A stretch of 40,446 nt of DNA, from the NCBI RefSeq assembly GCF_947489355.1, contig NZ_CANLDD010000042.1:1-40446 (forward strand), in the 5' to 3' direction. Origin of the DNA: an uncultured Microbulbifer sp. (GTDB lineage: Bacteria; Pseudomonadota; Gammaproteobacteria; Pseudomonadales; Cellvibrionaceae). Shown piece by piece: positions 1 through 40,446 of the stretch. A program made the position numbers and the translations under genes. Every line of letters begins with the position of its first letter. Within the stretch, counting starts at the first letter, position 1. The notes under the pieces were generated by a model that saw nothing but the letters and a program-made list of their open reading frames with translations, had not been told where the DNA came from and ran no database searches.

Positions 1-57
1 CAGGCGGGCAGCATCTAATTTGAACTCGGGTGAGAAGGATCTACGTTGTTTACTCAT
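1..57 (-). CDS. IS3-family transposase OrfA, N-terminal 19 residues (partial)
   Basis: An ATG at 57-55 on the minus strand opens a frame reading MSKQRRSFSPEFKLDAARL and leaves the window at position 1. The motif R-R-S-F-S-P-E-F-K-x-D-A is typical of the HTH_Tnp_1 domain at the start of IS3/IS911 OrfA proteins, which bind the element's terminal repeats. It follows the terminus at 120 by the usual short leader. Only the first residues are visible, so the IS subgroup cannot be assigned. Confidence 0.7.
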   Translation of the reverse strand, partial: MSKQRRSFSPEFKLDAARL

Positions 58-120
58 TGAACACCTCTGTCTCAGGCAGCGACTTTACCACCTAAATTGG
101 TGTCCGGGATTAGTAGACCA
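1..120 (-). mobile_element. IS3-family element B, 5' end only (continues beyond window)
   Basis: Read on the minus strand, a TGGTCTACTAATCCCGGACACC terminus begins at position 120 and leads after about 60 bases to an orfA start. IS3-family ends begin with TG and commonly carry GGACACC, so this is the left end of a second IS3-type element. It interrupts the transposase gene of the neighbouring element (121-964): that protein reads normally up to the sequence YLSVVMDLHSC and then runs into the IS end. The rest of the element and any target duplication lie outside the window. Confidence 0.75.
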
Positions 121-617
121 TTACAAGAGTGCAAATCCATGACCACTGATAGGTATTGCCATTGCCCTTTAACTTTCAGATAGGTTACATCAGCAACCCA
201 AACTTTGTTCTTACTGCTGGGCACTGCTCCGTCCGATCTTAGATTCTCACCAGAGGCCAGGAAGCGCTTCATGCCAGGCGCCCTACGTGTCACTCTGGTA
301 ACCCTTCCTATGAGCCCCATCTCCTGCATCAGCCGGGCTACACGCTTACGACCAACCTCATACCCCTGATTCTGCAGGGCTTTCCAGATTCTCGGACTAA
401 CGTAGCGTCCTGCTGAGTTATCTGAAATCTTCTGGATTTGCATCTTCAGCTCTTCATCCTGACATTTTCTGTCTGATGGGGGCCTCTTTATCCAGTCATA
501 ATAGCCACTGCGCGATACCCCTAGCCACTGGCACATAGTTCTAACACCTAGTTCTTGTCCGAATCTCTCGATGAATCGATATCTTGCTGATGTTCCTCCG
601 CAAGAAACCGTTGCCAC
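121..617 (-). pseudogene. IS3-family transposase OrfB, truncated by another IS
   Basis: The frame encodes the N-terminal part of an IS3-type OrfB. It has the HTH_21 region (C-x-W-L-G-V-S-R-S-G-Y-Y-D-W), then A-G-R-Y-V-S-P-R-I-W and R-V-A-R-L-M-Q-E-M-G-L-I-G, and the beginning of the DDE integrase core (V-W-V-A-D-V-T-Y-L, containing the first catalytic Asp). After DLHSC the reading frame enters the end of element B, so the second Asp and the Glu of the catalytic triad are missing. The product would be made by -1 frameshifting from orfA, as in intact IS3 elements, but it cannot transpose. Confidence 0.85.
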
Positions 618-913
618 TTTTTTAGCAGGTCAACCTCCTGCTTGAGCTTGCGATTCTCCGCCTCTAGTCGCTTTACCTTAGAAAGCTCTTTCTCATGCTT
701 GGAGACCACCCCGGTTAGTTTCTTTCTCTTATCAGCCACAATCTTCCCTTCCCGATACTCTTTTCGCCATCGTGACAGCATGAAGGGATGAATGTCGAGA
801 GTAGCTGCGACCTCTTTAACTCGAACGTCTTCGATCAAGCTAAGCATCACTGCCTTTACCTTGAATTCGTCTGAGTACTGCCACGTCTTTTTAGGGTTTA
901 AGCATTTCGGCAT
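548..913 (-). CDS. IS3-family transposase OrfA
   Basis: This 121-residue protein has an N-terminal helix-turn-helix (YSDEFKVKAVML, then VKEVAATLDIHPFMLSRWRKEY) that would recognise the IS ends. A leucine-zipper-like coiled coil follows at about residues 75-100 (KRLEAENRKLKQEVDLLKK) and serves multimerisation in this family. The zipper runs into the slippery run at 617-623, where a -1 shift would fuse it to OrfB. Length and layout are normal for an IS3-group OrfA. It appears intact, although its orfB partner is interrupted. Confidence 0.85.
   Translation of the reverse strand: MPKCLNPKKTWQYSDEFKVKAVMLSLIEDVRVKEVAATLDIHPFMLSRWRKEYREGKIVADKRKKLTGVVSKHEKELSKVKRLEAENRKLKQEVDLLKKWQRFLAEEHQQDIDSSRDSDKN
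617..623 (-). promoter_or_regulatory. A6G slippery heptamer for -1 programmed frameshift
   Basis: On the minus strand the sequence CTAAAAAAGTG lies in the orfA zone that overlaps orfB. A6G is the standard -1 slippage heptamer of IS3-family elements, and reading through it joins LLKK of OrfA to VATVSCGG of OrfB in the correct frame. The identification rests on the motif and frame relationship; slippage was not measured. Confidence 0.7.
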
Positions 914-1004
914 TAGACACCTCGTCTGTTTGACTTTGGTGTCCGTTAAAGCGGGGGAAGATCAGCACGGCGTTTTTCATGTTGTTATTCGGTGGATGAT
1001 ATAG

Positions 1005-1036
1005 GGGTTCAGATGAAACAATCTGGACCCTTTTTT
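1005..1036 (+). terminator. Rho-independent terminator on the plus strand
   Basis: GGGTTCAGAT and ATCTGGACCC form a 10-bp stem with one G-T pair around the loop GAAACA, followed directly by six T residues. It points rightwards, although no rightward gene now lies upstream. It may be the surviving end of a gene lost when IS element A inserted. Confidence 0.6.
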
Positions 1037-1132
1037 ATCATGCGTTTAACGCAGTTGTGACTGCTGTTTTCGTGTGAGCATTCACCTGGGATGGCGGGAG
1101 CGCTTGCCGCAGTTCCTGTTTGGCCGCTCTGC

Positions 1133-4100
1133 TCAAGGCTCCAATAGCGGGCCATCCATCGTAACCCTGGCATCGGGTTGGGCCACTGACGGGGTATCTT
1201 CCTCCCGCACCCGGAACCAGGTCGCGTAAAGGGCTGGCAGGAACAGCAGCGTCAGTCCGGTAGCTACGATCAGGCCACCCATGATCGCCACCGCCATGGG
1301 ACCGAAGAAATCACTGCGCGACAGCGGGATCATTGCCAAAACAGCGGTCAGGGCGGTGAGCACAATGGGGCGGAAGCGCCGCACGGTGGACTCGACAATA
1401 GCGTTCCAGGCACTGAGCCCCTGGGCCATATCCTGCTGAATCTGATCCACCAGAATCACCGAATTGCGCATCACCATGCCGCCCAGGGCAATGGTGCCCA
1501 ACATGGCCACAAACCCGAAAGGCTGGTTGAACAGTAACAGGAACAGGGTAACGCCGATGAGGCCCAGCGGCGCAGTAATAAGCACCATGGCAGAAAGAGA
1601 CATACTGCGCAATTGCAGCATCAGCAGGGTAAACACCACCAGTAGAAACAGTGGCATGCCCGCGTTGACGGAAGCTTGTCCGCGCGCGGATTCTTCCACA
1701 CTGCCGCCCACTTCCAACAGGTAACCCGGTGGCAGTTGGTCGCGAACGGTCTGCAGTTGTGGCCACACCGCATCCACCACTGTGGCGGGCAGCGCTGAAG
1801 TGTAGATGTCGGCGCGCACAGTCACCGTGGGCAATCGGTCGCGATGCCAGATAATTCCTTCCTCGAAGCCATACTCCAGGGTGGCGATCTGGTTTAGGGG
1901 AACGCTGCGGCCGCTGTCGGTCTGCACCGCCAGGTTGCCAAGCTGACTCAGGGCGTGGCGTTCACGCTCCTGGCCGCGCACGCGCACATCAATTAGCTCG
2001 TTGTCTTCGCGATACTGGCTTACGGTGATGCCGGTGAGGGAACTTTGCAGAGCGCGGGACAGGTCAGCGCTATTGACACCCAGGGCACGGGCGCGATCCT
2101 GGTCGATATTCAGGTTCACCGTCTTGCTGGGTTCCTCCCAGTCCAGGTGGACATTGGACACCTGGGGGTTTTGCCGTATATGTCCGGCCACTGCGTGGGC
2201 GAGACTGCGAACGGTAGTGATATGCTCACCGGAAACCCGGAACTGCACCGGGTAGCCTACCGGCGGGCCGTTCTCCAGACGGGAAACCCGGCTGCGCAGG
2301 GTGGGGAATTCCGTCTCCATGGTCTCGATCAGCCAACTGCGCAACTGCTCGCGCGCTTCTACACTGCGGGTCATGACAACCAACTGGGCAAAGCTGGCCG
2401 CCGGCAGTTGCTGGTTTAGGGGCAGATAGAAACGGGGTGAGCCGGTACCCACATAAGCCACATAGTTCTCCACCAGCGGATTCTTTTTCAGCAGGGATTC
2501 CAGGCGTTGGGCCTGATATTCGGTGGACGCCAGGGAGGCACCCTCGGCGAGTTTCAGGTCCACCATCAGCTCCAGGCGCGCGGAGGAGGGAAAAAACTGC
2601 TGGGGCACCAGGCGAAACAGGGCCAGTGAGCCAACAAAAATTGCCAGGGTTGCCGCAATCACGGTTTTGCGATGGCGCAGGCACCAGGTGATCAGCTTGC
2701 GGAAGCGCTGGTAGAAGGGTTTCTGATAAGGGTTCCGCAGCTCGCCTTTGTGGTCACGACGCGTCAGATTGGGCAGCAGGTAGTGGCCCAGGTAGGGCAC
2801 AAACACCACTGCAGCGATCCAGGAGGCCAGCAGTGACAGGGTGACTACCTGAAAAATGGAGCGGGTGTATTCGCCGGTACCCGACTGTGCCGTGGCAATG
2901 GGCAGAAAACCGGCGGCAGTGATCAGGGTGCCGGTGAGCATGGGGAAGGCCGTGCTGGTCCAGGCGAACCCAGCGGCTTTAAGGCGGCTGAACCCCTGCT
3001 CCATTTTAATCGACATCATTTCCACGGCGATAATGGCGTCATCCACCATTAATCCCAGTGCCAGCACCAGTGCGCCCAGGGAAATCTTGTGCAGGCCGAT
3101 GTTGAAATACTGCATCAGTGCGAAAGTCATGGCCAGCACCAGCGGAATTGACAATGCCACGATCAGGCCGGGGCGACTGCCCAGGGAGAAAAAACTCACC
3201 AGCAACACGATAGCCAGTGCCTCGGCCAATACCCGTAAGAATTCCCCCACCCCGCGTTTTACTGCGGCGGGCTGGTCCGAGACTTTGTGGAGTGCCATAC
3301 CCAGGGGCAGGTCCTGTTGCAGTTCGGCAAAGGTCGCGTCCAGCTGTCTGCCCAACTGGAGAATATCCCCACCCCCCTTCATGGAGACGGCGAGGCCGAT
3401 GGCATTCTCTCCCATAAAACGCATGCGCGGCTGGGCCGGATCGCTAAAGCCGCGGTGCACCTCGGCGATATCGCCGAGCCTCTGGGTGCGACCGCCAGCG
3501 GTGATGGGGAACTGGCGAATTTCCTCCACGGACTGGAACTGTCCGCTAACGCGTATGCGTACTCGGTCGCTCACGGTATCCACAAATCCGGCGTCGGTGA
3601 CCTGGTTTTGTGTCTGCAGGGTGTTTTGCACCGCGGCCAGGGGAATCCCCAATGAAGCGAGTTTAGTGTTGGAGAGTTCCACCCAGATTTTTTCATCCTG
3701 CAGGCCCAGCAGTTCCACTTTGCCCACATCTTTCACCCGCTGCAGGGACAGTTGCAAACGCTCGGCGTAATCCTTCAACAGTGCATAGTCAAAGCCGTTA
3801 CCCGTAAGCGCATAAATATTGCCGAAGGTGGTACCAAACTCGTCGTTGTAAAAGGGGCCGTGAATATCGGTTGGCAGGGTGTGACGGATATCGCCAATCT
3901 TTTTGCGAACCTCGTACCAGAGATCCGCGATATCCCTTGAGTGCATATCGTCCCGGGCGACAAACAACACCTGGGACTGGCCGGGGCGGGAGAAGGAGGA
4001 GATGTACTGATAGTCGCCGGTTTCCATCAGTTTTTTTTCCACCCGCTCGGTGATCTGGCGGGAGACCTCCCCGGCGCTGGCACCGGGCCAAAGGGTATTG

Positions 4101-4246
4101 ATCACCATCACCTTGAAGGTAAAGGGCGGATCTTCGCTCTGCCCCAGTTGTGTATAGGAGACGGCGCCCAGCAGCCCCAGCAGGATCATGGCGTAGAGTA
4201 CCAGGGGGCGGTTTTGCAATGCCCATTCGGAGAGGTTAAATCCCAT
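1133..4246 (-). CDS. RND-family efflux transporter, inner-membrane subunit
   Basis: This is a proton-driven multidrug efflux subunit (AcrB/ACR_tran superfamily) of about 1037 residues, the usual length. N-terminal helix 1 (PLVLYAMILLGLLGAVSY) is followed by the periplasmic porter region. A first helix block from about residue 340 includes GLMVDDAIIAVEMM, whose paired Asp residues match the proton-relay D407/D408 of AcrB. A second porter region and the C-terminal helices with MVMRNSVILVDQ follow. I chose the ATG at 4246 (MGFNLSEWALQNR) because family members begin this way; a GTG at 4315 would add 23 unlike residues. The adaptor gene lies 116 bp upstream in the same direction. No outer-membrane channel gene is present, so a shared TolC is expected. 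Confidence 0.93.
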   Translation of the reverse strand: MGFNLSEWALQNRPLVLYAMILLGLLGAVSYTQLGQSEDPPFTFKVMVINTLWPGASAGEVSRQITERVEKKLMETGDYQYISSFSRPGQSQVLFVARDDMHSRDIADLWYEVRKKIGDIRHTLPTDIHGPFYNDEFGTTFGNIYALTGNGFDYALLKDYAERLQLSLQRVKDVGKVELLGLQDEKIWVELSNTKLASLGIPLAAVQNTLQTQNQVTDAGFVDTVSDRVRIRVSGQFQSVEEIRQFPITAGGRTQRLGDIAEVHRGFSDPAQPRMRFMGENAIGLAVSMKGGGDILQLGRQLDATFAELQQDLPLGMALHKVSDQPAAVKRGVGEFLRVLAEALAIVLLVSFFSLGSRPGLIVALSIPLVLAMTFALMQYFNIGLHKISLGALVLALGLMVDDAIIAVEMMSIKMEQGFSRLKAAGFAWTSTAFPMLTGTLITAAGFLPIATAQSGTGEYTRSIFQVVTLSLLASWIAAVVFVPYLGHYLLPNLTRRDHKGELRNPYQKPFYQRFRKLITWCLRHRKTVIAATLAIFVGSLALFRLVPQQFFPSSARLELMVDLKLAEGASLASTEYQAQRLESLLKKNPLVENYVAYVGTGSPRFYLPLNQQLPAASFAQLVVMTRSVEAREQLRSWLIETMETEFPTLRSRVSRLENGPPVGYPVQFRVSGEHITTVRSLAHAVAGHIRQNPQVSNVHLDWEEPSKTVNLNIDQDRARALGVNSADLSRALQSSLTGITVSQYREDNELIDVRVRGQERERHALSQLGNLAVQTDSGRSVPLNQIATLEYGFEEGIIWHRDRLPTVTVRADIYTSALPATVVDAVWPQLQTVRDQLPPGYLLEVGGSVEESARGQASVNAGMPLFLLVVFTLLMLQLRSMSLSAMVLITAPLGLIGVTLFLLLFNQPFGFVAMLGTIALGGMVMRNSVILVDQIQQDMAQGLSAWNAIVESTVRRFRPIVLTALTAVLAMIPLSRSDFFGPMAVAIMGGLIVATGLTLLFLPALYATWFRVREEDTPSVAQPDARVTMDGPLLEP

Positions 4247-4362
4247 GGCAGTGTCTCTGTCTGGTAGGCGCGGCGGGTTTGTTGGGGCCACGCATTGGTA
4301 AAATTGTCGGGGCACCTAACGGACTGCCCTCTGCAGTTTTTGGCTGTGTTTTGACCGGTCGT

Positions 4363-5481
4363 TTAATCCTGGCTGACCAGGGTGCGGTCCGGATTGATGG
4401 GGCGGTTCATACGGTCTACAGGTCGCACGCGCTGGCCCTCCCGCAACAGGTGGGTGCCGGCTGCCACAATCCAGTCGTCGGCGTGCAGGCCGGCAAATAC
4501 CGGGACAAACTCCTGACCGAAGGGCCCCAGGGTCACTGCTGTTTTGTGCAGTGTCTGGTGTTCTTGGTCCAGCACCCATACAAAGGCCTTGCCATCGTCG
4601 GCGCTCACGGCGGACATGGGCACCTGGAATATGTCCGTGGCGGCAGCCTGGGGTACGAAAACCCGTGCACTCTGGCCCAGTTCTGCGCCAATTGCCTGGT
4701 TGTCGAAGGCCACACGGGCTTCGAATGTGCGGGAAATGGGATCTGCGGCGGGGGAGAGCTCGCGCACCTGGGCGGGGAAAGGTTTGCCCGGTTGCGACCA
4801 GAGTTCCACTGTCAGCGGCTGGCCCACACGGAAGCGGTTGATGGACTGCTCCGGCAGGTCGATGCGCACTTCCCGCTCCCCGTCTGCGGCCAGTGTGAAA
4901 ATACCCTGGCCTGCGGCCACAACCTGGCCGGCCTCCGCTCTACGGCGGGCGATCACCCCGCTCTCCGGCGCTTTCAGTACCGCGTAGGCAACCTGGTTGC
5001 GCGCCACATCCAGCTGTGCCCGGGCCTGTAACAGTCGGGCTTCACTGGCCTCAAAGCGGGTTGTAACTGTATCGAACTGGGAGTGGCTGACCAGCTGGCG
5101 CGCCAGCAGTTTGCGGTGGCGCTCCAATTCACTGCCGGCGAGGCGTTGATCGGCCTCGGCAGAATTGAAGTTTGCGCGGGCAGAGTCCAGTTGCAGACGC
5201 AGGTCCTCGGTGTCTAGTTCGGCCAGGGCCTGCCCCTGTTCAACCCGATCGCCTACGTTGACCAGGCGCTGGTGGATCTTGCCATTGATACGGAAGGCGA
5301 GGGCCGGTTCGAAGCGGGCACGTACCTCTCCGGGGTATACATCCAGCCGGGTGCTGGCCAGCTCGGGGCGAACCATCACGGCGGGGCGCGGTTTTTTCTC
5401 CCGGTCTGTGGTATCGGATGGCGTACAGGCGGATGCAAGCAGGCTGATTAACAATACAGTGTGCATTAGTGGTCGGTACAT
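4363..5481 (-). CDS. RND efflux periplasmic adaptor (membrane fusion) lipoprotein
   Basis: This 372-residue HlyD/AcrA-type adaptor would link the RND transporter to an outer-membrane channel. A short hydrophobic leader ends in LLASAC, a likely lipobox with the lipidated Cys at residue 19. Next come a beta-barrel/lipoyl half (FRINGKIHQRLVNVGDRVEQGQALAELD), an alpha-helical hairpin (about residues 95-165, rich in Ala, Glu and Arg), the second lipoyl half (LKAPESGVIARRRAEAGQVVAAGQ) and C-terminal barrel domains. It is the first gene of the leftward pump operon and is divergent from the TetR gene at 5615. Its promoter probably overlaps the palindromes at 5558-5605. Confidence 0.92.
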   Translation of the reverse strand: MYRPLMHTVLLISLLASACTPSDTTDREKKPRPAVMVRPELASTRLDVYPGEVRARFEPALAFRINGKIHQRLVNVGDRVEQGQALAELDTEDLRLQLDSARANFNSAEADQRLAGSELERHRKLLARQLVSHSQFDTVTTRFEASEARLLQARAQLDVARNQVAYAVLKAPESGVIARRRAEAGQVVAAGQGIFTLAADGEREVRIDLPEQSINRFRVGQPLTVELWSQPGKPFPAQVRELSPAADPISRTFEARVAFDNQAIGAELGQSARVFVPQAAATDIFQVPMSAVSADDGKAFVWVLDQEHQTLHKTAVTLGPFGQEFVPVFAGLHADDWIVAAGTHLLREGQRVRPVDRMNRPINPDRTLVSQD

Positions 5482-5557
5482 AGAGGTTCCCTTCCTTCGC
5501 GGCGAGGCAACAGGCTGAAACCGGGAATGGGTAGACAGGGCCCGGTAGCCAGCAATG

Positions 5558-5605
5558 CTATACTGGCGAGTATAGTAAATTTATTAAACTGGAGAGTCCA
5601 GTATA
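5558..5605. promoter_or_regulatory. Palindromic operator region between RND operon and tetR
   Basis: Two perfect dyads lie side by side: CTATACT-ggcg-AGTATAG (5558-5575) and ACTGGA-gag-TCCAGT (5588-5602). The octamer TATACTGG at 5559 also recurs inverted as CCAGTATA at 5598-5605. TetR-family repressors bind such dyads and commonly control themselves and a divergent pump. The second palindrome ends just before the tetR ribosome-binding site (GGAG at 5607-5610), so bound protein would cover the tetR start region. The role in repression is inferred. Confidence 0.7.
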
Positions 5606-5614
5606 TGGAGCACT

Positions 5615-6247
5615 ATGTCTGAGCAGTCAACGGCAAACGCCCAGCGCGGTCGTCCCAAGGACCCGGCCAAGCGCCAGGCCATACTTGATGCAGCCAAAGA
5701 GTTGTTTCTGACCCAGGGCTTTGCCGCCACCAGTATGGATGCACTGGCTTCGGCGGCGGGGGTCTCGAAACTGACCGTCTACAGCCACTTTTCCGACAAG
5801 GAGACGCTCTTTAGTGCCGCGATTACCGATCGTTGTGAAAGTATGATGCCCCTGCCGATCTTTGTGCTCGAGGAGGAGGATTCGGTAGCGGGCGTGCTGG
5901 AACGGATCGGCCAGGCTTTTCTGGAGATGGTGTACAGCGAGGATAGCGTCCGGCTGTTGCGACTGTTGTGTTCTGTGGCTTCGCAGGAATCGAGGATGGC
6001 GCAGCTTTTCTTTGATGCGGGTCCCCAGCGTATCCTTGGGGAAATGGAGCAGTTGCTGATCCGGGCCACCCAGTTGGAGATGTTGCGGGTGGAGGACCCG
6101 GCTGCTGCCGCAGAGAACTTTCTCGGCATTTTGCTGGGCTGCGGGCATCTGGGCGTGTTGATCGGGCGCTCAGAGGTGGAGGCAGGGGCGGAGCGGCGCG
6201 CGCGGGTGTGCAGGGCGGTGGATTTGTTTATACGGGCCTACCGTTAA
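5615..6247 (+). CDS. TetR/AcrR-family transcriptional regulator
   Basis: This 210-residue protein has an N-terminal TetR DNA-binding domain (RGRPKDPAKRQAILDAAKELF, then TSMDALASAAGVSKLTVYSHF at about residues 39-59) and a helical C-terminal ligand/dimer domain resembling the AefR-type group. It diverges from the RND operon across a 130-bp gap with palindromes, so it is the likely local repressor of the pump and of itself. The inducer is unknown. The ATG at 5615 is preceded by GGAG with a four-base spacer. Confidence 0.92.
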   Translation: MSEQSTANAQRGRPKDPAKRQAILDAAKELFLTQGFAATSMDALASAAGVSKLTVYSHFSDKETLFSAAITDRCESMMPLPIFVLEEEDSVAGVLERIGQAFLEMVYSEDSVRLLRLLCSVASQESRMAQLFFDAGPQRILGEMEQLLIRATQLEMLRVEDPAAAAENFLGILLGCGHLGVLIGRSEVEAGAERRARVCRAVDLFIRAYR

Positions 6248-6295
6248 ACTCCATCACAGGGCACAGCTAGCGGTGCTGGTCCGATGCAGTGCGGA

Positions 6296-6317
6296 TGCGG
6301 GCATGCGCTGGCCCGCA
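6296..6317. terminator. Hairpin between converging genes, possible terminator
   Basis: TGCGGGC and GCCCGCA form a perfect 7-bp GC-rich stem around ATGCGCTG, midway between the end of the TetR gene and the end of the leftward ABC permease gene. No T-run follows on either strand, so termination by this hairpin is only plausible. Confidence 0.4.
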
Positions 6318-6379
6318 GACACCGCGTGAAACGCTCCCGCTATACATTGCCACCCGTATCAGTTACCGATTGCATTTGA

Positions 6380-7141
6380 TCAGGTTTTGATACGGTAACC
6401 GGTGCGGAATATCCACCAGGTGGCGAGAAGACACAGGATCAGGAAAAGCAGGGTCATGCCCACACTGAGCCCAATATTGACATCCGCCACGCCGTAAAAT
6501 GCCCAGCGGAAACCGCTGATCAGGTAGACCACGGGATTGAACAGGGTAATTTTCTGCCAGACTGCCGGCAGCATACTGATAGAGTAAAAGGCACCTCCAA
6601 GGAAGGTCAGTGGTGTGATCACCATCAGGGGGATAATTTGCAGCTTCTGGAAGTCGTCGGCCCAGACACCGATGATAAAGCCGAACAAACTGAAGGTGAG
6701 GGCGGTCAATACAAGAAATACCACCATCCACACTGGGTGGGTAATTTCATAGTCCACAAAGAAGCGCGCCGTCACCAATATCAGGAGACCCAGGACGATA
6801 GACTTGGTTGCTGCGGCCCCCACATAACCCGCCACAATCTCGAATACAGATACCGGTGCGGACAGGATTTCGTAAATAGTACCGGAGAATTTCGGAAAGA
6901 AAATGCCAAAGGAGGCATTGGAGATACTCTCGCTCAGTAGCGCCAGCATGATCAGTCCGGGGATAATGAAGGCCCCATAGCTGACGCCCTCAATGTTGCC
7001 CATTCGTGCACCGATGGCGGCACCGAACACGATAAAGTAAAGGGAAGTGGAGAGCACCGGCCAGACGATACTCTGCATCAGGGTGCGCCAGGTGCGCGCC
7101 ATTTCAAACTTGTAAATTGCACCAATGCCATACCAGTTCAT
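6380..7141 (-). CDS. yadH: ABC-2 type transporter permease (YadH-like)
   Basis: This 253-residue integral membrane protein of the ABC-2 family has about six hydrophobic segments (for example [36 protein letters not shown] and the C-terminal [18 protein letters not shown]). It carries the signature region [16 protein letters not shown] and [15 protein letters not shown], which closely resembles E. coli YadH as I know it. Its start overlaps the stop of the ATPase gene as ATGA (7141-7138), indicating translational coupling. Together they form an exporter whose substrate is not known. Confidence 0.9.
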
Positions 7142-8103
7142 TCCTGCATCTCCCCGCTGAGTTGTCCCTCGTGTTTCTGATGTTCACCGTGTACCAGATT
7201 CACAAAGATTTCCTCCAGGGAGCTCTCCCTGGTGTGCAGATCGCGAAAATCGATATTGGCGGCATTGAGGCAGCGCAGGAATTCCGCAATGCCGGTATCT
7301 TCGCTCTTGATATCAAAGCGGTATATCAATTCACTGCCATCACTGTTCAACCTGAGCGGCAGGTCGGCGAGGGCATCGGGAATCTTTTGCAAGGGTTCCG
7401 GCAGTGTCAGGCTGAGCTCCTTTTCCCCCATGCGCTGCATCAGGGCATTTTTCTCTTCCACCACGACCAGTTCACCGCGATTGATCACCCCGATACGATC
7501 GGCCATCTCCTCGGCTTCCTCGATATAGTGGGTGGTGAGAATGATGGTGACCCCGGAATCCCGCAGCCCGCGCACCATGGCCCACATATCCTGGCGCAGT
7601 TCTACATCGACGCCGGCCGTGGGCTCATCCAAAAAGAGTACATGGGGTTCGTGGGAGAGTGCCTTGGCAATCATTAAGCGGCGCTTCATACCCCCGGACA
7701 GGGTAATGATTTTGTTGCCTTTCTTTTCCCACAGGGACAGCTGCCGCAGGATTTTTTCCAGGTAGCTGGGGTTGGGCGCTTTACCAAACAGCCCGCGGCT
7801 GAATTTCACTGCACTCCAAACGCTCTCGAACGCATCGGTGGATATTTCCTGGGGCACCAATCCGATCTCCCGGCGGGCCCTGCGGTAATCCCGCTGGATA
7901 TCATAGCCGCTGACAGTGACATTGCCCTGGCTGGCATTGACGATACCGCACACAATACTGATCAGGGTGGTCTTGCCGGCACCATTGGGGCCAAGCAGGG
8001 CAAAAATTTCCCCGCGTTGAATCTCCAAATTAACTTTCTTTAGAGCGGTAAAGCCGCCGGCATAGGTTTTGCCGAGATCTTGAATGGAAATAATGGGTTC
8101 CAC
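7138..8103 (-). CDS. yadG: ABC transporter ATP-binding protein (YadG-like)
   Basis: This 321-residue nucleotide-binding subunit has a Walker A (GPNGAGKTT, residues 38-46), Q-loop region, ABC signature (LSGGMKRRL, about residue 139), Walker B ([12 protein letters not shown], about residue 158) and a switch His ([17 protein letters not shown]). The C-terminal extension is typical of the CcmA/YadG drug- or polysaccharide-export group. The start is a GTG at 8103 with AAGGAG six bases upstream. It is coupled to the permease gene. A SoxR-type promoter 570 bp upstream faces this operon. Confidence 0.92.
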
Positions 8104-8224
8104 TTTTTCTCCTTGTCAAAGTAAGGTGATCGGGGCTTTTCTGTCTGCACGCTGTCGGTTCAGTCTACATCCTGCCGCACAATATTTCAGTAGCCTGCCA
8201 ACTCGAACAAGGATATTCGGGTCG

Positions 8225-8252
8225 CAAATCAAGCATGTAAGTGCTTGATTTG
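8225..8252. repeat. Perfect 11-bp inverted repeat
   Basis: CAAATCAAGCA and its exact complement TGCTTGATTTG flank the loop TGTAAG. It lies in the 600-bp gene-free gap upstream of the ABC exporter. The arms are AT-rich and there is no adjoining T-run, so an operator or RNA structure in the long leader is as likely as a terminator. Confidence 0.6.
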
Positions 8253-8288
8253 TCGTGGATGGATTGCGGGCATGCGCCGCAAACCCGG

Positions 8289-8320
8289 GTTGAAAAAGGC
8301 CGTGGAAGGCTTTTTTCAAC
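8289..8320. repeat. Inverted repeat, terminator-like hairpin
   Basis: GTTGAAAAAGGCC and GGCTTTTTTCAAC pair over 13 positions with one mismatch around the loop GTGGAA. An A-run on one arm and a T-run on the other give it the look of a bidirectional terminator or a leader attenuator. It stands between the SoxR-box promoter and the ABC operon. Apart from this hairpin and the one at 8225-8252, I see no coding signal between 8104 and 8677. Confidence 0.5.
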
Positions 8321-8677
8321 AGCTTATTAGAGTGTAAGCCGGTGTGTGCTGTTGAGGTGACTGGCAAAGTGCGCTTGCAGCGCAGGCAGTGACCGTGTCT
8401 ATGGTTGCCCCGGATATTACCGAGAGCGCCATGGGTGCTGTGACGGTAGTTGCAAAGCTCATTGCCCGGTTCCCAATGCATGACCTTCCGGGCTCATATT
8501 GGCCGTCGGTGACGAGGTGTGGTTCAAGATCTGCCGGGCGAGGCGGATACTTGGGCTCTCTGCTGCCACCATCAATAGGAAGAAGCCCGGTGTTGTCGGT
8601 GGCTGAGGCGCAGGGTTTGGCTGTTTGCGGTTGCAGTTCACGGTTTGTCTCCCTTCACTTGCATTGGAAAGCTGTGC

Positions 8678-8708
8678 AGTGTAAAACCTCAAGTAATATT
8701 GAGGTCAA
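8678..8708 (-). promoter_or_regulatory. SoxR box within a leftward 19-bp-spacer promoter
   Basis: ACCTCAA-gtaata-TTGAGGT (8686-8705) is a 20-bp dyad like the E. coli SoxR box CCTCAAGTTAACTTGAGG. On the minus strand it sits exactly between TTGACC (8708-8703) and TACACT (8683-8678) with a 19-bp spacer. The long spacer is the known hallmark of promoters that MerR-family activators, including SoxR, remodel. On the plus strand the flanking hexamers match poorly. It lies 24 bp upstream of the soxR start, so soxR may also be autoregulated. The activated transcript would run left towards the ABC exporter genes. Confidence 0.8.
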
Positions 8709-8728
8709 TAGCTGCAGGAGGCTTTTCG

Positions 8729-9214
8729 GTGACTGAGGGGCATAACAGCAAAACGGCATCTGGCGCAGAAAGTAGTATTCGGCGTGCGTTGACTGTGGGT
8801 GAAGTGGCCGAGCGCAGCGGTGTGGCGGTGAGTGCGCTGCATTTCTATGAGCGCAAGGGCCTGATTAGCAGCTGGCGTACCAGTGGCAACCAGCGGCGCT
8901 ATTCGCGGGATGTACTGCGGTGCGTGGCAATTATCAAAGTCGCACAGAGCACCGGCATTCCCCTGGCCGGGATTCGCAAAGCTCTGGGCACGCTGCCCAA
9001 TGGCCGCACACCCACTGCCAAAGACTGGTCAAGGCTGTCGGCGGGCTGGCGCGAAGACCTCGACCAGCGCATTGGTCAATTGACCCGGTTGCGCGATCGC
9101 CTGCAGGACTGTATCGGCTGTGGCTGTCTCTCTATGGACACCTGCCCGTTGCGCAATCCCGGAGACCGGGCAGCGGAGCAGGGAGGTGGTGCGCACTATT
9201 TGGAAGAAAAATAG
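8729..9214 (+). CDS. soxR: Redox-sensing transcriptional activator SoxR
   Basis: This 161-residue MerR-family protein senses superoxide or redox-cycling compounds. Its N-terminal winged helix reads [21 protein letters not shown] (about residues 21-41), followed by the [13 protein letters not shown] wing and a dimer helix. The [2Fe-2S] motif is C128-IG-C131-G-C133-LSMDT-C139, with the same C-x2-C-x-C-x5-C spacing as E. coli SoxR. I chose the GTG at 8729 because AGGAGG lies seven bases upstream; an ATG at 8645 would put the SoxR box inside the coding region. No soxS is present, as is usual outside enterics, so SoxR probably activates target genes directly. Confidence 0.93.
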
Positions 9215-9306
9215 TTGGGCCGGTAAGCATTCCTCAGCCGGCCCATTGCGGAGAGTGGATACCCTACCTTTATTAAAATTCCTTGAGGTCGCTGGTCATT
9301 CGGCAA

Positions 9307-9459
9307 TCAAACGGGTTTTCCATACCATCTTTGGCTGTCGCTCTCAAAGGGCCAACGGGTTTGTCTTTCAGGTTTAGAACCGGCCAGTGACAGCATCTTC
9401 TCGCGTTCCATCAGCCCGATAATATCCCGGGCTGTGGGTTTGTGACCAGTTCCTTTCAA
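9307..9459 (-). CDS. Small coupled ORF, 50 residues, unknown function
   Basis: A TTG at 9459-9457 overlaps the TGA stop of the dienelactone-hydrolase gene (TTGA), with AGAGGAT about eight bases upstream. The frame stays open for 50 codons to a TGA at 9307-9309. It begins LKGTGHKPTARDIIGLME, is highly charged, and ends RWPFESDSQRWYGKPV. Base use and amino-acid composition look coding. Overlap with the upstream gene implies translational coupling. I do not recognise a family; it has no membrane segment or signal peptide. Confidence 0.5.
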   Translation of the reverse strand: MKGTGHKPTARDIIGLMEREKMLSLAGSKPERQTRWPFESDSQRWYGKPV

Positions 9460-10181
9460 CTAAATATCCTCTGGTAAAAATGCAGTGCTCCCTGCCGGGC
9501 ATCCTCCGCTGCTTCCCTGTTGTAGGCAAGGGGTAGCCCAAGCTTCTCGCCCCGCTCTGTGGCGATAGGATTGGTAAATCCGTGCAGTACGCCGGGATAG
9601 CTGATCAGTGTGAGTTTGGCACCTGCCACCTGCATCTCCTCGACAAAGGCACCCACCTGTTGCGGAGGGATCATGACATCGGCACCGCCGGTATACACCT
9701 GGATTTCCGCCTGAACTCCACCCTTCTGAGAGGAGATATTGCTGGCCAGGGCGCCGTGAAAGCTGACTACGCCGCGCAGTTCCAGGCCGAGTCGCGCCAT
9801 ATTCAATGCCACTTCTCCGCCAAAGCAGTAGCCTTGTGCCGCGATGCGGGTTGGGTCGACACTGGTGTGTTGTTGTAACAGTGACTGCGCGGTGCGAAAA
9901 CGGGCTTCCAGAGCCACAGGGTTTTTGCGCGCCGCATCGCTTAAATTTTGTGCTTCGGCGGGATCGTCAGTGTGTTTACCGCTGCCAAACATATCCACTG
10001 CAAAGGCGCGGTAGCCATGCCTGGCGAGCTGGTCCGCCTGATCCCGCATAAAGGCATTCTGCCCCCACCATTCGTGTACCAGGATAATGCCCGGGCGCTT
10101 GTCAGCAATGCGATCATCCCAGGCTAAATAACCGGTATAGGATTGCCCATCTACTGCGTAATCAATTACTTCCGACGCCAT
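9456..10181 (-). CDS. Dienelactone hydrolase family protein
   Basis: This 241-residue alpha/beta hydrolase carries the DLH triad in place: nucleophile Cys119 in G-Y-C-F-G-G-E, Asp168 in GGADVMIP and His200 in VLHGFTNP. The conserved VHEWWG (about residues 35-40) and DMFGSGKH are also typical. Family members hydrolyse dienelactones in chlorocatechol breakdown, but many stand outside such pathways and have unknown esters as substrates. No catechol genes are nearby, so the substrate is open. It would be cytoplasmic. Confidence 0.9.
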   Translation of the reverse strand: MASEVIDYAVDGQSYTGYLAWDDRIADKRPGIILVHEWWGQNAFMRDQADQLARHGYRAFAVDMFGSGKHTDDPAEAQNLSDAARKNPVALEARFRTAQSLLQQHTSVDPTRIAAQGYCFGGEVALNMARLGLELRGVVSFHGALASNISSQKGGVQAEIQVYTGGADVMIPPQQVGAFVEEMQVAGAKLTLISYPGVLHGFTNPIATERGEKLGLPLAYNREAAEDARQGALHFYQRIFS

Positions 10182-10225
10182 AATTCTTCCAGTTCAAAGT
10201 GTTTCTCTAAATAGAATTTGCCCAG

Positions 10226-10251
10226 GCTAAAGTGCGATGGCGCACTTTAGC
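10226..10251. terminator. Perfect 11-bp hairpin downstream of the VOC gene
   Basis: GCTAAAGTGCG and CGCACTTTAGC flank ATGG, nine bases beyond the stop of the leftward VOC gene and about 45 bp before the start of the next leftward gene. The position fits a terminator or a processing hairpin. No T-run follows on the minus strand, so efficient intrinsic termination is uncertain. Confidence 0.5.
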
Positions 10252-10259
10252 AGAGATTC

Positions 10260-10667
10260 CTAGGTATCCGGCGGTCCCTTTAGCTCAATCACGTTGTTCT
10301 CGGGGTCAGAGATGTAGAGAGAGGGCCCCATGCCTTCCGCTCCATAGCGCTGTTCTACCGGTGAGGCACCAATATTTCTTTCCTGTAGGAATCGCAGAAT
10401 ATTGTCGGCGTTGAATGGGTCCACACGCAGACAGAAATGGTGCAGATTGTGTCCCTCGCACCCTGGAGCGGAACCGCCTGTGCGTCCAATCTCCTGATCC
10501 ATCGGTACCAGGTCGATCAGGCTGTTGCCGGCGCGCATTTGATACAGGCCGAGACTCGTATTCTCCCGTTCCAGTTTGCAGCCGAGAATATCCTGGTAAA
10601 AACGGCGCACGGTTTCCAGTGATTTTACGCGCAATACAAGGTGATCGATATGTTGGATAGTGAACAT
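10260..10667 (-). CDS. VOC-family (glyoxalase/dioxygenase fold) protein
   Basis: This 135-residue protein is built from two beta-alpha-beta-beta-beta halves of the vicinal oxygen chelate fold. The first opens with IQHIDHLVLRVKSLETVRRFYQ, giving the first metal-ligand His. The second has HNLHHFCLRVD and ends LYISDPENNVIELKG, giving the second His and the usual Glu. It resembles the glyoxalase/bleomycin-resistance or fosfomycin-thiol-transferase-like group used as housekeeping detoxifying enzymes. Substrate cannot be assigned. It starts with ATG at 10667 and is separated from the next leftward gene by a hairpin. Confidence 0.88.
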   Translation of the reverse strand: MFTIQHIDHLVLRVKSLETVRRFYQDILGCKLERENTSLGLYQMRAGNSLIDLVPMDQEIGRTGGSAPGCEGHNLHHFCLRVDPFNADNILRFLQERNIGASPVEQRYGAEGMGPSLYISDPENNVIELKGPPDT

Positions 10668-11125
10668 GGGAGCCCATTAATTTTAGGAAAACCTGTCTCG
10701 GGCAATAATGGAAACTGCGATACACCGGCTCTAAGTGTAGGAGGCCGGTGGGGTCGCGGCCCACAAGGGGGCATTAAGTGGCGTCTTATGGCAATTGTTT
10801 GCACTCGACTGTGCCTGGGAAAGCGAAACAGAGGGCCTGTCGCTATTTTCAATAGTTTTACACAAGACCTGGGGTTGCAGAAGTGAGCTTAATCACTGAA
10901 ATCGTCTATTTGGGCTGTGCCAGGTTTTTCTGCAAACTTCTCTGAGCTCGGTGCGGGAAATGACCGGTGGCTTGCGAACAGATTGCTTGAAAATAAGCCC
11001 GTTACAGTTGCGCTCTGTAGGTTTTAACAGCCTGTTAGGGAAAATGCCCTATACCCTGTGTGAAGGGTACTTTTGGAATATACCATTGGTATTATAGGCG
11101 CAACCGACGGAATTGCCGCTGCGGT
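10668..11125. other. Intergenic, 458 bp, no gene seen
   Basis: The stretch lies between the end of the leftward nitrate reductase gene and the start of the leftward VOC gene. It should hold the nasA 3' end signals and the VOC promoter. TACCCT-gtgtga-AGGGTA at 11052-11069 is a small hairpin about 55 bp beyond the nasA stop and may contribute to termination. No convincing ORF or RNA gene was found. Confidence 0.5.
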
Positions 11126-13795
11126 CTATTCTTCTGTAGCACTGGCGTGGACGGTGCGCAACAGGGATAAAATCTCTGCTTTACAGGAGCCACAGTGCGT
11201 GCCGCAGCCCAAGGTGTTGCCGAGAGCTGCCAGGCTGTGCATACCGTTGCCGATTGCCTTGGTGATTTGTGCACGGGAAACCTGCATGCAGGTGCAGATG
11301 ATCTTCACACCGGGTGCGATGGGGTGCAGTAGTTTTGCGGGAACCCGGGGTAGTGCCATCTCCAGGTAGCGTTCCAGCGAACGCCGGTCTGGCAGGTCTT
11401 GCCAGCGGTTGCCTGCAATGATAAGCAATTGTAGCGTGTCGTTATAGACCACCCAGCGCTGGTTTTTTAGTGACTCAATCTGTTGCCAGTGCATGCCGTG
11501 AATATCGCCTAATAGTTGTGTGCCCAGGCCGCGCCCGTTTAAAGGATGGTGCAGGGCCAGTTCGTAGCGGTAACCGCCGGTGCAGGGTACCCGGTACCAG
11601 TGCAACAGATTTTTATCTTTGGCACTATGCAGCCATTGCCACAGTTTTTTTGCGACGATGTCGGGGCAAATCAGGGTGGCGTAACTACTGCAGGGAAGTG
11701 CCTCTACCTGGATCGGCACCTGTTTGAATTCCGGCTGGCCCGAGTGGGGGTCTACAACTGCAGCAGCCAGTGCACTGACCCTGGCATCCCGGGCCAGGGT
11801 TTCACTCCAGTGGATGGGGGCGAATAGTTGGCCGGGCTTTTGTGCTTCACTCAGGGTGGCACGCCCGGACATTTTGCCCTGGGCATTGTTCAGCGTGATC
11901 AAAGTGCCCTCTTCAATGTTGTATTGTCGTGCATCTTGCGGGTTAATCTGGATTTCGGTAATTTCACTGTGGTCCAGCAGTGTACGTGCGTGACCAGTGC
12001 GGGTCATGGTATGCCATTGATCACGCATGCGACCGCTGTTAAGCCACAGTGGATAGAGGGCACAGGTTTGCTGAAGCGGTGCTCGGGGGGTGATTGGTAC
12101 AAAGTGCGCACGCCCATTGGCGGTAAAAAACCGACCATCATTAAATAGCCGCGCACGCCCCTGGGGGTTGACCTGGTTTACCGGCCACTGTACCGGTTCC
12201 AGCACGTCGTATTCCTGACGCTGGATATCGCTCAGCAGGGAGATATCAAAGGCGCGGCGCCCATTATTTTCAAAGCCTGAGAGCCGCGCGTGTTCGCGGA
12301 AAATCTCTACTGGATGTGAATAGCCAAAGGCTTCTGAATAGCCCAGTCGTTGCGCCAGATCACAAATAATCTGCCAGTCATGGCGGGCTTCTCCGGGAGG
12401 GTGCAGAAAAGGGCGCTGTCGAGAGATGCGTCTCTCCGCATTGGTGACAGTGCCGTTTTTTTCTCCCCAACTGGTGGCTGGCAGCAGCACTTCTGCACAA
12501 CGGGTGGTATCAGTATCGGCAACGCAATCGGAAACGATGACGAGTGCACATTTGCGCAGGGCTTCAGCTACTCTCCCGGCTTCGGGCATACTCACTGCAG
12601 GGTTGGTGGCCATAATCCAGATGGCTTTGATTTGGCCGCTTTCCACCGCCCTGAACATATCCACAGCGTTTAGCCCTGGCGTCAGGGCGACCCGTGGGGC
12701 ATGCCAGAAGCGGCCCAGTCGATTGATGTTATCCGGGTTAAACGTCATATGCGCAGCCAGTGTATTGGCCAGACCACCCACCTCCCGCCCGCCCATGGCA
12801 TTGGGTTGTCCGGTGATGGAAAAAGGGCCGGCTCCGGCTTTACCAATGCGCCCGGTGGCCAGGTGGCAATTGATAATGGCGTTGTTCTTATCGGTACCGC
12901 TACTGGATTGGTTGACACCCTGGGAGTAAAAACTGACGGTTTTTTCTGTCTCGGCAAACAGTTGGAAGAAGGCCAACAGTTTTTTTGCGGATACCCCACA
13001 GTGTAGTGCAGTTTGCTGCAGAGACCACGTCCGGGCTGTGGTGAGTGCCTCCTGGAAGCCGTTGGTGTGTTGCTGGATATAGTGGTTGTCCAGATACTGA
13101 TGTTGCGCAAGGAAATTCAGCAGCCCGTTAAACAGTGCTGCGTCACTGCCGGGGCGGATGTCCAGATGTAGATCGGCCAATTCGCCCGTGGCGCTGACAC
13201 GAGGGTCAATAACCACCAGTTTGGCATTGCCAGCCTGCATACGTTGGAACAGGATCGGGTGAGTCCATGCGGCATTAGAACCTATCAGCACAATCAGGTT
13301 AGCGCGATCTAGGTCTTCGTAGCAGCAGGGTACTGCATCGGCACCAAAGGCGCGTTTGTAGCCGGCCACTGCCGAAGACATGCACAGGCGCGAATTGGTA
13401 TCAATATTGGCGGTGCCGATAAAGCCCTTCATCAGTTTATTGGCTACATAGTAATCCTCGGTGAGTAGCTGGCCAGAGAGGTAAAAAGCCACGGAGTCTG
13501 GTCCGTGTTTGCGAATGTTTTCGGCAAAAGCATTGGCCACAAAAGACATGGCCGTATCCCAGTCGGTTGCTTGGCCGTGCAGATACGGGCGCAACAAACG
13601 ACCACGATCTCCCAGTGTTTCACTCAATGCGGCACCCTTGACACAAAGGCGACCAAAATTGGAGGGATGGTGCCTGTTACCACACACCGCGATTGCGGCA
13701 GGGTCCGCAGGATTTTTGTGGCTGATTGAAACCCCACACCCTACGCCACAATAAGGGCAGGTAGTCTGTGTGCCCAAAAATTTCTTTGTGGCCAT
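11126..13795 (-). CDS. nasA: Assimilatory nitrate reductase, catalytic subunit
   Basis: This 889-residue molybdopterin enzyme would reduce nitrate to nitrite in the cytoplasm. The N-terminal [4Fe-4S] motif is C13-PY-C16-GVG-C20 with C51 in GRLCVKG. The molybdopterin oxidoreductase core includes NTNSRLCMSSAVAGYK, whose Cys is the likely Mo ligand. The MGD-binding C-terminal domain (about 560-680) is followed by a BFD-like [2Fe-2S] tail with CTC and GCGTHCGSC in the last 60 residues, as in Klebsiella NasA. It is last in the leftward cluster narK-nirB-nirD-nasA, two bases after nirD. No separate NasB/NasC electron donor lies in the window. Confidence 0.95.
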   Translation of the reverse strand: MATKKFLGTQTTCPYCGVGCGVSISHKNPADPAAIAVCGNRHHPSNFGRLCVKGAALSETLGDRGRLLRPYLHGQATDWDTAMSFVANAFAENIRKHGPDSVAFYLSGQLLTEDYYVANKLMKGFIGTANIDTNSRLCMSSAVAGYKRAFGADAVPCCYEDLDRANLIVLIGSNAAWTHPILFQRMQAGNAKLVVIDPRVSATGELADLHLDIRPGSDAALFNGLLNFLAQHQYLDNHYIQQHTNGFQEALTTARTWSLQQTALHCGVSAKKLLAFFQLFAETEKTVSFYSQGVNQSSSGTDKNNAIINCHLATGRIGKAGAGPFSITGQPNAMGGREVGGLANTLAAHMTFNPDNINRLGRFWHAPRVALTPGLNAVDMFRAVESGQIKAIWIMATNPAVSMPEAGRVAEALRKCALVIVSDCVADTDTTRCAEVLLPATSWGEKNGTVTNAERRISRQRPFLHPPGEARHDWQIICDLAQRLGYSEAFGYSHPVEIFREHARLSGFENNGRRAFDISLLSDIQRQEYDVLEPVQWPVNQVNPQGRARLFNDGRFFTANGRAHFVPITPRAPLQQTCALYPLWLNSGRMRDQWHTMTRTGHARTLLDHSEITEIQINPQDARQYNIEEGTLITLNNAQGKMSGRATLSEAQKPGQLFAPIHWSETLARDARVSALAAAVVDPHSGQPEFKQVPIQVEALPCSSYATLICPDIVAKKLWQWLHSAKDKNLLHWYRVPCTGGYRYELALHHPLNGRGLGTQLLGDIHGMHWQQIESLKNQRWVVYNDTLQLLIIAGNRWQDLPDRRSLERYLEMALPRVPAKLLHPIAPGVKIICTCMQVSRAQITKAIGNGMHSLAALGNTLGCGTHCGSCKAEILSLLRTVHASATEE

Positions 13796-13797
13796 TA

Positions 13798-14229
13798 CTA
13801 TATACTATTGCTGTCGATAAAAACGGTGTCCCCGATAAAGGTTAATGGGTAGGTGGAAAGCTGGATATTGCTATTTTCCATGCAAAGCCCATCTGTAAGG
13901 CGGAAGTGATGTTTATAAAGCGGAGAGGCAATGGTGAATTCCCCATCCAGTTCTGCAAGAATTCCTCTCGCAACGACGCCAGCTTGTGCGATTGGGTCCC
14001 AGTTGTCTATGGCGTAAAGCTGCTGCGCCTGGCTGGGCAAGAAAAAGAGCGCGATACTTTTTCTTGAAAGTGTACAGGTTTTTCTCTTCTTTTGGGTGGG
14101 AGTATGTTCCCAGAGGGCGCAGACTCCGGAATCGCTGATCAGATCTGATCGCTGACAGATCGGCTGCCAAAGAGAGTGAATTAAGTCAAATGAATGAGTT
14201 TGGGATGATTTTAATAAAGTATGAGCCAT
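13798..14229 (-). CDS. nirD: Nitrite reductase [NAD(P)H] small subunit
   Basis: This 143-residue Rieske-fold protein is the small subunit of the cytoplasmic siroheme nitrite reductase. The core ICQRSDLISDSGVCALW, LYAIDNWDPIAQAGVVARGI, TIASPLYKHHFRLTDGLC and YPLTFIGDTVFI matches NirD. As in E. coli NirD, the Cys-His pairs that would hold a Rieske cluster are absent. About 25 N-terminal residues and a basic insert (PTQKKRKTCTLSRK) make it longer than the usual 105-110. It lies 42 bp after nirB and two bases before nasA in one leftward operon. Confidence 0.93.
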   Translation of the reverse strand: MAHTLLKSSQTHSFDLIHSLWQPICQRSDLISDSGVCALWEHTPTQKKRKTCTLSRKSIALFFLPSQAQQLYAIDNWDPIAQAGVVARGILAELDGEFTIASPLYKHHFRLTDGLCMENSNIQLSTYPLTFIGDTVFIDSNSI

Positions 14230-14271
14230 AATTCTTTCTCACAGGATAAAAGATAAATTTATTGGAGTCTT

Positions 14272-16809
14272 TTATATCGGTTCGACAACGCCTACAATTT
14301 CTTCCACTTGGGCAGGGCGTGGCTGTCCGCGCTCATTCATAAAGACAATCCTGTCATCGGTCTTGTCACTGTTAATAAATTGCCGAAAACGCTTGAGTTT
14401 TTCAGAGTCGTTAATGGTTGCTTTCCATTCGCACTGATAGGTATCAATCACCCTGGCCATTTGTGCTTCCAGTTCCTTGCAGATTTTCAGTTTGTCCTCG
14501 ATAATAATTTCGCGCAGATTGTCAAGACCACCATCAAAGTTTTCAAGCCATCTTGAGGTGCGTTGTAATTTGTCCGCGGTGCGTACATAGAACATTAAAA
14601 AACGGTCGATATAGCGGATCAGGGTTTTGTTGTCGAGATCGGTAGCAAACAGATCTGCATGGCGTGGGCGCATACCCCCATTGCCACAGACAAACATATT
14701 CCAGCCATTATCGGTCGCGATAACACCGACATCTTTGCTCTGTGCCTCCGCGCATTCACGAGTACAGCCGGAAACTGCCATTTTTATTTTGTGCGGTGAG
14801 CGCAGACCTTTATAACGGTTTTCCATAAGCAGTGCCATGGAAACACTGTCCTGCACACCGAATCGACACCAGGTGTTGCCCACACAGGATTTCACTGTGC
14901 GCAGGGATTTCCCGTAGGCATGGCCAGTTTCAAATCCCGCATCGATCAATGCTCGCCAAATTTCCGGCAACTGTTCCAGGCGAGCCCCAAACAAATCGAT
15001 GCGCTGGCCACCGGTAATCTTTGTATAGAGGTTGTAACGCTTTGCCACCCGCCCGATCACAATCAATTTTTGTGGGGTGATTTCTCCCGCGGGAATACGC
15101 GGCACTACCGAATAGCTGCCGTTTTTCTGCATATTTGCCATAAAGGTGTCATTGGTATCCTGCAGTCCTACATGAGGCTGTTCCAGGATATGCTCATTCC
15201 ACAGAGAGGCGAGAATGGAAGCAACCGCGGGCTTACAGATCTCGCAGCCATACCCACGGCCGCGTTTCTGCAAAAGCTCAGGGAAAGTCTTAATGCGCTC
15301 TACCTGTATTATCTGGAAAAGCTGCTGGCGCGAGAAGGGAAAATGGGCACAAAGGTGATTGTTCACTTCCATACCCAAAGTGGTAAAGGCGTCGTCAACG
15401 ATGTTTTTCAGTAAGGGGGCACAACCGCCACAGCCGGTCCCGGCTTTTGTTATATCCTTGATTTCTTCCAGGGAATGGCAGCCCTTGGCAATAGTATCAA
15501 GGATCTGGCCTTTACTCACATTGTGACAGGAACACACGGTTGCTGTTGCGGGCAGATCTGGGGTACCCGGTGCAGTTGCCGCGTTGTCCGCAGTGGGTAG
15601 GATTAATTGTTCTGGATGTTCGGGCAATACGATAGCATTGAGGTGATATTGCAGCAGAGTATCGTAGTTATCAGTGTCTCCCACCAGCACGGCCCCAAGC
15701 AGTTGCTTTCCTTCTGCATCGGTGATCATGCGTTTGTATACACCGGCCTGTTCATCTATAAAAGTAATTGCAGCAGAATTCTCAGTGTGCCCGTGGGCAT
15801 CGCCAATGGAGCCGACCTGAACACCGAGGAGTTTTAGCTTGGTACTCAGATCCGCCCCGGAAAAAAATGTCTGTTCGTCAGTCAATTGCGCGACAGCGGT
15901 GCGTGCCATGGAAAACCCAGGAGCAACAAGGCCAAAAATACGCTGTTTAAAAAGCGCACACTCGCCAATGGCAAATATATCAGAATCGGAGGTGCGACAG
16001 TTCTGATCAATGACGATACCGCCACGTTTCCCGAGCTGCAGCCCGGCCGATGCAGCCAGTTCGTCTCGGGGGCGGATACCGGTAGAAAATACAATCATAT
16101 CAGTGATTAGTTCACTGCCATCCCGGAACTGCATGCGCAGACGCCCGTTCACTTCTTCGATCAGCTCTGTGACAGTACCTATGTGAACATCCACACCCAG
16201 TGCCTCTATTTTTTGCTTCAATAGAGCCGAACCACCTGCATCCAACTGGATTGGCATAAGCCCAGATGCAAACTCTACAATGTGGGTGTCCAGTCCCAGT
16301 ATTTTTAATGCATTTGCGGCTTCAAGACCCAGTAGTCCACCACCCAATACCACGCCCCTCTTTGCGTTGGCGGCGGCACTGCGTATCGCATCCAAATCTT
16401 CAAGGGTGCGATAGACAAAGCACTTTTTGTGTTGGTTTCCGGGAATTTGTGGCACAAAGGGGTAAGAGCCGGTGGCGAGGACCAATTGATCGTAGTTTTT
16501 AACAATCCCACTTTGTGCGGTAACTGTCTTGTTTGCCCGGTCAATTTCTATCACGCGCTCATCGACAAGCAGTTCAAAGCCCCACTGTCGATACTGTCTG
16601 GCGCTTCCCATGGCCAGATCTTCGGCAGTGGACCCGGCAAAATAGTCCGAAAGATGCACGCGGTCGTAAGCTGTTCTGGGCTCGGCACAGAATATTGTGA
16701 CGTCGAAATAGTCCACCTGTTTGTGGGCTGCTAGCTGTTCTAGGAGGTGATGCCCCACCATACCATTGCCAATGATTATCAGCTTGGTTTTTGATTCTGC
16801 TTTTTTCAT
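14272..16809 (-). CDS. nirB: Nitrite reductase [NAD(P)H] large subunit
   Basis: This 845-residue enzyme would reduce nitrite to ammonium with six electrons. An N-terminal FAD/NAD(P)H module (LIIIGNGMVGHHLLEQL, then GVVLGGGLLGLEAANAL) is followed by a BFD-like [2Fe-2S] domain at about 425-465 (VCSCHNVSKGQI...GTGCGGC) and a second Cys-rich segment (GYGCEICKP). The C-terminal siroheme/[4Fe-4S] half has the cluster Cys motifs KSCVGNTWC and GCTRECAEAQ. Length and order match NirB. Siroheme synthesis genes (cysG/cobA) are not in the window. Confidence 0.95.
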   Translation of the reverse strand: MKKAESKTKLIIIGNGMVGHHLLEQLAAHKQVDYFDVTIFCAEPRTAYDRVHLSDYFAGSTAEDLAMGSARQYRQWGFELLVDERVIEIDRANKTVTAQSGIVKNYDQLVLATGSYPFVPQIPGNQHKKCFVYRTLEDLDAIRSAAANAKRGVVLGGGLLGLEAANALKILGLDTHIVEFASGLMPIQLDAGGSALLKQKIEALGVDVHIGTVTELIEEVNGRLRMQFRDGSELITDMIVFSTGIRPRDELAASAGLQLGKRGGIVIDQNCRTSDSDIFAIGECALFKQRIFGLVAPGFSMARTAVAQLTDEQTFFSGADLSTKLKLLGVQVGSIGDAHGHTENSAAITFIDEQAGVYKRMITDAEGKQLLGAVLVGDTDNYDTLLQYHLNAIVLPEHPEQLILPTADNAATAPGTPDLPATATVCSCHNVSKGQILDTIAKGCHSLEEIKDITKAGTGCGGCAPLLKNIVDDAFTTLGMEVNNHLCAHFPFSRQQLFQIIQVERIKTFPELLQKRGRGYGCEICKPAVASILASLWNEHILEQPHVGLQDTNDTFMANMQKNGSYSVVPRIPAGEITPQKLIVIGRVAKRYNLYTKITGGQRIDLFGARLEQLPEIWRALIDAGFETGHAYGKSLRTVKSCVGNTWCRFGVQDSVSMALLMENRYKGLRSPHKIKMAVSGCTRECAEAQSKDVGVIATDNGWNMFVCGNGGMRPRHADLFATDLDNKTLIRYIDRFLMFYVRTADKLQRTSRWLENFDGGLDNLREIIIEDKLKICKELEAQMARVIDTYQCEWKATINDSEKLKRFRQFINSDKTDDRIVFMNERGQPRPAQVEEIVGVVEPI

Positions 16810-16909
16810 TCTTGAAATTCCTGCCAGGCTCTAGTCGACGTTTTCAGAATAGGGCGATTTTGAGGGTGTTAGAAGCTTCCACTTCTGCCAATATCCATAA
16901 CAGATTACC

Positions 16910-16932
16910 CAGTTCTGGTTGGGCAAGAACTG
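16910..16932. repeat. Inverted repeat between narK and nirB
   Basis: CAGTTCT and AGAACTG, a perfect 7-bp pair, flank GGTTGGGCA about 100 bp upstream of the nirB start in a 260-bp gap. It could be a processing or attenuating hairpin within the operon transcript, or an operator for a separate nirB promoter. Only the dyad is seen. Confidence 0.4.
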
Positions 16933-17070
16933 TTAGTTTAATCATTCAATATTCATACCAGCTTGACAATTGAGCAACAACGCCTCTCCGGAAAATGCAT
17001 GGCGAATTCCTGTAAGGTCAATGGGATAGGTCAGTAGTGCCGAGTATAGATATGAATTTATGCAAGTTTT

Positions 17071-18534
17071 TTAGGCGACATTGATCATTGATACACTGCC
17101 ATCCGGGAGAGTCTCCGCTATCTGCCCTTCGGGCTCTTCCAGCAATAATACGGCAGCGAAGCCGAGCAGCGCCGTGATGCCAATAACCAGGAAGAATTCC
17201 TGGTAGGACATAAAACTAAAAACGGTGAGATAAAACACAGCACCGACATTGCCATAGGCGCCGGTGATTCCCGCAATCTGGCCAGTGAGACGGCGTTTGA
17301 TCAAAGGAACCACAGCAAATACGGCCCCTTCGCCAGCCTGCACAAAGAAAGAGCAGGCCATCGCAGCGAAAACGGCCAGGTAAAGTGGCCATTGGGTATC
17401 GATAAGACTCATGATGAAATATCCCAGAGCCAGCCCTGCTGTGAGCACCAGCAGGGTGGGCCTGCGCCCCCAGCGATCACTAATCAGTCCGCCCGCGGGG
17501 CGCGACATCAGATTCATGAATGCGTAAGCCGAACCAAGCAGACCGGCCTTTATCGGGTCCAGGGTAAAGGTTTCTGAGAAGAATAGGGGCAGCATGGAAA
17601 CCACGGCAAGCTCTGAGCCAAAAGTGGCAAAGTACAGCAGATTTAGAACCGCCACCTGCTTGAACTTATAGCGGTGTAACGGCGCTGGCGGGTTGTGGAG
17701 GACTTCGCGGTTTACTCTGAAGGTCTTGCGTGTATCCAGCATATAGAGCAGGCCAAGGCCGCAGTAAATGATTGTGGCAGCAGCCTCGGAAAAAAGACCA
17801 ATCCCGCTGGACAATTTCCAAGTAAGCAATACCAATGCTGCATAGATGGGGATCTTCACAATTAGCAGAAGAATAAAATCTCCACGGCTGGTAATTTCCA
17901 TGGCGCCGATCTTTTTTGGCTTGAAATAGGCAAAGCCTTTTGGAGTGTCTGTTACTGAAAGGTAGTAAATGACACTGTAAACCAGTGCGATGACTCCGGT
18001 GAGGCCAATGGCATAGCGCCAGCCATTGTCTCCACCAGCAATCAGGGCAATCGCTGGCAGAGATATGGCTGCGGCAGCGGAACCAAAATTTCCCCAGCCG
18101 CCGTAAATACCCTCGGCTGTACCCAACTGGCGCACGGGAAACCACTCCGATACCATACGGATGCCAACCACAAAACCGGCACCGATAAATCCTAGGAGAA
18201 AACGACTGATCGCTGCCTGTATAAAGTTGTCCGCCAGTGCGAAGATAAAGCAGGGCACACTGCCAATGGCCAGGAGCAGGGAATAAGTGAGTCGCGGACC
18301 ATATTTATCCGTGAACATACCGACCACGATGCGCGCAGGTATGGTCAGGGCCACATTGAGGATTAACAGTGTTTTGATCTGTTCTGGCGTTAAGGAGAGG
18401 CTTTTTGAAATGGCCATTAAGAGTGGTGCATGGTTAAACCAGGCGAAGAACGTGATAAAGAAAGCCACCCAGGTTAGGTGAAGTATTTTTATCTTACCGC
18501 GGAACGAGATCAGATTGAGTGGCTCACTGGTCAT
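17071..18534 (-). CDS. narK: NarK-type MFS nitrate/nitrite transporter
   Basis: This 487-residue major facilitator protein has about 12 hydrophobic segments. The two nitrate signature regions of the NNP family are present: GIYGGWGNFGSAAAA (about residues 142-156) and GITGAYGNVGAVFYLTV (about residues 413-430). The MFS loop motifs MFTDKYGPR and LISDRWGRRP are clear. It is the first gene of the leftward cluster and would supply nitrate to NasA. AGAGGAA precedes the ATG with a normal spacer. Whether it exports nitrite or exchanges it cannot be told from sequence. Confidence 0.93.
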   Translation of the reverse strand: MTSEPLNLISFRGKIKILHLTWVAFFITFFAWFNHAPLLMAISKSLSLTPEQIKTLLILNVALTIPARIVVGMFTDKYGPRLTYSLLLAIGSVPCFIFALADNFIQAAISRFLLGFIGAGFVVGIRMVSEWFPVRQLGTAEGIYGGWGNFGSAAAAISLPAIALIAGGDNGWRYAIGLTGVIALVYSVIYYLSVTDTPKGFAYFKPKKIGAMEITSRGDFILLLIVKIPIYAALVLLTWKLSSGIGLFSEAAATIIYCGLGLLYMLDTRKTFRVNREVLHNPPAPLHRYKFKQVAVLNLLYFATFGSELAVVSMLPLFFSETFTLDPIKAGLLGSAYAFMNLMSRPAGGLISDRWGRRPTLLVLTAGLALGYFIMSLIDTQWPLYLAVFAAMACSFFVQAGEGAVFAVVPLIKRRLTGQIAGITGAYGNVGAVFYLTVFSFMSYQEFFLVIGITALLGFAAVLLLEEPEGQIAETLPDGSVSMINVA

Positions 18535-19664
18535 ACGTAATTCCTCTGTTTACAAATCTCGCAGGCCCACGACGTTTGCAACCGAAATCCGGCGGTTGGT
18601 ATCGATGGACTTTGTTGGCAATTTACTACCGGGCCGTAAGGAAAGAATATTCCTCTCCCAAAATACGCTGTGAATACATTCCTGTGCGCTTGTAATCGGC
18701 ATCCATGCCTTATACGACCCTGAGAGTGGGGTATTCTTCCTTCCTGGCTTACTGGTAAGTTGGTAAATAAACCGCTTCACTCTGGTGATCTACCCGGAAT
18801 TAGCGCATTGGATCATCATTTTATTTCCATTCAATTAATATGCCAGCACGAAAAAGTTATCGGATTTGATCTCTGGAATCCTAAGAAAAAATATATTTCG
18901 CACGGTTTGACTGAGCAGGTTGCCTTATTGGTTTTGTTTCCGGAAGTGAGGATAAGGACAACTGCAATTTTTTGGTGCGATAGTTTGCGTTTATTGTTTT
19001 TCTTGCACAACCGGGGTGCTTTTATGAAGATCTAATTCGGTCGGATATGATGTGTGATGTTAAGTAAGATTGTTTCTTCTTTTTCTTCTATTCGAACAAT
19101 TTATTGCAAAGGGTTATGCTGGGCAGTAAATACTCTGTTAATGAGTTTTGGTTAAGAGGGTATGTAAAATTCAATATTGGTATTGAAGTTATTTTTGCTA
19201 ATGGATCAAAATAAGTCATAAATATTCTAAATGACATTTTATAATGGAAATGCTATTTGTAATCAAACCGTTTGGATCTGGGTAGTAGCATAATGAAGCG
19301 TGATGTTGTTAGGGCTATATGGCCTCTCGGCGGATTACGACCGGCAGTGACTGGGTTCTGGGTGTTATAAACCGGGCAATCTGCGCGCTGGCTCGGTTAA
19401 CAAGGCTTACTTTTGCCCGCCCAGCTAAGAGAAATGGTTACAAATGTTACTTTTGATGGGATGTCCGTATAGTGTGTAGTGTGCCCTTACCCTGGTTTTT
19501 TAGAAGAGACTTATAAATTTCACCAATTACCGCTATTAAAAGAGACCACTTTTCATCTTCAGCCCACCGGTTTACACTCCGGCTGTTTATAAATTGGGCA
19601 GGCGGAAGCATTTCGAAGCAGGTTTAGTAGTCAATCCAGAGAACAAACCAAGAGGGGCACAGCG
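18535..19664. other. Long intergenic region between narK and pntA (1.13 kb)
   Basis: This gap separates two divergent transcription units and must hold both promoters. The middle (about 18,800-19,320) is clearly richer in A+T than the flanks. Seen inside: TTCAATA-ttgg-TATTGAA (19170-19187) and, in the narK leader, GGCAT-gg-ATGCC near 18,690. A 76-residue leftward frame (18550-18780) and a 91-residue rightward frame (18760-19035) are open but resemble nothing, and their composition does not look coding. I could not fix a sigma-54 or NasR/NasT leader motif with confidence. Confidence 0.5.
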
Positions 19665-21215
19665 GTGATAATAGCCATACCAAGGGAGACCGCAAAGGGA
19701 GAGGCGCGCGTAGCGGCAACTCCCGACAGCGTAAAACGTTTACGCCATTTGGGTTTTTCCATTGCGCTGGAAAAGGGGGCTGGTGATATGGCCAGCTTTA
19801 CCGATGCGGCCTATGCTGAGGTCGGGGCGGAAATCCGCAATGATCTAAAGGCATGTCTTGCCGGTGCGGGGGTGGTCCTTAAAGTGCAGGCCCCCACTGA
19901 TGAGGAACTGGTATTGATTCCCGAAGGGGCCACCGTGATTGCTTTTCTCAAGCCAGCGCAAAATGCCGAGCTTCTGCGGAAACTGGCTGATCAAAAAATC
20001 AATGCGTTGGCTGTGGAGTCTGTTCCCAGAATTTCCCGTGCACAGAAAATGGATGCACTCAGCTCCATGGCAAATATCGCCGGCTATCGCGCGGTAATCG
20101 AGGCTGCACATAATTTCGGCCGTTTCTTTACCGGCCAGATTACGGCTGCCGGAAAAATTCCCCCCGCAAAAGTGTTGGTGATTGGTGCCGGTGTTGCTGG
20201 CCTCTCTGCCATAGGTACTGCAAGGAGTATGGGCGCTATTGTGCGTGCCTTCGACACCCGTTCAGAAGTGCGTGAACAGGTGGAGTCTATGGGTGCGGAA
20301 TTCCTGACTGTGGAAATAGCCGAGGAGGGTTCCGGCACTGGTGGTTATGCCAAGGAGATGTCCAAGGAGTTTATTGAAGTGGAAATGGCCCTGTTCCGCG
20401 AGCAGGCCAGAGAAGTGGATATAGTCATTACCACAGCATTGATCCCCGGCAAGCCTGCCCCAAAACTCTGGCTTGCCGATATGGTCGATAGCATGGCACA
20501 AGGGTCGGTTGTGGTAGACCTGGCTGCGGAAATGGGAGGAAATTGTGATTACACAGTACCCGATAAAAAAGTAGAGCACAGTGGTGTAACCATTATTGGC
20601 TACACCAATCTGCCCAGTCGCGCAGCGAACCAGTCTTCCAGATTGTACGCCACCAATCTTGTCCACCTGCTGGGTGAGCTGACACCGGATAAAGATGGTG
20701 AGATCCATATTGACTTTGAGGATGAAGTGATCCGCGGTGCAACTGTGGTCAGGGCTGGGGAAATCACCTGGCCCCCTCCCCCTCCAAAGATTTCAGCTCA
20801 ACCCAAAACCCCAGCCAAAAAAGCTGAGCTGGATAAAGGACCTGTTGAGGAAAAAGTTAAAAAGAAGAAATCGCCCCTGGCTATTTTTGTATTTTGGGCC
20901 GTGGCGGCGGTGTTGCTGCTGTGGCTTGGGCGGGTGGCACCACCGGAATTTGTTTCACATTTTACCGTTTTTGTTCTCGCCATTTTCGTAGGCTGGCAAG
21001 TGATCTGGAATGTAACCCATGCATTGCACACCCCTTTGATGAGTGTCACCAATGCGATTTCCGGCATTGTGGTGGTCGGGGCTCTGGTACAACTGGGGGT
21101 AACAGGCTCAGCCCTGGTAACGGTCCTCGCTTTTGTCGGTGTGCTGGTTGCCAGCATTAATATATTTGGTGGCTTCTTTGTAACCCACCGAATGCTGAAA
21201 ATGTTTCGCCGCTAG
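19665..21215 (+). CDS. pntA: NAD(P) transhydrogenase subunit alpha
   Basis: This 516-residue subunit belongs to the proton-translocating transhydrogenase that makes NADPH from NADH. The N-terminal half is the alanine-dehydrogenase-like NAD(H)-binding domain I, with the Rossmann motif G174-A-G-V-A-G179 and [20 protein letters not shown] Pro/Lys-rich linker (about 365-405) leads to membrane helices of domain II ([18 protein letters not shown] onwards). As in E. coli, domain I and these helices are one chain, not split as pntAA/pntAB. The start is GTG at 19665 after AGAGGGGC. pntB follows nine bases later. Confidence 0.95.
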
Positions 21216-21224
21216 GGAGAATTA

Positions 21225-22619
21225 GTGATGAACGGAATGATAGCAATGGCTTACCTGCTCTCAGCGGTGATGTTTATTTTAAGCTTGGGCGGTCTGTCCA
21301 GCCACGAAACAGCACGCAGGGGAAATCTCTACGGTATGGTGGGTATGACGGTCGCCATTATTGCTACCATAGCCGGCGTCGCCACCGGAGCCCTCTGGAT
21401 GGTAGCCGTCGCGATGGTGGTTGGGGCAAGTATCGGACTTGCCCTGGCAAGGCGTGTAGCCATGACCCAGATGCCGCAGATGGTGGCCTTATTACACAGT
21501 TTTGTCGGTCTTGCCGCGGTATTAATTGGCTGGGGTGGTTTTCTCGATCCACAAGTGACTTTGCGCGGGGCCGCCCATGTGGTGCACAGTACAGAAATCT
21601 ATCTCGGTGTGTTTATTGGTGCAATTACCCTCACCGGTTCCCTTGTCGCCTTCTGCAAGTTGCAAGGACTGGTGTCTGGTAAACCACTGACACTGCCGGC
21701 CCGCCATTGGCTGAATCTGACCGCGATTCTGGCCTGTATAGTGCTGGGTATTGGGTTTGTGCCGGCAGAAGTCAGCACCGGCACGCTGATAAACCTGCTT
21801 CTGATGACTGCAATTGCGTTATTGCTTGGTATTCACCTGGTTGCGGCAATCGGCGGTGCCGATATGCCGGTGGTGATCTCCATGCTGAACAGCTATTCTG
21901 GTTGGGCTGCAGCGGCGACCGGATTTATGTTGGGCAATGACTTGTTGATTGTCGTAGGCGCCTTGGTCGGTTCTTCTGGTGCGATTCTCAGTTATATTAT
22001 GTGTCGCGGTATGAACCGCTCGTTTATCAGCGTAATTTTGGGAGGCTTCGGCTCTGAAGGCGGAGTGGTTTCCGATGATGAAGTTGAGGGCGAGGTTGTG
22101 TCGATCAGTCAGCAAGATCTGGCCGACGATCTAAAGGTCGCTGAAAAGATTATTATTGTCCCTGGTTTCGGTATGGCCGTTGCGCACGCGCAGCAGGCTG
22201 TCAGCGACTTGACCGATCGGCTGCGTAAAATGGGTAAGACGGTGCGCTTTGGTATCCATCCCGTAGCGGGCCGCCTGCCCGGTCATATGAATGTACTCCT
22301 GGCGGAGGCCAACGTGCCCTACGACATCGTGTTGGAAATGGATGAAATAAACCCGGATTTTCCCAGTACGGACCTGGTACTGGTCATTGGTGCGAATGAT
22401 ACAGTGAACCCGGATGCAGTCGAAAAACCGGGTTCTCCCATTGCCGGGATGCCAGTGCTGGAGGTGTGGAAAGCGGACAAAGTGGTGGTGCTCAAGCGCT
22501 CCATGGCCTCGGGTTATGCGGGCGTAGCCAATCCGCTCTTCTATAAGGAAAATGCCCGGATGCTGTTTGGAGATGCAAAGGACAGCCTGCAGGGAGTGCT
22601 GGGAAAGATAAATTCATGA
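21225..22619 (+). CDS. pntB: NAD(P) transhydrogenase subunit beta
   Basis: This 464-residue subunit has an N-terminal membrane domain (about residues 1-265, multiple helices with [14 protein letters not shown] and [17 protein letters not shown]). The C-terminal domain III binds NADP(H), with the motif [13 protein letters not shown] at about residue 310 and the downstream [19 protein letters not shown] and [12 protein letters not shown]. Length and motifs are standard. It forms a two-gene operon with pntA. NADPH from this pump would suit the neighbouring nitrite-reducing cluster, but a regulatory link is not shown. Confidence 0.95.
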
Positions 22620-22715
22620 TTTGGGAAAATAATTCTGGTCACAAAGCATTCAGGTCTGCTTGACGAAATTACGGCTTCATGGTGTGAGTGACGCTTATAG
22701 CGGGTTCTGGAACTC

Positions 22716-23915
22716 CTAGGGGTTGCGTTCCCGCTCCGAAGAATTGATGGGGCGAACAGGGTTCCGTAGTGCGTGGTGCTTATTTCGCAGGGTGGGCTGA
22801 AGTTTCTTGACCAGTTTATGTGCGGTGGCGCGATAACTGGTGAGTTTGCCGCCAGCTACCGCAAGGATACGCGGTTTTCTGTTATTGTCACAACAAATCA
22901 TGGATTCCCGAGAGCGGGAAAAAGGGCTTCTCACAACCTTCGGCAGTACACGAAGACCAGCAAAACTCTCATAGATATCTTTCCCTTGTAAACCGCGGGT
23001 CTGGCTGAAGTAACTTTGTACCGTACGCAGCAGGTAGGACTCCTCTTCTGCAGTGGGGGCTACATCCCGCGGGTCGCCATAGTATGGGCGTTCGGTGGTG
23101 CCCACCAGCGTTTTGTCCTGCCAGGGCATAACAAATACGGCGCGCCCGTCGCTCGCTTCTATATAAAAGATTCTGTTCCCTAGAGAAAAGGGCAATAAAA
23201 TATGTGTACCGGCAACCAAATCAATAGGCGGCAGGGGCAGTGGAGGAATACAGCGCGCATTGGTGGTGGCCACCCAGGGGCCACTGCAATTGACTAATGC
23301 ATGGGTACGCAGTGTATTGAGCTTTCCGTCAGCCATATAGTCAACGCGGACACTGCCCTCGGTCACTTCAGCCCCCACCAAACTGCCCGGGCAGATAATT
23401 TGTGCGCCATGGGCGATAGCTGATGCGACCACATCACGGGTCAAGGCGGCGTCATCGGTTTGTGCATCGTAATAGCGAAATACTGCGAGAAGGCCCTCCC
23501 GTTTGAGGCCCTGCAGACTTTCCCAATCAGATTTTGGCAATGATTGGAAAAACGAGATGCCATGCTTCACGCCGGAGAGTAGGGCATAGAGACTGAGTCC
23601 CAATCTGACTATCCAAGGTGGTCTTTTACTATGTCGGTAGACAGGTATATAAAAGGGCACCATACGTACCAGCTGGGGTTTATTTTCCAGCAGCCAACTT
23701 CTTTCACGCAAACATTCATATACCAAGCGGAATTGACCGGTCTCCAGGTAACGCAATCCACCGTGGATCAATTTGGATGAGCGCGAGGATGTGGCCGCAG
23801 CGATGCCGAGTTGTTCCAGTATAACGACAGAGTGATGGGCCTGGGACAATGCCTCGGCTGTACCTGCACCGAGAATACCTGCGCCAACCACCACGACATC
23901 AAAATCTGTAGACAT
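22716..23915 (-). CDS. GlpD-like FAD-dependent glycerol-3-phosphate dehydrogenase, short form
   Basis: This 399-residue protein carries the FAD-binding motif VVVVGAGILGAGTAEALS at the N-terminus and the GlpD hallmark SRSSKLIHGGLRYLETGQFRLVYECLRER (about residues 43-71). It continues with VFVMPWQDKTLVGTTE and the FAD-contacting VAGGKLTSYRATAHKL near the end. Full-size GlpD is about 500 residues. This one stops after the FAD domain and lacks the C-terminal DAO_C helical domain, so its activity is uncertain. No glpF, glpK or glpR is near. The ATG overlaps the stop of the preceding frame (TAATG). Confidence 0.8.
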   Translation of the reverse strand: MSTDFDVVVVGAGILGAGTAEALSQAHHSVVILEQLGIAAATSSRSSKLIHGGLRYLETGQFRLVYECLRERSWLLENKPQLVRMVPFYIPVYRHSKRPPWIVRLGLSLYALLSGVKHGISFFQSLPKSDWESLQGLKREGLLAVFRYYDAQTDDAALTRDVVASAIAHGAQIICPGSLVGAEVTEGSVRVDYMADGKLNTLRTHALVNCSGPWVATTNARCIPPLPLPPIDLVAGTHILLPFSLGNRIFYIEASDGRAVFVMPWQDKTLVGTTERPYYGDPRDVAPTAEEESYLLRTVQSYFSQTRGLQGKDIYESFAGLRVLPKVVRSPFSRSRESMICCDNNRKPRILAVAGGKLTSYRATAHKLVKKLQPTLRNKHHALRNPVRPINSSERERNP

Positions 23916-23918
23916 TAC

Positions 23919-24511
23919 TTACTTCCCGCAAGCAGATGAATAGCAGCAAGCTCCCTGAACGTATGTGATGGGCTGCCAGCTTGTGCCTGCCTGGGTACAG
24001 CCGTGGTCTGGTAGGGGGTCCATTGCAGTGAACCTGATGGTAATTTGCTGCGCTTGATATAGCAGTTCCGGGCCAGGAGATACTCCCAATTGAGTGTCAC
24101 AATATCTGTCAACAGGCAGCAGGATATACTGCCAACTCGCAATACCATTCTGTACCACCCGATAGACCGGGGGGTATGTAAACTGCAACAGCCCTGGGTA
24201 GCCAGGGTAGTGGGCTTGTGACCACTGCGCTTCAGGCCCAGTAATTTCACCCTGGTTGTGTTGAAACCGATGCCGGTGAGGTTGGACCCGTCCACCAACG
24301 GCACTGAGGGCTGGGAGTCCCTCGGTTTGAAGGAAAAACACGTATGTTTGTCGAACAGCGGGTGTTCGCTGCGAAAATACCAGTGGGTACCATTACGGCT
24401 GAAGCAGATGTCGCACTGAATAGCATGGGTCCTCTGGTGCTGAGCTGGCTCAAGGGCGGTGGAGACTTTATCCAATGGACAGGTTGTGTCGCCCTGAAAG
24501 GTGATTTGCAT
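23919..24511 (-). pseudogene. Unrecognised ORF, apparently frameshifted
   Basis: A leftward frame starts with ATG at 24511 (MQITFQGDTTCPLDK) and reads naturally to about 24,250 (VPLVDGSNLTGIGFNTTR), with several Cys and Trp. From there the next frame over looks more protein-like (GEITGPEAQWSQAHYPGYPG, LLQFTYPPVYRVVQNGIASW, LYQAQQITIRFTAMDPLP) and ends at 23919. The original frame stays open to 23915 but becomes low in quality. This suggests one gene of about 200 residues broken by a single-base shift. I recognise no family. Its end abuts the GlpD-like gene. Alternatively neither frame is coding. Confidence 0.35.
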
Positions 24512-25033
24512 GTAAGTCGGCTCCAGGTCGCAGGTGCTATATGTCAGCTGGGCTGGGGCACGTCAGCGTTCAGCACCACAAAGGCGATTCGGCCCCGGCC
24601 TACAGTCGAGCCTTATAGGAAAAATAGACGCTGTGGACCCTGTTGCAAACCGGGCGGAAAGGATGGCATCAACCAGCGCTGTAGCACTTGAGGGGGGTGG
24701 GGCTGCCATTATGCTGACAAAGAAGCCCCCAGTGACCAGTGAGCGAACGACATTTTCTCACATGGTATGGTTTGCCAGGTAGTTGGCCCACTGTATTGGC
24801 AGGTGTTATGCAAAGTAATTCTTGCGAAACTTCGATTAACATGCCGGCCGGACTATATCCTGTGTCCTGCGCTAATAATACAGTTTATTACTAACACATA
24901 GTGCGATGTTCATATGCCCTCTTTGCTCTGTGGCATGAAAGACTTTTACAATCCTTGTCTGTGCGCCAGGGCTGGCCAGCGCTATAATCCCGCGTTTTCA
25001 CAGCCTCTAATTTTACCTTGAATCAGGTTTGCC
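24512..25033. other. Gap between the broken ORF and gltX
   Basis: About 520 bp without a convincing gene. A leftward ATG frame of about 45 codons (from near 24,710 to 24,570; it starts MAAPPPSSATALVDAIL) lies upstream of the broken ORF and might be its lost 5' part, since an in-frame stop separates them. The last 250 bp should contain the gltX promoter; I could not fix its -35/-10 elements. Confidence 0.35.
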
Positions 25034-26509
25034 ATGAGTGTAAGAACCCGTATAGCACCTTCGCCAACTGGGGACCCCCATGTTGGTACAGCCTACATCG
25101 CCTTGTTCAACCAGTGTTTTGCCTGGGCGCAGGGCGGCCAGTTTATTTTGCGTATTGAAGATACCGACCAGCAACGCAGTACTCCGGAGTCGGAAAAAGC
25201 GATTCTCGATAGCCTGCGCTGGCTGGGGCTGGACTGGCAGGAGGGGCCAGATGTGGGTGGGCCCCATGGCCCCTACCGCCAGAGTGAACGCGGAGATATC
25301 TACAGGGCTTATAGCGATGAATTGGTGGAAAGAGGCCATGCGTTCCACTGTTATCGAACTGCACAAGAACTGGAACAGCTCCGTGAAGCACTGCGGGAAT
25401 CCGGGCGCATAGCGCTCAAGCCCAGCGATTTGGCACTGCCACTGGAAGAGGTGGAAAAGCGTCGTGCCGACGGAATGCCTTATGTTGTGCGCTTGCAGGT
25501 GCCGGAGAGCGGCACCTGTGTGGTGGAGGATTTGCTGCGGGGGCCCATAGAGATCGACTGGGCTCAGGTGGATGCTCAAATTTTACTCAAATCCGACGGT
25601 ATGCCCACTTACCACCTGGCCAATGTTGTGGATGATCACCTGATGGAGATTACGCATGTGCTGCGTGGTGAGGAGTGGATCAATTCCGCACCCAAGCACA
25701 AACTGCTGTATGAATACCTTGGCTGGGAGATGCCGGTACTCTGTCACCTGCCACTGTTGCGAAACCCTGACAAAACCAAGCTCTCCAAGCGCAAGAACCC
25801 AACCTCTATCCTCTATTACCAGCGCGCTGGCTTTATGTCCGAGGCTCTGTTGAACTATCTTGCCCGTATGGGCTGGTCCATGCCGGATGAGCGGGAGAAA
25901 TTCGCCCTTGGGGATATGCTTGAGCACTTCGACATTCAGCGCGTCTCCCTTGGTGGCCCGGTTTTCGATGTAGAGAAGCTGTCCTGGTTAAATGGCTTGT
26001 GGATTCGAGAATTAGGGGACCAATTGCTCGCAGATCGCCTGACTGACTGGCTGTTCAACCGGGAAAACCTGCTTAAAGTCCTGCCTTTTGCCCGTGAGCG
26101 TATGGAGACCTTTAGCGACTTTGCACCACTGGTGAGCTTTCTCGCCTCTGGAAAGCTTGGCCTAACAGAGGAAAGCTTTATCGACAACAAGCTGGCGCTG
26201 GATGAGCAGAAGAGGTTACTGCAATTTGCCTTATGGCGTTTGGAGGCGTTGCGCGCCTGGGACCGCGACAGCATTTTCCAGGCGATAAAAGGGCTGGCCG
26301 TATCCATGGGGATCAAGCTCAAAGACTTCAATGCTCCCCTGTTCGTGGCGATCAGTGGCACCACCGCTTCTTTCTCAGTAATGGATGCCATGGTCCTTTT
26401 GGGCCCAGACCTCAGCCGCGCCCGGTTGCGCCAGGCAATAGATACCCTGGGTGGGGCGGGGAAAAAAGTGCTGAAACGTTGGGAGAAGGAGTACGCTGTA
26501 CTGGCATGA
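25034..26509 (+). CDS. gltX: Glutamyl-tRNA synthetase
   Basis: This 491-residue class I synthetase attaches glutamate to tRNA-Glu. The HIGH-type motif lies in [16 protein letters not shown] (H16-V-G-T) and the KMSKS-type motif is KLSKR at 249-253. The C-terminal helical anticodon-binding domain ends [11 protein letters not shown]. Length is normal for bacterial GluRS. It is a single gene transcribed rightwards towards tRNA-Ala, which has its own promoter. Confidence 0.96.
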
Positions 26510-26581
26510 GTCTTGCGCGGGCTCTTGGCTTCCGCGCATAGGCTTTGTTGCTAACTATATGATTAAAAGTGATTTTTTCTG

Positions 26582-26609
26582 TTGACAGGCGCCCAAACCT
26601 TGTTAGAAT
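26582..26609 (+). promoter_or_regulatory. Sigma-70 promoter of tRNA-Ala
   Basis: TTGACA (26582-26587) and TAGAAT (26604-26609) are separated by 16 bp and followed by the GC-rich stretch GCGCCCC, a discriminator typical of stringently controlled stable-RNA promoters. The expected start is near 26,616, giving a short leader before the tRNA at 26643. Confidence 0.75.
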
Positions 26610-26642
26610 GCGCCCCGTTTTCGACGAAAATACAGAATATTC

Positions 26643-26718
26643 GGGGCTATAGCTCAGCTGGGAGAGCGCAACACTGGCAGTGTTGAGGTCAGCGGTTCGA
26701 TCCCGCTTAGCTCCACCA
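26643..26718 (+). tRNA. tRNA-Ala (anticodon GGC)
   Basis: The 76-nt cloverleaf starts GGGGCTA and ends TAGCTCC-A-CCA, with the D arm AGCTCAGCTGGGAGAGC, anticodon stem CAACA/TGTTG around loop CTGGCAG (anticodon GGC), and T arm GCGGTTCGATCCCGC. CCA is encoded. The 3' end borders the accessory region and is probably the attachment site of the integrated element(s). Confidence 0.95.
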
Positions 26719-26772
26719 AATTTCCCTTGTTTATCAAGGGGTTGCGAGAAGAGGTGCACGGCCTTTTATCCA

Positions 26773-26808
26773 GTGAACAAAAACTGGAAAAAAACGTGAA
26801 CAAAAACT
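26773..26808 (+). repeat. Paired 13-bp direct repeats, candidate integrase arm-type sites
   Basis: GTGAACAAAAACT occurs at 26773-26785 and again at 26796-26808, exactly 23 bp apart (about two helical turns), 55 bp beyond the tRNA. Tyrosine integrases bind such short direct repeats on the arms of attP. An 11-bp repeat AAATTTCCCTT also occurs at the tRNA end (26718) and just before the integrase relic (26853). The arm-site role is inferred from position. Confidence 0.5.
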
Positions 26809-26817
26809 CGCAGGAAT

Positions 26818-26848
26818 GAGAAAAGGGCCTTTTCGGCCTTTTTTTTCG
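26818..26848 (+). terminator. Rho-independent terminator
   Basis: AAAAGGGCC-ttttc-GGCCTTTTTTTT forms a stem (with one bulged G) followed by eight T residues. It lies 100 bp after tRNA-Ala and could end the tRNA transcript. On the minus strand it lies just beyond the integrase relic. Confidence 0.7.
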
Positions 26849-26864
26849 TCTGAAATTTCCCTTT

Positions 26865-27040
26865 TCAAAACTCCCTTCCGATTGCCTGCTCACCCAGGTA
26901 AATGTTGATTTCGTTGTGATCAGAGTGCCGTGCCCAGCCTAATATCCCTGTGTGACCCTCTCGTCGGTGTGAGTTTTCAGTTTAAAGCTGAGTTGGCTGG
27001 CTGCGAGGCTGTCCTAGTGCGCTCAGTTAATAGCGGAGAT
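26865..27040 (-). pseudogene. Relic of a tyrosine integrase gene, 3' end
   Basis: Read leftwards, this stretch matches the end of the intact integrase at 29461-30663. It has HTDERVTQGY, then an in-frame stop where the intact protein has Gln, AGHG, a frameshift, and then SDHNEINIYLGEQAIGREF against DYDEISIYLDEKAIGRGF. Next to it, bases 26979-27035 match an internal piece (TTAAAACTGAGGTGGCTGGC region near 29,875). About 300 bp that encode the catalytic centre are therefore deleted, with GGTG at the junction in both parents. It is the scar of an earlier element inserted at tRNA-Ala. Confidence 0.85.
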
Positions 27041-27250
27041 CAAGAGTAGCTTCGTCTATCTACCAGCGAAAAGCTCTAAGTCATCGGCTTTTAAAGGGTT
27101 CCAAAAGTGATCAAGAGCAGCGAAAATGCTGGGATATAAAAAACTGTTTTATATCCACTGGTGTAGTCTTGTGCCAATTACAGGCAGCTGAATGATTCGC
27201 TTGGTTTTTTTCGTGTTCGAAGGGGGGGGAGTCTTGAGAGTATAGAGTAA
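27037..27250 (+). repeat. Diverged direct repeat, copy A (upstream of GHKL-nuclease gene)
   Basis: This roughly 210-bp stretch aligns by eye with 39000-39210. Shared blocks include GATCAA-AG, CTTC-TCTAT, TTCCAAAA, CGAAAATG followed by TGGGATATAA or TGGATATAAT, and GTGCCAATT. Each copy lies about 50-75 bp before the start of an AT-rich accessory gene. One reading frame is alignable (LLKGSKSD...RKCWDI against LLRGFQKD...RKCLDI) but is broken by stops here. It may be a decayed small gene or a shared leader/regulatory segment. Confidence 0.65.
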
Positions 27251-27325
27251 GGTGATGTTAAGTATTAAGAAGTTTCTTTTGGATTAACTGTTTGGCACGT
27301 TCAGAGCTAAAGATAAAGGATTATC

Positions 27326-29329
27326 ATGAGTAACGTAAATATAAAAAGAGCCATAGATAATATACGCTCGGGAACTAGCGTTTATACACCGATTGTAGAA
27401 GTCATAGTCAATGCGATTCAAGCGATTGAATCTACTAACATGTGCATGCGCGATGGTCTAGTAGATATTGCCATAAAGCGAGCTCGACAGATCGATCTAG
27501 TTGATTCAATACCAGAAGTAGAGGGATTCGAAGTCGTTGATAATGGTATAGGTTTTACTGATCAAAACCGTGATTCTTTTGATACTCTTTATTCAGCTCA
27601 TAAAATAGCTGAGGGCGGTAAAGGATTTGGTCGCTTCACCTGCTTGAAGTACTTTGAAGATATGGAGGTAGAAAGCTCATTCCAAAAAAATGGAAAATTA
27701 TTTGATAGATCTTTCAAGATGGGAAAAGAGAATGAAATAATTATAAATGAAAAAAAAGAAAAATCGAATAAAAATATTACAGGTAGCAAAATAAAACTTT
27801 TAAAAATTAAAAAGAAAAAATTTCCAGAAAAAAAGATTCAGACTATAGCAAGGATTTTGGTTGAGCGTTTGTTACCATTTTTTGTAAATAAGGATAGAAT
27901 ACCACCAAAAATTGTACTTCGAGAAGAAGATGAATCAGAGGTAATTATACTTAACGAGTATGTAGAAACTCAGAGTCAAATACAGGAAATAAATTCAGCA
28001 AGTAGTAATTTTTGTCTTGAAAGAAATGAGGGGGAAGAGCGTTTTATAGCTAGGGTTTTTAAATTTTATTCGCCTAGGAGTCAAACAAGCAAAGTTAGCT
28101 TAGTGGCTCATAGAAGAGAAGTTACAAGTGTTTCTTTGCATAAGTATATTCCTGAGTTTATTGAAGAATTTTACGATAGAAAAATTACTGGTGAAGAAAT
28201 AGCGGAAAAGAACTTCACGATTAAGGTCTACGTTTTTGGTGAATACTTGGATGAAAACGTATCTCTTGAGCGTGGTGGATTTGAATTCCAAAAAGAAAAT
28301 GACGTAATTTATGGGATTTCTCAGGTTGAAATTGAAAAGAATGCGGCAGAATTAGCCAGATCTGCTGTGAATTCAGAGGTTCAGGAGAGATATGAGAAAA
28401 AGAAAAAGAAAGTAAAGGACTATGTTAATGAACAAGCTCCTTGGCATAAGGGGATGTTAAGCGAAATCGACTTAACTGATATGCCATACAATGCAACTAA
28501 CGAACAAATAGAAACTAAACTGCAAAAGAAAAAATACGAGCAAGAGATTCAAGTTAGGGGCGAAGTAAGTAGGATTTTGGGGGAAGGTAATCTTGAAGAT
28601 CTTAAAGAAAATGCTTCGGATATAGTAAGAAGAATTTCTGGATCTACCAAAAATGATCTTGCGCATTATATCGCTCTTAGACGTAGTGTTATTGATTTGT
28701 TTGATAGAAGTCTGCAGGTTGAAGGTGATGGTAGCTACTCTTCAGAAGGAGTAGTCCACGATATTATTTTCCCAAGAAGGGGTGACTCAGATACAACAGC
28801 ATTTGAGGAGCACAACCTTTGGCTGATTGATGAAAGGTTAAATTTTACTGAGTACCTTTCTTCAGATTTACCACTGAAAGGAAGGCAGGATAGACCAGAT
28901 CTTCTTGCGTATGATTCAAGAGTCGTTTTCCGTGGTGAAAACGAAGCTACAAATCCAGTCACAATATTTGAGTTCAAAAAGCCCCAGCGTGATGATTTTG
29001 TAAATCCGTCTTCTAATGAGGACCCCGTTCAACAAGTAGTAAGATATGTAAGACGACTCCGTTCCGGTGATTTCAAAACCCCTCAGGGTAGAGAAATTCT
29101 AATTTCTGAGAATACTCCATTCTATGGGTTCGTTGTTTGTGATTTAGCAAAAAAAGTGAGATCTTGGCTAGAGGAAGAGAAAGATTTTAAACCGATGCCA
29201 GATAGATTGGGTTACTTTCAGAGGCATGAAAACTTAAATTTGTATATTGAGGTTATCGGCTGGGATAAGGTTTTAAAAGACGCGTCAATGAGAAGTCGAA
29301 TATTTTTTCATAAACTCGGGATCGTTTAA
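27326..29329 (+). CDS. GHKL-type ATPase with C-terminal PD-(D/E)XK-like nuclease domain
   Basis: This 667-residue protein is visibly AT-rich compared with the housekeeping genes. The N-terminal GHKL ATP-binding fold has the N box (E25-VIV-N29-AIQAIE), G1 box (VV-D72-N-G74-I-G76-F) and G2 lid (GG-K-G-FGRF, 97-104). A Lys-rich, coiled-coil-like middle (about 370-460) leads to a C-terminal region with D525 (RPDLL) and E549-F-K551 (TIFEFKKP), the spacing of a PD-(D/E)XK nuclease. An ATP-gated nuclease acting on foreign DNA is plausible; this is inference. It sits alone between two integrase genes, a typical defence-gene position. I do not recognise a named system with this architecture. Confidence 0.75.
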   Translation: MSNVNIKRAIDNIRSGTSVYTPIVEVIVNAIQAIESTNMCMRDGLVDIAIKRARQIDLVDSIPEVEGFEVVDNGIGFTDQNRDSFDTLYSAHKIAEGGKGFGRFTCLKYFEDMEVESSFQKNGKLFDRSFKMGKENEIIINEKKEKSNKNITGSKIKLLKIKKKKFPEKKIQTIARILVERLLPFFVNKDRIPPKIVLREEDESEVIILNEYVETQSQIQEINSASSNFCLERNEGEERFIARVFKFYSPRSQTSKVSLVAHRREVTSVSLHKYIPEFIEEFYDRKITGEEIAEKNFTIKVYVFGEYLDENVSLERGGFEFQKENDVIYGISQVEIEKNAAELARSAVNSEVQERYEKKKKKVKDYVNEQAPWHKGMLSEIDLTDMPYNATNEQIETKLQKKKYEQEIQVRGEVSRILGEGNLEDLKENASDIVRRISGSTKNDLAHYIALRRSVIDLFDRSLQVEGDGSYSSEGVVHDIIFPRRGDSDTTAFEEHNLWLIDERLNFTEYLSSDLPLKGRQDRPDLLAYDSRVVFRGENEATNPVTIFEFKKPQRDDFVNPSSNEDPVQQVVRYVRRLRSGDFKTPQGREILISENTPFYGFVVCDLAKKVRSWLEEEKDFKPMPDRLGYFQRHENLNLYIEVIGWDKVLKDASMRSRIFFHKLGIV

Positions 29330-29385
29330 TTTGCGGTCTAAATTTAATGCATAATAATTGGGTGTATGGGAAGCCACTGTGCGCC

Positions 29386-29426
29386 GCTGTTTGTGCATTT
29401 GCTTCTTAAGTTTTTGCACAAACAGC
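29386..29426. repeat. Perfect 12-bp inverted repeat
   Basis: GCTGTTTGTGCA and TGCACAAACAGC flank a 17-base loop, between the stop of the GHKL-nuclease gene and the stop of the converging integrase gene. It may act as a bidirectional terminator or an integrase/excisionase binding site. No long T-run adjoins it. Confidence 0.55.
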
Positions 29427-29453
29427 TCTACTTCGTGTTTCTTATGACTTAGG

Positions 29454-29472
29454 AGGGGGTTCAAAACCCCCT
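29454..29472. terminator. Hairpin overlapping the integrase stop codon
   Basis: AGGGGGTT-caa-AACCCCCT is a perfect 8-bp stem spanning the last codons and stop of the leftward integrase gene. It could end both converging transcripts, but there is no T-run. Confidence 0.45.
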
Positions 29473-30663
29473 GCCTATGGCCTTTTCATCCAGGTAAATA
29501 CTGATCTCATCATAATCAATGCCATGCCCAGCTTGGTATGCCTGTGTGACACGCTCATCGGTGTGGGCCATTAGGTGCTGCACATCCTTCACGTTATATC
29601 CCATCCGTTTAAATCGGTCTGAGGCGAGGCTGCGTACTTCGTGGAAGCTGGGCGGGGTTTGATCCTTGGGTAGGCTGATATATAGGCTGGTGGTATTTCG
29701 GGCTTCGGTAAACATATCGCTCAAACGGTCGGGGCTTACCTGGCAGATGTGCTCTTTAGTTTTCCCTGTCCGGCGTTGTTTGGGTGTGTGGCTTAGCAAG
29801 TAGGGGCAGTGATAGTTTCTTAGACTTAGTTCTGTGGCACGGCTGATCAGCTTGCCCAGTTGCTGGTGCGTCTTTAGGTTAAAACTGAGGTGGCTGGCTG
29901 CTAGGCTGTCCCTCTGCGCTTCGGATTTATTGATGGTCTTTCGGAGGTGGTTGCCTTGCAGGTGCTCATCAAAGCGGAGCTCGCAGATATCGGCACGACG
30001 CATGGTGGTGAGCATGCTGATGCCCATGGCGATCTGTAGTGTCTCATAGCCAAGTTCACCTGCTTTCTCATAAATGGCCCAGTAGGCTTCCAGGGTGAGG
30101 CGTTGCCGCTTTTTGGTAGGCTTGCCCTTTTCTAACAGGCGTGGGCGATCATCCGCAGTAGTGAATGGGTTACTATCGAGTTTACACAGTCCTTCTGCCA
30201 TTAAGTAATTAAAAAATTTATTAAATTCGGCGCGACGTGCGTGCTGCTGGTGATAGGTGAGGGATTCCCACCATTTACGCAGATCAGCTAGCTTGGCTTT
30301 GTGTATTGGGGTGGTTTCAAAATCCTGACCAAATCGGTTAAGAGCGTTGCAACGGTTGCGCCAGCTTGCTTTGCTGGATAGGCACAAGTCATTTTGTTCA
30401 CGCCACTCTATGTAGCGTATGACGTGGTGAGCGAAACTGGCCCTGTCGGGCACTTTTACCGGCTTAGCTTGAACACTTTCCCCGCGTAAAGCGTTGGCTT
30501 CCTGAGCCAAGCGAATAGCGTCTTCTAGTGGCGCAGAAAAAACCCGGTAACGCCCATCCGGTAAACAGTAGCGCCAATAGTTTTCACGTTTGCGCGCGTC
30601 GGGGTAAAGGTTGTCCGGTAAAGAGGTATTGCCCCACTTTCGGGTCTTTCTGGGTCTGGCCAT
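29461..30663 (-). CDS. Phage-type tyrosine integrase
   Basis: This 400-residue site-specific recombinase has an N-terminal arm-binding/SAM-like part and a C-terminal catalytic domain with the usual residues: Arg in TTMRRADICELR, Lys in LRKTINKSEAQ, H-x-x-R in FHEVRSLASDRF, His in LMAHTDERVTQ and the nucleophile Tyr in VTQAYQAGHG. It probably integrates the element at tRNA-Ala, as its decayed relative abuts that gene; its own att sites were not found. An excisionase-like gene lies 28 bp upstream in the same direction. Length is normal and the gene looks intact. Confidence 0.93.
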   Translation of the reverse strand: MARPRKTRKWGNTSLPDNLYPDARKRENYWRYCLPDGRYRVFSAPLEDAIRLAQEANALRGESVQAKPVKVPDRASFAHHVIRYIEWREQNDLCLSSKASWRNRCNALNRFGQDFETTPIHKAKLADLRKWWESLTYHQQHARRAEFNKFFNYLMAEGLCKLDSNPFTTADDRPRLLEKGKPTKKRQRLTLEAYWAIYEKAGELGYETLQIAMGISMLTTMRRADICELRFDEHLQGNHLRKTINKSEAQRDSLAASHLSFNLKTHQQLGKLISRATELSLRNYHCPYLLSHTPKQRRTGKTKEHICQVSPDRLSDMFTEARNTTSLYISLPKDQTPPSFHEVRSLASDRFKRMGYNVKDVQHLMAHTDERVTQAYQAGHGIDYDEISIYLDEKAIGRGF

Positions 30664-30691
30664 GTCCGTTGTTCACTAATGTGGATTGCTG

Positions 30692-30934
30692 TCAGCCCAC
30701 CAGCAGGTCGATACCGGTTTTTGGCCTGTTGTCGTTGGCGCCAAGCCGCATTGGGGTTTGTCCTGTGTGATCGCGAATAGCGAACCTATCGGCATCCACA
30801 TAGGGCTCCCCGGCGATGATCTGGCCGGGGATATGCTCGGCGGTGATCCACTCGATTATTTTGTCTCTACCGGGGCGGGAGCCTAATTCAAATTGCTCTT
30901 TAGCCCAGGTGATTCCTTTCACCAGCTTACCCAT
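30692..30934 (-). CDS. Excisionase-like winged-helix protein
   Basis: This 80-residue protein contains ITWAKEQFELGSRPGRDKII and EWITAEHIPGQIIAGEPYVD, the winged-helix pattern of phage excisionases (often annotated as Xis or DNA-binding protein), which bend att DNA and direct excision. It lies directly upstream of the integrase in the same orientation, the usual pairing. Its start overlaps the stop of the upstream membrane-protein gene by eight bases. Confidence 0.75.
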   Translation of the reverse strand: MGKLVKGITWAKEQFELGSRPGRDKIIEWITAEHIPGQIIAGEPYVDADRFAIRDHTGQTPMRLGANDNRPKTGIDLLVG

Positions 30935-32054
30935 TGAATAGCCCTCCCTGGCTCACCAAGGCAAAGCCCTTGCTGTTGCGTGTTATTTCTCCCGACTCTT
31001 GCAGGGCGTCGAAAACAGGTTTAACAGCTGGGTAACCACCACGAATGCGCCTACTGATGTTGCGTAACACGGGCCGGGTGCCGAACTCTCCGGCGCAAAT
31101 TTGGTTGGCCAGTTCAATCTGATCCTGGCTGAGGTTAGCGTTTACAAACCGTTTAGCTGGCGTTGAGAGCCGTTTAGAAACCGTTGAAAACTGTTTAGAA
31201 AGCGTTGAGGAATCTTGCTCTCCCGTGGGCAACCGTTTAGCTACTGTTGGCAGCTGTTTAGCGTCATTTAGCAACTGTTTAGGCTCAGTTGGCGACCGTT
31301 TAGCGTCCGTTGAAAACCGTTTAGAATCCGTTGAAAACTGTTTAGTTGGCGTTGAAAACCGTTTAAACGGTTGAGCTGACCGTTTACAAACCGTTGAGGC
31401 AGCGTTAAACGCTAGTAACGCCACCAGCCCTACCACATCAGTGATGATTGCCAGGGCGAGGAATCCGACGTGCTGTAGTCGCACGGGATCCACATTGAGC
31501 GTGCTGGCCAGGCTGCTAAATGCACCGTGTGCGCTGGCGCCTGGTTGCGCTGTGGAAAGGCTTTCGATCAACTGGCTGCGCTGGGCTTCCAGGGCATGCA
31601 ATTTGGGGGTGGTATCAATAGCGCGCTGGCGGTAGCCGTTGGCGGCATCTGTGGCGATCAGACTGTTTAGGCTGTTGATCTGTTCTTTAATGCTGTTGAG
31701 CTGCTGTTCAAGCGCTTGGTATTCCAGGCTGCCCTGGGTACTGCGCTGCTGCTGTTCTTCACTGTGTGTGGCGAGGAATCCAACGGTGGCGACAATGCTG
31801 ATCACCACCAGTAATGGCCAGAGCGCGAGGAGGACATGGCCGCTGAGCTGTCCCTGGGAGCGCAGCCAGAGGCCCAGAGGCGCAAAACTAAACTTACACA
31901 GCTCCAGAGCAACGGCGGTAAGGCCGGCCACTACCTGGCTGCCGGTAGTGCTGGGTATAGCGATCCACAGCTGCACAGTAAAGGCGAGGCTGGTGCCGCA
32001 GAAAATGAGTGCGGCGATGCCGGTGAGGGATTGCCAGAGTCTCACGCCGCACAT
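30927..32054 (-). CDS. Membrane protein with heptapeptide repeat tract and winged-helix-like C-terminus
   Basis: This 375-residue protein has three N-terminal membrane segments (SLTGIAALIFCGTSLAFTV, AGLTAVALELCKFSFAPLGL, LLALWPLLVVISIVATVGFL). A Gln/Leu-rich coiled coil (about 105-165) and a fourth membrane segment (VGFLALAIITDVVGLVALLAF) follow, then twelve 7-residue units of the form K-R/Q-F/L-S/P-T-x-x encoded by the 21-bp DNA repeat at 31147-31398. The C-terminus (QIELANQICAGEFGTRPVL...FDALQESGEITR) looks like a small helix-turn-helix domain. AGGAGG directly precedes the start. I do not recognise a function; the phage-type neighbours suggest a role in the mobile element. Confidence 0.65.
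   Translation of the reverse strand: MCGVRLWQSLTGIAALIFCGTSLAFTVQLWIAIPSTTGSQVVAGLTAVALELCKFSFAPLGLWLRSQGQLSGHVLLALWPLLVVISIVATVGFLATHSEEQQQRSTQGSLEYQALEQQLNSIKEQINSLNSLIATDAANGYRQRAIDTTPKLHALEAQRSQLIESLSTAQPGASAHGAFSSLASTLNVDPVRLQHVGFLALAIITDVVGLVALLAFNAASTVCKRSAQPFKRFSTPTKQFSTDSKRFSTDAKRSPTEPKQLLNDAKQLPTVAKRLPTGEQDSSTLSKQFSTVSKRLSTPAKRFVNANLSQDQIELANQICAGEFGTRPVLRNISRRIRGGYPAVKPVFDALQESGEITRNSKGFALVSQGGLFNG
31147..31398. repeat. Twelve tandem 21-bp repeats (iteron-like)
   Basis: The plus-strand unit is close to AACCGTTTAGNNNCCGTTGA plus one base. Twelve units fit exactly into 252 bp, one of them (near 31,210-31,230) strongly degenerate. The repeat stays in frame inside the membrane-protein gene and encodes the K-R-F-S-T-x-x heptads. 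Directly repeated 20-22-bp units are also the form of plasmid and phage replication iterons, so the tract may be both coding and a protein-binding array. Confidence 0.85.
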
Positions 32055-32059
32055 CCTCC

Positions 32060-32590
32060 TTACTTGGATGGCTCGCTAAACGCCGGCATGACTTGCTGTA
32101 AAAGCCAGGCTTGTGATTTGGAAGTGTTGGCAGTGACTGCTTTATGCTCACAATCCGCTGGACAGTGGAGGGCGACAACTAGCTTTGGCATCATGCATTT
32201 AAATAGGGGATTGCTGAATCTTACCTTTAGGTCTTCAACAAGAACGTGCCAGCGATCAATCTCCTCCTCCAAATGCCCAGAGAAATATTCGATAACAGCT
32301 TGGGCTCTGATAAACTCTCGTGCCTCTTCGGCAGACAGTAGCCGGTAGGCCACAATATCTTTTTCGTGGTCGTCGTGATCCCAATCCCCAAGGGGCAGAT
32401 CAAACGAGTCACCGGCAAATACAGCCAGCTCCGTGCCCTGGCGCAGGCGAATAGCGATTGGGGTATCTGCTTCAATCCCTGCTGGAAGATCAGCAGTCTC
32501 GTTTCCTGCAAATTTTGTCCATTCGGGCATTTCAGGCTTTGGAGCCTGAATCTCTTCGGTGGGTTCTACACTTTTAATTTGGACATCCAT
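32060..32590 (-). CDS. Hypothetical phage-type protein, 176 residues
   Basis: An acidic soluble protein: a Pro/Glu-rich N-terminus (residues 1-35) is followed by a mixed domain (TPIAIRLRQGTELAVFAGDSF, then DIVAYRLLSAEEAREFIRAQ). No signal peptide or membrane segment is visible. AAAAGGATC precedes the ATG. It ends five bases before the membrane-protein gene, so the two are likely co-transcribed. I do not recognise a family. Confidence 0.65.
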   Translation of the reverse strand: MDVQIKSVEPTEEIQAPKPEMPEWTKFAGNETADLPAGIEADTPIAIRLRQGTELAVFAGDSFDLPLGDWDHDDHEKDIVAYRLLSAEEAREFIRAQAVIEYFSGHLEEEIDRWHVLVEDLKVRFSNPLFKCMMPKLVVALHCPADCEHKAVTANTSKSQAWLLQQVMPAFSEPSK

Positions 32591-32642
32591 AATTAGATCC
32601 TTTTAAAAAGGGGCCCAGTACCAAAGGCCCTAAGCTTGGGGG

Positions 32643-32675
32643 TACAGCTGACTGAATGCACCAGGGGCGCGGTGA
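32643..32675 (+). repeat. 33-bp intergenic direct repeat, copy 1
   Basis: TACAGCTGACTGAATGC followed by ACCAGGGGCGCGGTG lies just downstream of the leftward gene 32682-33365. It is nearly identical to 33401-33433 (about 30 of 33 positions). Both copies occupy 3' flanks in the same small-gene operon, so the repeat may mark RNA processing, a binding site or a past duplication. Confidence 0.75.
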
Positions 32676-32681
32676 GAATGA

Positions 32682-33365
32682 TTAATGATCGATATCCAGA
32701 TCAATCGAGTGCCCGTATATCTCTTCGATTCCAGTAATTAGGGTTTCTCGGCAGTAAAGTTTGAATAGATAGCCAATCAATCCATAGTTATGAGTATGAG
32801 CTTGAGGTCCTCGCCGGTAAGTTTTTCCATCCTGATTTAGATAGCAAATACGATAACCATTTTCGCCCTCATCCTTAAACAGGCTAATACGGACACTTTC
32901 CCAAGAGTGCTCTGGATGATTAAGGGTTAAATAAATTGCATGTTCGCTTTCTTTCCAATCCAGTTTTATTTCATCGTATGCCCATTCTTCTTCTTTCCAG
33001 CTGCTTTCTATTTCTTCTAGGAGTTGGCTGGCAGAAATTTCCTTGGGCACTGGGGTTAATGCTTTTTCAATTAGTGGTTTCAGGTGATCATTGGCTTGTT
33101 CATGAAGCACACTGGTGTACAGCTCTCCAACCATATCTGAGATATACTTATTGTACTCTGGTAGAGATATTTGACTTGCACTAACGGATAGTTGCTCTTT
33201 AATATTCTCTGCAAGAACTTTTCCAAAATCACTGTATTCACGGAGAGCACTGTCTAGTACTGATTCAATTGTTTTTTCGAGCTTTTTGTTAATAGCCTCT
33301 TTCAGTCGGCCATCTTTAATATAATTTTCGAGTCCGGTAGATACGAGCTGTTGTATTTCGTTCAT
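32682..33365 (-). CDS. Hypothetical phage-type protein, 227 residues
   Basis: The N-terminal half is helical and amphipathic (NYIKDGRLKEAINKKLEKTI, EYSDFGKVLAENIKEQLSV). The C-terminal half looks like a compact beta-rich domain (HAIYLTLNHPEHSWESVRIS, GYRICYLNQDGKTYRRG) and ends with acidic DLDIDH. I chose the ATG at 33365, preceded by AAAAGGAC; an upstream start at 33395 would add ten residues. The gene is flanked on both sides by the 33-bp repeat. No family is recognised. Confidence 0.65.
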   Translation of the reverse strand: MNEIQQLVSTGLENYIKDGRLKEAINKKLEKTIESVLDSALREYSDFGKVLAENIKEQLSVSASQISLPEYNKYISDMVGELYTSVLHEQANDHLKPLIEKALTPVPKEISASQLLEEIESSWKEEEWAYDEIKLDWKESEHAIYLTLNHPEHSWESVRISLFKDEGENGYRICYLNQDGKTYRRGPQAHTHNYGLIGYLFKLYCRETLITGIEEIYGHSIDLDIDH

Positions 33366-33400
33366 GACATTTGTCCTTTTAGTTAATGACCCCAAATAGT

Positions 33401-33433
33401 TACAGCTGACTGAATGCGCCAGGGGCGCAGTGG
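33401..33433 (+). repeat. 33-bp intergenic direct repeat, copy 2
   Basis: TACAGCTGACTGAATGC followed by GCCAGGGGCGCAGTG lies just beyond the stop of the DUF6378-like gene. It contains the small dyad GCGCC-agg-GGCGC, which is partly lost in copy 1 at 32643-32675. Confidence 0.75.
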
Positions 33434-33442
33434 AAATTCGGT

Positions 33443-33733
33443 TTAAGTTGTTGTCCTGTTCTTAGCTGCGGCTTCACCGGCCAGGGCAAGATAGGCTGCG
33501 CCGTCTTCATAGTCGTCTGGTACAAACACCCCGCAGCTTGCACGGGACTGCTTCAGTAGCACCATAAACAGCCATCCCTGTTCTTCGGTGAGCTTGGTTC
33601 CGTGTAGGGCATTGAATGCGGTCACGGTTTTGGCCATGGAGCGCTCGCCATTCCCCGCATCACGTTGTTCAGCACGGTCACGCATATGCTGAGCGGCCTT
33701 TTTCAGGAAGGCGTGGGCACTGTGGTCGGTCAT
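33443..33733 (-). CDS. DUF6378-like phage protein
   Basis: This 96-residue protein has FLKKAAQHMRDRAEQRD, GERSMAKTVTAFNALHGTKL, EEQGWLFMVLLKQSR, YEDGAAYLALAGEAAA, the pattern I associate with the DUF6378 family of phage proteins of unknown function. Its start overlaps the stop of the preceding gene (ATGA, 33733-33730), so the pair is translationally coupled. It is last in a three-gene coupled run (34274 to 33443). Confidence 0.7.
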   Translation of the reverse strand: MTDHSAHAFLKKAAQHMRDRAEQRDAGNGERSMAKTVTAFNALHGTKLTEEQGWLFMVLLKQSRASCGVFVPDDYEDGAAYLALAGEAAAKNRTTT

Positions 33734-34068
33734 GCGAACTCGCTCTCATTGATTTGCTTTGCAAGGTGATCGAGGGCTGCGAGGTAATTAGTTGCAGCGT
33801 CCCGGCTGCTGATGAAGGCGTCTTTTATAGCCTCTTCACGGTTTGTTCCGTGGCCCTGTGCCAAGCCTGAACCCAAGGCTTCGTGAATAGTGTTGTGGTC
33901 GAGGTTTAGGACTGCGTGATAATCCAATGACCCGCCCAAATTGCGGCGGCAGATCATTTCCCCGAGGGGGTTGCCATGTAGCACAACGGTTTCTATGCCG
34001 ACTATTGGCCTACGGCAGCTTCCCTCAGTCTCTGTGATTGGTGTTGTTACATACTCAATGCCTTTCAT
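33730..34068 (-). CDS. Hypothetical phage-type protein, 112 residues
   Basis: A small soluble protein (GIETVVLHGNPLGEMICRRN, HAVLNLDHNTIHEALGSGLA, then a helical Ala-rich end) overlapping both neighbours by ATGA-type four-base overlaps. Such compact coupling is typical of phage early-gene runs. No family recognised. Confidence 0.65.
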   Translation of the reverse strand: MKGIEYVTTPITETEGSCRRPIVGIETVVLHGNPLGEMICRRNLGGSLDYHAVLNLDHNTIHEALGSGLAQGHGTNREEAIKDAFISSRDAATNYLAALDHLAKQINESEFA

Positions 34069-34274
34069 ACGGCACTCCCTCCCTGGTTGCGTATGCGAAT
34101 AGTTTTAATGGTGGGTTTGCGCTGGAAACGGGTACGGAGTTGTTCCTGGGAATCGGTGCCGGCGCTGACAATGATTGAGACGAGCAGGCCGAACTGGATC
34201 AGGCCGTGTTTAATGGCTTTAGCGACGGCATCGGTACTGTTACGGGCGTGCAATTTAAAGAAGCATTCAGTCAT
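34065..34274 (-). CDS. Hypothetical small protein, 69 residues
   Basis: It begins MTECFFKLHARNSTDAVAKA and ends with a basic tail (RFQRKPTIKTIRIRNQGG). It would lead the leftward coupled run and overlaps the next gene by ATGA. Its ATG shares CATG with the start of the rightward RusA fragment, and no good ribosome-binding site precedes it, so either this start or the RusA start is not original. Confidence 0.5.
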   Translation of the reverse strand: MTECFFKLHARNSTDAVAKAIKHGLIQFGLLVSIIVSAGTDSQEQLRTRFQRKPTIKTIRIRNQGGSAV

Positions 34275-34569
34275 GGAAGTAGCGGCAGCCCTGGTGAGAA
34301 GCGGTCAACGCCGCCCCAATGAGCCCCTGGCACAGGTGTATATCGAGATTGAGCGCGGTTCTGCCGGTGAACTGGACGATGACAACCTGCAGGGTGGCAC
34401 AAAGCTGCTGATCGATGTGCTGGAAAAGCCCAGCCGGACCAATCCCCACGGCCTGGGCTTGATCGAGAACGACAACAACCAGTGCGTAGTTAAGCGTCGA
34501 GTCACCCAGGCGCCGGCCAAGCGTGGTCAAGGGTATACCCGAGTACTGATTGCGGAGGTGTTGGAATGA
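34273..34569 (+). pseudogene. rusA: RusA-family Holliday junction resolvase, N-terminally truncated
   Basis: The 98-residue frame (MEVAAALVRSGQRRP onward) corresponds to the C-terminal two thirds of RusA-type resolvases. The metal-site region ELDDDNLQGGTKLLIDVL, then LGLIENDNNQCVVKRRV, has the expected acidic residues. Family members are about 120 or more residues with an N-terminal PPSxN strand. That part is absent, and the upstream frame is unlike it. A deletion or recombination at about 34,273 is likely. The intact enzyme would cut four-way junctions during phage recombination. Confidence 0.65.
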
Positions 34570-34630
34570 GCCAGGTTGAGCTTCTGAGAAGATTCCGGCA
34601 ATTCGTTGGTTGATCGTGATAGGGGGAAAG

Positions 34631-35020
34631 ATGGTCAATGAAATTAGCATTCGCGAGCGCTTGTGGGAGTGGTCCAGAGCTTATCCTGAACGTGCGGGGG
34701 ACTCAGTGGGCTGGCCCCGCATGGCGGCATTTGGCCGCAGGATGCTATCAGGGCGCAGGGAGAGCCCGGACCCGATAGATTACGAGAGAGCAGCACTCAC
34801 GGATGCTGCAGTATTGGCTTATCTAAATGTGATAGCCAGGCGCCAGGATAAGAAAAAGGCTGCGCTGGAGAGATCTGTTTTTTGGTTGCGGTATTACTAC
34901 CGGTGGGAAATGCGAGAGACCTGCATAAGGGTGAAGCGATCCAAAGCCTGGGTGGAGAATATGTGTAACTTAATCGAGGGAACGGTAGAGGCACTTTATC
35001 TGGCGGATAATGCCGCATAA
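34631..35020 (+). CDS. Phage antitermination Q-like protein
   Basis: This 129-residue protein has IRERLWEWSRAYPERAGDSVGW, then a helical body with LERSVFWLRYYYRWEMRETC and VKRSKAWVENMCNLIEGTVE, the helix-turn-helix-like pattern of short Q/DUF1133-type late regulators. AGGGGG lies just before the ATG at 34631, which I prefer to an upstream start at 34610. The gene is followed at once by a strong promoter and a terminator (35047-35159), as Q genes are in lambdoid phages. The assignment rests more on context and general pattern than on a diagnostic motif. Confidence 0.55.
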   Translation: MVNEISIRERLWEWSRAYPERAGDSVGWPRMAAFGRRMLSGRRESPDPIDYERAALTDAAVLAYLNVIARRQDKKKAALERSVFWLRYYYRWEMRETCIRVKRSKAWVENMCNLIEGTVEALYLADNAA

Positions 35021-35046
35021 CTGTATTTAAATACAAGCTGTATGTA

Positions 35047-35076
35047 TTGACAGCCTAGGCGTGAAGATACTATATT
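35047..35076 (+). promoter_or_regulatory. Strong sigma-70 promoter, pR'-like
   Basis: TTGACA (35047-35052) and TATATT (35071-35076) are 18 bp apart, 26 bp after the Q-like gene. A terminator follows within about 75 bp of the expected start, so the default transcript would be a short RNA unless an antiterminator acts. This copies the lambda pR'/tR' layout. Confidence 0.65.
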
Positions 35077-35124
35077 CAGCTAAGCTGTCGCGAAGTATGC
35101 GCAGCGGGACCATACCCCCCTTTG

Positions 35125-35159
35125 AAAGCCCCGTCTGGTTAGTCCGGCGGGGCTTTTTT
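35125..35159 (+). terminator. Rho-independent terminator, tR'-like
   Basis: AAAGCCCCG and CGGGGCTTTTTT form a strong stem around a 14-base loop, ending in six T residues. Located directly downstream of the promoter at 35047. The gap from here to 35,433 holds no convincing gene. Confidence 0.85.
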
Positions 35160-35433
35160 ATGGCTGTAGTTTGGGTATGGGCTATTCGTAATGTAATTGG
35201 GATAAGGTGTTGATCAACGCCAAACCCGATGTATACTGTAATAAGATAAATGCCAGTAAGGCAAGATTTGGATAGAGGCAGGGCGTTTTTGTAGAGACTG
35301 CTAGATCTGCTTCCGGCCCACGCTCTTCGACCCATAGAAGGTGTAGTCACGGTCAATAAAGACCGGTTAAAGCCTTGTGACACACTTTTAACAAGCGCAC
35401 ATTGGTTGCCGTGTAGAGGGGTATTTGATAATT

Positions 35434-36069
35434 ATGGAGTTGGTTAGGTATTTTTTTGATAATTTTTACACCAAAAATCAATTGCTCGATAAAGCTAATG
35501 TTGACGAAGGGAGGCTTCTGGAGCTTCAGAATCTGGAAGTAATGCCTAGAGCCTCGTATAGTCTTGAGATTAGTATTCAATGCGACTCCTTCTTTGGGGC
35601 ATACGAGGCAAGTGAAAATTCAGAATTTTATTCTAAAGGTTATTTGTCTTGGGTAAATATTTTGCTCTCTTTGGAAAAAGTTGAGGATGCCAAGAAAATA
35701 TTCAAAGACAGATACTGCCAACAACTGGAGTCTTTGAGAGAAGACGGAATTTATTCAAACAGCCCAAAATTAAACAGTGAGTTAGAGCTGACACTTGATA
35801 GTGAGTGGAAATATTTTCTTGATGGTACTTATGGCTTATGTACAAAAAATGGCCTTCCAGAGCAGATAGCCTCAAAAGAAATTGCTATACTCATCGCCAG
35901 TGATTTTTTAGACTGCGATTTAATTGAGGATCAGAGCAGAAAAAAGCTGATAAAAATAATAGATCTTCTCGACGACGTAAGTTCATATTTTGCGCCACAT
36001 GAACGGGAAAGTAGCTCAAGACAAAAGTATATTAATGAGCTACGACTAAGGTACGACTTAACGAGTTAA
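35434..36069 (+). CDS. Hypothetical cargo protein, DUF6058-like
   Basis: This 211-residue AT-rich gene begins MELVRYFFDNFYTKNQLLDK and continues LLELQNLEVMPRASYSLEIS, FYSKGYLSWVNILLSLEKVE. The order (short helical start, MPxxSY motif, GYLxW) recalls DUF6058, a family of unknown function. I chose the ATG at 35434; a TTG at 35425 would lie too close to AGAGGGG. It lies between the late promoter and the endolysin gene, the usual place for phage cargo genes. Base composition is unlike the flanking phage genes, which suggests separate transfer. Confidence 0.6.
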   Translation: MELVRYFFDNFYTKNQLLDKANVDEGRLLELQNLEVMPRASYSLEISIQCDSFFGAYEASENSEFYSKGYLSWVNILLSLEKVEDAKKIFKDRYCQQLESLREDGIYSNSPKLNSELELTLDSEWKYFLDGTYGLCTKNGLPEQIASKEIAILIASDFLDCDLIEDQSRKKLIKIIDLLDDVSSYFAPHERESSSRQKYINELRLRYDLTS

Positions 36070-36110
36070 TCTGGTAAAGAGAGCCCCTAATCCGTGCCTT
36101 TACTCGGGAA

Positions 36111-36159
36111 GCAGTAATCAGAATAATGGTGATCACGGCGATCACTATATAGATGTTAT
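36111..36159 (+). repeat. 49-bp repeat with internal dyad, copy 1
   Basis: It matches 37452-37500 at 40 of 49 positions without gaps and contains GTGATC-acggc-GATCAC. On the minus strand it encodes NIYIVIAVITIILIT within a 44-codon frame that starts ATG near 36,172 (MVDNIYIV...). Differences between the copies are synonymous or hydrophobic-conservative in that frame. A small membrane peptide gene antisense to the cargo genes is therefore possible. Confidence 0.6.
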
Positions 36160-36192
36160 CCACCATATAATTTTTGTGAAGAGCTATAGGAA

Positions 36193-36861
36193 ATGATTAA
36201 GGTTGTATTAATAGTAGTTTTAGCTGCAAGTATTGTGGGTTTTGCGGTTAAAGTTTTGGCCCGCACAGGCAAGGACTCAGAGGTGCCGACTGTATGGGAT
36301 AAAGTGATTGACGTGTCATCAAAAATATCTGTCAATCCAGATAAGGCTAAAGAATATATACTTCTTGGAAAAAATGATGATGATATTCGAGGAGAAGATT
36401 CAGTCTTTTATAATCAGGCGCGAAATGATTTTGGAAATAACTTTATACAGTGGATTCAAGAAGATATTGAAGACCAGATGATACCTTGTGCAGTGTTTAA
36501 AACGGTTATGGCAGGGCTTGGCTATATGGGCCACCTTGATTGGAAGAATATATACAATATCGAGGAGTTTATTTTTTCTTTAGATAAAGTGTTATCGAAA
36601 TTATCTCTCAAAAAAATATCTCTGGAAGAAAAGCAAGAGATAACCACAGAAATACAGAAATCTAAAGATGATCAGAACTACATTGCTCGTACTAATGTAT
36701 CTAAACTAGAAGAAGCTGTTGAAGCTCGGGGGTACAAAATATTGTGGTTCGACGAGGATGGAGATTCCTACGCATTCTTTATAGTCAAGCCTGCCATATT
36801 TAGTTCCTTGCAATCAGTACAGCTTGATACACATCACAAGTTTAGACAGGTACAGTTTTAG
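36193..36861 (+). CDS. Hypothetical membrane-anchored protein (DUF6630-like C-terminus?)
   Basis: This 222-residue AT-rich gene encodes one N-terminal membrane segment (VVLIVVLAASIVGFAVKVLA, residues 4-23) followed by a soluble acidic domain. Near the end KLEEAVEARGYKILWFDEDG and DSYAFFIVKP resemble the conserved core of DUF6630-type proteins of unknown role; this match is from memory and tentative. A second cargo gene between the late promoter and the endolysin. Confidence 0.6.
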   Translation: MIKVVLIVVLAASIVGFAVKVLARTGKDSEVPTVWDKVIDVSSKISVNPDKAKEYILLGKNDDDIRGEDSVFYNQARNDFGNNFIQWIQEDIEDQMIPCAVFKTVMAGLGYMGHLDWKNIYNIEEFIFSLDKVLSKLSLKKISLEEKQEITTEIQKSKDDQNYIARTNVSKLEEAVEARGYKILWFDEDGDSYAFFIVKPAIFSSLQSVQLDTHHKFRQVQF

Positions 36862-36991
36862 TGTTTACGGTATAATAAGGTATTTCCCACAATTCCAGCG
36901 AAGATGTACAAAACTCTCTGCAAGCTGGATAGTTTCATGGGCCGATATTTTCATCATCTTTAAGTATTTAGATTAAAACCGAAGCATTCCC

Positions 36992-37016
36992 AAGCCCGCC
37001 CCGTGCGGGCTTTTTT
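36992..37016 (+). terminator. Rho-independent terminator
   Basis: GCCCGC-cccgt-GCGGGC followed by TTTTTT, about 130 bp after the preceding cargo gene and 16 bp before the M15 peptidase gene. Confidence 0.85.
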
Positions 37017-37031
37017 GTATCTGGTAATCCC

Positions 37032-37415
37032 ATGTTTGAAAACGCCTACTTCACGAAAGCGGAGCTGTCCTGCCGTTGTTGCGGGAAACTCCACTTCTCG
37101 GATGGCACGTTGCGCCGATTGATCAGGGTGAGGGGAAGGTTTGCCAAGCCGATGGTGATCACCTCCGGTTATCGCTGCCGGGACCACTGCGCCAGGATCG
37201 GTTCCACCATGACACACACTACCGGGCAGGCTGTGGATGTATCAGTTTCTGGTGGGCGTGCCTATGAGCTGCTGGGGATCGCGCTGGAGGAAGGGTTCAC
37301 TGGTATTGGAGTAAAGCAGCATGGTCCACACAAGGGCAGATTCCTGCACCTGGACGATCTTGGAGCTATTCCGGGCAAGCGTGACGGCCCCACAGTCTGG
37401 AGCTACCCAAGGTAG
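37032..37415 (+). CDS. M15-family peptidase, phage endolysin-like
   Basis: This 127-residue zinc peptidase of the M15_3 type cleaves peptidoglycan cross-links in phage lysis. The zinc ligands appear as H62 and D69 in HTTGQAVDVSV and H106 in RFLHLDD; SGYRCRDHC precedes them. There is no signal peptide, so export would need a holin, which is not seen next to it. It is the only lysis or late gene left downstream of the Q-like regulator. A terminator lies just upstream, so its own expression would need antitermination or another promoter. Confidence 0.82.
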   Translation: MFENAYFTKAELSCRCCGKLHFSDGTLRRLIRVRGRFAKPMVITSGYRCRDHCARIGSTMTHTTGQAVDVSVSGGRAYELLGIALEEGFTGIGVKQHGPHKGRFLHLDDLGAIPGKRDGPTVWSYPR

Positions 37416-37451
37416 GGCGTATGAAGGGAGTGGCACAGAATTGATTCCGAG

Positions 37452-37500
37452 ACAGTAATCAGGATAATAGTGGTCATGGTGATCAGTATAAAAATGTTAT
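37452..37500 (+). repeat. 49-bp repeat, copy 2
   Basis: Ungapped match to 36111-36159 (40 of 49). The minus-strand hydrophobic frame is conserved (NIFILITMTTIILIT) but has no ATG at the corresponding place. It lies between the endolysin gene and a small membrane-protein gene. Confidence 0.6.
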
Positions 37501-37554
37501 GAGCACGATAAAAATAGATCGAGCTAAGAAGTTGTAAAAGACAGAGACGGAACA

Positions 37555-37836
37555 TTGGAAAAGAATCGCATTAAACGCATTTCGACAAAAATTGCTTCTC
37601 TATTGGGATATGTTCTGATTCTCTATTCAGTAGCCTATTACGCTCTTGATTATCTGCCAGTCGACTTTTGGGTCAATCTAAGAAATCTGATCGGAAACGA
37701 TGAAAGCCACACGTACTATAAAATCGTACCAACTGAAGAAGTTGGGGCGTATCCTTTAGTATCACTGGGTATTGGTATCAGTATGATATTGTTTAGTAAA
37801 ATTTTCGGTTCAAAATCGAGCATCATAACAAGTTGA
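37555..37836 (+). CDS. Small membrane protein, 93 residues
   Basis: It has two predicted membrane segments (IASLLGYVLILYSVAYYAL and YPLVSLGIGISMILFSKIFG) separated by a short polar loop, with a basic N-terminus. The start is a TTG at 37555 after a weak AGAGACGG, so the start is uncertain. The stop lies inside the attC-like site that begins at 37823, as is common for integron cassette genes. No family recognised. Confidence 0.55.
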   Translation: MEKNRIKRISTKIASLLGYVLILYSVAYYALDYLPVDFWVNLRNLIGNDESHTYYKIVPTEEVGAYPLVSLGIGISMILFSKIFGSKSSIITS

Positions 37837-37915
37837 TGCTGTTCGTTCCGGCCCTGCGGGCCTCCACCGGACGGTCCACGCTTCGCGCGACCCGCCGCAG
37901 ATCAAGGCGTTATAT
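37823..37915 (+). repeat. attC-like recombination site 1
   Basis: It starts TCATAACAAGTTGATGC and ends GCAGATCAAGGCGTTATAT. The two ends pair (ATAAC with GTTAT; TTGATGC with GCAGATCAA, leaving extrahelical bases) around an imperfect GC-rich centre, giving a 90-bp foldable site. Integron attC sites have this form, ending in a GTTRRRY-like core after GC; here the core GTTATAT deviates by one base. It directly follows a small gene. Confidence 0.6.
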
Positions 37916-38041
37916 GTACTTAATGTGTTAATTATCGCTACTAGAATAAAATCATATAAAAGTCATAAGAACGTCAGGAGTTTTAAGACCAGTTAAATTA
38001 AACCAACTTATTGCTCAATAATATTTAAATAAGGATAAGTT

Positions 38042-38881
38042 ATGAAGCATATTTGTATTTCAACTCTTCTGCTACTTCATATGCTACTCATAAGTAGCAA
38101 GAGTTATTGTCAAGATACAGTTTCAGCATCTAAGGACCTTTATTATGGGCTAACGCCTCCGGACATGGTAGCAATGCCTCTTGCATTAGACGCCATGTCT
38201 GCAGAGGGATGGGAGCTAGGTGGACTACACGGTTCGGGCATGGATGAATTTTACTTTATCTCCTCCCTTGCTGGACCTTTTCGGCCTGTCGTTATCAGCT
38301 TTCGTAAGGAAGGCCGAGCCTGGAAGAAATACGACTTTTATTCTTCGGGAAGCGATATTATGTACTCGAAAGATAAGTACATAGAGCGAACCGACACTGG
38401 CTGGTCAGAGGTGAAAAGCATTGGAGCTCCTTTCGAAGACATACGAATCATGCGCCTTACCGCTTCGTTACAAGGAACCTTGGTTTTTGACGAAGTAGGC
38501 ACTAATGGAAACGGCATTATTCGCTATTCACGTTTAGTAGATGGGAAACGTGAAGCGCCGAAACCCTTCGCTAAGGAAATAAATACTGGCAAATGGAATG
38601 CTCACCCTTTCATCGCTCCAGATGAGTCCTATATCATTTGGGATAGCGAGAGAGAAGGCGGATATGGAAGAACTGATATGCATATCAGTTTTCGAAAAAA
38701 AAATGGCTCCTGGGGGGAGGCTATTAACTTTGGAGATAAGATAAACACAGACGGTTGGGATGGCGGAGCGTACGTAACGCCCGATGGGAAATACCTTTCC
38801 TTTTGCCCGAACTGTAACCCACCCTATGACAGGATGTGGGTGGATGCGCAGATTATTGAAACACTTAGGCCCAAAGAGTAA
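38042..38881 (+). CDS. Secreted beta-propeller-like (PD40/WD40-like) protein, cassette-borne
   Basis: This 279-residue protein has a signal peptide (ICISTLLLLHMLLISSKSYC, residues 4-23) and repeats of the PD40 type: HPFIAPDESYIIWDSEREGG, then MHISFRKKNGSWGEAINFGD and AYVTPDGKYLSF. Such repeats form TolB-like propeller blades in the periplasm. No enzyme motif is visible. The gene fills the cassette between attC-like sites 1 and 2, with the second site starting four bases after the stop codon. Function unknown. Confidence 0.7.
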   Translation: MKHICISTLLLLHMLLISSKSYCQDTVSASKDLYYGLTPPDMVAMPLALDAMSAEGWELGGLHGSGMDEFYFISSLAGPFRPVVISFRKEGRAWKKYDFYSSGSDIMYSKDKYIERTDTGWSEVKSIGAPFEDIRIMRLTASLQGTLVFDEVGTNGNGIIRYSRLVDGKREAPKPFAKEINTGKWNAHPFIAPDESYIIWDSEREGGYGRTDMHISFRKKNGSWGEAINFGDKINTDGWDGGAYVTPDGKYLSFCPNCNPPYDRMWVDAQIIETLRPKE

Positions 38882-38884
38882 ACC

Positions 38885-38944
38885 ATATAACAATCGCAAC
38901 AAGAGTGACGCCAAAAGGCAGCGCGCCTTTTGCTGGCGTTAGTG
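38885..38944 (+). repeat. attC-like recombination site 2
   Basis: ATATAACAA opens and TGGCGTTAGTG closes a 60-bp site. TGACGCC-AAAAGGC and GCCTTTT-gc-TGGCGTTA form a long imperfect hairpin around AGCGC. The closing GGCGTTA is shared with sites 1 and 3. It lies four bases after the stop of the propeller-like gene, as expected of a cassette's attC. Confidence 0.6.
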
Positions 38945-38999
38945 CGTCAAGCTAAGCTTCATGCTTCTTGCAAGGTGGAAGTTCTTGTCGGGTATCCGG

Positions 39000-39210
39000 G
39001 ATCAAAAGCACCTTCATCTATACCCAGGAAAAGGTATTAACTTTTCACTTTTAAGAGGTTTCCAAAAAGATATACGGCACCGAAAATGTCTGGATATAAT
39101 AGAGCTGCAATTTATACGCTTATGTACGATAGTGCCAATTGTAGGTAACCTAATATTCTCCAAGGTTTTTCAAGTTGTGGTCGAAAGAAGTCTGTAGATA
39201 TAGTGGTGAG
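39000..39210 (+). repeat. Diverged direct repeat, copy B (upstream of SEC-C gene)
   Basis: It matches 27037-27250 (see copy A). Here the alignable frame is open for 78 codons (38961-39197, ending SKVFQVVVERSL), so it may be a small gene of which copy A is the decayed form, or simply a shared leader. It is the first part of the cassette that carries the SEC-C gene. Confidence 0.65.
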
Positions 39211-39260
39211 CGATATAATGCAGCTGCTTTTGAATACACTGTTATATTTCAAGGATAGAT

Positions 39261-39902
39261 ATGGCATTTTCCCCAACGGTCGTCCCTAGTTTCATCTCAC
39301 CAGAGATAAAGAAAATCTGCTTGAATATTGCCGATAACGATAGAGTTCAATTTGTTGATATTGAGCCTCGAGCCAAATATACACCCAACAAGTGCGCCTA
39401 TAACGCTAAAGATGAGGCTGAAACGGTCGGTGGTGAGGTTGTTTTCGGCCGGGCAATTTTTCTATGGGATAAGGTTATGTTTGACTTGATCGGACATGCA
39501 GTAGTAGAAAAAGATAGACGCTATTACTGTGTTACACCATCAAAAATGGGAGACCAAAAAGTTTTATTTGTTCCAGACCCTTCTATAAGATTTGACTTCG
39601 ACAATCCAAATTCGAGGCTTCCCTCTTGTGAGGTGGCTATTTCAAAGAAGCCTGAAGTTCAAAAGTTACTAAATGTTCGTGAAGATATCAGAAACATAAA
39701 GATCAAGTACCCTGTATCATCGAATGGGGTGCTGCTTTCCCCTGCAGATGCACAGGCACTCTCAGTCTTGGAGCGTCAACAAACAGACCTCCTAAGCAGG
39801 GTGATCTATGCACTTCATCCACTTAAAGCTAAATGCGCATGTGGTTCTGCCAAGCAATTTAAAAAGTGTTGTAGGCCGCATATGCAAAGGGTGTACGGTT
39901 GA
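39261..39902 (+). CDS. SEC-C motif protein, cassette-borne
   Basis: This 213-residue protein ends in the SEC-C zinc-binding motif C-A-C-G-S-A-K-Q-F-K-K-C-C-R-P-H (about residues 195-210), as found at the end of SecA and in many small proteins of unknown role. The N-terminal part (about 1-160) is unrecognised, with a C-x-Y-N stretch (KCAYNAKDEAE) near residue 45. It lies between attC-like sites 2 and 3 and is preceded by the 200-bp repeat. AAGGATAGAT precedes the ATG. Confidence 0.75.
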   Translation: MAFSPTVVPSFISPEIKKICLNIADNDRVQFVDIEPRAKYTPNKCAYNAKDEAETVGGEVVFGRAIFLWDKVMFDLIGHAVVEKDRRYYCVTPSKMGDQKVLFVPDPSIRFDFDNPNSRLPSCEVAISKKPEVQKLLNVREDIRNIKIKYPVSSNGVLLSPADAQALSVLERQQTDLLSRVIYALHPLKAKCACGSAKQFKKCCRPHMQRVYG

Positions 39903-39941
39903 AATTTAATAAGGCCATTAAATTTGTTCCGGGCGTAAAAA

Positions 39942-40004
39942 TCACGCCATCATAAACGACTGCCCACGCGTTGCTTCCGGCAGCCGTTTATGATGGCGTT
40001 AAGC
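39942..40004 (+). repeat. attC-like recombination site 3
   Basis: CGCCATCATAAACG (39945-39958) and its exact complement CGTTTATGATGGCG (39985-39998) form a 14-bp stem, with TGCC/GGCA inside. The site closes with GTTAAGC, which fits the integron core consensus GTTRRRY fully. It lies 40 bp after the SEC-C gene and 15 bp before the next gene. Confidence 0.65.
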
Positions 40005-40018
40005 CTTCGAGGGAAGAC

Positions 40019-40423
40019 ATGGATATACGAAATATATTTGAAGCGATAAGTTTAGAATTGTCGGCAAAATTCAAAAAAACGACACAAATAAAACACAATG
40101 GCGGAAAGGGAGATAACAGAGAGGATGCTTTTGTAGACTTTCTTCAAGAATACTTGCCAAATAAATATGGCATAGGTCTGGGTGAGGTAATCTCACCTGA
40201 AAATGAAATTAGTGGTGAACTAGATATTGTGATCTTTGATAAAGATCATTGCCCTCTGTTTTTAAAATCTGATTCTCACTCCCTATATCCAAGGGAAAGC
40301 GTTTTTGGTGCTATTAGCATGAAGTCGCATCTTGATAGCGAGGAGCTGAAGGACGCATATAAGAATATTTCTAGTCCAAAAGGGAGACCCCCCGGCTTTG
40401 CCGGGGAGGCACGCATAGTTTGA
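40019..40423 (+). CDS. DUF6602-like (PD-(D/E)XK-related) protein, truncated
   Basis: This 134-residue frame (MDIRNIFEAISLELSAKFKK) has IKHNGGKGDNREDAFVDFLQ, LPNKYGIGLGEVISPENEIS, GELDIVIFDKDHCPLF and ESVFGAISMKSHLDSEELKD, matching the start of DUF6602, a nuclease-fold family. Where such proteins have I-E-V-K, this one has I-S-M-K, so the catalytic Glu seems lost. After about residue 120 (KNISSPKGRPPGFAGEARIV) the reading frame enters a GC-rich hairpin sequence and stops, well short of family length. An insertion at about 40,380 has probably cut it. It is the first gene after attC-like site 3. Confidence 0.6.
   Translation: MDIRNIFEAISLELSAKFKKTTQIKHNGGKGDNREDAFVDFLQEYLPNKYGIGLGEVISPENEISGELDIVIFDKDHCPLFLKSDSHSLYPRESVFGAISMKSHLDSEELKDAYKNISSPKGRPPGFAGEARIV
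40390..40406. repeat. GC-rich hairpin at window end
   Basis: CCCCGGC-ttt-GCCGGGG lies where the DUF6602-like frame loses its family resemblance. It may be the terminal structure of an insertion sequence or a dispersed palindromic repeat extending past the window. Too little sequence remains to assign it. Confidence 0.5.
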
Positions 40424-40446
40424 CAGATCCGGAAGTCCCATAGTAA

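Follow-up and report, generated by a model that had tools for sequence, protein, structure and literature searches.

A paraMORC3-type GHKL ATPase-nuclease gene as mobile-element cargo at a tRNA-Ala gene of an uncultured Microbulbifer sp.

Organization of the locus

We analyzed a stretch of 40,446 nucleotides from an uncultured Microbulbifer sp., referred to below as the window, in which a tRNA-Ala gene is followed by an integrase remnant, a gene for a GHKL ATPase fused to a nuclease and an intact integrase on the opposite strand (Table 1). The initial annotation had described the gene as AT-rich and as lying between two integrase genes; one integrase is indeed intact, but the other is a decayed remnant. 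The GC content is 0.36–0.37 in two kilobase steps inside the gene, versus 0.51–0.55 at 25–27 and 30–32 kb, but it decreases again to 0.38–0.41 at 35–37 kb, and low GC is therefore not peculiar to this gene.

Table 1. Features of the locus and of the encoded protein, with positions in the window
Feature	Positions	Strand	Basis
tRNA-Ala(GGC), integration site	26643..26718	+	ARAGORN; tRNA-3'-end repeats 8–9 kb downstream in three congeners
Decayed, internally deleted integrase remnant with stops	~26864..27023	-	Two blocks align with the intact integrase at 77% and 82% nucleotide identity
CDS, 667 aa, ATG start: paraMORC3-type GHKL ATPase fused to Shedu-type PD-(D/E)XK nuclease	27326..29329	+	ORF, family, folds
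GHKL ATPase domain, about residues 1–160	27326..27805	+	
GHKL motif with E25 and N29	27398..27412	+	N29 in 272/272 rows; E25 in 269/272
GHKL motif DNGIG, residues 72–76	27539..27553	+	D72, G74, G76 in 272/272
GHKL motif GGKGFGRF, residues 97–104	27614..27637	+	G97, G100, G102 in 272/272
Transducer-like (S5-fold) middle domain, about residues 160–385	27803..28480	+	VIA-align
Shedu-type PD-(D/E)XK nuclease domain, about residues 448–661	28667..29308	+	Structural matches, profile match
E474, first acid of E-D-ExK set	28745..28747	+	97/97 rows of A1
D525, nuclease metal-site acid	28898..28900	+	272/272
E549-F-K551, ExK half of nuclease site	28970..28978	+	E549, K551 in 272/272
Tyrosine integrase of mobile element, 400 aa	29461..30663	-	Pfam PF00589, E = 3.5e-9

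We searched 40 genomes of the genus with the tRNA flank; in three of them (G013, G018 and G032), part of the tRNA 3' end occurs again 8–9 kb away on the same contig. Six regions were then read, these three having been picked on purpose for their second copy; the repeated 26-base tRNA-3'-end sequence was confirmed in all three and was absent from the other three. The same 26 bases occur with 0 mismatches in a viral contig (L037), followed by a copy of the gene (81% identical), a 207-aa gene and an integrase (84% identical). In another congener (L053), an integrase of 84% identity follows the same tRNA flank and the slot holds a different gene of 426 aa (L053:421–1701), for which Pfam gave no match. 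The tRNA-3'-end repeats, together with the contents of the slot in L037 and L053, establish that the tRNA-Ala gene is an integration hotspot and that the GHKL-nuclease gene is element cargo. The initial annotation had added that defence genes collect at such hotspots. When PADLOC was applied to 28 of the 64 ORFs (at least 100 aa) in the regions of the six congeners, for the most part the ORFs closest to the tRNA, one matched (1/28), so the site stands as an integration hotspot only. The single match was PDC-S52, reported for the set as a whole.

The element appears to extend further to the right. Positions 36995–37406, which hold a Peptidase_M15_3 (endolysin-like) gene, are 69% identical at the nucleotide level to L037:21108–21519, suggesting a prophage or prophage remnant that continues beyond 37 kb. 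When 10 window proteins to the right of the gene were scanned with PADLOC, one matched (NucC-type, 39971–40420) and nine did not. The matching ORF (39971–40423), of 150 aa and near the contig end, carries DUF6602 (Pfam), and its match as a NucC-type effector nuclease covers only roughly the initial half of that PADLOC model; it is possibly a second, shortened defence nuclease. We also observed a 21-base imperfect repeat array at 31148–31397, within a minus-strand ORF of 375 aa, that codes for a repeated KRFST-like segment.

Domain folds and conserved residues

The ORF and all residues named in the initial annotation, from the ATP-site motifs to the nuclease signature, lie exactly where they had been placed. 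The suggested structural check gave a GHKL and transducer module in the N-terminal half and a PD-(D/E)XK fold at the C-terminus. For the former, VIA-align matches cover model residues 1–357, two of them reaching residue 385; the modelled N-terminal half resembles, among others, MORC2/MORC3, SMCHD1, MutL and Hsp90, and the predicted GHKL and transducer fold is also similar to that of Topo VI-B. For the C-terminal model, the four best VIA-align matches (8ti9, 8ti8, 8ps5 and 8ps4) are all Shedu structures. Foldseek with this model gave no match below E = 0.001, and the 50 matches listed include no Shedu; in full-length fold searches the matches were filled by the GHKL half.

No match was found when the family profile was searched against solved structures, and against only 4 SduA sequences the probability was 6% for the C-terminal domain and 3% for the full-length protein. 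Against 124 SduA sequences, the C-terminal domain matched the SduA C-terminus at 77% and the full-length profile of the family matched it at 54%; against full-length SduA the values were 48% and 20%. The Pfam (PF14082, SduA_C), PADLOC SduA and NCBIfam models detected no SduA in the window protein, and the PADLOC check proposed earlier thus returned no match. A relative of the Vibrio clade described below (P0121) was likewise missed by the Pfam and PADLOC SduA models, which do detect P0122, an ordinary SduA of Vibrio fluvialis. An NCBIfam ArsC-family match (18 bits, with a cut-off of 121) and PDB matches to arsenate reductase and OxyR (E of 0.03 or worse) were set aside as chance. Because the SduA sequence models miss the protein, we file it as a paraMORC3 that would work like a type I-D Shedu; its placement inside Shedu is drawn from the predicted fold and from the published placing of paraMORC3.

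The alignment used to assess conservation had 272 rows, of which 269 were distinct: 242 proteins, including the window protein, plus 30 translated loci. N29, D72, G74, G76, G97, G100, G102, D525, E549, K551 and Q570 were identical in every row, H478 in 271 with one gap, and E25 was kept in 269, the remaining three having D (two rows) or a gap (one row). In alignment A1, whose 97 rows were chosen for less than 90% mutual identity, E474 was invariant, which completes the E-D-ExK set with D525, E549 and K551. Since the rows had been gathered by similarity, this invariance is a trait of the family as found rather than an independent test. Between the window gene and the copy in L037, dN/dS was 0.12 over 665 codons, and the gene is thus under purifying selection; in comparisons with L002 and L003, synonymous sites were saturated and yielded no ratio.

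Distribution and neighbourhoods of relatives

Of 7999 candidates scored in a search of 5.8 billion proteins, 1891 were relatives at E ≤ 1e-3, and the best 120 of these 1891 cover 99–100% of the query. Named hosts include Zobellella, Microbulbifer, Marinobacter, Aeromonas, Pseudomonas, Endozoicomonas and Nitrosomonas. Members of the clade of the window protein are at least 50% identical to each other and about 30% identical to a second, Vibrio-type clade, which comprises proteins of Vibrio, Klebsiella, Enterobacter and Aeromonas. The distribution is sporadic and mobile: of the 58 genomes in the relatives set, 3 have the gene, the window's own counted (the other two copies are 30–34% identical), and of 369 genomes of the class, 2 have a full-length match, its own likewise counted, the other 8 matches among these 369 being short and confined to the N-terminal GHKL part. 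Relatives were also found on 56 of 72,556 plasmids, with one place covering at least 80% in 25 of the 56, and in 1 of 50,697 phage records. The last (L020:2485–4509, phage vB_RanS_PJN03) is a distant relative, 24% identical over 97% of the query, that adjoins an integrase and is annotated as an N-acetylmuramoyl-L-alanine amidase, a name that is probably wrong. Such a patchy distribution and the mobile context of the gene led us to reject a housekeeping role as a MutL- or topoisomerase-like DNA-repair factor, which we regard as highly improbable although the GHKL and transducer fold resembles those of MutL and Topo VI-B.

Homologue neighbourhoods were surveyed, as the initial annotation had proposed. 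Ten annotated plasmid loci were drawn from the 56, with flanks of 5 or 8 kb, and by annotation names, as a raw count, restriction-modification (R-M), CBASS-type, SIR2, Abi or toxin-antitoxin genes lie near 7 of the 10 relatives (L010, L011, L012, L013, L016, L018 and L019). For six genome-contig loci, in which 51 of the 79 neighbouring ORFs of at least 90 aa were scanned, the defence families that PADLOC and Pfam report for the set as a whole include type IIG and AbiEi.

Two alphaproteobacterial relatives, 53–54% identical to the window protein, share a gene order (L005:2743–12004 and L006:2977–12004): an MmeI-type IIG enzyme comes first, followed by a small gene that differs between the loci, a DEAD helicase, a GIY-YIG protein and the GHKL-nuclease, the MmeI-type, helicase and GIY-YIG proteins of the two loci being 69%, 87% and 86% identical, respectively. 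The small gene encodes a YhcG-type nuclease in L005 and is unrelated in L006, and we therefore dropped the YhcG-type nuclease as a common part of this operon; in L006, an integrase comes after the GHKL-nuclease. The relatives of Vibrio fluvialis and Salinivibrio are the last genes of type I R-M operons. On the V. fluvialis plasmid (L010:3556–6950), the canonical SduA P0122 (PF14082, E = 1e-25) stands just before the GHKL-nuclease relative within the R-M operon and the two genes overlap by 4 bases, so that two Shedu-type nucleases adjoin.

Proposed function and alternative explanations

We propose, with a probability of roughly 0.85, that the gene, carried on a prophage or an island, is by itself an anti-phage system and that its product is a paraMORC3-family nuclease working like VcSduA (Shedu type I-D) of Vibrio cholerae. 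The complete GHKL ATP site, the MORC/MutL-like N-terminal half, the Shedu-like C-terminal PD-(D/E)XK domain, the conserved sites and the cargo position were all computed here; by analogy with VcSduA, both active sites would be needed and protection would be direct and non-abortive. In mechanistic terms, the protein would dimerize through its GHKL domains, and ATP binding might close the dimer around DNA. Closure, together with something specific to the invader (a DNA end, a branch or topology, for instance), could then license the C-terminal nuclease, which would cut phage DNA.

A bolder version of this proposal, which we consider rather unlikely, is that the window clade forms a distinct GHKL-Shedu subtype in which the ATP-driven GHKL clamp itself senses the state of the DNA, the trigger differs from that of VcSduA, and one module can either defend on its own or be plugged into restriction operons as their nuclease. 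The contexts seen within this clade are prophage cargo at tRNA-Ala and, in alphaproteobacteria, a position after the MmeI-helicase-GIY-YIG operon.

The same operons bear on another explanation, namely that the GHKL-nuclease is an R-M accessory acting only together with an R-M system, whether this is linked to it or encoded at another genomic site, with DNA looping as one conceivable means. This possibility was argued for paraMORCs in 2008 (PMC2292703) and is in line with the relatives in L005 and L006, which follow a type IIG, helicase and GIY-YIG operon, and with those at the ends of type I R-M operons in V. fluvialis and Salinivibrio. However, no R-M gene was recognized to the right of the window gene (10 proteins per scan, Pfam and PADLOC), and its left neighbour, as read by eye, is glutamyl-tRNA synthetase-like. 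Moreover, some paraMORC3 proteins are described as standing alone (PMC2292703), and VcSduA is reported to protect E. coli by itself (PMC12137116). We thus regard an obligatory accessory role as doubtful.

It is less probable still that the gene serves the mobile element rather than the host in general, by excluding rival prophages or degrading the DNA of competing elements. The cargo slot between the tRNA attachment site and the integrase, occupied in the viral contig L037 too and filled by a different gene in L053, would agree with such a role, but relatives also occur on plasmids and beside R-M operons. Because prophage-borne genes can exclude other phages, anti-phage action is compatible with this explanation as well.

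An anti-phage nuclease of the paraMORC3 family thus remains the preferred reading. It agrees with the initial annotation in taking the protein for a GHKL ATPase joined to a nuclease, as borne out by the folds, the invariant catalytic residues and a published protein of the same architecture, and in taking it for a defence protein, a reading supported by the folds, the conserved sites, the mobile and patchy distribution and the tested VcSduA. A defence gene was therefore rightly called from raw sequence, and the gain is modest since the system had already been described. The GHKL-Shedu family is broader than present detection models show: Pfam, PADLOC and NCBIfam leave the window protein unnamed, and the family comprises at least two clades of about 30% identity to each other. 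If the GHKL clamp is the sensor, the family would be a simple setting in which to study how an ATPase of the MORC/MutL-like kind distinguishes foreign from self DNA.

Comparison with known systems

The window protein shares its GHKL and transducer module with MORC2/MORC3, SMCHD1, MutL and Hsp90, none of which, to our knowledge, has such a PD-(D/E)XK domain at its C-terminus. We likewise know of no GHKL domain in EcSduA or in the SduA of B. cereus. For EcSduA, a 2026 review describes an N-terminal clamp that binds DNA ends and nicking at a fixed distance (PMC12904381). The SduA/DUF4263 nuclease fold is found in the window protein (the top four VIA-align matches and the 77% profile match), and recognition by Pfam SduA_C or PADLOC SduA is not.

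The initial annotation, knowing of no named system with exactly this combination of domains, had put it forward as a candidate new defence system. ParaMORC3 was defined in 2008 by Iyer, Abhiman and Aravind as a GHKL domain, an S5 domain and a C-terminal restriction endonuclease (RE)-fold nuclease with an E-D-ExK set, and was described as laterally mobile with a wide but sporadic distribution; MORCs and paraMORCs were proposed there as R-M accessories that might, for example, loop DNA between recognition and cleavage sites (PMC2292703). Intact GHKL motifs, an S5 domain, a C-terminal E-D-ExK nuclease and a sporadic, mobile distribution are all present in the window protein, and no difference appeared in the features compared, the likeness being to the 2008 description rather than to the founding sequences.

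The second counterpart is VcSduA, encoded on VSP-II WASA of V. cholerae, with an N-terminal GHKL domain, a clamp-like middle and a C-terminal PD-(D/E)xK (DUF4263) domain (PMC12137116, 2025). According to that report, it protects against Drexlerviridae in E. coli and against phage X29 in V. cholerae, the E27A and K557A substitutions abolish protection, and the growth curves fit an action that is direct and non-abortive. The report names it Shedu type I-D, a class credited to Gu et al. 2025, and states that such proteins were previously annotated as paraMORC3 (PMC12137116); the finding is repeated in a 2025 review (PMC12409362). The window protein is also a single protein with GHKL, middle and PD-(D/E)xK domains carried, like VcSduA, on a genomic island, and the enzymatic (GHKL) N-terminal regulatory domain by which type I-D is recognized is present.

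E25 and K551 of the window protein would correspond to E27 and K557 of VcSduA by architecture and position and through a clade with E27/K556, not by direct alignment. This Vibrio-type clade accounts for 115 of the 242 protein rows, all with E27 and K556, one residue off the VcSduA pair. Among the matches listed, nine proteins are named as V. cholerae; seven carry E27/K556, two have a shortened frame and none has K557, a residue that in the 272-row alignment occurs only in the distant phage relative L020. VcSduA itself was not found among the best 120 matches of a homology search from the V. fluvialis relative.

With paraMORC3 and VcSduA in print, the identification of a defence gene is sound and a novel system is rejected; the initial annotation had itself named homologues in an already described system as evidence against novelty, and these are such homologues. 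The window protein adds to a family already described a new and divergent member, one that the scanned sequence models miss.
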